Source: Siphonodentalium dalli (Eukaryota; Mollusca; Scaphopoda; Gadilida; Siphonodentaliidae). From it: a stretch of DNA of 64,000 nucleotides. This document shows, in pieces, positions 1 through 64,000 of the stretch. The DNA lies in the NCBI GenBank assembly GCA_032622095.1, contig CP136061.1, positions 119,052,754 to 119,116,753 on the forward strand. The letters run 5' to 3'. The translations under genes were made by a program, and so were the position numbers. The notes beneath the pieces were generated by a model, which was not told where the DNA came from, searched no databases, and saw nothing but the letters and a program-made list of their open reading frames with translations. Numbering within the stretch: position 1 is the stretch's first letter; the number at the start of each line of letters is the position of its first letter.

Positions 1-13
1 TATGGAAGAGGAT

Positions 14-960
14 TAAAGTGATGTGAAACACTCCGGTGGGGTGATCAGATATAAATTGAGAATAATCTTGCTCAGGGTAGTTATTTTTTACGAATGTTAA
101 TCCAAATTTACAACATACACCGTCATTCTTATATATTAATTAAATGCAATGACTGGCGATGGCGAAATCATTTGTGTTAGTTTATCGCCGATATTTTCGT
201 CCAGATTCGAGATGTAAATATTCGCAACTGAGCGGATTTCTGACGATGTTTTCTATGTATTTGTATGGTCGATGTCTGAAATTTTGGGGGATGTTAGTAG
301 AATGCTACACTCCCTATAGGTTCGTATAGCACCTGAGTACTAACTTCAATTTCACTCACCCGAACAAGTTTATAATAGCCTTTAAAGGCACGGGCGGCGT
401 TCGTTGCAGAAATATTCATATTTGTTCAAATCGCCATCAACGGAAGGAATATTAAAATATATATAGTTTTCATATGCCAAACATAATCAGCGCGTAAATA
501 GTACATTGTCGTCAAGACGTACGATGGTGTACGTAAACAAGAACCTTCTCGTGTTACAGAAGTTTTCTTTCTGTTTACATAGTACAGCGCAATTATATTG
601 GTTATTCACACACAAATGATATAAACGCTCTTTATTATGTCCATATCAGGAAAACAGTAACAAATAACGCTCTTTATGTTTACCATATCCGGATCTAAAC
701 AAAAGCCATGTTCTGTAACGTTTTTTGCTTTTGTGTACATAACAAAGGAAAAACATTTGACAATAACATACTGTTTATGCCATATTTCTGATTGGTATAA
801 GAACAAATTATGTCTATATTTTACTATTCTTTCTGTTTATGGCGGTTTTTGACGGAGGTGAATATTTTAACAGCATACCCACCGCCAACGCCGCCCGTAT
901 CTTTAACGGGCATGGTATCGGGGTTTTCTTAACAGACAATGCAGTGACACACATAGTCGT
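14..960 (+). repeat. Dispersed repeat R1, longest copy
   Basis: The first part (about 14-450) matches 28455-28900. The second part (about 380-900) matches 57270-57785, and a short stretch matches 14130-14340. Shared landmarks include aaacgctctttat, ttctttctgtttatggcggt and cattcttatatattaatta. No protein signal is visible, so this is probably an old non-autonomous transposon or an untranslated part of one. The ends are not resolved because the copies share different parts of the sequence. A run of ten C lies at about 990. Confidence 0.6.
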
Positions 961-1322
961 CGGTATGACCAAATGATTAAATTTCGTACCCCCCCCCCCG
1001 CTCCTCGCATGGTGTTATGTCCAGGGATGACACTGTGCTATGCACACTGTCGGATGGGGAGCCGACGATAATGGCTGTCCCGTATGCAACAATGTGCGCA
1101 CGTTCAAAATAAAAAAAAACACATTTTGAGTGGCGATGAAGTAACGGGTAAATAATACATTTACCTTATCAAAATAGTTTTGTGATACCCATAATATATG
1201 GGCAGTATTAACTAAATATGTATACCTGTCTCGTCTTAACTTGTTCAAACTTGTACTGACCGCGAAAATGACCATTTCTGGAAATTATAGACCTATTCAG
1301 GGCGATTCCCGTTGCATATAAA

Positions 1323-1424
1323 GGTAGTTCGTATTGTGCAATACTGGTGATCCATGGTGTATTGCGGTAGTTCGTATAGTGCAATACTGGTGATCCATGG
1401 TGTATTGCGGTAGTTCGTGTTGGT
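1323..1424. repeat. 43-bp tandem repeat, about 2.3 copies
   Basis: The unit starting ggtagttcgtat and ending ggtgtattgc begins at 1323, 1366 and 1409, so the period is 43 bases. The first two copies differ by one or two bases. No gene is apparent around it. Confidence 0.85.
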
Positions 1425-1628
1425 ATATATAGTGAGGATTGGATAATACTGCAGCCACCATGTTGGTTACAACATAATCCCCGCTAATGGATAATACAGG
1501 TACGTCTTGAAACCAATTACCCAGACTTTCTCGTATACTCAAATTATATACATGCAGGCATACATCGAATATAATTTACAAGGGGATGTATGCATGTATA
1601 AAATAAAGTTTGATAGTATTTTGTACCC

Positions 1629-1760
1629 GTGCGCATGGTACAAAATACGTCAACATATGGGGTGGTAGACAACCCTAAAACACAAAAGCCATTTTGAACT
1701 CGTGCGCATGGTACAAACTATGGGGGGGGGGACAACCCCAGAACACAACCGCCATCTTGA
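1629..1760. repeat. 73-bp tandem duplication
   Basis: Two units begin gtgcgcatggtacaaa at 1629 and 1702, and each ends in a stretch like gccattttga or gccatcttga. A run of G in the second unit replaces a more mixed sequence in the first. Confidence 0.7.
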
Positions 1761-2149
1761 TAACGAGCTGTATATTATTCAAAATATGTACATGTAAGTT
1801 GGTCATTGATACACGCACCCCGTCAGCCCGATGTTCTAGAAAGCCAATATGGAAATAAGTCTTCTTAGCGACTCATAATGTCTTACTTTTGAAGCGTTCA
1901 TTGTACCAAAGCGCCCGGAAAAAAACATGAAGTAATTATAAAAGGACTATAAATGCATCTAACAGACTTGCGGCCAGATGATGGTAACCCGTTTATATAC
2001 ACACTTGTATTCATAAAATATAACCGTACAAAAAACCGGCGCGCATTGAAAAACGCTCCCGCGGCGATCACACGCGGTAACATCGTGCAGCCACACGAAG
2101 CTATGGTTGTGTTGTCGATACACTCTTTAAAAAATAGGTACTTCAGAGT

Positions 2150-2565
2150 GCCTACGTAGGTACTAAGCTTTGTCACAGGGGGAGTACCAACTGTTTGGTA
2201 CTCTGGAGTACCAAAAGTGGTACTCTGGCGTACCAAAAGTTTAGGTACTCTGGAGTACCAAAAGTGGTACTCTGGAGTACCAAAAGTTTAGGTACTCTAG
2301 AGTACCAATATGATTGGTACTCTGGATTACCTACTAAATATTTAGGTTCTATCCGGGCATTGTGCATAAAATACCCACTCTGCCTGTATGTCACCGAAGT
2401 CATGACGCATGCACACGACATGAAGTGCCAAGAAATACACACCCATTATATTATATGAAGTACCGAATATAAAGACAGGTACTCTAAAGTATTTAGGTAC
2501 TATGCATAGTACCTAGCAATTTGGTACTCCACAGAACCAAACATATAGGTACTAAGCGGAGAACC
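2150..2565. repeat. Array of GGTACTC/GAGTACC palindromes
   Basis: The palindrome ggtactctggagtacc and close variants recur five or more times between 2196 and 2335, spaced by aaaagt or aaaagttta. More GGTACT half-sites lie at 2155-2165 and 2478-2560. Each unit is itself self-complementary, so the stretch could fold into a row of short hairpins. Open frames through it on both strands are by-products of the repeat. Confidence 0.8.
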
Positions 2566-2889
2566 TGCCCAGATACCAAGCACTCGAAATTACGAAACAT
2601 GGCCGACGGCAAATTTAACAATGTGGAATTTAGATTCCAAATGAAGCTATGGCGTTTAAACATTGAATAAAGTACAAAACCACTCCATTGCATAGTGATA
2701 TTAATGTAATAATCCGAATTATACATGCATTACTTTTATTAGTATATAACCTTGATCGTGATTTTGAACTTAAATCAAAGTTTAAGATCTCGATTTCAGG
2801 ATTCCCTGTTCCCTGCATGTGGAGTAAAATTGGTCTGAATGTCCAAAAATAATTTCTTAATTTGTGTGCAATAATATTAAGTAAACATA

Positions 2890-4165
2890 AATCAAACATC
2901 TTGGAACTGGTCTGGATGAAACACCGATCGATCTAGAATAGCCCGATAAATAAAAAAAACTACCTTGCGATAAGTACCGGTATATGCGATTTAGTGTAAA
3001 GGTTTTCGATTGATTACAAAAGGCTTGCGATTAATCCAATGGTTTGTGATTTATCGCAGATATATTTTCATGCATTGGCATTAATGGACTTGAACCATAT
3101 AAATATAATCCGACATCTTCAACAGGTCTGGGTAAACCACTAATCGATCTATAATAGCATGGTTGGGCTAAAATAGACCGATCGTTCTTTGGCAGCAAGC
3201 ATGCATGTGGGATAAGGCGATCAAACCTTCGCGATAAATCACAAAACAACTTTGCGAAAAATTACAAACACCTTTGCGATAACTCGCAAACCTTTACGAT
3301 AAATCTCAAACATCTTTACGAGGACTCTCAGACTGCATAGTGGGTGATTAATTTTTGCGAATTATCGCAAACATGTTTGAGATTTGTGGCAAACTTTTTT
3401 GGTGCTAAAAATTTCTTAATTTGTGTGTAAACATTATAAATCAGCCATCTTGAACAGGTCTCAGTGAACAACCTATCAAATAATAATTGAACGGTTGGGC
3501 TAAAATAGACCGATCAGTCATTCACGGCCAGATGCAAGAATATTGAGAGGAGCAAAACTTTGCGAAGAATCACAAACACTTTCGCGATAACACGCAAACC
3601 ATTACGATAAATCTCAAACATCTTTACGATAAATCTCAGACTACGTACTGTGTGAATAAATTTTTTTATTTATCGCAAAGATATTTGAGATTTGTCGCAA
3701 AGGTTTTTTTTGCACTAATGGGCTTCTGTGAATATTATAAATCAGACATCTTAAACAGGTCTGAGTGAACAACCTATCAATCTATGCCCGGTCGGACTAA
3801 AATAGACCGATCAGTCATTCACAGCCAGATGCATGAGTGATGAGGGAGCAAACCTTTGCGATAAATCACAAACACCTTTGCGATAACACACAAACCTTTA
3901 CGATAAATCTCAAACATCTTTATGATAACTCTCAGACTACGTACTGGGCGATTATATTTTTGCGATTTATCACAAAGATGTTTGAGATTTGTCGCAAAGG
4001 CTTTTTGCCGATAATGGGCTTCTGTGAACATTATAAATCAGACATCTTAAACAGGTCTGAGTGACCAACCTATCAATCTATAATTGCCCGGATATGCTAA
4101 AATAGACCGATCGGTCATTCACAGCCAAGGGAGCAAATCTTTGCGATAACTCCCAACCCTTTGTA
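2890..4165. repeat. ~300-bp satellite, about 4-5 diverged units
   Basis: The landmark acatctt-aacaggtctg...taaaatagaccgatc recurs at about 2896, 3113, 3441, 3743 and 4039, so the later units are about 300 bases apart. Each unit holds two facing blocks. One is rich in tttgcgataaatc and caaacatcttt; the other is its reverse complement (gcgatttatcgcaaagatg, tttgagatttgtcgcaaag). A single unit can therefore fold on itself. No coding sequence is seen. Confidence 0.8.
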
Positions 4166-5965
4166 AATAGTGTGCGATAAGCAAAATACTCAAAAATGGG
4201 GAGACCATTAACTTTGGTTAATTAAAACTGTTGTTTGAAAAATACCGCTACAGCGCTCACTAGTCCTCGCTACAAGGAGGTGTTGAATGGGTTACCATAA
4301 TTATTATCACTCTCCCAAAAAAATTGCCACGGTGTTCAGTGTTTTGCTTATCGTACACTTACAATGCGCTGTATCAGTAAATGAACAAATACTAAGATAC
4401 ATGTAACACAAAGAGAGTTTAATGTATTTAATATATGATAAAGTTTGGTAAAGCCATAGTTAATAAATTATTCTCCATTCGCATCTATGCGTCAACAAGT
4501 CAGTGGCATTGCCTGATCACCAGAGCCATATAATGTAGAATTTCGCTAATATGGTTTCCAGTTATGGATGAGGTTATTTCCTAGCAAAGCGGAAATGGCC
4601 GAATCGCTCAGAATGATAACCACACATGTAGCCAGACATGTTTTGATAAGAACATGAAGCATCTGGACATTGGAATGGTCTACATGTTCGTGTATATATA
4701 CAGCTAAGCTCTAATTGACCCCTCCCCCTTAACGACATTGGCCACCGATATTACGAGTAGTTGCGAATGTCGGTCAGTGACCAACTTTGAATGTTAATTA
4801 AACCGTAAACAAATTATTAATTGAAATATTGTTTTGTGTATAGTTAATATGGTGCATGGCGCTGATGAAAAGCTGGACTGGGTGTTTACAAGGTGTCCAT
4901 GTAAAAATTAGTGCGGCGTACAGTGGTCGCAAAATATTATTAATAAGACTATAAATATTATCTGCGGTTGCCACATATCAACCACTTGACCATGGTTGAA
5001 CGGCGGTATGGTATAACCGGTGACTGACTGTCATTAATGCCCTACAACCTTGTTAAAGGGGGTGATTAATTAGAGCATAGCTGTAGTGTGTTACTAAAAG
5101 CTTGCGATTGATTCAGTTATAACATGTGTCCCAGAATTGGATCCATATCTCTGAGATTATCCACCATTCCATAAATATATCAGAACAATATCACAGGCGT
5201 TTCGATCAAAAGAATAGCAGAATCCGTATTAACTGGGCGACATGTCATCGCGACATGGCTCTCAAATCACGTTTCGATGAAAATTGAAGAATTTGATCCG
5301 TCGTCCTTTGCACGGGTACTTGTACGTTGTAGCCATCAAACTTGTTACTGACTCAGGAGTCATGACTGATCTGTGACGTCATAACTCTGACTAATTTCTA
5401 CAGAATTGGATGTCTCGTAATCATAGTGATAGTCACCAGTGGTTGACTCTTGTGAGTTAATTGGGCGGTTTATAATGTTGTGAAACTTAAGTATCTGTCT
5501 TTTGTAATTCACAATACTGTTGTGTTGTGCATGTATTAAACCACACTGCACTCAATGACTTTTCAATTTGGCCTAGCTGTCTAGCTCAGTTCACCGAAAA
5601 TTTCTGCTTTCAATAATGTAAACGCCCGTTATGTTTTCGGAGGTTATATATCATCTTGTCCCGTCCATGTACAACCATAATCCACACAGTGCTGACAATA
5701 TTCCAGGTTATTGAGAAGCCAGTTAGGTCCAATTTCACACACACAAAAATATGTTGATGAATTTCAGAGAAGTTACTTCCCTAATCTTAAATCCACCCAG
5801 CGAGCGAACAACGTACCTAAACTGGCATATACTACAAAATGTAAGCCCAGTCCGATTCCAACATAAAATGTCTAAGTCTGATGTTTGTTTGTCTCTTCGT
5901 CCATGTTTATATACTGTAAAAAATCTCAATCGTATCAACTTGAAGTGGCTGGACGCCGCCATTTT
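4166..5965. other. Non-coding stretch, nothing recognised
   Basis: No reading frame here has a recognisable domain, and I found no RNA gene or clear repeat. It probably belongs to an intron of the receptor gene at 7913-8582, or to intergenic sequence. Confidence 0.4.
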
Positions 5966-6096
5966 ATCGAGATCGGCTAGTACCAAATGAATTATCACGT
6001 GATGCCATCACGTGGGTAACACTTGGGTACCGAGATCGCGCTAGTGCCAAATGAATTATCACGTGATGCCATCACGTGGCTAACATTCAGGTTCCG
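5966..6096. repeat. 64-bp tandem duplication with paired CACGTG sites
   Basis: Two units start cgagatcg at 5966-5970 and about 6031. Each contains tatcacgtgatgccatcacgtg, a palindromic pair of CACGTG E-boxes, giving four E-boxes in about 90 bases. Spacing within and between the units is conserved. Confidence 0.75.
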
Positions 6097-7305
6097 AGAG
6101 TGGATAGTACCAACATGGTGTGGTACTATATCAATTTTTAGAACCAAATTCTTCTCAATACCTGTTGGTCTGGTACTATCAGACATATTGACACTACCTT
6201 AGTACCTATATGGCTTATTATTTCTAAGTGTGTATGTTACGGACGACCGATCGTCAAAAACGCGACATCAAAATACACAGTGTACGGCTTATCGGTACAA
6301 ACTATGGAGTATCTTTTACTTGCATATATCTCGCATGTACCCATGTGTATATATAAACGGCTACCAGCATCTGGCCGTTGAAGTATGAGACATTGCAATG
6401 CAGAGTTCGGTCCCATCTCTTCGCTTATCTGAACACTGTCATCATGTATACAGAAGGTAAGGAAATCTCAGTTTTTATTAAAGTCATTGATCTGAGTTTA
6501 TCCGGCCAATTTCCAAATGAATATGGATAGCTCAATTTCTCAGAAGATTGCACAATTAATTGTAACGGACAACTGCGCTCCTCGGGAGACATTCCGTTCT
6601 CGAGCGGGTGACAAATCTTTCCTTACATTTTGTATACGTGGTGGTAGTGTTCAGACCAGCGCGCCTTGCAGTTTGTGAAGAAGGATAACTTTTTTCTCAA
6701 CTATGTGACAGAGCGTTTACTGTCAGTTACTTTTTTTGCGCGATGAATATAAAGAATCTTTAATCTAAAGTGCATGTGTGCAAAGCGTTGAACGCAGTTG
6801 ATCTATATTATGCAATCAGTATCCGTGATTATGCATACACAGTATATCAGTATTTCAGATACATATGTGTCGGCATATATTTGACCCTAGACGTCTAACA
6901 AACAACAATAGATTGCGATTCACTTTCCAAGTACTAGTGGAGTCATATATCATGTCACGAAGCTCTACTCTGGCTATATAGGCCCGCATATATCATATGT
7001 CAACAGTTCAAAGCATGATAACTTTATGATGTTCAGACGGAGAACTTTATATAACATCGAAGAAGTAATGCAGGTAATATATTTCTTAGTTAACACATGT
7101 TCGTTAATGATGCATTGCACAGCTCCAAATTGCATAATTTGTTGGACTTTTATGAGCCGATTTCGATCTGCGTCACTTGTAGTCCTTAAATTTTCACCGC
7201 AATATCAATTCGATGTTTATTGTCAAATCAATCGGCAAACAAAGTTGCCTAAATGGTTCAATCTTGTGCTGGATTCATCGTCTACTATGAAATACATGTA
7301 CACAA
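6097..7305. other. Non-coding stretch, no supported gene
   Basis: An open frame of 123 codons at 7026-7397 on the plus strand has no recognisable domain and runs into a repeat element at 7310, so I do not call it a gene. No other feature is seen. Confidence 0.4.
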
Positions 7306-7309
7306 TTAA

Positions 7310-7708
7310 AAGGACATGGTTCATTCGAACCTCTAAATTTTGTCTACGTAATTTGGAGGGATGGATACGGTATGTCGATAATTACTCGAAATATTGATAT
7401 ACCGGCTTTATATGCTCTGAAAAACACTTCCAAAAGTCACAGACAATTTCCAGCCGTTTCCAATGTTGCGCCAGAAATCAGATAAACGCCCTTTTTCTAC
7501 CATATCAGGAATAAACTAACACGGAAGGGAGCTGTTTTATATTCGATGCCGTGAAAATTGCTGTATTAGTTCGGGACCTAAACACAGTGTTCATTTTTGT
7601 ATTTTTCATACTTCGATGAGTCATTTTGGGTTACAGAATGATAGTTCAGATATGTATCGACCTATTTCGATACCGGGACAAATTCAAAAGCGAATAATAT
7701 TATGTGGC
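7310..7708 (+). mobile_element. TTAA-flanked element family T2, copy 1
   Basis: It is related along its length to 19406-19838. Both copies start straight after TTAA with a(a/c)ggac.g.t.att, share the block tttgtctacgtaatttggaggga, and end in tatgtggctt or catgtggctt. The right-hand TTAA has changed to TTAC here. No coding capacity is seen. The TTAA target fits the piggyBac superfamily, but I see no obvious terminal inverted repeat, so the class is tentative. Confidence 0.6.
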
Positions 7709-7784
7709 TTTACGGAACATGTGCATGTATTAACTGATAAAAGTTTGCCATGTGTTAGTTAATTGCTCAATGGTATAAAGTACC

Positions 7785-7880
7785 ACATCAGAACTTCAGA
7801 AAGTTCCCAGGTTCTGAAGTGCATGGTGAAATATGATCTCTGCAGCGTATCGAAATTAGAGATTTATGTCATGATCTATA
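7785..7880. repeat. Fragment of a long-TIR MITE end (family M)
   Basis: The stretch cttcagaaagttcccaggtt...gaaatatgatctctgc...atttatgtcatgatctata matches the right ends of the elements at 27812-28341, 32381-32885 and 55942-56423. Only this terminal part is present. It lies next to the splice donor of the receptor exon. Confidence 0.55.
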
Positions 7881-7912
7881 GTGGGGTATAGTGGTAAAAC
7901 GTTTGTACTCAC

Positions 7913-8582
7913 CATCGGTGTGGACTGTAGATATATAGGTCCAGTTGTATCTGATGACGATATCCAGCATGGCACGGGCTTGGTATCTATCCGATGGAAC
8001 AACTCTCACGAAATACTCGTACAAACTTTTGTCGCTGAGGTCCATGCTTGTTGCAGAATAACCGATTTGAGGTATGTTAAAAATTTGCAGCAAATTTTGA
8101 ACTTGAATCGTATTGGCACTGTTACCCGGGCCTACCAACCCAACAATAGGCTTCTCGTTTGTTTCCAATCCACAGTCCTCTGGTCTACTTTGATTGGACA
8201 CTCGTCGTTCTACGCTGGCTATTGAGTCACGGATAAAGTCTATACTCTGTTCCAAAGCTATTGGTGAAAACCAACATGAATCCCTAACATCCCACCCCAA
8301 TGTTATGTTTGGCAAGATTTTCGTATTTGCGTTGATATCTTTTAGTGTCTGCACGAATATCTCGAATCTATGCATCCCATATTGCTCCCAAATTTTGCCG
8401 CATGTTCTTGTGTATGCGGATTTCTGAGATGGACCGTAATGTATAGGAAATAAAGCTCCAAGAATTATATCGCCATCGACTCTTGCGATGCGTCGTTTGG
8501 TCACTCTCGAACTGTCGTCTGCCGCAACAACCAAAATGATGCTTAATAGGCAGACGACATGAAAAACACGAATAACTCCCAT
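7913..8582 (-). CDS. Metabotropic glutamate receptor, group I-like, first coding exon (223 full codons)
   Basis: This encodes the N-terminal part of a class C G-protein-coupled receptor that senses extracellular glutamate. A signal peptide (residues 1 to about 21, with a run of V, L and I ending in AA) is followed by the first lobe of the bilobed ligand-binding domain. Landmarks are GDIILGALFPIH (37-48), CGKIWEQYGMHR (61-72), PNITLGWDVRDSCW (91-104), ALEQSIDFIRDS (109-120), GPGNSANTIQVQNLLQ (151-166) and GYSATSMDLSDK (174-185). From what is known of mGluR1, glutamate-contact residues appear conserved: Y68, R72, W104, S155, S176, T178 and D198. N-glycosylation sequons include N92 and N213. EQSIDFIRDS resembles mGluR1/5 more than groups II or III. 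The ATG at 8580-8582 precedes the signal peptide directly. The exon ends at 7913 in phase 1, just before a GTGAGT donor (7907-7912). Later exons are not in the window. Open sequence past 7913 is intron read-through. Confidence 0.93.
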
Positions 8583-9834
8583 TCCGTGAGGATAATTGTA
8601 TGAAGCAACTAATAAAAACTTTCTTCCTCCGCTAGATACTTTTATAAAGCAATTAACGAAAAACTTGCAGTTTCCGCATGATCACAATCCACTCCCAAGA
8701 TTTCTGGAGAAACTCTCAATGAATATTGGAACAGTTCCGAACGAGGAAAGTGCCGGGAACGGCGAAGCATCATCATTTGCTAGTTCATAACAATTAAATG
8801 TGTTCCAGTAACAGTGCTCATCCGACTCTATGCATGACAAGGTATCCAATGACGAATGAGTTCTCCCAACTCGCCCATGGTTCTATAGCTACCCGCTGTG
8901 CGAGACAGAAGCGCTCGGAGAGTCAACCAAATGCCGCTTCCCAATCACAATAGCGCGTCATTATTCAGCACGAAGCTCCATAGACAACCAGCACCTCCTC
9001 TCAGCGTACAAAACGAAAACCATTTCCCGAAGATGAGTCCGTTCAATATATTCCGCTCCCTCTAATCATCGGTTCCGAGTCCCGATCCGATATTTTAGAT
9101 AACTCGTCAAAACAATGGGGAACCTTGTGGCTAATTATATTGGCAATAGTAGTTTTTTCTTGTGTGAAGTTATTCCGCCAAACTGGCAGTGAATAGTAAT
9201 TCAATGTTAAGCGGAAATTACATATTGGTTAGTAAGACCTGAGTGAGATACGCTTGCTGTCCGAATAGAAAAGGAGAGTTTGTAGATCGAATCAAAGAGG
9301 CTTGATCGAAAACAGTATAATGACTGTTATTATGTGTACGCTAAACGCATGGTACGAAATGGGGGCGAATCTAGTCTCTGGGAATGTGGGAGATTAAAAG
9401 GTCCTTGATCTATAACACGATGGTATGATGAATTTTCTCCTTATAAGATGGATCGACAGCTATCCTGGTCGTCTGAGGTTGATGGTAACCAACTTTCCGT
9501 GAGTGGATTCGGCTTGTGGGAGATTCGTTCGTTTAATTCACTTCTGCAGACTGTAATAATTCGCTTGTCAATCGGGAACGTCAAACTGAAGAAAGAGCAG
9601 ACATGGAGTTCGCAGATGAAATTCATATTCTTCAAGTTCAATTCATTTTGAGAATAGTGTGCCTTCAATCACTCCTAATAATCACGAAAACCTGCCCGTC
9701 AGCTAAATAATACAGCGCTGATAACATTTTCATACATTTGTGATGGAATACGATTTCTATACAAATGTTGACAACATTTCCAAAGTTTTGTGCGCCCGTT
9801 TTTTTTTTACTGGACTTATTATGCTATTGGTCTG
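8583..9834. other. Sequence upstream of the receptor exon
   Basis: No coding region is supported. It may contain the 5' untranslated region and promoter of the receptor, but I could not identify a transcription start or an upstream exon from sequence alone. Confidence 0.35.
8639..8646 (-). promoter_or_regulatory. Possible TATA box for the receptor exon
   Basis: TATAAAAG reads on the minus strand about 57 bases upstream of the receptor ATG. A start about 30 bases downstream would leave a very short leader. The gene may instead start from an upstream non-coding exon, so this is only a candidate. Confidence 0.2.
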
Positions 9835-10145
9835 GGCGTCAGTCCGTTCGCTTTTGGTTTCTTGTGATAACTTTAGATAGTCTCCGATGAATGGAATTAC
9901 ATTTGGTATTAGGGTTTACTCGCACAAAATACAGGCCAAGTTCGCATTCTGGTTCCGCCCGCCCATTTTCACCAGAGTTATGGCCCTTTTCGTTTCCGGA
10001 TGATAACTAGTAAGTCTGAATTAAATGGAATGAAATTTGGGACGTGAGTTTAGTAGCACAAAATACAGGTCGAGTTCGAATTTGCGCCCCGCCCGCCAAT
10101 TTGAACCAGAGTTATTGCCCTTTGTCTGAATTACCACTCCATAGC
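9835..10145. repeat. Two diverged units of a ~134-bp repeat
   Basis: Each unit carries tgataact...gaatggaat.a.atttgg..., then cacaaaatacagg, then cgcccgcc and a(c/g)agttat.gccctt. The cacaaaatacagg landmarks are at about 9923 and 10057. Short monomers ending in gagttatggcccttt are, to my knowledge, common in bivalve genomes and transcripts, which weakly supports a molluscan source. Confidence 0.6.
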
Positions 10146-10441
10146 GATGCCCTTGTTTTTTTGTGATCAGTATTAATTTAATCTGTCAGGTGGGTCCCAA
10201 CATTTGGGGAACGTTTTCAACGGGCGATCAGTATAGTAGTAAGTTCACATCAGTGTATAAATAATTTTTTTCGAAAATTCATTTGAATTGAGATCCAAAT
10301 TTGACAACATTTCCAAAGCCAATGTCCAGCTTACCATGCAAAAACTTTAATCGTACGGTACATTCACGGGGGTATGTGGTTTCTACCTATACAGTATCAA
10401 CTCGGTGAATTGAACAGTCTGCGCGGTCTTTCTTTCAACTG

Positions 10442-10858
10442 TAGGTTACAGTGAAGTAATTCGATTGGTAGCTCCCTCCAACGGATTTTGCGCCTCTGGT
10501 TGGTTAATAGTAGTTTTTATATTTAAACATATCAAATACATGCATTCACTCTTCTTGAAATTTCTGACGCCAAACAAAACATTGGCACATTGTAAAAAAA
10601 CACGTGTTTCCTAGTTTGAATTGTTTTGGTGTGAGGTAAAAAAAAGGCAATATTTGTTCATGCAATTCTGACTCTAGATTATACATTCGAAATTTAAAGG
10701 TACATTCCATGCCCGACGATATGAATTTTTTTCATGCAGAAACTGTGCTCAGATGCCAATCTGCTGACCGTGTACTCATTTATCACAATTCGTGGATACA
10801 CAGAGCTGCAGGCCATTATATGATAACACTGCGGCCTATTACTTCACTGTAACCTGTA
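10442..10858. mobile_element. 417-bp MITE with CAACTG target duplication
   Basis: The left end TAGGTTACAGTGAAGTAAT and the right end, read on the minus strand as TACAGGTTACAGTGAAGTAAT, form terminal inverted repeats. CAACTG sits immediately outside both ends (10436-10441 and 10859-10864) and looks like a 6-bp target duplication. There is no coding capacity. The superfamily is not assigned. Confidence 0.6.
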
Positions 10859-10864
10859 CAACTG

Positions 10865-12080
10865 ACCGCGTCGTGATATGGCCTATAGCTGCTGAAACGA
10901 CGATAAACCATCACGAACCAATCCACATCAAATGACATTTAGCCCACGGGCTTTTAACGCAACAATACTACAAAAAAATGTATAAATATAGACTCACATG
11001 AGGTGAACGAAAGGAGTGTACACGTTCGACCGGTTCACAGCACGACAGTCTTGAATCTTATCAACTAACAAATACAGGTACTATAGAAAATGCATATATC
11101 TTTTGTTATTGATATTTTATTTGCGTTGTGCAGCCCACGCGTGCAGATTGTGTATCAATGGTAATTGAACTCTAGTTTGTCATAAGATATATGACTGTAG
11201 ACTGCAGATAAATTTTGTTTCCGGTTACGCCGAAGGATGGTACACAGTAAACAGTACGCAGGGGCGTAAGGCAGAGTGAAGCTAAGCTAAGGAAGCCCGT
11301 CCACAAATGGGGGCCAAAAGGCAATTTGTGTTTTTACATTGGAAGTTCGACGGTTCCACGGAAATTTGAATCTGCAAATATGAAGAATTTAAAAATTATT
11401 GAATTAATAACTTTTTAATAATAAATATAATGGATAAGTTAGTAAGTTGCATATACAAAATTATAACTGTTTAATTCTTCAAATTGATGTCTATGGTCAT
11501 ATTAAAAAATACTGGCTTTACCTTTAGGCTTGACAATGGAGTGGGCTATTATATCGAAAATGATTGTTTCGTTGTAAGTTTCGATACTATTTATATTGGT
11601 GACAACAACGTATGTGATAGAAAATTGATTGCCAAGACGAAGCACCGGAGGCTTAAAGGGGCGCAATAATCCATATCCGTAAATAAATTAACAACATCAG
11701 GGTCAGTAACCTACGTCACAAATAAAGTCTCTAACCCAAAGCGGTTTTGATTATAAATTTGCTTAACACATATAAACTGATGCCTGGTGGGATAAACTAG
11801 TGCACGAGCTGTGGAAAATCACAATGCATGCATTTTCAAAACATATTAATCGTTAAAAAAAAAAAACCCTCATATCTATAACTGAAATTTACAAGGAAAA
11901 TATGTAGCGCTTGTGCCCCGAATATGAACATCAAGCACACCTCAACAATTTAATATATTTTCGTTTGCCAAATTCACACGCAAGTACAATAACTCATGCG
12001 GCAACTATCTAGCACATCCACCGCATGATTTCCAGATAGCTACCCGAACGTCTGAAATGACCGTTTAGATATAGAGGTTA
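10865..12080. other. Non-coding stretch, nothing recognised
   Basis: An open frame of 61 codons at 11484-11669 has no recognisable motif. No repeat or RNA gene was found by eye. Confidence 0.35.
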
Positions 12081-12083
12081 TAG

Positions 12084-12215
12084 AACTCGTCCCCAGTTTA
12101 TAGCGGAATTTACAAAACTCGTCCAGTAAATTAGGTCTGGGCCGAGCCTTGGCCGAGGTCCAGGCCTAATTTACTGGACGAGTTTTGTAAATTCCGCTAT
12201 AAACTGGGGACGAGT
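12084..12215. repeat. Near-perfect inverted repeat, ~58-bp arms
   Basis: The left arm (12084-12141) starts aactcgtccccagtttatag and the right arm (12158-12215) is its reverse complement, with about one mismatch (ggtctggg against ggcctgg). The arms are separated by a GC-richer loop containing gccgagccttggccgag. This could be a small foldback element or a transcribed hairpin. Confidence 0.85.
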
Positions 12216-12744
12216 TATAGATTATATTTATTACATGATCCAAAACATCGACAAAACGTACTTAAATCAGTATTTATTACTGGCGTATATTTAAAGAGAT
12301 AACTTTTCAAACTCTTCAATCATTGTAGTATGTTGGAAAAATTTTGGAAGCCATAGTATTTTGAGATGTAGCGTACGGAATGTAAACAGAGACAAACCGG
12401 AAGTAAAATGTCCGTCGTGAGTCCTGCTCTGTCGTCTCTGGTGCCCGTATTCTAAAACGAAGTTGGACATACCTTTAAGTTAAATGATACCAAGAAACTG
12501 GAATTCGATAAAAGATAAAAATCGGCATACACGGAAGTAAGTCATACGCACTTCATAAATTCACAACTTATAAGACTATAGTCTCGATGCACTTGCAAGA
12601 CGAGACAGCCACTTACGTTATTAAGAATGGTTCCAAGTTAATGAATGTCCAGCAATTACTATAGTCACTAACATATAATAGAATCTATTCACCTTACTCG
12701 ATAACTGGCGACGGCATGCATGAAGAAGTGTGCCTTTTATAATA

Positions 12745-13265
12745 GAACCTCTCGATATCGACCACCCCTGCTGGTGGGGGTAATTGGCGGTTTAGTCTTT
12801 GTTCATGAGATGAATAACTGCTTACTTTCCTCACAGGGGCATGTAACGCGCTCCGCTGTCCGCCCCCCTTTTGCACCGAATATTGTCTCCGGAGAGCGTA
12901 TTTTTTTCGATTTGATCCGGCTCAGACAGCAATGTCCGCTTGTGTCTCGAAATTCACCACCCATGCAGTTTACTATCATTAAAAATCGGCCAAACGATCA
13001 ACTAAATATCTGGAACTTAGTGATTTATTGTCGGCTAATAATTTATTTACTCATACAAATCAACACATTGTCAGTAAACAATTCAGAAATCTGTCGATAA
13101 TTCCAACTTTAAAAAAGATATTTGTCAAGTGACACAGTTCCTAAATTTAATATTCATTGTGACCTGACCTTTCCATGACTGACATAGTAGAAACAGCCAA
13201 TCACCACTCAGTGTTGGAATCGAGGTCCTCATTTTAATATTCATTATGACCTGACCTCGACCAGG
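12745..13265. repeat. Short duplicated motifs
   Basis: A ~70-base stretch (cgaccacccctgctgg...gatgaataactgctt, 12758-12822) recurs with changes at 13773-13838 (cgaccatccctgctg...). Separately, taatattcattgtgacctgacct near 13148-13170 recurs at 13233-13256. No gene is supported in this interval. Confidence 0.5.
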
Positions 13266-14129
13266 CCCCTGTGCTTTCCTTATCGAATCAATGACGTCGA
13301 GACGTTTTTTTTTCAGTTTCAAATTAAATATCGCTGAAATTTCTATCTTCGTGTCAATAATTGTCATGCACCAGAATCTCTGCATAAACAGGAAGGGTGT
13401 GTATTTCCGATGCCTATACTGTAGAGAGAAGGATATCAAGATCATTAGATGTAACCGTTATATAAAGAAGCCTTTATGTTGTATACGACTACGTACGTGT
13501 GACATATGCCTGGAATACAAAGAACACTGAACTGTCGTATATCGACAGGCCTGCGACATATGACTTTCATCATTTAGCGTTATTTTTTAAAGTCTTTGCC
13601 TATATACATCTACTGGCAATTTTTTTTCTTTCTTCATTAAATGCAAGTATTTGTTATTATGTGTAACCGTTGCACAATTTGACATATTCAAGTTGCACAT
13701 TCCTATGACTTGTTGGTAAATATTTCAACCACTTTTCATAAGTGAAGGTTAGTATATGAACTATTTAATTAATCGACCATCCCTGCTGATGGCGGTAATT
13801 GACGATGGAGTCTTTGTTCGTGAGATGAATAACTGCTTCCATTCATTGTCGAATCAATGCTGTGGAGACAATTACTAAAACAAAAACACAATGTGGCTAT
13901 ATACACAAGGCTACACATTAGAACGACGGGTATCAATAGCGTTTGATATGTAAGATAACATGTGCGATTGATTTGAAGGAGGGGAAAGAAGAGAATGATA
14001 GTATAGAGCATGATATCAACGCACGAGTCGTGTTGTCATTCAAAAACTATATTTCAAATGGCTGCCAATTCTCTCGTGAAAATAAACACCAAATATGCGT
14101 ATTTTAATGAACGAAATACGCTCATATTG

Positions 14130-14340
14130 ACATATAGTGTTTGTCTATAAACATACAGTTCTGTAACGTTTTTGATGTTTATTTACATAACAAAGCGTGC
14201 AAACATAACAATAGCATGCAATGTACGCGATATTTATGATTGGTATAAGAATAGCATATGTCTATTTTATAATATTCTTTCTGTTTATGGCAGTTTTAGC
14301 GGTTGTTACCATTTTAACAGCTATACATAACGCGAATGGC
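14130..14340 (+). repeat. Dispersed repeat R1, short fragment
   Basis: Shares ttctgtaacgttttt, tttacataacaaag, ttctttctgtttatggc and taacagc.ata with 690-900 and 57580-57770. The fragment stops just before LINE A begins. Confidence 0.6.
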
Positions 14341-14501
14341 GCCCATATGGTTAAGTGGTCCTGATACTGATACTGAATGAGTACGATATCGCCTGTTTAA
14401 GCGAGGTTAAAAGTTTTATCGAAGATGATATTTTAATCCCAAACTTCAGTATAAGTATAATGAAGGGTAGACACATGTGACGTGGTAAACGATGTGGTGG
14501 A

Positions 14502-15518
14502 TTGTTAATTTGTGTTAAAGATCACTTGTTAAAATATGTGAAAGCAATTAAGACTAATTCACAGAATATTGCCTGGGTGCGCGTTGACCCTGATTGCACA
14601 CTTAACAAACGATCCTTACTTATATGGGCCGTGTATATACCACCGACAAACACAAGATATTGCGACGACAATTGGTCGATCGACCTTGAGGGCGAATTGA
14701 GACAAGTCCGGAAAGACAATGAACTCATTCTAGTCACAGGTGATTTCAACGCCCGAACAAATAAGCTGAGTGATATCGAAGACAATGATATTGACTCCTT
14801 AATTTGTACCATTTCAGATTTGACGAAGTTTGACTCGTCTAATAATTTCGATATATTTGATGTAATTAATGCCGATTTTGATTATGAATTTGACGATTAT
14901 GCCCACACCGATGCTGACCATATCAAGCATAGTGATTATCTTTTCCAATTCTCTAACAGACACCCAGAGGACACTGGAAAGGTCAACAGTTATGGCTATA
15001 AGATTTAAAAATTTTGTAAAAGTAACAATTTTCGCATTTTGAACGGAAGATGTGGCGATGATCAGGGTCATGGAAGACTGACTTCGTCAGATAGGTCAGT
15101 AATTGACTACGCGTTGGGTAATAAGCACTTATTCCGTGATATTGAAAATTTCCGCGTTGAGCAATTCTCCAACCTATTAAGCGATGTTCATAACCCGCTA
15201 CAAACCACAATTCGCTTTTGGACCAATCCTGAGCCTGAAAATGCAGATTATGATAGCATGGATGAGTTAACTCCTCCATCTAGAATTCGCCGTTGGAACC
15301 ACGAAAAGGGTTTCGGGTTTATAAAAAATATTAATGTACATGAACTTGATATGGTCCGAAGCAAAATTGAATCTTTAAATAACAAGACAATTTTACCCTC
15401 AGAACTAGATGATATATGTACGGGCGTTACTAAAATTATGACCGATGCTGGGGGCAAAACATTTGGAACTTTCGTTCCTGGGCAACAACGTAACAATATT
15501 GCCCCAGAAAAAAAATAA
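14502..15518 (+). pseudogene. LINE A endonuclease domain
   Basis: Exonuclease-endonuclease-phosphatase fold of an APE-type LINE, which nicks target DNA to prime reverse transcription. VTGDFNAR (near 14736) carries the conserved GDFN motif, and LTSSDRSVIDYAL near 15075 resembles the later S-x-IDY block. A stop codon at 15006-15008 interrupts an otherwise continuous frame. The frame is lost in an A run at about 15505-15515. The linker that follows leads into reverse transcriptase. Confidence 0.8.
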
Positions 15519-17565
15519 ACCTTGGGTTGACCAGGGTTGTAAACAGGCTAGGAAGCAGTTTAACATATCAAAACGCGAATATAACCGTGATAAATCTGAA
15601 TCAAATAAAGAATTACTAAAATATGCTGGAACGATTTATAGAAAAATGATGGATTCAAAAATAAAAAGTCTGAAAGAAAAACATGTCTCAGAGCTTAGAC
15701 ATCTCTGTCAGACAGAAAGCAAGGTTTCTGGGAAAAACTCCATAGCATGTGCGATAATTCCAAAACATCTGAGTCAAAAGTAAGTCTTGACGAATTTGCA
15801 GCACATTTCCAGTCACTAAACAGTATAGAAGAGCTTGATGATTTTAAACGTTTCGTGAGCGATGATTATGATCCGTCGGATAGCTCTTATTTAAATAATC
15901 CAATATCGGAGGAGGAGATTAAGACTGCCATATTGAGGCTTAAAAATGGAAAGACACGTGGGTATGACCAGCTAAGTAATGAATATTTTAAATCGACTTT
16001 AGATATGTTTATGCCAGTTTATGTTTTATTATTTAATTTGATTCTGAACTGCGGTATTTTCCCACAAGGGTGGGCGATAGGTATGACAAAACCTATCTAT
16101 AAAAAATCTGGGGACCCAAAAAATCAATACTTAATAGCAGACTAGTAGCCTTTTCCGAAGAATTCGAGGTTATCTTGAAAACACAAACCGGATTTAGAAA
16201 AGGACACTCCACGATAGATAACATATTCATATTACAGAGTATAATTGATCTCTATTTATCAAGTGGCAAGAAACTTTATTGTATCTTTATAGACTTTCGA
16301 AAAGCATTTGATACTATCTGGAGGGACGCATTGTGGCTAAAATTGATGAACTATGATATTAATGGTAAAGTCCTAAATATTATAAAGGATATGTATGGCA
16401 AAATTAAAATTTGTGTCAAAGACAACAACTCTATATCTGACTTTTTTTGTCAGTAAAATTGGCCTATTCCAAGGTGAAATAATGTCACCTTTCTTATTTT
16501 CTCTATATGTAAATGATTTACAAAGTTTCTTGTATGATTGTGCAATAGACCCTCTGAAATTTCTAGATGAATCATATATGCAAAATGTTGGATGCTTTAT
16601 TAAATTGTTATGTCTTTTATATGCCGACGATACAGTTCTATTTTCTGACGACGAAGATAATATGCATAGGGCTCTCCTCGCCTTTGCCGATTATGCAGAG
16701 GCTTGGAAACTTCAAGTCAATACAAAAAAAGACCAAATTAATGATTTTCACAAAGAAATGGTCAAAATATCTTCCCACATTCATGTATAGAGGCTGTGTT
16801 CTAGAAATAGTTAAAGAATTCACTTATTTAGGGGTTAAATTATTTTATAATGGTCGCTTCTGTCAGAACATAAAGAAAACAGTTAATTGTGCAACGAGAG
16901 CCATATACGGCCTGCTTAATAAGGTTCGAAAACTTAACCTACCCATTGATATTATGCTTGATTTATTCAATAAGATGATTTTACCTATTTTACTGTATGG
17001 GAGTGAGATATGGTGTTTTGAACGTATTCAAAATGTAGAGACACTACATCTAAACTTTTGTAAGATGGTTGCGTCCAACAAAATGAGTACCCCCAATTAC
17101 ATAGTTTATGCAGAATTCGCACGACACCCCGTCTCTATAGAAATAACATGCCGAGCTCTGACATATTGGTCAAAGCTCGTATCGAGTAACGGCTCTGAGC
17201 TAGCTAAGAATATATATACCTTAATTTATCAGACTCATGAGATGAACTCACAGACAGTAGACAAAAATAACTCCAAATGGTTATGTTTTGTCAAAAATGC
17301 TCTTTATGATTTGAAATTGCAATCAAAGTGGATCACCCAGACGGGCCTGACCGCTATTGAACTGAGAAATGCAAAAACTGTTCTCAAACAACGTCATTGG
17401 GACGCACTACTCGTTGACATAAACACATCTGCTTCATCGAGGGCCCAATTTTATAGTTTTATTAAAACTGACTACGGTTACCCAAATTACTTGAAGATTT
17501 TGCCGTCTAATATATCGATATACCTCTTGAAGCTCAGAACTGCGAATCATAAACTGCCTATATAG
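15519..17565 (+). pseudogene. LINE A reverse transcriptase and thumb region, frameshifted
   Basis: Pieces of one reverse transcriptase lie in successive frames. They include ILRLKNGKTRGYDQL (near 15930), KPIYKKSGD (16090), TGFRKGHSTID (16187), the first catalytic block FIDFRKAFDTI (16288), LFQGEIMSPFLFSLYVND (16465) and the catalytic YADDTVLF (16620). The thumb/C-terminal region EFTYLGVKL...ILPILLYGSEIWC (16815-17030) follows. At least three frameshifts separate the pieces (about 16145, 16430 and 16740). The order is complete, so decay came after insertion. Confidence 0.85.
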
Positions 17566-17820
17566 AGTGCGCAAGATGGAAGAAATCTCAGAATGGTAAT
17601 GACAATAGGATATGCACCATATGTGGAGAATATTTAGGAGACGAATACCATTTAGTTATTATATGCAGTCATTTGGATGAAATCAGAAAATAATATATCC
17701 CTGAGTACTTTTGGAAGAACCCAACGAGAGAGAAATTCCATGGTCTCCAATCTCTTCAAAATATAAGCCTCATAAAAAGACTATGCATATTCCTAAGGTG
17801 TGCCTTTAAGAAGGTGTCTT
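17566..17820 (+). pseudogene. LINE A C-terminal zinc knuckle
   Basis: After the stop at about 17563, the readable peptide contains CTICGEYLGDEYHLVIIC, a C-x2-C-x8-H-x4-C knuckle common at the C-terminus of LINE ORF2 proteins and thought to aid nucleic-acid binding. A further stop follows in DEIRK-stop-YIPEYFW. The end of the frame gives way to the 3' untranslated region. Confidence 0.75.
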
Positions 17821-18034
17821 ATACTATATAATCGAAATTTATTGTTATGGGTGAACACATGTAATTATCATACTTGTTAAGTTTATCGCCTATTATTGTG
17901 TAATCTAATTTAATTACTACTGTGTATATGAAATGAACAATGATTAATGTGATATTCAAAGTTGTGTACATAGTATATATATGTTTTGCTTGTTTCACTG
18001 TTATGTGACTTAAGCAATAAATCAATCAATGAAA

Positions 18035-18685
18035 TCGTTTGTCTCATACACGGATGAATAGTAAAATAACCGTTGCAACTGCTCACGTTGTGGTCTTGGA
18101 ACCAATATAGAGTATACTGCACCGTAGATTTCAAAAGTTTATAGAGATAATCGATGGATCCAGTTGCCCAATACTCATTTGGGATAAGCTTTTCTCTGAT
18201 GTCGGCTAACTTCGGACAAACCATTATAAAATTATAGTAGTCTGATATAGAGACCTTACACAGGGAGCACATAATACATATAGCGTATACTGCAGTGTAA
18301 CTGCACCGTAGATTTCAAAAGTTTATAGAGATAATCAATGGATCCAGTTTCCCAATACTCATTTGGGATAACCTTTTCTCTGATGTCGGCTAACTTCGGA
18401 TAAACCATTACAAAATGATAGTTGTCTGATATAGAGACCTTACAAAGGGAGCACATAATCCGGGTTTTATTCCCTTTCTTATTTTTGGCCCATCTCGCCA
18501 CCTATACCCCCAATCTATGTTCCGCTGTTCTGATTTTTTGAATGCTTACTCTGCCATTAATGGAATTCATAATGAAAACCACCGAGAGTGGGCTTGATTT
18601 TAAGAAGTCTGTATAATTCGCCACATATATATCCCTATCCCAATCTAATTTAAAAGCATTAATCAGAGCTGAGTGCATACTGCCT
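18035..18685 (-). mobile_element. LINE A-related C-terminal fragment with internal duplication
   Basis: Minus-strand peptides ALINAFKLDWDRD, LSVVFIMNSINGRVSIQK and IRTAEHRLGV match the style of LINE A just before its zinc knuckle (LRTANHKLPI). A knuckle-like MCSLCKVSISDNYHFVMV follows. The knuckle and the tail YPKLADIREKVIPNEYW occur twice because about 184 bases are tandemly duplicated (accgtagatt at 18121 and 18305). Both copies are degenerate. The fragment meets LINE B at about 18686, where the protein homology changes abruptly. Confidence 0.7.
18110..18470. repeat. ~184-bp tandem duplication inside LINE debris
   Basis: Two imperfect copies of a segment running from caccgtagatttcaaaag to gggagcacataat begin near 18118 and 18302. 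They differ at scattered bases and a short insertion, so the duplication is not recent. Confidence 0.8.
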
Positions 18686-18986
18686 GCCATCGAAGGTGTC
18701 ATGATCATGGCTTTCCAGGGCATCAATATCTTTCTGCAGGTCGGGATCCCATATTACGTCTGCGTAGTCCATGTTTGATACTATTAGTGAGCTTCTTCCG
18801 TTTAGTTGAGGCTCTTCTCACATGCCGCCTAAGAAATCCTAAAGTGTATTTCGCTTCTTTAATGTGTTGGGTCCATTTTATATCGTTGGAAAATATAACT
18901 CCCAGATATGGATTATATTTGACGACTTGGAGGATGCTGCTACTTAGTTGATACATATATGAGGATGTTTGTCGTATCTGTATTAA

Positions 18987-19338
18987 ACCTTTACCCAACA
19001 GAAGGGCCCTGTGCCAATTCATTCTCTTATATATGCGAGTCGACCATAGGTCGCCTCGCATATATAAGAGAATGCATTGGCTTAACACATTAAAAATTGT
19101 TAAAGAATGTAAGAAAAAATGGCTAATGCATTCTCTTATATATGCGAGGCGACCTATGGTCGACTCGCATATATAAGAGAATGCATTGGCACAGGGCTAA
19201 CTGTAACTATCACAATGTGGTCAAGGAGCCGGTTCCAATGATATCCATATTTGTATGGTTCTATTGAGACAGACCGAAGATATTTTAGGCTGTTGAAGCT
19301 TTATTTGGCCGGTTTTGGCCGTTTTGTTGGGTAAAGGG
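18987..19338. mobile_element. Paired-palindrome TTAA MITE (family P), copy A
   Basis: TTAA flanks both ends (18983-18986 and 19339-19342). The terminal inverted repeats are CCCTTTACCCAACA on the minus strand at the right end and ACCTTTACCCAACA at the left. TTAA duplication and CCCTTT-like ends fit the piggyBac superfamily. Inside are two ~69-base near-palindromes (19013-19081 and 19122-19190) in opposite orientation, separated by an AT-rich spacer, and then ~130 bases of unique sequence. It sits in LINE B. Removing 18987-19342 rejoins ...TKCHL to IQIRQT in frame. Confidence 0.88.
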
Positions 19339-19405
19339 TTAAATGACACTTTGTTGTATTGAAACTCATCGCCCATTCCTCAGTCCATGCCTCAGGGTGT
19401 TTTAA

Positions 19406-19838
19406 ACGGACGGATCATTTCAGCCTACACATTTTGTCTACGTAATTTGGAGGGACGGATACGATAGGTCGATAAATACACGAAATAGTGATATGCCGGC
19501 TTCATATGCTTTGATAAACACTTGCCAAAGTCACAACCATTTTCCAACCGTTTTCATTTTTTCGCCCGAAGTCAGACAAACGCCCTTTATTGCTACCATA
19601 TCATGAATAGAATAACATGGAACGCTCTTTTCTCTTCCATGTCGTGTAAATTACTGTTTTTTGTTTGGGACCCAAACACCTTGTTCATAGTTGCATTTTT
19701 CATTTCTTCAAAGCGTATTTTTGGGTACGGAATGCTCGTAAAAGGTAGTTACGATATTTATTGACCTATTTCGGTACCGGGAAAAATTTAAAAGCCAACA
19801 ATATTATTGTATTTTGGAGCGCAAACCGCCATGTGGCT
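19406..19838 (+). mobile_element. TTAA-flanked element family T2, copy 2
   Basis: 433 bases with TTAA on both sides (19402-19405 and 19839-19842), inserted in LINE B. Removing the element with one TTAA rejoins FQEDLK to HPEAWTEEWAM in frame, which proves the borders. It is related to 7310-7708 and to the fragment at 34197-34275. It lacks the palindromes of family P and I see no obvious terminal inverted repeats, so it is a second TTAA-using family. Confidence 0.8.
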
Positions 19839-21560
19839 TTAAATCTTCTTGAAAAGCTAACTGGTCTTTGTGTCTTCGTATAGGTCGATATAGGAGACAG
19901 TCGTCTGCGAACAGTCTGACTGTGGATGTGACGCACTCTGGACGGTCGTTTATGTGGCACAAGAACAGTAAAGTCATAGGAATGTTCCTTGTGGCACATT
20001 ATATAATAATACAGGATGGTTTGTGGGTAAGCTTTCCCTTCTACTGCTACCCTCATATCCCGTTGAGTCATGAATCCTTGCAATCATTTACGAATGCTCC
20101 TGGTATTCCACTGCTGTTTAGATTTGGCAGTCATTTTCTGTTTGCATGAGATAGTATCAACAGTTTTGGAAATGTCCAAGATTGCGATGTCTGATTGGGT
20201 CTTGGAGTCATGATACTGTGGCAGGTCTTGTGTTATTGTTGTTGTTAGTACATGTAGCAGTAGCTGTGCAGTACAATATCGCATTTGTTTAGATATGTTA
20301 ATATGTAGTATGTTGTTCTCTTCTAGATGTGTTAGCATGGTTCGGCAGATGATGTATTGCAGCACACTGAAGTGAGACACAGGACAGTAGTTTTATTATA
20401 GGTGTACATGGCCTTTTTTAAATATTGGAGCAATGTTCGCCTTTAGCCAGTCACTTGGTACATGTATATCTCCCCCTCCTATAAGTATTCCGCCAGATTT
20501 TAATGGCACGATTTCACTGTTGCCTTGCTCTTTACTTTGCTTTTTGGTTTATTATTTAGTTTTGTCGCGCCTTCTCCTATAATTGAGTCGATGTGTTCCC
20601 ATTATGCATGGGTGTCGCATTTCGCGTCGGCACATTTTCTTTCTGTTATAGAGGTTGAACTACGCCCGTATTGATTTCAATTTTGCGTCTTTGCGAGGCT
20701 TTGCTTTCTTTCTGAGGATCTTGTCAGTCGTCTGCTTTGACATGTCAGTCTCTCTTACGGTCTACTCATCTTTGATGTTTCATGCATGTCAATTGCAGAT
20801 AATATACCCCCTTTAAATGTCTCCCAGGCCATGTCGATTGTGTCTCAGGTGGCTGATTTTATGTTTTTACTCTAGGCTTTGATCGTTTCAGCCATTTTAT
20901 CCCTTACTGAATTGGTAGACGTTTCTCGTCGCTGTTTTGTTTAGGAGTGGTCTATACATGTAGGTGAGCAGTCTGTAACCGACATATCATGGTCGGGTAC
21001 ACTCGGTATGTTTTTTGTTGTCAGGTTTATATTGTTTGTAAGCATGAATAAGAAGTATGTTTCTTCTCTTATAGGCTGCTCCCGAATTTATGTGAGCCCA
21101 TGCATGTTGCAGAGATCCAGTTGTGTTTGTTGCACTAATCGATCATGGCCCCTTGTGTCGCATCCATTCGCCCCAATCGATGTCTGTGCAGTTAAAATCG
21201 CCACAGATGATATTACGTTTATGTTGTTTTTCTTGTAGCTTGTCAAGGGCGCTATCAATATCCTTTAAAGTTTAGATCTTCTTAATTTATGTGCGCTATG
21301 TACAAGGCAGCGATGGAGATGACTTTACTCTGTCGGTTTGACCCATTCCACTTCACACTGTCACAAGTTCTGACATTTCACCGGCTAATATGTTCTTATT
21401 TGTCGCTAGAAATACTCCTCCACCAAGTTTGTTTTTGCTCCATTTTGAAGAAGTTAATGAGCGAATCTTCGGCAGTTATTTACGAACTGGGATGTGTTTT
21501 TCTTGCTGGAATGCTGGCATATACATTGGCTCGAAAACAGATATATTCTTTTCCTCCGTG

Positions 21561-22960
21561 TTATCGTACATGTTGCTGTGATGCTAGTGGGCCATTAAGA
21601 AATAAATCTTGTTTCGGTTAAGTTTATGTAAGAAATAAATATATTGTGTTTGTCTTATTATAAAGGGTATAACGCTATAACACAAACATTGTGTGAACCA
21701 CGAAGCGGTTCACGCTAAATGTGCTCCAACTGCCACAGCGCTATACCATTCAACAAATCACGCTCAAACTACATTCATTTCTTATATTTAGATTTATGGA
21801 TATGATTGTATGACTGTCCATTGATACAAATCCGCTTGCTTCAATGAGCGTGAACTAATTATTATTTATTATCGAAATGGCCATGTATCGATCATTCGCG
21901 ACAAACGTATGCATTACGTTGTCTACCAGCGAACATTTATCACCAACCAACATCAAGGGATCCTCTCTTTCAATATTGCATCATAATGTCGACATGAACA
22001 AACTGAATCACCGAGATGTTTCGATGTAAAAAGTAAATAATAACGCTTGTCCGAAAAAAGTATCAACTTAAAAGTTCGAATATTAGTGTTCACTAAATAT
22101 ATGCAAATTAGCAAACACCACAACTGGTGTGTTTTGCGAATCCGTGGGGTATATAAGATCTATGATTTTTTAGTACGTCGTAGTGATGTGAAATAGGTGA
22201 GTTACTACAGTGTGTGTTTGGAGATATTCTTGCAATATAACACCAGGCGGGCGACAAAAACAATGTCTCCCGGGTCAGCGGGCGACAGTGTGATTTGTCG
22301 CCCGGCACGTGACAGCACATGGGCCAATCAGAAGGGTGGAAAATAGGGAGGAGGATAATAACGGATCTTGTTTGGTGTGTTTTACTGGAATATGAAACGC
22401 ATAATCCTGAATTTAGTGTACCACTCTCAGGTTATGTAAATATTTAAGAAATAGCTCGATTTCGATTTAGGTTCTGCAGTAATAATCGAAAAGTTTGAAG
22501 ACGAATGCTATGAACCGCGATCATCCCACTGTGACGTGATTTGACATTAGAATTGTCTGTCCAGGCGGGTGGGTAATTACTTCAAGACACATTCATGTGT
22601 AATGGTTATCGCCGCAATATACTGGTATCTTCAATCGATATTAGGTTATAAAACTTTTTTTCGCTGTTACCAGTTTACTTCTAGTAATATTCAGGGATGT
22701 ATTAGTGGCCGATATTCTTTTTGTTATTGAATAACAAAACATACACGGAATGTATATAATAGTTTATTTCAGGCAATTTTGCCCACATGTATGTATGTAT
22801 ACAATATAATATATAACAATGAATCACAAATTTTAGCAATGGCGTTTTTTGATTTGCATTATGTGTATAATATAGAATTCCAATTTAAAAATAGTCCTGA
22901 TTTATACTTAATATCTGAATAATGTATACTAGAAATGATTGTATTGGGACACTGACATGC
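21561..22960. other. Non-coding stretch, nothing recognised
   Basis: No domain-bearing frame was found. Short open frames here (for example 22108-22320) have no recognisable motifs. A short self-complementary segment around 22255-22310 pairs cgcccg-type motifs (gggcgacaaa, tttgtcgccc). Confidence 0.35.
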
Positions 22961-22972
22961 TCTCTCTCTCTC

Positions 22973-23023
<51 letters not shown>

Positions 23024-23032
23024 ATCTCTCTG
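22961..23032. repeat. (CT)n microsatellite
   Basis: An almost pure CT run of about 60 bases, interrupted by ccccc near 22975 and by tta near 23021. The apparent Arg-Glu repeat protein read on the minus strand is a by-product. Confidence 0.95.
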
Positions 23033-23376
23033 TGAAGTTATATCCAAACTTGCGCAAAAACATCGGAAATGATTACATACAATCATTAACATACATAGCG
23101 CTAGCACTACACTGAATATTTAAAATATCGCATCAACATCCTATATGAATTATGATAACAGATAGACAATTTGTTGTACGATTTCTTTGAGTAATTAGCC
23201 CACAGATGGGCACAATATAATGGCGAACTATAACGAAGAAATAAGAATTTTTTGACATCAAAAGAACAAAAAGAGAATTTCCTGATTATTACATTGGCTC
23301 GAATATATATGGCACGATATTGACGTTGAATGTCATCGTCAGAGAGATCGTCGCGAATCATGTGACCCATATATCT
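23030..23376 (-). mobile_element. LINE fragment, reverse transcriptase C-terminal region
   Basis: The minus-strand peptide YMGHMIRDDLSDDDIQRQYR, then ANVIIRKFSFCSFDVK and LYCAHLWANYSKKSYNKL, matches the region after the reverse transcriptase palm in many invertebrate LINEs. After a frameshift at about 23105 it continues as CSASAMYVNDCM, a stop, then FPMFLRKFGY. The CT microsatellite follows. Only about 350 bases of the element remain. Confidence 0.75.
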
Positions 23377-23429
23377 ATAGGAGGAACTGAAGTTAACCTC
23401 GCAATATCAGGCACATACATTGGCATCAG

Positions 23430-24000
23430 ATATTTCAAGGGCGGGCAGGGGGGGGGGGGGGGTCGGAAAGAATTTTCAGGCACGTATGCTGATTTTTAAC
23501 TTTCGACCCTTGTTGGGACCCACCCACCCCCGCGTCCAAAATTTGTTCCGTTTTCGGCAGTTTTGTCCGACCATTTTTTGACCCCCCCCCCCCCTTTAAC
23601 ACTAAAACAGATTTGCAGGCGGAAATTCACTGTAAACAGCTGTATATGAATTTATGTGCATACTATTTGTCATGGATGTTAATATTGACATGTAAATAGG
23701 AACGAGTCATTTTGGGGTCATTCGGCCAAAAAAACATGGCTGGCAGCGGCTATCTTGGATTTCAAAATTTGCAACAAAATACAACACGATAACTGTCTGC
23801 AGTCAGTTTAGCAGTTAGAATTACATTATATCTCTTATTCTAAGGTGTTTTAAGTCAAACTCATTGCAAAAACAGTCAAAAAACTTGCAGGAAAAAACAT
23901 TTTGAGTTGCGGAAAACATTGGTTGTTGGTCCCATCGACCACCCACCCCGGCATACGTGCGCGGATAAAAATTTGTCCCCCCCCCCCCGCCTGGGAAGGG
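23430..24000. other. Region with long C and G runs
   Basis: A run of about 14 G occurs near 23449-23462, about 14 C near 23583-23596, and about 11 C near 23978-23988. Similar short contexts (cacccacccc, aaaatttgt) surround two of them, so they may be diverged copies. No gene is present. Confidence 0.5.
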
Positions 24001-24536
24001 AGGGGAAAATTATCTCACAGTCGCAAGCACACAGCCTCACATTCCTCTTTCGTATACCTAGTGTCATCATCTAAGGTGTCGTGGACACATAACATGTTTA
24101 TATCAAATAATAAGGAAGATTTGGGCATGATCCACGACACAACGCTGCGAGGAGTCAGGAAATGTCAAACATATATATATGTTGGCATTGTTAGGTATGT
24201 ACTGTTCCATATTTCAATGGGTGGCATGGTGGGATGATACAGTCTCGATGCCAGGGTGGACCTATATCAATAGAGTTGTTATACTCTTTGTTCTAGCGTG
24301 AAAGTAATTAATTTCCAACAAAATATTTCGTTATTTACGAACAATCAATCAATGACTGGCGATATTTCGACTTTCTATTCTACAAGTATAATATTGGATA
24401 TATATTCGACCGGATTTCGAAGTGTTGTATCTACTATCGGGTTTCATTTTCAAGTGATCGTTTCAATAGACGCCATTTTGTATCGAACATATTATGTTCA
24501 AGTCTGCAGTATGCATTGTATTTTTCGCAATTATAC

Positions 24537-25198
24537 CTAAAGTTGAGCTCTGCTCTGGTCGATATTCTTAATAGGTGAACATATTATTACAAAGAGATAA
24601 TCGTGCCCTATGCCGCCTTTACATATATAATCTACAAACTGTGTCATTGAGTTTTGAATTTCCATCTTCCATTTCAGTTTGCATGTATGCGGGCGATGTC
24701 GATGCTTGCATACACGTACAGTCTTCTTTGACGGACTTGGACCTATCGATCTATCAACAAACCACCTCAACATCTGCACAGATTATATTACAGGATGGTT
24801 GTTGGCTGTTATTGAATACACTCAAACATAACGAATCCCAAATCTGCAATAATTGATATTTCAAGATCCCCCAAGCAATGTTTAGAGTTATATATAATCA
24901 ATGGTTTAGATAACGATACCATCGAAGTCACAAGCCTCGGACAACCCATTATGCATTGGCTCTCGTGTGGAATAATCATGTCGTCAGTTATGTTTTGAAA
25001 TGAGACCGATTTCTTGTTTTCTGTGATATTACACATATATTAAACCCGGTAACCAGAGATGGATATTGAGCTTGAATCCTATATACATTCCCTGGCCCAG
25101 ATGTTCTGCTAGTCTACTGTGTGGTAGGGCAAACTGAAAACCGTTACAAAAAAGTACCATATTTTTTCTTAAGTTTCTTAAATTTTCGCGGTGTTTGG
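24537..25198 (-). other. Possible LINE C-terminal debris
   Basis: The minus-strand peptide CKGGIGHDYLFVIIC (near 24560-24610) resembles the H-and-C half of a LINE zinc knuckle. Upstream peptides such as KHRENLRNLRKNMVLFCNGFQ (near 25150-25190) may be part of the same decayed frame, which continues beyond the MITE at 25203. The signal is weak and I am not confident. Confidence 0.3.
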
Positions 25199-25202
25199 TT
25201 AA

Positions 25203-25637
25203 CCCTTTACCCAACAAAGCGTCCAAAAACGCCCAAATAAAGCTTCAACAGCCTAAAATAGCTTCGGTCTGTCTCAATAACACCATACAAATATGGATAT
25301 CATTGGAACCGGTTCATTGACAACAGTGTGATGGTTATAGTTATGCCCTGTGCCAATGCATTATCTTATATATGCGAGGCGACATATATAAGAGAATGCA
25401 TTGGCCTAAAAAAAAATAAAAAAATTTACCATTTTTTCTTACATTCTTTAACAATTTTTTAATTTTTTCTTATATTTTTTAACAATTTTTATAATATTTT
25501 TCTACATTCTTTGACAATTTTATCATTTTTAATATGTGTTAAGCCAATGCATTCTCTTATATATGCGAGGCGACCTATGGTCGACTCGCATATATAAGAG
25601 AATGCATTGGTACAGGGCCGTTCTGTTGGGTAAAGGG
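25203..25637. mobile_element. Paired-palindrome TTAA MITE (family P), copy B
   Basis: TTAA at 25199-25202 and 25638-25641; terminal inverted repeats CCCTTTACCCAACA(A/G)A at both ends. The orientation is opposite to copy A. The left palindrome (25352-25405) has lost about 15 bases around its centre. The right one (25543-25611) is full length. The spacer between them is expanded by repeats of ttttttaacaattttt type. Confidence 0.88.
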
Positions 25638-25792
25638 TTAATCCGTGCGATTTGAGAAAACGTCAGCGTCTCTATGAAACATTCATTATTATTTTTGGAA
25701 TGGAATGTTTGATACCCATAATGCCTTTTGCTAGCTATGTTCAGATTATCCGACAACTAATGGTACTTTTTCTTAACAGTATCAGTTTGCCA

Positions 25793-25937
25793 TAACAGCA
25801 TCATAGAAATTCAGGAGGACCCACCATAATCATAGCACATTATCAGGGCACACAAGCACCATAGCAAGAAGGACTCACCAGCATCATAGCACATCAACAG
25901 GACCAGCTAGTATGATGGCACAATAGCAGGGCCCACT
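25793..25937. repeat. ~29-bp minisatellite, block 1
   Basis: Diverged units of cccaccagcatcatagcaca followed by ttagcagga. The same unit recurs at 26318-26475 and 29705-29960, suggesting one array split by later insertions. Confidence 0.7.
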
Positions 25938-25939
25938 CA

Positions 25940-26312
25940 CATATATATCCTAACCAGGAATAAAATCACAACTGCATTACCCCCACCCCACACCACAAAA
26001 ATTCCCAACACGAACATGTGAAATCCCCTGAATCTGCACTATGTTATCCCTTCGTCCCTTCGCCTACACACTACCCAACCGTTTCCAAAAACAAATATAT
26101 GTACTATTAAAAGCATGTATATACTACAGTCATCATATTATGCATAGTATGCAAATTTATTGTATTTCATTACTCTTGTTGTAAGACGATTCTTATATAC
26201 ATTCTGCTTGTGGGGAGAGGAGTTTAGTCTATGTTTGAATAACTTGTCCTCCAATCCCCCGGTCTGTATGATAGTATGACAATAAAACATATTTAAATAA
26301 AAAAAAACATTT
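25940..26312 (+). other. Possible 3' tail of a LINE
   Basis: A non-coding stretch ending caataaaacatatttaaataaaaaaaaac, which looks like a polyadenylated 3' end inserted in the 29-bp minisatellite. No coding part is attached, so the family is unknown. Confidence 0.35.
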
Positions 26313-26317
26313 AGCAG

Positions 26318-26475
26318 TACCCATCAGCATCATAGCACATTAGTAGGTCCCACCAGCATCATAGCACATTAGCAGGGGTGCATGGTATAACAGTGAACGC
26401 TGTCATATTGATGATCAGTGTTATCACCACTCGTTAAATGGTCCTGCTAATTTACTGTGATATTGGTAGATCCTA
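26318..26475. repeat. ~29-bp minisatellite, block 2
   Basis: Units catcagcatcatagcacatta and ccaccagcatcatagcacat continue the array of 25793-25937. More degenerate units (ggtcctgctaattta, agatcctactaaatt) appear on the other strand up to about 26480. Confidence 0.6.
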
Positions 26476-26803
26476 CTAAATTGCTATTATATAATGCTGC
26501 TAGGGCGGTTACGTAGAGTTTTTCCGAAGACCCATAACTCCGAAGGTCCGATTCTCCGAAGGTCAGATTATCCGACGCCCCGATTCTCCGAAAGCCCATA
26601 ACTCCGAAGTCCCGATTCTCCGAAATCCCATAACTCCGAAGACCCATAACTCCGAAAGCCCATAACTCCGAAGGCCTATAACTCCGAACGCCCATAACTC
26701 CGAAGGTCTATAACTCCGAAGGGCCGATTCTTCGAAGATCCGATTCTCCGAAGATCCGATTCTCCGAAGATCATGTTTTATCGCTATTAAATAGTGTACA
26801 GTC

Positions 26804-27090
26804 CAGTGGCGGAGTCAATGGGGGCCTAGGGAAGACCGCCCCCAAAAGACATGTCAAATGTCATGTAAACGTCAGGAAATCCCTCCTAGGCATTCAAATA
26901 TTCACAGTGTTCCTGCCCAGGGGAGCCCCCGGACCAACGATTGGGGGTGACCCCTCCCGTGTATGCGCTCCCCAAATCAGGCCTTCGTGATATGCTTTCG
27001 GCATATCATATGCATGATATATCCCCCACATATCCCCCACATATGCTAATTAATGTGCACCCCTAAATGGGAACCCTGGCTCCGCCACTG
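26804..27090. mobile_element. MITE-like element with CAGTGGCGGAG ends
   Basis: The left end cagtggcggagtca and the right end, on the minus strand cagtggcggagcca, are terminal inverted repeats. It lies inside the loop of the CTTCGGAG foldback. CAGTGGCGGA-type ends are seen in many animal MITEs, but I cannot assign the superfamily. Confidence 0.55.
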
Positions 27091-27241
27091 GTGTGGACCG
27101 GGTATATTATAACGAAACGCTGCAAGAATGTCAGAGTAGCCTAACATGCACAGGGGCGACAAGTTCTTCCCCGTTCACCCTTGTACATTTTACTCTGGCA
27201 TCTCATGGGCCAACGTAACGTTATAGTATCTGGTGTATAGT

Positions 27242-27433
27242 CAGTGGCGGGCCAGGATTCCCATTTAGGTGGGGGCAGTAGGAAAAGTTTGAATATTTTG
27301 ATGCCCCATGAACGATTTCCGGGCGTTTACATGACATTGGACATGTTTTGGTAGGGGCCCATATTGTCTGTAATAGCAAGTAGAGGTTTAATGGGGGCAG
27401 TGGGAATGTTGGGACCCTTTGGCTTCGCCACTG
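27242..27433. mobile_element. Second CAGTGGCG-ended element
   Basis: The left end is cagtggcgggcca and the right end, on the minus strand, is cagtggcgaagcca, so it is related to 26804-27090. The two face each other in the foldback loop and share their outer flank (gtgtacagtc against gactgtacac), suggesting an inverted duplication. Confidence 0.5.
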
Positions 27434-27811
27434 GACTGTACACTATTTAGTAAACGATAATACCCCGATAAAACAAAATCTTCGGACCTTCGGAGAATCG
27501 GACCTTCGGAGTTATGGGCCGTCGGAGAATCGGGCCTTCGGAGTTATAGGTCTTCGGAGAATCGGCCCTTCGGAGTTATAGGTCTTCGGAGTTATAGGTC
27601 TTCGGAGAATCGGCCCTTCGGAGTTATGGGCTTTCGGAGAATCGGATCTTCCGAGTTATGGGCCGTCGGAGAATCGGATCTTCGGAGTTATGGGCCGTCG
27701 GAGAATCGGGTCTTCGGAGTTGTGGGCCGTCGGAGAATCGGGTCTTCGGAGTTGTGGGCCTTCGTAGTAATAGGTCTTCGGAAAACCGGTCTGACACCGC
27801 TAGGGAAAAGC

Positions 27812-28341
27812 TAGATCATGCCACGAATCTCTATACTCTTGCTGACGCCCGTAGAGATTATATTTCACCAGTACAAAACCTTGGGGAACTTTTTGAAGTT
27901 TTGACAGGGAAACTTATAAAGTCGCAAAAATAACACAGGGAATATATTTCTTAGTCACGATCTGTTCCTTTATAATGTACTTCACTTTAGGTAAAGGTTC
28001 CAACTCGAAATTTCACGATTTAAGTGACAATGTGAGCGATTTTGCTTCGCGTCGCTTACAATTATGCAATTTCTCATGGGTAATTAATTCATTGTTTATT
28101 GCGATATCAGCTCGCAAAAGTCATAGAAAAACTTGCAAGTTTGAGTTGGGACCTTCGCCGACAGTGAAGTACATTATTAAGGAACCGATAATAACTAAGA
28201 AATATATTCCCCGAGTTATTTTTTCGACTTTATAAGGTTCCTTGTCAATACTTCATAAAGTTCCCAGGTTTTGTATTGGCGGAATATGATCACTATATCA
28301 CTACGTGCGTAACTAAGAGTATATTTTCATGGCATGATCTA
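27812..28341. mobile_element. Long-TIR MITE family M, copy 1
   Basis: Nine-base target duplication GGGAAAAGC at 27803-27811 and 28342-28350. The ends read TAGATCATGCC inward on both sides. Terminal inverted repeats extend more than 150 bases, with facing blocks gacagggaa.cttataaagtcg and gaatatatttcttagt. A 9-bp duplication and long inverted repeats fit the Mutator (MULE) superfamily. It has no coding capacity. Confidence 0.75.
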
Positions 28342-28454
28342 GGGAAAAGCGATATTGTTAAGATAAAGTGTCGTTATTTTATTTAATGTTGTCATTTTCG
28401 CGGTGTTTGGCTCATACGAACAAATTGAGAGAAAAAAGTATGTTGGGAAATATT

Positions 28455-28900
28455 TTAAAGTGATGTAAAACACTCCAGTAGGGTGGTCAAATACAAATGG
28501 AGAAAAATCTTGCTAAAAGTAGTTACATTTTACAAATATTATATCCAAATCGACATGACACACCATCATTCTTATATATTAATTAAATATAGCGACTCTC
28601 GGTGGTGAAATCGTTTTCGTTAGTCTATCGCCGGTAGTTGCGTCCCGAATCGAGATATAATTTTTTACATAAAATTGAGGGTAGTTCAGACGATGTTTTC
28701 TATGGAGTGTTACGGTCTATTTGATTGAAAATTTCGGTGATGTTAGTAGAATGCTGCATTCATCCAGTTGGCCTATAGGGCCTGAATACTAAGTTTTACG
28801 CATCCGAATAAGTCCATATTATGTCTTTAATCATGGCCGTGTTGGTTGCTGAATACCGGCTATAATTGAAATGGCTATCTCCGTCGTCTTGGAAGCACCA
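28455..28900 (+). repeat. Dispersed repeat R1, 5' part
   Basis: Matches 14-450 through aaagtgatgtaaaacactcc, cattcttatatattaatta and gacgatgttttctatg. It ends near 28880, shortly after the region equivalent to position 400. Confidence 0.65.
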
Positions 28901-29518
28901 GCGCACTATATTATTAAAATTTAAAATATGTAAATATTATCAACTAATACGCACATGATTAGATAGCGAAAGATACTTAATCAGGGTTCACCATCTTTAA
29001 TATCAAATCTTCAAACATCTCCGTTAATTCATCAATAATCCTATCCCCAATCCTAACCTCGCGTACTAAACTCAATAACTTGTGACAACGCGGAATGCCG
29101 AGATTGTAGAAAGTAATTGGAACAATAGGTATACTTGTATTATGTATAATTGCGCTTAAGAGACGTGTCCTCATTACGTGCCGTAACCCTGGATTACTCA
29201 CCATTTATGGACACAAATCCATGGACACATAATTGTATAGACATATATTTAATCATAGCTGCCCGAACAAAATGGATAAATAAAACACAATCCCAAAAGT
29301 GTAACAAATTATCTCAACAACAGCTGACCTTCATGTAACATCTCGATTGTCACACAACAATATGATCGCCATCTACTTATTCTCATAATTGTGTATAAGG
29401 GCGACAGGAAGATGGCCTGTATTGGCCATGCTGCTCCTGTGCAAATTTTTAGGATATATTATTATGTTTTTGTATTATGTATTTAATTTGTGCAAATAAA
29501 CAATCCAATCCAATCCAC
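28901..29518 (+). mobile_element. Likely LINE 3' end with (AATCC)n tail
   Basis: The stretch 29350-29518 ends caaataaacaatccaatccaatcc, a short terminal microsatellite typical of CR1/L2/RTE-type LINEs. A run with tataagggcgacaggaagatggcctgta just before it is typical of LINE 3' regions I have seen in invertebrates. No clear coding part remains upstream. A 75-codon frame at 28977-29204 (minus) has no recognised domain. Confidence 0.5.
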
Positions 29519-29704
29519 GTGTTATTGCGATTTAATATCAATCGCTATATAATCGTGAACCCCAATTAAGTATATTTAGCTATCAAATCATGTGCGTATC
29601 GGCTGAAAGATATATATGTTCGTGTGTTTTATATACATGTAGATACTCACTTTTGCTCAAATTGCTCAGATTAGCCGAACGCCGCAAACATTACAACTTT
29701 CGGA

Positions 29705-29965
29705 AACATAACGTAGGACCCACCAGCATCATAGCAATTCAGCAGGACCAACCAGCATCATAGCAATTCAGCAGGACCCACCATCATCATAGCAATTTAG
29801 CAGGACCCACCAGCATCATAGTAAATTAGCAGGACCGACACGCATCAGCAATTCAGCAAGACCCAGCAACATCATAGCAAATTAGCAGGACCACATAATG
29901 TTCTTTCTTCGCGAAAATGTCAACTTTGGAAAATACAATTCAGCAGAACCCACCACTATCCTTGT
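29705..29965. repeat. ~29-bp minisatellite, block 3
   Basis: About seven units of aggacccaccagcatcatag followed by caattcagc. It is the same unit as at 25793-26475. This block is the least interrupted. Confidence 0.85.
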
Positions 29966-30049
29966 AAATTATCAGGACCACTTATCACTTATCCAGGAGT
30001 GATTAGAGTTCATGACATAATATTTACATAGCCGTCTGTGTTACATTAA

Positions 30050-30441
30050 CCCTTTACCCAACAGAAGGGCCCTGTGCCAATGCATTCTCTTATATATGCG
30101 AGTCGACCATAGGTCGCCTCGCATATATAAGAGAATGCATTGGCTTAATACATTAAAAATTATAAAATTGTTAAAGAATGTAAGAAAAAATGGTAAAAAG
30201 TGTTAAAAAAAGATTGTTTTTAGGCCAATGCATTCTCTTATATATGCGAGGCGACCTATGGTCGACTCGCATATATAAGAGAATGCATTGGCACAGGGTA
30301 TAACTGTAACTATCACAATGGGGTCAAGGAGCCGGTTCCAATGATATCCATATTTGTATGGTTCTATTGAGACAGACCGAAGATATTTTAGGCTGTTGAA
30401 GCTTTATTTGGCCGGATTTGGCCGGTTTGTTGGGTAAAGGG
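30050..30441. mobile_element. Paired-palindrome TTAA MITE (family P), copy C
   Basis: TTAA at 30046-30049 and 30442-30445; ends CCCTTTACCCAACAGAAGGG (left) and CCCTTTACCCAACAAACCGG (right, minus strand). The two palindromes are at 30076-30144 and 30224-30292, with an AT-rich spacer between. The remaining ~130 bases match copies A and B (gatatccatatttgtatgg, agacagaccgaagatatttt). It is the cleanest copy in the window. Confidence 0.9.
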
Positions 30442-30989
30442 TTAACTCATGTTTCGGCGATTGGGCAACTGCCAATTGGGTCACCCGTTTCATACCCCGA
30501 TAACACAGACAGTAACACGAACACGACGTCACAAACTGTTGACCTAATCATTAAAAGCGGTCAGCATAATAATTGGACTTTCTTTTAAAAGTTCAGCCGT
30601 TTTTCATCTGCAGTCAATTATATATATCGATCGCGTTATCGCTGCTAAGTGCTTGGAAATCTTATATTGGGATCACTGAATGTTCTGCGGGGGCCGAATT
30701 ATCGGCAGATTTTGTGAAAATAAATAAGAATACATTCAGGTTTTTTTATGGGGATAAATCATCAAAAAAGCTATACACATATAAAAAATGAACGTAGTGT
30801 GTGTTATTGGTGGATACGGCGCTGTGGTCGTTTCGTGAGAACCTCTTCGTACTCTCCTATGATGGAGGTCAATAAACGTAATCATATTCGTACTGAACAT
30901 TTTACCAGACAGCACGGGTACGTATGATATATGTGATAACTAGAATATATCGACAGAACAGTCGGAATCCCGGAAACACATCCATTAAT

Positions 30990-31611
30990 GGTTATAAATA
31001 AATCAGTTGTTTTCGTCTGGCCATTGTTCGGTGGGGATATCTTTGCTCGGAGTACAAGATGGTCCAACAAGACTCTGTCCGTTATCATGCCAGAAAGAAC
31101 CGATGGCAATGGTATGTGTTTCTGTATTAAGGGGGATATTAGCAATTGGGATGAGTTACAATATTTTCCCACTATAAATATTGCTATGATGATGTTTACC
31201 AGTGAGCTTGGTGATGAATACCATATCATACTCAAATGTGAAAAACTATGCGATTTGAGACGAAAATATCTTAAATCATACTACTACACGCGCCCAAATG
31301 CCCACAAACTCAATGCCCTCTTCACGTGCACAAATAAAAGAACCCTCACCAATCTTAGTATGTTCATCCGAGACGCCCTCCGCCTAATGGAGCCCCCTGT
31401 GGCATAACCACGCGAACCTTGAAGCACCCACCCCCAACTAAATCACATCACGTACGCCCATATCCCACCCTTCCCGAACGTGCACATGATTATTGAACTA
31501 TATATATTGCTTTCAACCGCATTACCATCTATTTGTATATATTGACGTGTATTCATAACTACACTCTGTTATACCGGACACGTCCGGCGATTTGAGATTA
31601 AAAAAAAAAAT
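30990..31611 (+). mobile_element. LINE C-terminal fragment and 3' tail
   Basis: The peptide SELGDEYHIILKCEKLCDLRRKYL and then RPNAHKLNALFTCTN (31200-31335) is the H-and-C half of a LINE zinc knuckle plus the usual C-terminal tail, with a stop at 31405-31407. The first cysteines of the knuckle are lost. The 3' untranslated region runs to an A-run at about 31601-31611. The upstream part of the frame is degenerate and I cannot place the 5' border. Confidence 0.65.
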
Positions 31612-31869
31612 TCTGAATGGGCATCGTTGGAACAACTGTACGGCCTACGTGTATGCCGTTCACTGCAGGAATTTCACGCTCACTCGTATTGACAAGCAAT
31701 TATTTAGTATACATCAAGTGGCAATTAAAGTGTTCTATACTATACATACTCAGTGATGAGTAGTTCCCTTATGAAATTTTCATATAATAAGTTCAACAAA
31801 CGTTTTAACTGAATATTTCCTACAATGAATATAAATCATTCTGGTCTTATATTATTTGGGGTTTTTTCA

Positions 31870-32200
31870 GCCTGTTCTCGTGAAAATAAGCACATAACGG
31901 GCTTATTTTAATGAGCGAAATAGGCTCATATTGACATTATTTAACCTCAATATACGCTCTGTATGGACCTAAACCGCGGTTTTTAAAACAGTCATATAGG
32001 ACATAAGCCCATATTGCCATTATTTAATCTATTTTATTCATCGACTTACCGGATTCACGCTCTTTATAAAGTGTTTTCACTGCGTCATTCAACTGAATAA
32101 CGGATATAAGCTCAATATGGGCTCGTTTAAGAATAAAATCAGTCCAGTATGAACATACGCGAATATTTAGGTCCAATATTAACCTATTTGCACGAGGATA
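31870..32200. repeat. Dispersed AT-rich repeat with aataagcccatatt motifs
   Basis: The motif aataagc(c/t)catatt(g) and its complement occur several times, roughly symmetrically, which suggests a small foldback element. Related sequence lies at 35395-35720 and shorter pieces at 14075-14130 and 44545-44630. Confidence 0.45.
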
Positions 32201-32380
32201 TCTTGCTGACGTCTGCTTGTATTACATGAACACCCCTCCAAATGAATAATAGACTGTACCAATGCATACATTTATAACTGAATGGGAGAATTCATTTAGT
32301 ATAGAAAGGGTTAAACCGTGAGCAAAATCCTGCTTTATTGAATCACGCTCCGTTTTACTGCTGCGGGCAGGTGCTGTGTG

Positions 32381-32885
32381 CAGATCATGTCATGAATCTC
32401 TACTCTTAGCCCTGCACGTTGAGATCATATTCATGGAACTTTTTGAAGTTTTGACAGGGAACCTTATAAAGTCGAAAAAATAACGCGGGGAATATATTTC
32501 TTAGTTATTATCTGTTCCATAATAATGTAATTCACTGTAGGTGAAGGTTCCAACTCGAAATTTCATGATTAATATTACTTTGTGAGCGATTTTGCTTTGC
32601 GTCGTGTATAATTATGTAATAATCTCCTGGGTAATTAATTCAATGTTTATTGCGATATCGGCTCACAAAAGTCACAGAAAAACATTAAATTTCGAGTTGG
32701 GACTTTCACCTACAGTGAAGTATATTTTTAAGGAACAGATAATAACTAAGAAATATATTCCCCTGAGTTATATTTTCGACTTTATAAGGTTCCCTGTCAA
32801 AACTTCAAAAAGTTCCAAGGTTTTGTACTGGTGGAATATGATCTCTACGGGTGTTAGCCAGAGTAGATATTTATGACATGATCTA
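32381..32885. mobile_element. Long-TIR MITE family M, copy 2
   Basis: The ends cagatcatgtcatgaat and, on the minus strand, tagatcatgtcataaat are inverted repeats that continue for more than 150 bases (gacagggaaccttataaag, gaatatatttcttagttat). The flanks share ctgtgtg but not a clean nine-base duplication. It is non-coding. The 94-codon frame inside it is not a gene. Confidence 0.75.
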
Positions 32886-33660
32886 CTGTGTGTCGGGCCT
32901 GTGTGCAAAATGGGACAGAACAAGCGCGGCAAATTAAACCCGTAAGGACTATCACGTCATACCGGTAAGATGTTATATATGTCTCCAATTCAAGTCGACC
33001 AATCGGTGGTCAGAATTACTGACTTGGTATGAGACTCTACCATGTCACTAAACCTGAAGTCTTGTCTCATACAATGCTAGTAAACACAATTTTAAATATA
33101 CGCCAATTCCCTCCGCCTCGGTCGTAACTTACATGTGGTAACGCGTGTCCGTTAATTGGAACAGCCGTCCCGAACAGAAGTATATAACAAATAATACAAT
33201 GTATGTTCTCAACCGCCAGTCAGGATTCCCAGTGTTAAATAACCGTACCATCCATACAAAGCGACTTTGTAAGCACAATTTAATGTTAATGTTAATTACC
33301 AGACCAAGTACAAAATTCTGACGTTTCTTTCATTGAAATGGACAATTAACTGGTTCAACGAAACTTACATGACAGAAATCATAAAAATCGTACGTGTGGC
33401 GTGATTCGTGAAGCGAAAAGGAAACGAACTTGATTGGTTAAAATACACTCAGTTGGGTTAACTATTTTTGTCCGCTTCATAATTTAGACGTTGGGAGCGG
33501 GTTGTATTACTGATTGCTATTTCATGAGTATATACCTAGGTATATTTACGTCATACCCCCCCCCCCCCTTATAAAGCCGAATATGTTATCAGATTTAACG
33601 CGGAACCACGCGTTGGTGGGTGTCTTTTATGTACAGCGTTAGCATTTTCACGCAAACTTA
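32886..33660. other. Non-coding stretch, nothing recognised
   Basis: No domain-bearing frame or repeat was recognised. A C-run occurs near 33557-33568. Confidence 0.35.
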
Positions 33661-34120
33661 TGTGACCCGCCATATCAAATCCAGTCGTAAGTCGGGATTT
33701 TTTTTACCCTGTGCCAATGCATTCTCTTATATATGCGAGTCGACCATAGGTCGCCTCGCATATATAAGAGAATGCATTGGCCTAACAATTTTTTATTATT
33801 TTTTTTAAATAAATGTTTCTTACAATTTTTAGGACATAAAATAAAAAAACATCCATTACCCTGCAGGGAGCCCCACACATATATAGAAGCATATAGAAGA
33901 GTGTCGTCTGCTCATGTTTGTCTGGGGCTCTGTATGGGTGAAATTATAAAATTGTTAAAGAATACAAGAAAAAATTATTAAAATTGTAAAAAATTGTTAG
34001 GCCAATGCATTCTCTTATATATGCGAGGCGACCTATGGTCGACTCGCATATATAAGAGAATGCATTGACACAGGGTAAACAAAATCCCGACTTACGACTG
34101 GATTTGATATGGCGGGTCAC
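33661..34120. mobile_element. Large inverted repeat carrying the paired palindromes, copy D
   Basis: The outer arms run from tgtgacccgccatatcaaat (33661) inwards to accctgtgcc, and their complement runs from gacacagggtaaac to atggcgggtcac (34066-34120). They differ from family P: there is no TTAA and no CCCTTTACCCAACA. Inside are the same two ~69-base palindromes (33713-33781 and 34011-34068) and a longer spacer holding a stretch near 33870-33940 absent from copies A-C. Only the palindrome-spacer-palindrome module is shared with family P. Confidence 0.8.
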
Positions 34121-34196
34121 TTATGCGCTGGTGATAATTTTTGTGACGCGGTCACACATACGTTACAATGTATCCAGCTAACAACTCAATAGTTAA

Positions 34197-34275
34197 TCCA
34201 CACGGCGTTTTGCGCTCCAAAATACACCTAATAATATACGTTTTGAAATTTTCATGGTATCGATATATGTCGATA
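34197..34275 (-). mobile_element. TTAA element family T2, terminal fragment
   Basis: On the minus strand it matches the last ~80 bases of 19406-19838 (attttggagcgcaaa.cgcc.tgtgg). It starts directly after TTAA (34193-34196), supporting the terminus. The rest is missing. Confidence 0.55.
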
Positions 34276-35394
34276 AATACTTGAACTACCTTACTACGGG
34301 TATTATATGTCCCAGAAAGACGCATTGAAGTAATCAAAATACAACGTTGAAGACGGTGTTTGGATCACAGGCCCCTGAGGAAAATCACTAAGATATCAAC
34401 ATAGACATAACCAGTGTAAAGGTTCCAATGACCGATTTGGCTAAAACCACGCCAACTACCAAAACCATTCTAAATTCTAGAAATCGATAATTGCAGCCAA
34501 AATATCATTGCCAATAAAATTCCCTTTCATTTGACATATATCTAACTTGGCGAAATTGAACAAATCTGTCTAGATATCCTATCGGAAACTAGCGAAAACT
34601 ACCGAATAAATCGGGTCGTCAATCTCCCTGTCCTCTCAGAGGCCTCTAGTTATAAAATCAATATGTTTGAACAAAAATTTGTCGCGAACGTGTACTGAAA
34701 CGCGATGACATAACCTATAAATGCTCATATATGTTCCGCAAGTCATTCCGAAGCCATCCATACTTGTTTTTTTCATCCGATGCGTTGTGCCCAATTTTTC
34801 AACTTTATTCATCAATTGAATTCCAGAAACAAAAACAACTGGAAAATGGCTACGACCATAGAAAGTATATCAATATATATTATTACGTGGAATTATCAAC
34901 CTAATTTTCAATCCTATACCTCCTTCCAGATTACGTATAGACACAATTTGGATGCTCGAATGAGCCATGTTCGTTTAAATTATATTTTATTCAAGATAAA
35001 ATCGGCTCTACCAATATTTCCCATCATGCAGCAGATAACCATCGCCGTATAGAGATAAAAATAGTTTGCTTCGACAAGAACGCTGACTGCGTTCATGTGT
35101 CCAATTTGTTACAAACCCGGCAATTACATTACATGGTTATTATCTCAGAACTTCGAATTCGAGATTTGCGCACATTTTCTGCCACAAAACGGACAGTTTA
35201 ACTTTGTTTAGCCGCGAGCGAATATTATTGCATTTATCGCGGTCGTCATTACATAACAAAATTAGAAGTAAATTATCCAAATACTAACCCAGTGAATATC
35301 ACCTGCCCTATATGCGAAACATGGAGACCACAGGAAGATTATTAAAGATGTACTTGCCCGACATGACACCATAAAACCACCATCTGTACGTTTA
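34276..35394. other. Non-coding stretch, no supported gene
   Basis: A 90-codon frame at 34780-35052 (plus) has no recognised domain, signal peptide or repeats, so I do not call it a gene. Confidence 0.3.
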
Positions 35395-36681
35395 GGCCTA
35401 CATGTTCACCTAAAAATAAGCTCATATTGAACATATGTCAAAAACACAAATAAGCCCATATCGGCATTATTTAACATGAATTACGCATGGTACACATCAG
35501 GGAATGCACTACACGGCATGCGCAAATAGGGTGCCACATTAGTGAATTCTTACCCCTCGCAGTGGGCGGTGCATAAATTCTACATCGGGTATCTAAATCG
35601 ATTTACCAGATGTACGCTCTTTAGAATGTGTTTTCAATGGGGCCCGCTCCACAAAACGTAATTACGGGGTTTAGTCTGTTGTGGGCTTATTTCAAAATCA
35701 AATAAGTCCAATGTGAACCTATCTGAAGATACCATGCCCATATTTTCACTTGACTATATGGTCAACGGGAGCGAAGTATCATATATGTGGCTCCATCGGT
35801 TCTTCAATCCCGTTGCCGAATGCATGTATTAGTTTAAACAGTATTTATTCCATGAACAATACAACATAAATTACAACATATCAGAATATAACATCATGGA
35901 CCGGATTCGACATCAAGCGTGTGTGCTTATGTGAGTCGTTTCCGGGAATCAGTTTTTGTCCATCCCACCCAGCGAGAGAGCGACTGTCTGATTTATATAA
36001 TGTTGTGTCGTACGATATACATTCCGTAATTCAGATACTACTGTCGTTCCATGTAGCCGATTATTACTCTCGCGAGGTGGGGTGGGTGTAGGTACGTCAG
36101 GTAATGGCATTATGTGATTGTGTATAGGCATGAATAATAATTAATGTTTTATAGATAATGATGGTGTATCTCTTCCCTATGTTTCTGTATAGATTCAGAT
36201 ATGTAGATGTAGAATAAACATCGTGTCGCAAAAGCGTCCAACATATTTCTTTTCACTGGCTCTTCTTTCCACTTTTTTCATTAATGTGCAATTATGTATG
36301 GTTTATATATTAAATAGATATATAAGTAGATAAAATGTGGTCTTTTGAGTCTATTTTTAAAGGATATAACAATAACGTTTCGTGTTCGAAATGCTGCTGG
36401 CAATGTTGATGGGAAGAGATAGATCACCAGTAATGGTAATGGTAGAACGGTATAAGTCTAAGTTAATAATAGGAAAGCAATGAGCTTAGAGAAGTAAATT
36501 GGGTTATCTCAGATATGGTTCAGGAGTTTTAGAATGGGTTTTTAGTGTTTTAAATGACTCGGTGACCTCGTACCAACGGACTCTATGGCATTGATACTCG
36601 CGCGAGTTATTGCTAAGTATACATTCATTCTTTTATGTCTGAGAGTATTAGATCATTTAACATGGCGATATACAAACTTAT
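35395..36681. other. Repeat fragment and probable 3' untranslated region of LINE C
   Basis: 35395-35720 resembles 31870-32200. From about 36681 downwards the sequence, read on the minus strand, follows the stop codon of the LINE C ORF2 and is probably its 3' untranslated region. The 3' terminus is not obvious, since no clear tail or target duplication was seen. Confidence 0.4.
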
Positions 36682-39600
36682 TTAGTTGGCGAAGCGCTTT
36701 GTCCTGGAGATGTATTTTTGTACTTCTCTGAAAATATTTGCGTTGGTTTTGGGTGTTAATTCGGGGCATCCATACAGAAGTTTGTGTGTTGTCAGGTTGC
36801 ATATATCATTTAATGACTGGAGAAGTGAGTTTCTTTCAGCTGTGTATCTATCGCAATTCATTAGGTAATGGTCGTTGTCCTCTAATTGTCCGCATAAACA
36901 ATATGGGTGATCGGCGATGAAATTTGTGTACTTGTGATAATTTAGATCGCTGCAGTTGAGTCTGAGGCGGGTGTGGTTAATTTGTGTTTTTCTGGTAATA
37001 GCTTCATAGTAATATCGGGGTACTCCCTCTCTAGTACAGTTTATGGACTTTGTGAATGATGCAAGGGACTCGTAACTTGTTGCGTTCGGGTCGAGTTTAT
37101 TCCAGAGGTCTGTTGTTGAGGGGATGAAGGATTTTTTGAAGGAAGTGGAATCGAACTTTGGGGCTCTCAGGGAATTAGCCTGTCGGGTGTTAACATTTGT
37201 TATTTCAACGTTTGTTGGGGGTATTAGATTTCGCAGATAAGGAGGGGCTTGGCCAGACATCATTTTGTAAAAGAGACGGAGCTTTAAACGTTTCCGCCGT
37301 ACGGCGAGGAGTTCCCATCCGGTTTCCGTCAGGAGAGATTTGTTACTGGCAGATCGGGTTGCACCTGTTGCTATACGAGCTGCTTCATATTGTACTTTTT
37401 CTATGTCATCGCTTTCTTCTTTGGTGCAACCATCCCAGACAACACAAGCGTATTCTAATACAGTGCGTACCAGGGTAAAGTAGCATCTTTCTAATGATGC
37501 TCTATCCAACGAGAAACGATGTTTTCTGATAAGGGCTATTCTTTTCCATGCTGAGCTTAATAAATTATCTATGTGTGGCTTCCATTTTCCGTCGCTACTT
37601 AAAACCACCCCAAGATGTGTATGAAGTTTTACTTCCGTGATGGGTTCATTGTTCATATAAAGGGTTGGGTGGTCGATTAGATTTCTCTTCCTAGTGCAAG
37701 TTAACGCTTCAGTTTTTAAGACATTAAATTTTACGAGCCATTTGTTTGACCAGGATTCAAGTCGTTTGACATCCTGTTGTAATCTTAGTGCGCAAACAGT
37801 CGGATCTTCTATTGAAAGAGATATAGATGTATCGTCAGCGAAAAGGCGGATATTACATGATATGTCGTTAACAATGTCGTTAATAAAAACAAGGAATAGG
37901 ATAGGGCCTAGTACAGAGCCTTGTGGAACTCCAGCTGTAATGGTTCCCCAGTTTGAGGCTTCGGATCCCATAACTACACGTTGATGTCTTCCACGGAGGT
38001 ACGATCCGAACCACTTTAAAAGATTGTCGCGGATACCCACCGCGCTTAGCTTATATAATAAGCCATCGTGCCACACTTTGTCAAATGCCTTGCTGATGTC
38101 GAAGAATAGTAGGCGGGCGTCGCGTTCATCATCTAGTGATTTCGCCAAGTGATGGTATATGTCGCATAACTGATATGATGTTGAATCTGATGGCACAAAT
38201 CCCGACTGTCGTTCGGTTATGATATTATTTGACTGGAAATATGACATTAAATGCTTTGCAACACACTTCTCAAAAACCTTTCCAAAAACTCCTAATAAGG
38301 AGATTGGTCGGTAGTTTTCTGGATTACTGCGGTCCCCTTTTTTATGGATTGGGACTACGTTTGCTCGTTTCCATTCAGTTGGAAAATATGCTTCTTTAAG
38401 AAAACGATTGTATATTATAGAAAGGGGGGTGCTGAGACTGAGACAATTCTTCAGAATACGCGGGCTTATTTGGTCGGGTCCAGAGGCTTTGTCGGCTTTT
38501 GTTACTTTCAGGGCATTAAAAACGTCAATTTCACTAATTAGGATATTATTTAGCATGGGGGTGTTTGTCTCGTCGGCAGGCGGGTCTGGCAGATCGTAGG
38601 TCATATTCAATGAGGCAATATTGCAAAAATAATCATTTAGTACAGTTGCTTTCTCGTAATCTGAGGAAGAAACTATTCCATTCCTCGAGAGGGGCGGGAC
38701 CGAATTAACTTTTTTGCGGGACAGTTTGTTGAAAATCTTCCACCATTTTGAGTCGCCAGTTTCTGGATCTTGAAGGATTGATTCCATTTTTTGTATATGA
38801 ATTTTCTTTGAGTTTCGTACTTCAGTAATTACTTCATTGCGGATTGTCCGATATTTTTGCCACATGGCTGGGGTGTTCCTAGCTTTTGCAGTTTTGTGTA
38901 CCCTTTTCCGTTGTCTAATGAGATACTTAACTCTCGGTGTCATCCATTCAGGCTCGTTCTGACGGCATTTGACAATTTTGCTGGGTACATATTTGACGAT
39001 AAGATTATTCATATATGATGTGAATGTTGAGCAGATTTCATCAGTTCCCAGGTTGTCAATTATTCGGTTCCAGTCACATGAACGAATTTCATTGTTTAAG
39101 GAAATAAAATTAGCCTCATCATACATGTAAATAAGACGATTAAAAGATTTGCTTCCTTTCTGTTTGTCTTCGACTTCTATCGTGGCATATACCGGCACAT
39201 GATAGCGGACTAGATCGGAAAAAAAGGGATCCAGGGTACCAGATCCTTTCAGTTCACAAAGATCATTTATGAATATTAGATCTATTATGGTTTCAGAGTA
39301 TTCTGTGAAGTTTGTGGAGTCGTGAATAACTTGTTTCAGATTACATTCTGCGACTATGGTTTGTACTTTCTTGTTTACAGGGTTGTATTGATTTTCATTA
39401 AAGTCTCCAGAGACAATTAGTTTGTGTGTGGGATACGAATTTATGGTGTCACCGATGTTTTCTAATATGTTGTGCCAGCAATTCACATTTGGGGGGCGGT
39501 AAAAAAAACCAATCAACACTCTTTCGCTCGGTAATATAACTTCAAGCCAAATGCTTTCTAAACCAGGTTTCTCGATATCTTTTCTGCGTGTATAGGCTAA

Positions 39601-40173
39601 ATCGTTTTTGATATAAGCGATCACGCCCCCACCTACACTGTCCGTTCCTACTCTGTCGGCTCGCTCGGGTTCGTGAAATCCGTGTATTAGTAAATCATGC
39701 TGGTCCGTTTTATCGCTCAACCAAGATTCCGTAAAGCCGCATATATCGTAATTTTGTATTTCGGTGGCAAGTATGTCGATTTTAGGGAGGAAACTTTGTA
39801 CGTTCAAATGGAATAGTGACAGTTGACCATTATTGGTGGGACCAGGATTTGGTTTAATATCACCAGAAGTGATGAGAAGATGCCTGAACCAGAAGGGAAT
39901 TCCAATTTGGGTATTGACCAAAAGATTGTGTCGGACGTTTTTTCGCGTGTGCATAGATGTAGTTGAGATTTCAATTTTGTCGTTGTATCTCACCATAAAC
40001 AGCATGAGTAAGGCCAGTAGTATTTCATTTTTACCAGCGCCCTTTAGTTGTAATCCAATGTAAAAGATGAGTAATTCCGATATCAATGGGTCGCATCTAT
40101 GTTTTCGCTTAGCATAACGCGCGCGAGTATAGAACATGCCTACCCGTGAACGGTGCGCGTCAGCCAGGATCAT
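36682..40173 (-). CDS. LINE C ORF2: endonuclease and reverse transcriptase, 1163 codons, intact frame (CR1-like)
   Basis: This multidomain protein copies LINE RNA into the genome by target-primed reverse transcription. An N-terminal leader ends in a 2A-like SGDIKPNPGP (103-112). The APE endonuclease follows: FHLNVQSF (121-128), FTESWL (147-152), GGGVIAYI (181-188), SGDFNEN (255-261), IIDLIFIND (296-304) and YHVPV (324-328). Reverse transcriptase has RPISLLG (622-628), FFDISKAFDKV with catalytic D692, AGVPQGSVLGP (747-757) and RLFADD with D780 and D781. A thumb-like region and a C-terminal Cys/His cluster, CLCG...DNDHYLMNC (C1092, C1094, H1102, C1107), close the protein. There is no stop or frameshift, unlike every other LINE here, which suggests a young and perhaps active copy. 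The start used is the first ATG after an upstream in-frame stop. If the 2A motif works, a separate protein would begin at P112. Confidence 0.9.
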   Translation of the reverse strand: MILADAHRSRVGMFYTRARYAKRKHRCDPLISELLIFYIGLQLKGAGKNEILLALLMLFMVRYNDKIEISTTSMHTRKNVRHNLLVNTQIGIPFWFRHLLITSGDIKPNPGPTNNGQLSLFHLNVQSFLPKIDILATEIQNYDICGFTESWLSDKTDQHDLLIHGFHEPERADRVGTDSVGGGVIAYIKNDLAYTRRKDIEKPGLESIWLEVILPSERVLIGFFYRPPNVNCWHNILENIGDTINSYPTHKLIVSGDFNENQYNPVNKKVQTIVAECNLKQVIHDSTNFTEYSETIIDLIFINDLCELKGSGTLDPFFSDLVRYHVPVYATIEVEDKQKGSKSFNRLIYMYDEANFISLNNEIRSCDWNRIIDNLGTDEICSTFTSYMNNLIVKYVPSKIVKCRQNEPEWMTPRVKYLIRQRKRVHKTAKARNTPAMWQKYRTIRNEVITEVRNSKKIHIQKMESILQDPETGDSKWWKIFNKLSRKKVNSVPPLSRNGIVSSSDYEKATVLNDYFCNIASLNMTYDLPDPPADETNTPMLNNILISEIDVFNALKVTKADKASGPDQISPRILKNCLSLSTPLSIIYNRFLKEAYFPTEWKRANVVPIHKKGDRSNPENYRPISLLGVFGKVFEKCVAKHLMSYFQSNNIITERQSGFVPSDSTSYQLCDIYHHLAKSLDDERDARLLFFDISKAFDKVWHDGLLYKLSAVGIRDNLLKWFGSYLRGRHQRVVMGSEASNWGTITAGVPQGSVLGPILFLVFINDIVNDISCNIRLFADDTSISLSIEDPTVCALRLQQDVKRLESWSNKWLVKFNVLKTEALTCTRKRNLIDHPTLYMNNEPITEVKLHTHLGVVLSSDGKWKPHIDNLLSSAWKRIALIRKHRFSLDRASLERCYFTLVRTVLEYACVVWDGCTKEESDDIEKVQYEAARIATGATRSASNKSLLTETGWELLAVRRKRLKLRLFYKMMSGQAPPYLRNLIPPTNVEITNVNTRQANSLRAPKFDSTSFKKSFIPSTTDLWNKLDPNATSYESLASFTKSINCTREGVPRYYYEAITRKTQINHTRLRLNCSDLNYHKYTNFIADHPYCLCGQLEDNDHYLMNCDRYTAERNSLLQSLNDICNLTTHKLLYGCPELTPKTNANIFREVQKYISRTKRFAN
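39838..39864 (-). other. 2A-like motif at the start of LINE C ORF2
   Basis: The codons encode GDIKPNPGP. The canonical 2A skipping motif is D(V/I)ExNPGP, and here the Glu is Lys. Non-LTR elements of the CR1 group in other marine invertebrates are known to carry 2A-like peptides just before the endonuclease, as here. Whether this variant works is unknown. Confidence 0.6.
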
Positions 40174-40605
40174 CGGTGTATATCTTAGTATATTTTAAGC
40201 GGGTAGGCAGTTCATTCCTGTCATCGGTTCGTCGGTTTGAGGCCTGAGTCAATAGCCGGGGATTGTATGAGTAATCATAAAGATGTAAGGATAGAGAGGG
40301 TGTGGCGATGGATGTAAGAATAAAGGTAATAATGATAAGCATGGTATAGAGATATACACACATGAAAGTAGAAAATCATAAACAGTTCTGAAAAAAAAGA
40401 TTATATACACTGCAATACTTATGTGTTTGTTTGTAAGTTCAATATATAAAACGGTGACCTAAGATACCAATATTGTCGTGTGAATTAATTCTACCAATAT
40501 TAGTACAGATTGTGCGAGCGTTTATGGATGAGAATGATCAGATGTGAGCTTACAATGTGTAGTAAATGACGGACATCCGTGTGTAAATATATTATGTAAC
40601 TAAAT

Positions 40606-40690
40606 TACGGATGTATTGTGATCAAATTGGAAGTCCACTGGTTATATAACCAGTTGACTTCCATTCTGATCACAACACAACCGTAATGTA
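40606..40690. repeat. Short palindrome (foldback)
   Basis: Self-complementary around ggttatataacc: the arm attgtgatcaaattggaagt pairs with acttccattctgatcacaac, with about two mismatches. It lies in the spacer between LINE C ORF2 and the ORF1-type frame and may be a remnant of a small insertion. Confidence 0.75.
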
Positions 40691-41986
40691 CGTAGACATA
40701 CAGTCCCAGACTTATTACCAATCGGTTACAATAATAATAGTATTCCTGTTTGGCGTGCATATCCAGGTGAAAGATCGGTCACTCTACGTGAGTACGAAGA
40801 ACGATAACACAACATGGGCTTACGGTCGAAAGGGAGATAATTCTACGGTCGCCAGCCAGTTGAGAAAATTATTTCATAAGGAGAGTGATCTGAATGGACG
40901 CCGCGAATAACTGCATCGGTGGAGTAAGTTAGGAGTTTCCAGGCCATCCGGCATTTCAGTGGGAAGAGCTTTCATGAGAACACTAATATCAGGTGACAGT
41001 GAAGTCGATAACGCTTGCATTTCGCGCATTCGAGAGTAAAATAAATTTTGCTTTAAACTGTCATTGCCAAGGTGTAGTAGATCGATACATTGTATGATTT
41101 GAGGTGTGGTTGACAGCAAGTCGCGTGTCGTGCGTAAACGAACACGTTGATGCGCATGTGTGTTTATATGTGTTGTATATATATATATATACACCAAGTC
41201 AAGTAATCGTCAGTCACTTTAAACGATGTGTGTTTTGTTGGCCAGTCAGTATGTCTATAAATGTAACTAGAGCTAGGGATGTAACTTTTTGGATAGAGTT
41301 ACCTCCATTGGCATGTCTGATGCCGTCGGATTCTTTCGTTAATCAAAATGTGTTTAGTGGACAGGTCGGTCACATGAGTTATTTATACTACAGGAATAGT
41401 ATTAAGCTTGTGTATAAAGTAGCATACATTTCTTAAAGATGCAATCACGGTTCCAGGTCCCAGTAACAACATCTGCTGTTGAAGACAATATGTAGACTTG
41501 ATTATAGCGAGGACATTGTGATCATGCATAATCACCGACACAAAGAAGAGTAACTCTATCGGTGTCGGTGCACCTCGATATAATGCGGATAGATCCTAAG
41601 ATGGCCGATAAAATAGAGCTGGAATGTATAGTATACCGTAAGTGAGCGTTTGATTGATTTGGCGGAGTAATATCGCATGTCGATTTTTATTAGCAAGGAC
41701 ATAGATGGCTAGTTTGATGCCCTATTGCATCGAATTCTAATATATAATGATATGGTGTTTATGCATGGTATTATTTACTTCCTCGTCCCTATAATTATGC
41801 CAGCTAATGGAACTTGTTTCAAGTGCTTATTTATCGTATACGGCTTACTGTGCGTATTCGATTAATTTGGTGGTTGTAGTGTGTACTAGTGCGCGTCGGT
41901 GGACACAGGGGAACACATATACATACAATGCTGGGTTAATCTGACAGACCCATATATGTGGGCTGTCAAAGTGTTATAACTGATGT
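40691..41986. other. Spacer between the ORF1-type frame and LINE C ORF2
   Basis: Frames at 40686-40910 (plus, 74 codons, one hydrophobic stretch) and 40874-41197 (minus, 107 codons) show no known domain. The region has a (TA)n run at about 41176-41191. It is unusually long for an inter-ORF spacer, so it may hold an insertion, or the two frames may belong to different elements. Confidence 0.4.
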
Positions 41987-42847
41987 TTATGTGCCACGAG
42001 GCTTACGAGGTGGGCTGAAGAGTTGCCTTCTGAAATCGTCGAACTCTCCAAAGCTGTCGATCCTGTGAACTGTCGCGGCCCAGTCTTTCACGAATATAAT
42101 GCCGTTGAATGTCCACGTAGACTCTATCAACTGGTCTTTCTTCAGCTTTCTACATACTCCGGCCATCTGAGAACGATTGTTGGTAGTGTGCTCGTTAACG
42201 AAGACACCCTTAGATGTCCTAGAGTTTTTTAGGGCTCCTCTAGCGCGATATAATTTATCCCGTTTCTTATAATGGTGAAACCTTACCAAGATGGATCTTT
42301 GGCTGCCAATCTTCCCTGATCGATGTGTTCTTTCGATGTCTTCGGGCTCCACGGTAACGCCGATCTCTTCACCAAGATTTTTCACAATATCCTGGACCGA
42401 CTCTCCACGAGATTCCGCAACCCCGGTGATGCGTAGTGAGTTGCGCATGCCGTACTGTTTCAGTCCATCAATGTCGGATTCGAGTTGATATATCCATGCG
42501 TCCTTCATTTTAAGGCCTTCTTCTAGGATTCCCACTCTTCGTTCCATGTCCGCATTCGAATCCTCAAGTTTAGTGACTCTGGCCTGCAAATTGATGTTGG
42601 ATTCAGTACAGACGCTTTTGAAAATACTGCGCATGGAATTTTGGAATTCGGGATCTTGGAGAGCTATTTTGAACTCTCTCAGTAATTCTCCAGCCTGGGA
42701 ACTGTATGGCATGCCCGTTGGTTTTTGAGGCTGAGAGTTTTCGTCATCAAACGTACTGTTATCGTACGGATCGCCGATTCCGAAAACAGGGGAACTCCAA
42801 CTGCATGTATTTATGTGCATATTTGGCCAATAGATATCTTTAAACAA
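41987..42847 (-). CDS. LINE ORF1-type protein with coiled coil and RRM-like region, 286 codons
   Basis: It resembles L1-type ORF1 proteins (Transposase_22-like), which bind LINE RNA and act as nucleic-acid chaperones. Residues 85-130 look like a coiled coil (LQARVTKLEDSNADMERRVGILEEG, with spaced hydrophobics). Residues 135-215 read like the RRM: RNSLRITGVAE, then DIERTHRSGK, RSILVRFHHYKKRDKLYR and VFVNEH. The C-terminal part IIFVKDWAATVHRIDS (250-265) fits the ORF1 C-terminal domain. The frame is open. It lies 1.8 kb upstream of LINE C ORF2 on the same strand, so it may be that element's ORF1, but the spacer is long. The first ATG is used; a start at M46 is also possible. Confidence 0.75.
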   Translation of the reverse strand: MFKDIYWPNMHINTCSWSSPVFGIGDPYDNSTFDDENSQPQKPTGMPYSSQAGELLREFKIALQDPEFQNSMRSIFKSVCTESNINLQARVTKLEDSNADMERRVGILEEGLKMKDAWIYQLESDIDGLKQYGMRNSLRITGVAESRGESVQDIVKNLGEEIGVTVEPEDIERTHRSGKIGSQRSILVRFHHYKKRDKLYRARGALKNSRTSKGVFVNEHTTNNRSQMAGVCRKLKKDQLIESTWTFNGIIFVKDWAATVHRIDSFGEFDDFRRQLFSPPRKPRGT

Positions 42848-44673
42848 GTCGGAAGCTCTGCGTTAAAACGCAACACACTCGTATGGACGGCAAACATATC
42901 GACGTCCAATGCAATGTTTTCGTCTAAACACTGCTTTATGCCGCATTCGCTATATCTTACTTCCGTGAGATGCCCCTTCGTGCATGGAGATAATTACTCA
43001 TCGGTAGTCATCACAATATCTCTTCCTTATCCCTGATAATTTGTTGCATCGAACACATTAGGCCCGACGGGTACGTAAATTATTATCTCAGTCCAGCCTC
43101 CACGTTAACAATTTTCTGCAGTGTAGTCGAAGCTCATAATTTTAAATTGGCATTGTCAGATTTAAATTAAATCGCTTGCCAGAGTGTGTCGCAACAAATG
43201 CGATTTCCCGGTATCGTTAGCCATGTAATTCGATTTTGGAATGACATCTTAACCCCCGACGGTTCATACATTTAGTCCAAATGAATTGAGTCACGAGACT
43301 CGCATTAGGATACAAATTTGGTTAAAGTCAGAGGTGGCTTGAACCCTGGAAATTATGCTCGTGCTTAGCTCAATTTGGCGAATGGGTTGGCGTCATTCGT
43401 CGTTCGTCGACAGCAGCCAGCATGGATTTCACATTTGAATCGATCGAAAAACTCTGCAACCCACGTTTATTCGAGTAATATTTAACTGAAATAAATTTAC
43501 AAGGCATTTCAGGATCACCTCTGGGTGAGTCCTGTTGAATTTGAACGATTCTCTATGAAATATATGGCGGCCGTTGGCGGTGGCAGCCATCTTGAATTTT
43601 ACTCATTGCATGACAAAATCCTTCGCACAACCTACAAGCCATATCCCTCATTCTTTCGTCGTCGATCATCTTACGTATCCTCGCGGTGATACTAGCTTTA
43701 ATTATTTTTCCGACGTTAGTTTAAAAACATGACCGCCAGCAGCATCGGCACACAATGCAGTCCAAATTTATGGAGAAATGTTTTGATAATGTACAAAAAT
43801 GATTGAGATAACTGCTAGATGGGATCTACTGAATTAAAAACAATTTCGATAAAAAAATTTGCCGCTGGCAGCTGTCTTGGGTTTTACCAGTTTACATCAC
43901 TCATGGGCGTAACCAGTCTTTCTAAAAGGCCGGCTCGTCAGCTGATAGCAACGTCATAACTGATGAAGGGAGCACAGTGGAGTGGCAATATGAGCGCAGC
44001 ACATCACGTGATCATGTGACGGACGCATCACACAACAAAACGTTCAGACATATTGATGACGAACATGAATCGATATGAATCATAATCGAACCATGGCATA
44101 GATAATCGTGTACGACATATAGTAATGCCCTAAATAATCGACACCTTAACCACAGCATAATTATGGGTAACTTTTCAGAATTTAGTCGGAAATATGGCTT
44201 GTTGCCATTCATCGGAAAGCTCCGGTCTAAGTGAACCAAGAATATTGAACATCTTCGCGTTCGATAGTCTGAAGATTTACCTAAACACGTCAATTTGAAT
44301 ATACCGTCTCCACAGTTCTCTGGAAGAGATCTCGGCGTGAGTTGGAAAGTCAGGTTAATAATACGATTGTTTGTCAAGAGACATCAGTGCCCTAATGTTA
44401 GTGGAATCCCGTCAAGGATAATATAATGTCTTCGCAAACTCACAATTACAATAGATAGATACTATTTTAGTAGCAGAATGAATATCAAACTAGAAATATG
44501 CAATATAATTTCAGATATTAGACGTTTGTAGGATAACATATCCAAGCGAAAATACGCACATAATCGACCTATAATAGGTTCATATTGGATTATTTTGAGT
44601 CTTAAATAAGCAGCTTATGGACTTATATTCGCATATAGCACGGGCCACAGTGGAAACACATCTTAATCATATA
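42848..44673. other. Non-coding stretch, possibly LINE C 5' region
   Basis: No recognised domain. Part near 42850-43050 could be the 5' untranslated region of the ORF1-type element. Motifs like ggc.gccatcttgaattttac (43567-43600) and gccgctggcagctgtcttggg (43860-43885) hint at a diverged repeat. The 121-codon frame at 44012-44377 (minus) has no recognisable domain. Confidence 0.35.
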
Positions 44674-44689
44674 GGTCCGAATCGGCATC

Positions 44690-45095
44690 TCTGGTGTAGA
44701 CTAGGTTTTATTCTAGACCAGGTTTTACTCCAGTTTAAACTAGGTTTAAGTAGGAGTAAAACTTTGTCGTTTTACTGTAGTAAAGCTAGGTTTTGTGGGA
44801 GTAAAACTGGGTTTTAGTGTAGTTAAACCCAGTTTTGTGATAAACTCAGTTTTAGTTTGTGGAATTCGATCTCAATTAAAACTAGGTTTTATTGACGTGA
44901 TAAAGTTATGGTAATATTACTAATTGTTTGTGGTGAATTAGCTATATAATCATCAGTATAAGCTTCGGTATATATGGTTTACGTACCATACGTCTCGTCT
45001 CGAAAATATACCTTTAAATATACTTTGAAAAAACATCAAAGTTAAACCACCCTACCCAAGGTTTTACTAAAACCTAGTTTTGTGGGTTTAATTAT
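44690..45095. repeat. Subterminal array of TAAAACCTAGTTTTA-like motifs
   Basis: Motifs such as actaggtttta, aaactaggttta, aaacccagtttt and aaacctagtttt occur about a dozen times in 400 bases. Most are near-palindromes, so each could be a site for a dimeric protein. The same array lies at the right of copy 2 (about 50490-50890), and a short version is at 46835-46880 and 48430-48500. Confidence 0.75.
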
Positions 45096-45419
45096 TCGGT
45101 CGATTTGTTTCGCCCAGTATTGATGATGTTTCTTCGTGTGTATGGGAGTGTTTATTTTGAATTGGGGGAGGCGCTTATGGTCGGGCGTTTGTCACTCAAT
45201 GTACATGCAGGAGAGTCTTAGTGGAATTCGGGGAGGTGATGTCGGTACTTATAAGATAAACTATGTGCCAGTGTGATGGATGATTTCTTGCTGTATATGT
45301 TTGTTTGCAATTCGCTCGTTCGGATGTCGCTTTGGCGACTGAGAGCATGGGGGGGATCGGACTGATCAGTTTGACACGTTAGGCACGAACATGGCTTTTG
45401 AAACTGATTCCTTATTCAC

Positions 45420-46150
45420 AAAAAGGTCTCTTTCGGTCAATTTGACGCATGGGTTGGTGGCCCGCCCAAATACCCACCAGAGACACCCCAGCCCTCACCC
45501 GGGGGAAGGTAACGACCACCCTGAGGGGATGGAGTATGGACCATTTTGGAGAACTGTAGGATTTCGGCCAATGTGATGGTATGGGTGGGTGGCCCGCCCC
45601 AAATAACCCATATATACAACCCACCATCCCCCACATCCGGGGGGGGGTACCACCGAGGGGGTGAACATGTGATATGGACCATTTTCGAGACTGGTAAGGA
45701 TTTCGGCCAATTTGACGACATGGATGGCCCGCTCAAATGTCCCATAGAAACAACCCACCCCTCAACCCTGGGGGAACCACCCCAGGAGGTGAAATGGGGT
45801 ATGGACCATTTTCTAGAACGGTAAGGATTTCGGTCAATTTGACGTCAGGAGTGGGTAGCCCGCTCCAACTACCCCATAGAAACACCCTCACCCGGGGGTA
45901 CCACCCCGAGGGGGATAACATGGGGTATATGGACCATTTTCGAGAACGGTGGGTGGCACACCCCAAATGCCCCCTAGAAACACCCCAACCCGCAGCCCAG
46001 GGTGCATACCCCATGTTCATCCGCTCGGGTAGAACCACCCGCGGTGAGGTTGGGGGTGTTTCTATGGACTATATTTGAGGGCGGGCCGCCCACCAATGCC
46101 GTCATATTGGCCGAAATCCTTACCGTTCTCGAACATTCTGGAGGGGTGGT
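45420..46150. repeat. ~130-bp G/C-rich repeats in foldback F copy 1
   Basis: The unit contains aaggatttcggccaatttga, then tgggtgg.ccgccc.aaata, then ccatagaaacaccc, then a cccgggggtaccacc-type block and tatggaccattttcgagaac. About five units occur; divergence between them is high. The matching block in copy 2 is 48740-50110. Confidence 0.75.
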
Positions 46151-46321
46151 GGTGTTTCTATGGGGTATTTGTGGCCGGCCCCACCCATTCCCTCAAGAGA
46201 TATTTTTTAGTTCCAAAATTCATGTTCGTCCATGATATTGGATAATATCTAACCGCTATACAACATACCGTGCATTCGTCGTGATTTCTCAAAGCGCACG
46301 GGTTATTCGCCTTATTATTTA

Positions 46322-46712
46322 TGTGGACAGTAGTCTCTATACGGGCGCCTGCGGCGCATAAGATACTATGGGTGGCGGGATGGGGTGGTGGGTGGGAACT
46401 TATCCTTATTACTTATGTGACAGTAGTCTCTATACGGACTCCTGCGGCGCATAAGATACATTGGGTGGCGGGATGGGGTGGTGGGTGGGAACTTATCCTT
46501 ATTATTTATGTGGACAGTAGTCTCTATACGGGCGCCTGCGGCGCATAAGATACTATGGGTGGCGGGATGGGGTGGTGGTGTAAACTTATCCTTATTATTT
46601 ATGTGGACAGTAGTCTCTATACGGGCGCCTGTGGCGCATAAGATACTATGGGTGGCGGGATTGGGTGGTGGGTGGGAACTTATCCTTATTATTTATGTGG
46701 ACAGTAGTCTCT
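46322..46712. repeat. 94-bp tandem repeat, four copies
   Basis: The unit starts gtggacagtagtctctatac and ends tccttattatttat. Four full units and the start of a fifth are nearly identical. This expansion is in foldback F copy 1 only. Confidence 0.92.
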
Positions 46713-46897
46713 AATGCATTGACAAGTAGCGATAATAAACAGACAGACCACGCCTCATATCCTTGCAATTGGACAAGTGTGGCCCACAGGTAGCACAGTC
46801 GACCAAATCTATGTCGTCCCAGCGGTGGAGTAAAACTTGGTTTTACTACTAAAACCCAGTTTAAACTAGATCTAAACTGGAGATGCCGATTCGGTCC

Positions 46898-48411
46898 ATA
46901 CGGGTCAGAAGTTGGTTTAATTGTGTCATTGTCCGCACATAATGAAATTACAATGAAGTCGTTGCGAGTCGACAGTGTGACTAAAACGCTCTGATTTTCA
47001 GTTCATTATCCACTAATAGGCTATTTTAAGCAGATTATCTACCTAAAACACATTCTAGTATAAGAAGATATTGTGAGGGTTTTCGGCAGAACAGGTTGTG
47101 TAGGATCTCCTACCTGTCCTAATACTATTAAAGGGACACAAATTATGCCTGGGTTAACACAGTCAGAGGTATAGGCTGTCTTCCTGCACACACGGAACAC
47201 TATATGTCATTTCCAGCAGAAAGTTGCATTTTAGTGAAAATTTTGAATTCTTCTAAATCTATCACTGCGTTAGTCATTGGAATGGTTATAAATCCAAATT
47301 TATGAATCATTTTTAATTTTCTCAATAACTGCCGCCAATCCGAAGTTATGCTAAAGAACATCTCTAGATTTTTTTTCAGGCTAAAAACTGATGGATATTA
47401 ACACAATTGTGTGCACTGGGGAATTTATTACCAAATGACAATATATATGTTACTATTACACCATTTGTATTAGAATATGGACACATCACTGGCAATCATT
47501 AAAATATACTTTCTCAGATCGTTTCACCCAAAATATTCACCCAATATATACAGAATAAACCGTTTGTCCCATCAGTCACGTTTTGGATTCATAATGTTGT
47601 GGTACATACAAACTATTGAGATACTAAGACTAACTTTTGCCAATACAAACACATTTTCAATTGTTGTAACTATAGCCATGTAAATTATGTCCCACCAGTC
47701 ACAAACTATTATCAAATATCTGAGTTTGTGGACACACACACACCTCATCGAAATGCTGCAATATACCATGTATCATGTTACCAAAGAAACCCTATTCCAA
47801 AGACAATAGATTAGTGTTTAATGCCTTGATTTCTTTGTATGCTGATATATCAACTCCTTGACTAAGTAGTTATATTGCAATTGAGGACTGGCAACAAAAG
47901 TTACAGAGTGTATATTATAGCGCATTTAATATTTAAGACGAACTCCAGATTTTCTATTTACTGAGAGTGTTATGTTTGAATGTGAGATTCAATATCTTAT
48001 TATATAAATGCCTGATGTGACAAGTGAAGCAAGATGTGGTGTTAGATGGGGGGGGGGGTATATTTGTCCCATCAGTCACACATTTCATATCAGATTATCA
48101 GTGGTGTTAAGCCAAAAACATAATTCGGAAATTAAAACTATATTGATATAATTTGTTTCTATATAAATTTACTAGTATCTATATAATAATAAGTTTGTGC
48201 TCTATTTAGAGCCACCAATATTTTGTACCAATTTGTTTTTATTTAGGAGCATCATATATAAAGTATTATTAGATCTGTAATCTATTTCATTACTTGCTTT
48301 GTGTGTTGGACAATCAGTGTATTAGTGTCCAAGGATTATGAGTTACTAGTTCACATAAAAGTTGGTGATTTATTTTGAACATGACCGCCAATATTTTGAC
48401 AACAACTGTAA
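46898..48411. other. Sequence between the two foldback F copies, with 16-mer sites
   Basis: No gene is supported. It holds three sites of tgtcccatcagtcacg type (47565-47580, 47688-47703 with one change, 48065-48080). The same site occurs at 55297-55694. A run of G lies near 48049-48057. Confidence 0.6.
47565..48080 (+). repeat. Cluster 1 of the 16-mer TGTCCCATCAGTCACG (three sites)
   Basis: Sites begin at 47565, 47688 and 48065. The core gtcccatcagtcac is exact at two; the middle one has cccaccag. All read on the plus strand. Cluster 2 lies on the far side of the transposase-like gene. Confidence 0.8.
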
Positions 48412-50902
48412 GGTCCGAATCGGCATCTCCAGTTTAGACCTAGTTTAAACTACCAGTTTAAACTGGGTTTTAGTAGTAAAACCAAGTTTTTCTCCACCGC
48501 TGGGACGACATAGATTTGGTCGATTGCGTCACCTGTGGGCCATACTTGTCCAATTGCAAGGATAGGGGGCGTGGTCTGTCTGTTTATTATCGTTACTTGT
48601 CAATGCATTGTCCGGTGACGCGACCTGTTGTCGCTATCTAATCTTCTAATCAGGCGAATAACCCGTGCGCTTTGAGAAATAACGACGAATGCACGGTCTG
48701 TTGTATAGCGGTTAGATATTATCTAATATCATGGACGAACATGCTTTTCGGAACTCAAAAATATCTCTTGAGGACATGGGTGGGGGCCCGCCACAAATAC
48801 CCCATAGAAACACCACCATCCCTCCACCGGGGGTCGGGGGTACCATCCGGACGGGTGAAAATGGGGTATGGACCCTTTTCGAGAACGGGAAGGATTTCGG
48901 CGAATTTGACGGCATGAATCGGTGGCCCGCCCAAAATACCCGATAGAAACATCACCCCTCACCCCGGGAGAACTGAGGTATGGCAAGGATTTAGGCTAAT
49001 TAATTTGTCAACAAGAGTGGGTGGCCCGATCAAAATACACCATAGAACCCCCTACCACCCACCCCTCACCGGAGGGGGGGGGTGCCACTGAGGAGGTGGA
49101 AATGGGGTACGCCCAAATACCGAATAGAAACACCCCAGCCCTCACCCCCGGGGAATGGTAGCTCAAATAACCCCGTAAACACCCCACCCTCATATCCGGA
49201 CTATGTTCGAGAACGATAAGGATTTTGGTCAATTTGACGACAGGGGTGTGTGGCCCGATCCAAATATCCCATAGAAACACCCTACCCTCATCCCTGGAGG
49301 GTACCACCCTGATGGGTGAAAATGGGATATGGAGCATTTTATTCCTTATTCGCAAAAACATGCCTCTGTCGGTCAATATTACGGCATGTGTAGGTGGCCC
49401 GCCCCAAATACCCCATAGAAACACCCCACCCTCACCTGGGTGTCAGAAAGCGGTATGGACCGTTATCGAAACCGGTAAGGATTTCGGCCAATATGACGGC
49501 ATTGGTGGGCGGCCCGCCCTCAAATAAAGTCCATAGAAACACCCCCACCCTCACCGCGGGTGGTTCTACCCGAGCGGGTGAAAATCGGGTATGGACCCGG
49601 GGTGCGGGTTGGGGTGTTTCTAGGGGGGCATTTGGGGTGTGACACCCACCGTTCTCGAAAATGGTCGATACCCCATTTCACCCATCGGGGTGTTACCCCC
49701 GGGTGAAGGTGCTTCTAGGGGGTAGTTGGAGCGGGATACCCACTCATGACGTCAAATTGACCGAAATTCTTACCGTTCTCGAAAATGGTCCATATCCCAT
49801 TTTCACCTACTGGTGTGGTTCCCCCAGGGTTGAGGGTGGGCTGTTTTCTATGGGACATTTGATTGGGCCATCCATCCATGCCGTCAAATCGGCCATAAAT
49901 CCTTACCTCGACAATGGCCCATATCCCATGTCCACCCCCGGATGTGAGGGGTGTGGTGTTTCTATGGGTTATTTGGGGCGGGCCACCCACCCAAAATTGG
50001 CCGAAATCCTTACAGTTTTCCAAAATGGTCCATACTCCATTCCCCCTCAGGGTGGTCGTTACCCTCCACCGGGTGAGGGCTGGGTGTCTCTGGTGGGTAT
50101 TTAGGCGGGCCACCAACCCATGCGTCAAATAGACCGAAAGAGACCTTTTTGTGAATAAAGAAACAGTTTCAAAAGTTATGTTCGTGTCTAACGTGTCAAA
50201 CTGATCAGTCCGATCCACCCATGCTCCCAGTCGCCAAAGCGACATCCGAACGAGCGAATTGCAAACAAACATATATAGCAAGAAATCACCCATCACACTG
50301 GCACATATTTTGTTATAATTTATCTCATAAGTACCGACATCGCCTCCCCGAATTCCACTAAGACTCTCCTGCATGTACATTGAGTGACAAACGCCCAAGC
50401 ATAAACGCCTCCCCCAATTCAAAATAAACACTCCCATATACGGGAAGAAACAGCATCAATACTGGGCTAAAACAATCGACCGAATAATTAAACCCACAAA
50501 ACTAGATTTTAGTAAACCTGGGGTAGGGTGGTTTAACTTTGATGTTTTTTCAAAGTATATTTAATGGTATATTTTCGAGACGAGAAGTATGGTACGTATA
50601 AATCATATATACAGAAGCTTATACTGATGATTATATAGCCAATTCACCACAAACAATTAGTAATATTACCATAACGTTATCACGTCAATAAAACCTAGTT
50701 TCAATTGAGATCGAATTCCACAAACTTAAACTGAGTTTATCACATAGCTGGGTTTAACTTCACTAAAACCCAGTTTTACTCCCATAAACCTAGTTTAACT
50801 ACAGTAAAACCAAGTTTAAATCCTACTTAAACTTAGTTTAAACTGGAGTTAAACCTGGTCTAGAATAAAACCTAGTCTAAACCAGAGATGCCGATTCGGA
50901 CC
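48412..50902. mobile_element. Foldback element F, copy 2 (2.5 kb), inverted relative to copy 1
   Basis: The ends are ggtccgaatcggcatctcca (left) and, on the minus strand, ggtccgaatcggcatctctg (right). Its right half, read on the minus strand, matches 44674-45600 of copy 1 nearly base for base, including gatgtcggtacttataagat and the TAAAACC array. The middle has more units of the ~130-base repeat than copy 1 and lacks the 94-base expansion. A 240-codon frame at 49715-50437 (minus) crosses repeats and the arm and has no known domain. Confidence 0.8.
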
Positions 50903-51882
50903 ATAGTGTCAACTTTTAAAAGATCTTTAACTATTATTACATCTGGAGTCATCTTCATTGCTTGACTATTTGTTATATAATACTTATAACTAAAATTTGT
51001 ACATGAAAACTATATACACTGGTAGGTGATTTGCTATAAGTACTGAGCCAATATAAAAACGAACACAATATTTTGAACAAAACTGTAAATATTTCAATCA
51101 CAGCTGTAATAGTTTGCACCCAATCAGAAAACTGGTGCATAGCTCACTTGGTTGATTTGTGTATGGAGTATGGGTGTTTTTCATGTTGATGAATTATAAA
51201 CTACAAAAATAAATCCAAATAAGACATGGTGAAACCGCAAACCAAGAGTGCTGCTGAAAGACAGAACCCATAGACATAAGTTAAAAAAAGGATGGCACAT
51301 ATGAAGACTACAAAAAAAACAGACCAAATATCGAAAGCAGTGGGAGATGAAGAGAAAACTAACTATGACAGAAGAACAAAAGGCAAACAAAAGACAAAAC
51401 GATACAGAACGAAAATCTCAACACAGGTAGGTTTATTTTAAATGAAAGAACTTTCATACAAGTTACCATACTTCTAATCTGTAGTTTAGCATTTTGTATA
51501 ACCCCAATTCCAGGACATCTGACATATATAGGTGTCCTGGACAGGGTCACATACATGTAATGCCCTGTGATTTTTTTTTTTTAAGTCCAAAACAAGAATT
51601 CTCCCAGAAAGATAGAAAATTGAGAGTTAACATATCAAGGCCTTTTCAAAAACACCTTTCAAATTTTGAATGTTGTGTTACTTCTGCCTATCATCTTACA
51701 CATGACCTTGATCTCATATCTCAAAAACAAATGAGCCAATAAGGTTGAAATTAGGTACATGGGGGCATCTTGCCACGAGAAAAAAATTTAATGGGCCGAG
51801 GAGCCTATACAGTATGACCTTGATCTTGGCGACCATGACTTCAAATATCAAGAATGACTGGTCCGATAGGGCTGAAACTTGG

Positions 51883-51920
<38 letters not shown>

Positions 51921-51951
51921 GTACCTTGCAGAAGAAATCATTGTATCGGGT
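50903..51951. other. Non-coding stretch with bivalve-like degenerate monomers
   Basis: No gene is supported. From about 51700, two diverged ~110-base monomers contain (t)gaccttgatct, aatgactggtccgatagg or aatgagccaataagg, gttgaaattaggtac or gctgaaacttggtat. A (TA)n run lies at 51886-51919. These monomers grade into the satellite that follows. Confidence 0.5.
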
Positions 51952-52318
51952 CATATAACCTGTGCGATGTGACCTTTACCTTGATACTGAGATCGGGTCA
52001 TATAACCTGTGCGATGTGACCTTTACCTTGATACTGAGATCGGTTCATATAACCTGTGCGATGTGACCTTTACCTTGATACTGAGATCGGTTCATATAAC
52101 CTGTGCGATGTGACCTTTACCTTGATACTGAGATCGGGTCATATAACCTGTGCGATGTGACCTTTACCTTGATACTGAGATCGGGTCATATAACCTGTGC
52201 GATGTGACCTTTACCTTGATACTGAGATCGGGTCATATAACATGTGCGATGTGACCTTTACCTTGATACTGAGATCGGGTCATATAACCTGTGCGATGTG
52301 ACCTTTACCTTGATACTG
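51952..52318. repeat. 47-bp satellite, eight near-identical units
   Basis: The unit gggtcatataacctgtgcga followed by tgtgacctttaccttgatactgagatc is repeated eight times with only a few single-base changes (ggttcat in two, acatgtg in one). Such uniformity indicates recent amplification. Confidence 0.95.
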
Positions 52319-52442
52319 ATGACCTTGAACTGATATATAAAAATTACTGAGCGAATGAGTTGAAAATCTGTAACATGGTGCAACTTTGCATGTGGGGTGA
52401 TTTAGAACAGAAAACATCCCATATAGCTCTACAAAGCCGCAT

Positions 52443-52550
52443 AGTTGGGTAACCTACATATGAGAGGCCAAATTCACATTTAATAGCCATGCATTAGGCT
52501 TAAGATTAATTACCTATTAAATGTGAATTCGGTCTCCCATAGGTATATGC
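52443..52550. repeat. Inverted repeat near the transposase-like gene
   Basis: The left arm gaggccaaattcacatttaat and the right arm attaaatgtgaattcggtctc pair, with further partial pairing outward (gggtaacctacata and tatatgctgctggtaac). It lies about 300 bases upstream of the gene at 52840 and could be a small foldback insertion. Confidence 0.65.
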
Positions 52551-52839
52551 TGCTGGTAACAATTATAATGACATACAGACTTTAAATGATACTTTCAGTT
52601 TGTTATTAAATTTGCTACAAATGAACCCAATAGTTCAATGAAGAATGCAGAATCATAAGAAAATAAGTGATTTTATTGACCAATTTTAGCGCCTCAATTC
52701 TGCATGCAAATTTAAAAGCCACCACCAAACAGTTATTATTGTATAACATCATATATATACATGTATATATACATAGCTACTAGTATTGTCTTTATAACTG
52801 AACTCATCATTGTGTAATCTTTATTGCATGAGGCATTTG

Positions 52840-54681
52840 AAGATGAAGCAATGTGAAGTTCATGATGACAGTCCTGGGGTGACAACTTCAACAATGACTC
52901 GATATCTTAATCGTGTCAGCTCAAAACTCCCAAACAGTCCTAGGAAGCGAGCAAAGGTCGTGCAGAAACTGGCTTTAAAAGTTTTGCCTTTAACATTTCT
53001 GCCGCCTGCAAAACGCCAAAAGGCACATCAACAAATTGAAAACCAGACACTTCACAATGTGATTAAATTCTATCAACAGGACGATATCTCATCTGCAGCT
53101 CCTGGAAAAAAGGATATTTCATCATCCTCGAAAAAACGGAAAGAAATCCAAAATTCAGAAGCGATATCTCCTACTAACCATCGGTGAAACCTTTGAGCAG
53201 TTCAAAGTTGAATTTCCAAAAGATAAAATTGGAAAATCAAAATTTTGCAACCTCCGACCAAAGCATGTATTATTGCGTGAGGACACACCTTCTAATATAT
53301 GCTTATGCATATATCATGAAAACATAAGGCTTCTGTTAGAAGCCCTGTCAATATGCCCTTCTTCAACAGCAGAGTTTGTTAATATAATTGTATGCAACGA
53401 TGAGAGTGAGCATTGTATGCTAGGAAAGTGTGAAGAGTGTGGTGACCTGAATAAATTTGATGAAGTTGTAGAAAGGTCTGACAGTTTTTTTAAAGTGGCC
53501 CTCTCACCTTCAAAGGATGGTGCAAGGGAGATGATGAAAGATTGTTACGGGTGAAAAAGAATGGTGATGCTAAGGAAGTCATTGATTTGTTGAGGTCAAA
53601 ATGTGATGATTTTCTGAGACATGTCTATGTAAAGCGCATTCAAGCAAAGAAATTTCATGATTTGAAGGAAACTCTCCAACCAGGTGTTTTGTTAATTCAA
53701 ACAGATTTTAGTGAAAACTTCCAGCATAAATTTCAGAATGAAATCCAATCGGTGTATTGGGACACCATGCAATCAACATTGTATACTTCAATGATATATT
53801 ATCTGGATAATGTGGAGGATACAAAGTATGTGCCTTACGTCATAATATCAGATTACAAAAATAATGATAAATACGCAGTAAGTGTTTTCAATGAAGAATT
53901 AATTAATCATTTCTGCAACAAGTATAACTGTGCTGTGAGAGAAGTAAATTTTCAATCAGATGGTACAGCACAACACTTCAAGCAAAAATTCAGCCTATTT
54001 TATTTCACATCCAGTAAATTTCCAGCTAAGTGGCATTTCTCGGCCACTTCACATGGCAAAGAATGCATTGATGGCATAGGTGGTACAGTTAAACGTAGAG
54101 TTGCTGAAAAAGTTCGTGCGGAAGGCATTGACCTGGAATCCTCCTCACCATTCGCCCAGGTTGCCAGGACTACTTGTCCAAATGTAAACATATTATTTTG
54201 CAGCAAAACCACTGTTGAAATAAGAATGCCAGAACTCAATGAATTCTGGACCCCTGAAGGGAAAGAGATTAGAACACTCCCAGGCAGAAGAGGTCAGCAC
54301 CACTTTGAGAGTGTTGAACCGTACATTATAAAGCATGGTCAACACTCTCTGACTGAGCAATCAAAAAATTAGAAATATTATCATTCAAATCGGGAGTAAC
54401 AGAACAACTCAAAATTCAAACTACATCCACTGGTAGTATTCAATCAAGCTCTTGTGGGAAATGGGTTGTTGTCAATTATGAAGATGAGGAGTATTATGGG
54501 ACAATATTGAACACAACAAATAACTTCTTCAAAATAAGGTGCCTGGTCCGTAATCGCTATGGAAACACTTATACATTTGAGCCATAAACGGATGCAGTGT
54601 GGTATGGATTGTCACAGATAATCAAAGTATTAGGTGATGTACCTGTTTTAATAAATTCAAGAGGTGTGTATAAATTTTCCT
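52840..54681 (+). pseudogene. Transposase-like gene of an uncharacterised animal protein family, frameshifted
   Basis: I recognise the family by its motif order but know of no established function. In order: RYLNRVSSKLPNSPRKRAKV (52890-52950); APGKKD (53098); after a frameshift in an A-rich run near 53130, KRYLLLTIGETFEQFK (53160-53205), KIGKSKFCNLRPKHVLL (53229-53275) and CLCIYHENIRLLLEAL (53300-53345). After a second shift near 53540: VYVKRIQAKKF (53625), IQTDFSENFQHKFQNEIQ (53695-53745), SDYKNNDKY (53850), FQSDGTAQHFKQKF (53950), WHFSATSHGKECIDGIGG (54030-54085) and KRRVAEKVR. After a third shift near 54356 comes KWVVVNYEDEEYYGTIL (54460), a barrel-like C-terminal domain, with one stop at 54585. 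The Asp in DFSEN and in SDG could be part of a DDE/RNase H site. No intron is needed. The start is uncertain. Confidence 0.7.
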
Positions 54682-55296
54682 AAGATTAGCATTTGACGTT
54701 CCAAACTACTGAAAGTAGTAGATTTTGAAAGTTCTACTTAATTTGGATCTCATCATCTGTTTGATATTATGTGCCAACAACCATTATTTACTGAATCAGC
54801 AAAACAGGTTCTATGAATTTTCAATGAAATATATTCTCAATTCAGTGTTCTGATTTGTTACATGTTATTGTTGAGTTGTCATTGTTTAATAGACAAATAA
54901 AACTTTCCATACAGTGAACTGTTTTCTGTATTTTGGATACCTGATTATACACTATAAATGTCCCATATCCTGTATTAAAACACCCTAATGATGATTCTAT
55001 GGAATAGGATACTGCCATATAACACAATGTAGGTACTACCATATATTGTATGACCAGTTTACAGGATATGGTATAATGTATATATATGCTGACCCTATAT
55101 TTCCATTGCTGATTAAAGTTTGGAAATACCTGGCAAGCATACCATACTTGCCCTTTATATCCAATCACATCCAGCAACCACTACAACACATAGTGGTGCG
55201 CCTGTCTGATGCCATAAACATCATTTGTTTACCACAGAGATAAAATGGAATAAACTTCCCTTTACACAAATACATAAAAGTTAAGAATTTCAGTGG
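54682..55296. other. Sequence downstream of the transposase-like gene
   Basis: It is A+T-rich and non-coding. Open frames on either strand have no domains. It may be the 3' part of the element that carries the gene. Confidence 0.35.
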
Positions 55297-55694
55297 TGTC
55301 CCATCAGTCACAAAGGTGCTGTCCCATCAGTCACGTGGATTCCTTCATAGCATTTCGGTTTCAAAATGAATGCACCACCAAGACTTGATTTTTCTGTTAG
55401 AAAAATATAATGTTTCATTTACATTGATGTTATTACTGAATTTCAATTTTTGGTATGTCATCAGTCTGCGTAGAAGTGCCAAACACTTTGTCCAAAACAT
55501 GTCCCATCAGTCACGCAGAATGTTTTATATATATATATATGGCCGGAGGATTGGACATTTAAAAGAGATACCCACTATTGTTAAGAGACTTGATTCACCT
55601 TCTTTTGAGCATAATTTAGTTATCTTTAATCTATTTGCACGAGCATGGTCAATTGTAGAAAAAACTAAATTTATGGTTTGTCCCATCAGTCACG
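55297..55694 (+). repeat. Cluster 2 of the 16-mer TGTCCCATCAGTCACG (four sites)
   Basis: Sites begin at 55297, 55320, 55500 and 55679, all on the plus strand, with the core gtcccatcagtcac exact in every one. They lie 0.6-1.1 kb downstream of the transposase-like gene. Such iterated sites near an element end could be binding sites for its transposase. Confidence 0.85.
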
Positions 55695-55941
55695 CATGGA
55701 ATTCACCTATAGTAATGTAGACTGGTTCATGGCGGTCGGTACCCATCGAAAACTTGTACAGTCATGTGGAATGCTTTCCGTTTCTTCCATAAGCTCTGAA
55801 AACAATTAAGTCTCCGTCTCATCATATATGTTCCCCAGACGAGTTGATCTAACGAGAGCCGCATCGAAACGGGGTAACGTCTGTCACATATGCAGTGATC
55901 GTGTTGGTCATGTATGTCTCATTTTAAGATTGCATCCCTTC

Positions 55942-56423
55942 TAGATTATGCCATGAAAATTTACTCTGGCTAACGCCCGTAGAGTTCATATTCAACCAGT
56001 AGTACTGTACACAACCTGGGAACTGTTGGATGTTCTGACAGGGAACTTTATATCATTTCACAAACAACGCAGGGAATGTATTTCCTTGTCAATACATGTT
56101 CCTCAATAATCTGCTTGACAGTACGGGGTGGCCCCAGTTCGAGATTGCATGATTTTTCTTTGGTGTAAACAATATTTATTTCAAAAATTCAAACATATGA
56201 CATAAAACATAATATACATGTAGAAATATATAGATTTATGAAGAGGATTGGACAACAAGCAAAATGTTTTTTTAAAGTCCTCTGCTTTTTCTTTGACGTT
56301 TCTAAGCCGGTATCGCAATTAACATTGAATTAGTTCCCTGTCAAAAAAAATTCCCAGATTTTTAATGATGGAATATTAATATCTACGGGCGTTAGCCAGA
56401 GTAAATATTCATGACATGATCTA
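55942..56423. mobile_element. Long-TIR MITE family M, copy 3
   Basis: The flanks catcccttc (55933-55941) and cttcccttc (56424-56432) are a nine-base duplication with one change. The ends tagattatgcc and, on the minus strand, tagatcatgtc are inverted repeats, with ctctggctaacgcccgtaga inside both. It resembles 27812-28341 but has a different centre. Confidence 0.75.
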
Positions 56424-57269
56424 CTTCCCTTCCTACTGTTGAAACATCAACAGCCACCACGATGTTCTGTTTATTGACACGCAAGTATACAGGCAACTGT
56501 TCTGTTTTATTTATAAGGAATTTCATATATACATATTTCAGACTTTTCAGACCATGAACACTTCAGTATCGCAGGAACAAACGTCAGAAATCAACATGGA
56601 CGTTTTCCTATATATCTACATGTAGTTTGTTGATATCTTGCTCAATTAAAATGTTTTCTACATGTATATTATATTCCAGATACGGTTTTAGCTTAAATTT
56701 ACACAGCAATCGAATAAAGTTGTTTGCAGAAAATGTATTTGCCAACAGGAGTCCACATATATTTTTATTCATACATCATTTCAAGAAAAAATGAGCTACA
56801 ATTTAGTTTACACCCGCAAAGATGATTTTAGAAAAGTTTTGCTGACCATTGGCAGCGATACCAAACTGCAAATCATAGTTCAGTCCCTCGCTGGTCTGAG
56901 CTCTGACATTACGAACATATTGTAAGGAAATCTTGCATTTTAGACTTGTGTCGGTTACAAGTCATTTTGAATTTTTCTGAGAAACAGACCTGTCCATATT
57001 CATTTGGAAATTGGCCGGATCAAATTAACATGAATTGTAAAGGACAAAAATCTTTATGAAGTTGTAAGATTTCCTTTCATTATATATGTTACAGTCAGAT
57101 TGTGAAACCAGTCATTTCATGAAATGACTAAAATGTTCAGTCATTTCGCGAAACCACTGTGAGGGCCAGTCACTTCATGAAATGACTGAAATTTCCAATT
57201 TAGAAATATTCTTTACACAATCTGACTAATTTCAGTCAACTTGTGTAATTTCACTTGTATACTGCTATA
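56424..57269. other. Non-coding stretch with a small palindrome cluster
   Basis: No gene is supported. At 57085-57240 the palindrome agtcatttcatgaaatgact and variants (agtcatttcgcgaaa, agtcacttcatgaaatgact) recur, framed by gtcagattgtg and cacaatctgac as an outer inverted repeat. The 57085-57240 piece is probably a small foldback MITE. Confidence 0.5.
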
Positions 57270-57785
57270 ATTAAAGGCACGTGAGGCCTTAATTGTCGAA
57301 AATATTCATATTTGTTCCAAACACCGTAAACAGAAAAACATTAAAACGCATACAGTTTCGTTCATATATACCATGACCATCGCGTAAACAGCATGTTATC
57401 ATAAATACCTACTATATTTTACCTAAGCAAGAGGCTGATTGGGTTACAGAGGACAGCACAATGCTACTGGATAATCACACACAAATGGCATAAACGCTCT
57501 TTATTTGTTCCATATCAGGAATTCAACAACAAAGAACGCTCTTTATGTTTACTATCATAATATAAACAAACACCAGAAAAGTAACGTTTTATGCGTTTGT
57601 TTACATAACAATGGTTAAACATATGGGAATAACATACTGTTTATGTGATATTTATTAATTACATACGAACAACGTCTGTCTACATTTTGATGTTCTTTCT
57701 GTTTGTGGCGGTTTTTGACGGGTGGAAATATTTTCACAGGATACCCACCGCCAAGGCCAACCGTACCTTTAACAAAATGACTGGG
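57270..57785 (+). repeat. Dispersed repeat R1, 3' part
   Basis: Matches 380-930 through aaatattcatatttgttc, aaacgctctttat, catatcagga, cataacaa.gg and ttctttctgtttgtggcggtttttgacgg. It stops near 57785, beside the 3' end of LINE D. Confidence 0.7.
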
Positions 57786-58135
57786 TGAGCAGTTAGTCAA
57801 TCAGTTTATTTCTCATAAACCTATACATACATAGGTATGGAGATAATAACAATTTAAATATATACAATATGTACATAAACATGTGAGCTTCCGGTTGACA
57901 AAAGTTGTATACATGGATTATATTACATAACCTTCATCGTTACATAGATGTATAATACTATAACATGTATATGCATATTGTAAATATATATAAGCATATA
58001 CAACTAAATATATTTATTGTATATGCCTACATATACTTATTTATAATTATTTATCAATAACTATGTGTATGCGTATATCGGTACTGTTCTTGCATAAATT
58101 TTGACATTCCTTGTTCGACTTATTGTCTAGCTGAG

Positions 58136-58620
58136 TTATTCGGTAATTTCTCGATTTACAATCTTAATAAATTCGCACAACTTGCGGAGATGTGTTACAT
58201 TGTCGTCGTTAAGTAAATCACTCATCAATATTGTATTAGGGCGTCGGCCAGTTAACATTGGTAACAATCTGCGCCGGACGTTGGTAATTTTTTTACATAC
58301 GAGAAGGTAGTGAAATTCTCACCAATTAACCCTGTATCACATAACACGCATGTGCGATCATCCCGGTCGGTATTGGCCCACCGTCCCGTTTCTATTGGTA
58401 ACTTGTGGTTACTGGTTCGGAATTTGCACAACAGTGTTCGGTTTTGGTCGCTAAGTACATCAAGATAAAATTCAAAATCAAAGTCGTGTTTGAAAATCCG
58501 GTATATATTACCTCGACTTGTGTTGTTCATATCATATTCCCAAGAATCTCTTTGTTCGGAAATAAGGCAACATTTTAGATATGATACTAGCTGATCTACT
58601 TTGGTACTACTACTACTACT
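58136..58620 (-). pseudogene. LINE D ORF2 C-terminal fragment with zinc knuckle
   Basis: The peptide KVDQLVSYLKCCLISEQRD then FYLDVLSDQNRTLLCKFR, SNHKLPIETGRW and RTCVLCDTGLIGE is followed, after a one-base shift near 58307, by EFHYLLVCKKITNVRRRLLP and a tail ending in REITE and a stop at 58136-58138. The C-x2-C ... H-x4-C knuckle is complete once the shift is allowed for. It resembles LINE A (LRTANHKLPI). Confidence 0.8.
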
Positions 58621-58699
58621 ATGGGGGGTTTGGGAAACTTTCCCGGGAAGATTTGAAAGGGGCGGAACCCCTCTCCTACAACCCACTGTTGGATTTAAT

Positions 58700-58871
58700 T
58701 TGAAACATGTTATGGTAATACATAAGCATGAATTCTTTTTCTTGGCTTTTTTTTTTTTCTCGGTTGAAGTTCTGTTTGTTGTTGTTGTTGGAGTTCTGTT
58801 TGTTGTTCCTGTTGTTGTGGTTCTAGCCATTTGGCCTGGCACTCCGCTATCAATTTATGGGCTTCTGCCTG
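58700..58871 (-). pseudogene. LINE D ORF1-like frame, distal part
   Basis: Continues the frame of 60213-60886 across the hAT-type insertion: LQAEAHKLIAECQAKWLE, then a glutamine-rich stretch (QQQ, TELQQQQQTELQ) and a run of lysines. The frame is lost or ends soon after KKKNS. The Q-rich and K-rich parts suggest a basic nucleic-acid-binding tail. Confidence 0.6.
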
Positions 58872-59264
58872 CAGGCTTGGGGCAATTACTTGTGAATGTA
58901 ATTAATTACAATTACAATTACTTCAACATTTTTCAATTACAATTACAATTCCCATTACATCTATTTCACAATGTAATTAATTACAATTACAATTACTTTG
59001 AAATGTAATTCAATTACAATTACAATTACATTTCAGCACATCATTGAAGTAGGAACACTTTTTATTTATATAAACTCTATTTGATAACAAAACATAAATT
59101 TAATACAAGCAAGATGAAATATACAGTGGAGCACACTTGGTACAGAGCAGCCAATGTACTGAGTCCAGTATAGGTGTTCGTAGAACTGAGCGAATCATGA
59201 TTTATAGCTGGCAATTCCAGCGTGTTGCATTGGCAGCTTGTAGTCGGGGTTGATCTTCTAGAAA

Positions 59265-59390
59265 TTAGAATGGTATCAGAGAGTTATGAATGACCGATGT
59301 TTTTGTATACTGAAAGATCCATGTAGGTTGTTGATCACTTGCTGATGGTGCTTGTGTGACGGTGGATTCATAGACATCATGATGCTTTCG
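59265..59390 (-). CDS. hAT BED zinc finger, exon 2
   Basis: Begins after the acceptor TTTTCATTTTATAG with RKHHDVYEST, so THLK joins RKH to give the final H-x3-H of the BED finger, in phase 0. It runs 41 codons to a TAA at 59265-59267. The 169-base intron (59391-59559) has GTAAGT and TATAG borders. The short tail has no recognised domain, so the transposase body has been lost. Confidence 0.65.
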   Translation of the reverse strand, partial: RKHHDVYESTVTQAPSASDQQPTWIFQYTKTSVIHNSLIPF

Positions 59391-59559
59391 CTATAAAATG
59401 AAAATAATAGAATATTTTAGTAACACACATATATCCATCATTTAATTATTAAGGGAATAAGACTATCTCAGTAAGTCAGACACACAGCCAGGCCAATTGT
59501 AAAGGACATTATATGTCAATGGAATTAAACAAAACTAATACATAGAAATGGAAACTTAC

Positions 59560-59778
59560 CTTCAGATGTGTCACAAAATTGGAGGTAACTTTTTTGGAAC
59601 TGGATATTGTAGTTGGGCAAAGTTCGCACTTCGCTTTCATAGGACACGATGTGTATTTCTGCAAATTAAAATGCTGCCAGATTTTTTGTCGACATGTTGA
59701 TAGCATTAGCAATGGTTGGTATGAATTTCTACCATAGCATATATACCATACCAGATGGAGATAATGAAACATGATCAT
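59560..59778 (-). CDS. hAT BED zinc finger, exon 1
   Basis: Encodes KIWQHFNLQKY, then AKCELC and TSNFVTHLK. This is the DNA-binding BED finger found at the N-terminus of hAT transposases and some host proteins: W-x2-F, C-x2-C, then H, with the last His supplied by the next exon. The exon ends at 59560 directly before GTAAGT. The true start is unclear: the frame opens at 59778, and the first residues may be non-coding. Confidence 0.7.
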
Positions 59779-60212
59779 AAGAGTGATATATTATAGTGAT
59801 CTATTGTCAATTATTTGAAGTTGGTTTCTCATTGTATTTATCAAAACAAGCCTTCTACTTCAAATGTTAACCAATGCTTAAGCAAACAAAAAGGAGGTGT
59901 CAACAGAATTCATCATTGAGACACAGTGGATAAAAACTCAATGTTGTGACAGTGATAACCAGTCACCAGTCTTGCACTTTGAAATTTGGAAAAAAACATT
60001 TGAAGAAACCATTGGATGAATCATGAAAGAGAACTTTGAGAAGAAACAAGTACCTGTGATTTTGAAGTAATTGAAATTAGACCCTAATTACAATTACAAT
60101 TACATCCTAACCAATTACAATTGCAATTACATGTAATTGAGAATAAACTCAATTACCAATTACATGCAATTACAATCAATTACAATTACAAATTACAATT
60201 ACCCCATCCCTG

Positions 60213-60886
60213 TCTGCCTGAGCCTCCAGCGCGCTCTTAACTACTTCTTCGATGGAAAGAGTGGAGCTGGTGCTGGTGGTGCTGTTGTTGTTGTTGGTGC
60301 TGGTGGAGCTGGGGGACACCGGGATGTGTTGGTAATCCGGTGTCCGAGGTGTATAGCTATCCAGTTCCACGTCGAAGCTGGCGGCAGGAACATCTGGGGT
60401 GTTATCCACGTCCCTGTCTCCGCAAGCTTCGATGACGACAGCAGGGACCTCCGGCAGATCCACGGAGTCCCTGCTAGCTGGTTCAATGTCATCAGTCTCC
60501 ATGCAGGTCGAGTCGTCTGGGCGTCTCTCAGACAACTTCGACCCGCCGGCTATGACTATAGATGGCTGAACCACACGGGGAGGGGTGACCGGTCGATCAA
60601 CGGTCGCCCCCATCTTCTTCTTCCACTTCGCCCGTCTAGCAGCGTCCCTTCGGCGCCAAGAAGGAGTCATTTTCTTCGTAGGCCCGGTCTTCAGCTTCGG
60701 CATGGTGCAGCGGGTGGCTTTGGCGTTGACATCCAGGTCTTTAGATTTCTGGTTTCCAGCATCTTTGGTCCTGAACTCCAAGCAAAGTGTAAGGTAGCCC
60801 CCGCTAGACTGGAGAGACCAACTAGCGATGTTAACTACCGAACTACTTTGCACTGCAAGCAACGCGGCTTCGGGGATCAAGTCCAT
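60213..60886 (-). pseudogene. LINE D ORF1-like frame, proximal part
   Basis: About 224 codons from the first ATG at 60886, open until the hAT-type insertion. It contains a basic segment MTPSWRRRDAARRAKWKKKM (residues about 74-93), a form I associate with uncharacterised invertebrate repeat proteins; an acidic and proline-rich middle; and a serine/threonine/asparagine tract near 60250-60310. No zinc finger is seen. It may be an ORF1 or, less likely, a host exon. Confidence 0.5.
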
Positions 60887-60900
60887 AATCCGTCCTAAGA

Positions 60901-61150
60901 CTAATCCAAAACCATCTCACTGGCGCTAAGAACGGGGGCAGCTGCAACCTAGATCGCGACCGCACAACTCACCCGTGCTCAGTGTCTGACAAGAGGAACA
61001 GCAGACAGACAAAGCAATAATGAACTGTCCCGCTCGACTCCTGCCAGATCCTGTCAGAAATTGATAAAGAAGCGATTTTGGTGTCATTCGACGCGGGAGA
61101 ATCTCGTGTATAGCATATCCAAAATCCGCTAAAATCCGCTTTGGGGAAAA
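60901..61150. other. Upstream region of LINE D, presumed 5' untranslated
   Basis: It is higher in G+C than its surroundings and has no domain-bearing frame. It is probably the 5' untranslated region of LINE D, grading into the repeats that follow. The border is not resolved. Confidence 0.35.
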
Positions 61151-63262
61151 TTCAGGATCCAAGATGGCGTCCAACATGGCTGCCGTTAGTCAAAAGAGAC
61201 TCTGACTGAGATTAATTAGACTATAGTGAGAACAAATGTTGTCATTTGTATACAAATGTATACATTTTGCAAAGGTAAAATATTGTGCCACCTGTTTATG
61301 GCAAAAATGGAACCCCTCGTCCCAGATGGCCGCCAAAATGGTGGCCTAAACTCGAAAATTTGAAGGTTTTTGCCTAATATCTTAAATATCAATTCCTGTT
61401 GTTTGATAATGGTTCAGACTGGCGACTTTGATTAGTCTTATTCATGTTAATTCAGCATTGGAGCAATGAAAGATACCATAAATGGGATCCCAGACTCATC
61501 TACACCCTAAAAAATATATTCGATTTGACAGAACGCGGTATAAAATTCCACAAAAATCGCCATTGGGATTCCAGTCATATATCAACAAGAAATTGAGAGA
61601 ACTGTACAATGTAAGTTGGGCATACCAATAGCTATGAATACTCTAATTCCATGAAACCAAAATTGGTGCTTTGTCTCAAAATGGCTGCCAAAATGGCGGT
61701 CAAAATGTGGAAAATGGCGGATATTGATCACAGTGTCATTCAATCCATCATAAGTACTGGTTGATGAATAAAATTGACTAAATAAATACGAATGTATACC
61801 TCTTTATGATGCCATTATGCTAGATCTATGGAAAAACTTTAAAATCAGTACCAAAAATGGCTGCCAAAATGGCCACCCGATGTGAAAAATATTATTTTCT
61901 GTCACTTCTGTTTATCACTTATTGCTCTTTGAACTGGGAAACAATGGGTATATTCTTTCAATGGTCGTGTCAACTGATCATTCCAGCAATGACAGGTCTA
62001 ATCGATTAGGTCATAGTTTACTCCGGTCCTTCACTAATAAGTTCTAACGAATGCGGTATGAAATTTAACCAAAATCGGCTTTGGGGATCTGGTCACATTT
62101 GATATTTAGGGATTAGCAGATCTTGTCTACAAAATAATTGAGCGTTTCTTTTATTTGTGAACATTCCATCTCAAATAGACAAAAAGAAACAATAAATTTT
62201 ATCTAATATGACTTCCAAAACGAAAATGGTAGACACTGCCCAGCTTGTCATATAATGAAAGTTGTGAGTGGTGGATGCAGTTGATAGTTGGCTAATATAT
62301 ATGTGGCTCATATATCCATCAAAACTATTTATTTTAAATCTTGTGGTGGTGTCCCGCGGGTTGACAAAATCTCGACGCATCAGTGCTATAATGTGGTAAC
62401 TCTATTATGGCATGAAATGAGTATTTGATACCATTCGAATCGTGAGAAAAAATCCAATCCGATGGGCCAAATTGTTTTTGCATTGGATGGCAAATATTCG
62501 CACAAACCAGTGAAGCAAATGTCGTATCCCCAGCGATCTTTACAATTATTCGTGCTATAAGGTCGTATGTCCAACAGCAGCCAATCGGATGCTTCAGGTT
62601 GTCCACGTGACTGTTTTGTGTTTGTGAATTCTAAAATGTTTGCTATATGGTAGTATCTCCATGTTAGTCACGATTTAAATTTTGTGATTGTTCCACAAAT
62701 TGCTGTATGATGATGCACATGGGTGAATTTTCATAGTGTAGAATAGGCATTTTTTAGTTCATATACACATGCTATTGCCACCACATTTAGCTTAATCTGC
62801 ATTTATTAGCACAACTTCATTATAGCACGGAAACCAATCGTCGTTGGCGTACGTAAAAGGTCGTATCTCCAAACAAGTTATTGCTTTTTAAAAGAAAACG
62901 AGGGAGTAAACATAACAAATATGTGGTTCAATGAACAGCTAATGCCAGTTTTCATTGGGATAAATACAACAATACGTCATGCTTTGTCAACATTAGGAGA
63001 AATGTTGTCTGAAAACTTCAACCTTCATTTTCTTGGAAAGTTGAAAATGTGGGTTACATTATAGCACTGATGCGACGAAATATTAACTATTCGGGCGCGG
63101 CCATCATTTCGTTTCACTTACGGTACACGGTCTCGATAGTCGCAAAAGAGGTTGATCCAGAATAAGTAAGCAGAGAGCGATCTTGACTTCAGAATACCCT
63201 ATCGGATATCTGATAAAATCAGCTTTGGGAAAACATTAAGATCCGAGATGGCATCCAATATG
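61020..63262. repeat. Diverged repeats with AAGATGGC/AAAATGGC motifs
   Basis: Several blocks repeat a pattern: ctggc.aaaatc.gctttgggga, then aggatccaagatggcgtcca (61075-61190, 62050-62100, 63200-63262), and between them clustered aaaatggctgccaaaatgg (near 61330, 61680 and 61860). Coding potential is nil. The last block ends exactly where LINE E starts. Elsewhere in 62100-63150 I see nothing definite. Confidence 0.5.
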
Positions 63263-63792
63263 AAGTTATTGTACTTCAGAAAAAGGCAATTCGAGCTATT
63301 AATAAAAAACGCTACAATAGTCACACCGAACCATTATTTAAATCTAATAACATTTTGAAGCTGCAGGATGAGTATATGCATCGGATATGTTTATTTATGC
63401 ACGACTGGAAATATGTAAATGTTCCCAAATCATTTGTTAATAGTTTTAGAATATATAAACATCCGAGTATGAGTACTAGGTCCTCAGGAAAAATACAGGA
63501 AACAAGGGCTCGCATTAAATTCACTGAAAAACTACCCCTCCATGTATTTCCAAACATTTGGAACACTCTTGACGTTACTCTACAGAATATCCAATCGAAG
63601 CCAGGCTTTAAGAACAAATTTACCAAATCAATTATTGACAATTATTCTTCGAATATTAAGTGCAAAAACAAGTTTTGTCCAGATTGTACTAAAAAGATAG
63701 AATTAACTCTAACTTTTGGAATTGAACTTCCAATAAGGAAAGAAATTATAACTATAAAACGACCTTCTCTCATTAGTAAAATGAATTTTTAA
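63263..63792 (+). mobile_element. LINE E: 5'-truncated reverse transcriptase C-terminal region
   Basis: An uninterrupted frame reads VIVLQKKAIRAINKKRYNSH and TEPLFKSNNILKLQDEYMHR, then LFMHDW, TRSSGKI and WNTLDVTLQNI. This is the region after the palm in Jockey- or RTE-type LINEs. It starts abruptly at 63263, consistent with 5' truncation on insertion, and ends at 63790-63792. C-rich KCKNKFCPDC near the end may be a degenerate knuckle. The 3' part (63793-64000) is A+T-rich with (TA)n. Confidence 0.7.
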
Positions 63793-64000
63793 AAATGAGA
63801 AGATGTGCCTGATGAATATATATATATATGTAAATGCATGTATGTATGCGCTTATGTGTATATATGCATGTAGATATTTGTTTTTTCAATCCTCTGTGTT
63901 GTTGAGTGCCTATATTCAGTGCAAATATTAACTATTTGGTGCAAACTGATTAGAACATTGTCTAGTTTGAACAGATTTATTTTTGAACTTTATAGCTAAA

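Follow-up and report, generated by a model that had tools for sequence, protein, structure and literature searches.

The window, the 64 kb stretch of DNA analysed here, contains a broken copy of a large transposon of about 8.5 kb that spans positions 47205–55707 on the plus strand, ends included, and carries on either side of its transposase gene a conserved array of short sites in one orientation. This arrangement is a plan that recurs through a clade of the protein, beyond the window copy. In our judgement the element is probably a decayed cut-and-paste transposon whose array served its own transposase as a docking code for pairing the left end with the right one. Relatives have repeats of their own at near-equal distances, which suggests that the code for the enzyme moving these elements may be old.

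The element, its ends and its gene

The ends of the element were located by aligning copies. The window copy lies between two TATA tetranucleotides (47201–47204 and 55708–55711) that form its target-site duplication. Its left terminal inverted repeat is TGTCATTTCCA (47205–47215, plus strand), where the other displayed copies of group A have GGTCATTTCCA, and its right terminal inverted repeat is TGGAATTCACC (55697–55707, plus strand). Among 22 insertions with both ends assigned, the 4-bp duplication is perfect in 16, matches at three of four positions in 3 and is mismatched in 3; the ends of L024 and L025 were chosen by a score that rewards a matching duplication, and without these two the perfect cases number 14 of 20. 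A or T makes up 52 of the 64 bases in the 16 perfect duplications, as a raw count. The features of cut-and-paste transposition, namely terminal inverted repeats, a duplication of fixed length and dispersed copies, are all present, and the proposal in the preliminary description of a large transposon with iterated sites at its ends is upheld on both counts.

Two repeats lie inside the element. A foldback repeat at 48412–50902, whose inverted ends were located, is nested in the element and not part of it (another copy is found at 44674–46897), and a 47-bp tandem array occupies 51945–52319. Alignment of L014, a long copy that lacks the gene, to the window stops at 48310, shortly before the foldback, as a nested insertion would predict. 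The earlier view that both repeats were inserted or expanded later is supported.

The transposase gene at 52846–54677 (plus strand) was identified by tblastn with the L022 and L024 proteins and does lie between the two groups of sites, as first described. It is covered in four pieces with three frame changes, and the window copy is therefore broken. The window transposase has 123 matches in its own genome. In alignment A1, three Asp columns spaced by 85 and 37 residues are invariant in all eight sequences, and correspond in the window, all on the plus strand, to D71 of the motif DFSEN (53704–53706), D156 of SDGTAQHF (53959–53961) and D193 of HGK..DGIGG (54070–54072). From this alignment the three residues are predicted to form an Asp-Asp-Asp catalytic triad. 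The D/D/E-type residues sought on the basis of the preliminary description could thus be mapped as three invariant Asp, whereas the RNase H fold was not recovered, AlphaFold2 giving a mean pLDDT of 36 for the window fragment alone. A Pfam search of the transposase returned no family above the cut-off and a PDB sequence search no convincing relative, a few weak matches having been discarded. The 26 pattern matches in viral_contigs included no relative, and literature searches with the motif words of the protein returned no paper about transposons by title or abstract. A suspected first exon near 51228–51430 was matched by tblastn only at E 4.1 (51285–51395) and is not claimed. The L024 and L025 elements each contain one open reading frame of at least 100 aa from ATG, the transposase, so that if the element itself made the protein that binds the sites, it would be this one.

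The site array and its plan in the window family

A search of both strands of the 64 kb with up to three mismatches returned seven matches to the 16-mer, all on the plus strand, three to the left of the gene and four to the right, which confirms the original count. Four of them are free of mismatches, two have one and one has two; shuffled windows gave a mean of 0.30 matches and a maximum of 3, with seven or more in 0 of 100. At a limit of four mismatches the window holds eight forward matches and one reverse. The left group consists of site 1 (47565–47580, 361 bp from the 5' end), site 2 (47688–47703) and an extra site 3 (48065–48080); the long copy L014 likewise has three left sites. Site 2 follows site 1 by 123 bp, compared with 166–169 bp in all of eight short copies, and the alignment shows a gap there. 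The right group consists of a 23-bp doublet (55297–55312 and 55320–55335), a single site (55500–55515, 208 bp from the 3' end) and a terminal site (55679–55694), which starts 29 bp from the 3' end and adjoins the terminal repeat.

The genome contains 420 exact 15-mers, and the eight short copies were picked from this list as having both site groups within a few kb. All eight have two left sites and seven have four right sites, spaced by 23, 183–190 and 174–178 bp (the last interval is 127 bp in L002); L003 is missing one member of the doublet. In the plan common to most copies, two left sites lie at about 361 and 529 bp, measured from the 5' end, and four right sites at about 29, 205, 392 and 415 bp, measured from the 3' end. 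All six share one orientation. Over 11 copies of the window family, the first left offset is 354–364 bp in 10 and the second 520–532 bp in 9; on the right, the last site is at 29 bp in 10, the next at 202–208 bp in 9, and the doublet at 388–394 bp in 9 and 411–417 bp in 8. Sites are missing from or shifted at their usual places in L002, L013 and L014. When groups A and B, which are two subfamilies, are compared, identity inside the sites is 0.987 on the left and 0.928 on the right, as against 0.433 and 0.397 outside them (the right-end figures omit L013 and L014). By blastn the window element aligned with three short group B copies only at the sites and the right terminus, and gave no match to the long B copy L013.

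The same 16-mer flanks other copies of the gene, which places sites and gene in one element: a second copy in this genome, on C4 (56% identical), has two sites on the left and four on the right, and a third (C4, 77%) keeps three right-hand sites. Three degenerate right sites are kept in L010. A transposase match within 6.5 kb was found for 1 of 29 clusters, that of the window, among the first 100 of the 420 places, and L009 and L010 on C4 are two further 16-mer clusters with the gene. Short copies that lack the gene have other interiors but retain both ends with their sites. The 16-mer, then, is dispersed, yet clustered with repeated spacing, and most of its clusters lack the gene. Over five site families, sites that neighbour each other within 10 kb lie on the same strand in 268 of 270 cases; since copies inherit their sites, an orientation and spacing held in common do not count as independent events. 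A literature search for the 15-mer found no paper.

Related families and their site letters

Relatives with transposases about 30% identical have other site letters at nearly the same positions. The offsets are 362 and 527 bp on the left and 29, 197, 386 and 409 bp on the right in L025, and 359 and 525 bp and 29, 195, 393 and 407 bp in L024, both with extra sites; the first left site lies 436 bp from the 5' end in L011 and 358 bp from it in the short relative L042/L043. For the five site families, a family site was found within 6.5 kb of 18 of 112 transposase loci, against about 0.16 expected; the sites had been read from five of the 18, and 13 are therefore independent of that choice.

The window and 20 fetched loci of the 112 were scanned for the quartet of sites with spacing ranges chosen once several families were known to follow the plan. 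The scan was positive in 14 of the 21. L011 and L022 owed their positives solely to satellite arrays and were dropped as artefacts, which leaves 12. None of the 65 controls was positive; these were 5 window pieces and 60 block shuffles, the latter being unable to hold satellites. By its own family pattern L011 does have a real array. Six of the nine later loci (L046–L054) contain the quartet, two of which (L046 and L048) had been glimpsed before the scan. The orientation of the array is such as to enclose the gene in 11 of the 21 (the window, L009, L011, L012, L023, L024, L025, L046, L048, L050 and L052), with only the right-hand group seen in L012, L050 and L052. In L051 the quartet is placed so as not to enclose the gene, L053 has an expanded array of another kind, and in the L024 family and L046 the array runs opposite to the gene. 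The plan was not seen in seven relatives of a second protein clade. In a two-sided scan, 5 of 20 loci had the plan in both flanks, versus 1 of 80 swapped-flank controls, and 3 of 20 (L046, L053 and L054) also fit when the right flank was inverted. The looser measure of any shared direct motif, at 8 of 20 loci versus 19 of 80 controls, has no discriminating power, in part because sites are common to related families.

Site letters were compared over eight loci as 14-mers framed from GT to AC, leaving out L009, L012, L023, L051 and L053 (from a family already included, or with sites that are divergent or 13 bp long) and imperfect off-array matches in L048 and L050. Identity averages 0.966 within an element (150 pairs), a value inflated by the mismatch limit used in finding the sites, and 0.645 between the consensus sites of different families (28 pairs, eight families). 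At its outer bases (GT..AC) the site has a dyad-like character. Counting against a palindrome, pairing over the eight families occurs at positions 3-12 in none, at 6-9 in two and at 7-8 in one. The direct orientation remarked on in the preliminary description is real, but its contrast with inverted sites may carry less weight because the site is partly palindromic. The terminal site adjoins the terminal repeat at a near-constant offset in most families. The intervals of the array tend to group at steps of one helical turn: over 33 intervals R is 0.56 at 10.5 bp, reached in 0 of 5000 uniform resamples. These intervals are not independent, the distinct values alone giving p of about 0.04, and the phasing is suggestive only.

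Reading of the array and comparison with known systems

In the mechanism that we favor, the Asp-Asp-Asp transposase would cut at short terminal inverted repeats of the GGTCAATTCCA type and insert the element through a 4-bp staggered cut, with the 14–16 bp sites as its putative docking sites. The right end, with its terminal site, one more site and the doublet, and the left end, with two sites from about 360 bp, would be recognised as different objects, and one of each would be joined in an ordered complex, by analogy with Tn7-like elements. Short copies would be moved in trans, as would be expected from their having kept ends and sites without the gene. Protein and sites would co-diverge under a fixed geometry of the complex, a process that would change the letters and hardly the positions, as observed.

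The outer GT..AC dyad resembles that of many dimeric factors and most sites are spaced by roughly a nucleosome repeat, as might be the case if the sites bound a host transcription or chromatin factor for expression or insulation of the element and only the terminal repeats moved it. We regard this as unlikely: gene-less copies still keep the sites, the terminal site adjoins the terminal repeat at a near-equal offset in most families, and the letters differ among families of one genome, where a host factor would be expected to keep them constant. The spacing could also be read as a chromatin ruler, with the identity of each end carried by chromatin instead of naked sequence, since most long intervals measure about one or two nucleosome repeats (about 360 bp from the left end to site 1, mostly 165–198 bp between sites). 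The transposase would then read a short ladder of positioned nucleosomes with the sites in the linkers, two nucleosomes setting the left tip apart and none the right; to this we give a somewhat slimmer chance.

That the sites are relics of an ancestral end built as a repeat array, merely inherited by copies, accords with the descent of each family from few masters and is nonetheless very improbable, as the DNA between sites has fallen to about 40% identity while the sites remain at 93–99%, and families with unlike letters have the plan in common. Several sites in one orientation also recall the iterons of plasmid origins, where direct orientation matters, and might replicate an excised circular form of the element. 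However, the sites are split over both ends across hundreds of base pairs, a second open reading frame of at least 100 aa from ATG is absent from the L024 and L025 elements, and the terminal repeats and 4-bp duplication are those of cut-and-paste elements, which makes an origin of replication hardly credible.

Docking by the element's own transposase, the preferred reading, can be set against known systems. Bao, in 2009, is said to have defined the Sola superfamily by a DDD triad and a 4-bp duplication, and Sola termini are GRG/CYC. The termini here are GGG..CCC in L024, L025 and L046 and GGT..ACC in the window family. With its 4-bp duplication and three invariant Asp, the window element resembles Sola and, on comparison of described features alone, fits that superfamily. 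The available text on Sola2 gives a 4-bp AT-rich duplication, terminal repeats of 12–21 bp and an 888-aa transposase (PMC3627910); an AT-rich duplication is shared by the window family. Our literature searches found no report of a phased, asymmetric site array in Sola, and Sola combined with 'subterminal' gave nothing relevant. According to the portions available of the respective papers, Tn7 has asymmetric ends with three transposase sites on the left and four on the right (PMC13370975), and in Tn7-like I-F3 CAST elements site spacing matters and follows helical pitch (PMC10201428). Asymmetric ends with unequal site sets are the likeness, as far as those portions go; the Tn7-like elements are bacterial, with several genes and targeted insertion, whereas the window family belongs to an animal-type genome and has one gene, much longer spacing and one site orientation across both ends. 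A TnsB-type transposase with partner genes was not found, given a single open reading frame of at least 100 aa in L024 and L025 and no Pfam family above the cut-off. KolobokP of molluscs and other animals is a DDD/E transposon with short terminal repeats. The available text (PMC9587614) further gives it a second nuclease gene, together with long direct repeats at the termini, of about 450 or 660 bp. Neither is seen here: when 11 copies were compared with the window element by blastn, the matches were left-left and right-right, with no left-right match of the 450/660-bp kind.

The change of letters with retention of positions across transposases about 30% identical amounts to a natural experiment on how two ends are told apart. 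With sister families that differ in their letters present in one genome, tests of specificity are at hand. As a scan for the plan needs no protein, gene-less copies and their masters could be matched in unannotated animal genomes.

Copies, termini and target-site duplication of the window element

The seven copies of TGTCCCATCAGTCACG reported in the preliminary description were recovered with up to three mismatches, each of them on the plus strand and grouped as it had said, with three at 47565–48080 and four at 55297–55694; this count was reached in none of 100 shuffles. The gene placed between the groups is also present, as four tblastn pieces with changing frames at 52846–54677, and is broken in this copy. 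Searching the genome (2.23 Gb in 9 contigs) for clusters of the site, as had been suggested, gave 420 exact 15-mer matches, which are grouped in clusters, and 0 matches for the backwards control. In eight short copies (L001–L008), picked among 100 of the 420 places for having both site groups close together, the left end carries two sites spaced by 166–169 bp and the right end carries four, except in L003, which has three; the orientation is the same throughout.

Alignment of copies, also proposed earlier, yielded the termini of the element, which apart from small variants read GGTCATTTCCA or GGTCAATTCCA at the left and TGGAATTCACC or TGGAATTGACC at the right. The window copy spans 47205–55707 and is flanked by TATA at both ends. 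A perfect 4-bp duplication surrounds 16 of the 22 insertions with both ends assigned; it matches at three of four bases in three others (L006, L008 and L013), and no matching duplication was found in the remaining three (L026/L027, L042/L043 and L011). In this count L042/L043 and L044/L045 are one insertion because their outside flanks are equal, and it excludes L009, L010, L012 and L040/L041, an end of which was not located or lay outside the analysed sequence, as well as L046, whose three-of-four duplication came from a search requiring at least three of four. Loci L002, L003, L004, L007, L009, L014–L016, L018, L019, L023, L046, L048, L053 and L054 were analysed, and are quoted here, as the reverse complement.

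As the preliminary description had suggested, a second foldback copy is nested inside the element at 48412–50902; this copy and the one at 44674–46897 both have the ends GGTCCGAATCGGCATCTCC (at most two mismatches). Inside the element of the long gene-less copy L013 a 164-bp unit is repeated in tandem about 21 times (3022–6437), and a related unit occurs in L009; transposon interiors may seed satellites in this genome, the 47-bp array of the window being a similar case. At L053 a 90-bp tandem array (5602–6877, reverse complement) lies downstream of the transposase match, and its repeats may be coding because the locus has a 1456-aa open frame. Pairs of relatives among L015–L021 are 98.8–99.8% identical across most of the stretch compared and are therefore recent, and large or duplicated; the L015–L016 match ends at 5512/5662, a possible element end.

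Conservation of the sites and their link to the transposase

The copies split into two subfamilies, A (which includes the window copy) and B, and between these the identity is 0.987 inside the sites versus 0.433 outside at the left end, and 0.928 versus 0.397 at the right end, the latter compared without L013 and L014. At the left end, the 15-bp windows ranking first and second in conservation coincide with the two sites, and at the right end the four highest-ranking windows are sites as well. By blastn the window element matches L001, L002 and L007 only at sites and the right terminus, and gave no match to L013. The short group A copies L003–L006 and L008 retain about 650 bp of its left end and 550–560 bp of its right end and differ from it in their interiors.

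Among the matches listed (100 of 420), 28 of 29 site clusters are gene-less. Genome matches to the transposase protein number 123 and merge into 112 loci, including a 56% identical gene copy flanked by the same 16-mer sites, two left and four right (L009), and a 77% identical copy with three right sites (L010). At least 18 of the 112 loci are no more than 6.5 kb away from a site belonging to one of five families, versus about 0.16 expected, a lower bound since for three families 100 of 420, 100 of 154 and 100 of 278 places were covered. Five of these loci were the sources of the sites and 13 were found without that choice. Neighbouring sites up to 10 kb apart are on the same strand in 268 of 270 cases across the five families.

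Three Asp residues are invariant in all eight aligned transposases, as are Trp, His, Gly and Lys residues around HGK. The sole ORF of at least 100 aa from an ATG encodes 668 aa in the L024 element and 688 aa in the L025 element. A Pfam search with the transposase returned no family at cut-off, a search of solved structures gave no convincing relative, and a fold model from the lone sequence gave no usable structure. The 4-bp duplication and the DDD triad fit the Sola superfamily, of which this family is a candidate member. Sola2 is described in PMC3627910, Sola subgroups are treated in PMC4455052, and bivalve Sola counts are given in PMC10294476. No description of such an end-site array was found in the open literature searched, and one may exist elsewhere.

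Site families across the protein tree

Relatives with transposases about 30% identical bear family-specific sites, namely GTACGTCCGTTAC in L023, GTTGCGTCAGTCAC in L024, GTCCCGTACAACAC in L025, GTAACACACGTGAC in L046, GTAATGTCAGTCAC in L048, GTAACGCACGTAAC in L050 and GTCCCGTTAGTCAC in L052; the closer L011 and L012 (48–49% identity) have GTAACCTCTGTCAC. The offsets of the sites from the element ends hardly change between families, being 362 and 527 (left) and 29, 197, 386 and 409 bp (right) in L025, and 359 and 525 (left) and 29, 195, 393 and 407 bp (right) in L024, both with extra sites present. For the two left sites of L046 the offsets are 341 and 508 bp, counted from its assigned end. In most families the last site adjoins a terminal repeat like TGGAATTG.CC. 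Genome-wide, the relatives' sites form same-strand clusters, with exact counts of 154, 278, 95 and 50 and backwards controls of 1, 5, 2 and 0.

The L024 site TGTTGCGTCAGTCACA looks like a C/EBP-CRE composite site, and the transposase N-terminus has many basic residues; a bZIP-like protein is a possible reader. In L024 and L046 the gene is antiparallel to the site array, unlike in the window, L011, L023 and L025 families; among three other loci close to an L024-type site, two share this opposite arrangement and one is mixed.

A scan for the quartet of sites, with spacing ranges chosen once the plan was known from several families, picked out 14 of 21 loci, two of them because of satellites, and none of the 65 controls. 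The array is oriented to enclose the gene in 11 loci, all of which fall inside one fully supported group of 14 in the protein tree; of the other three members, L010 has degenerate right sites, the array of L051 does not enclose the gene and the flank of L022 is taken up by a 16-bp satellite. The plan was not seen in a second group of seven (L015, L018, L021, L047, L049, L053 and L054), three of which (L049, L053 and L054) have related arrays. Upstream of the L049 gene, four GCAAGATACGTTA-type 13-mers lie on one strand at 210–598, in steps of 192, 169 and 15 bp; this array resembles a mirrored quartet, in a clade otherwise without the plan. L053 and L054 contain doublets 20–22 bp apart, repeated at 160–195 bp steps. 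With up to three mismatches, L053 has 12 plus-strand and 2 minus-strand matches to the left of the gene, and 1 and 4 to its right; the numbers for L054 are 8 and 5 on the left and 1 and 4 on the right, with one additional minus match within the gene. The doublets thus tend to occupy opposite strands on either side of the gene, which hints that the second clade may carry inverted arrays, although L054 is mixed.

Site symmetry and proposed mechanism

When the consensus sites of eight families are framed by hand from GT to AC, these outer bases are common to all eight, pair 5–10 is complementary in six and pair 4–11 in four, and the inner pairs mostly are not. On these consensuses the site amounts to a partial palindrome, and could just as well be described as a pair of GTnnC-like half-sites. 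The preliminary description had called direct rather than inverted orientation unusual; the common orientation stands, but the partly palindromic site may weaken the contrast, and orientation may say little if a dimer reads the site. Among copies a common orientation is inherited in any case.

The asymmetric ends with multiple spaced sites resemble those of Tn7-like elements, which act in the manner proposed here according to PMC10201428 and PMC13370975. For the observed element, with its ends, duplication, conserved sites at conserved positions and invariant triad, we propose that the transposase would bind the end sites, that the unequal ends would force left–right pairing, and that gene-less copies would be mobilised in trans.
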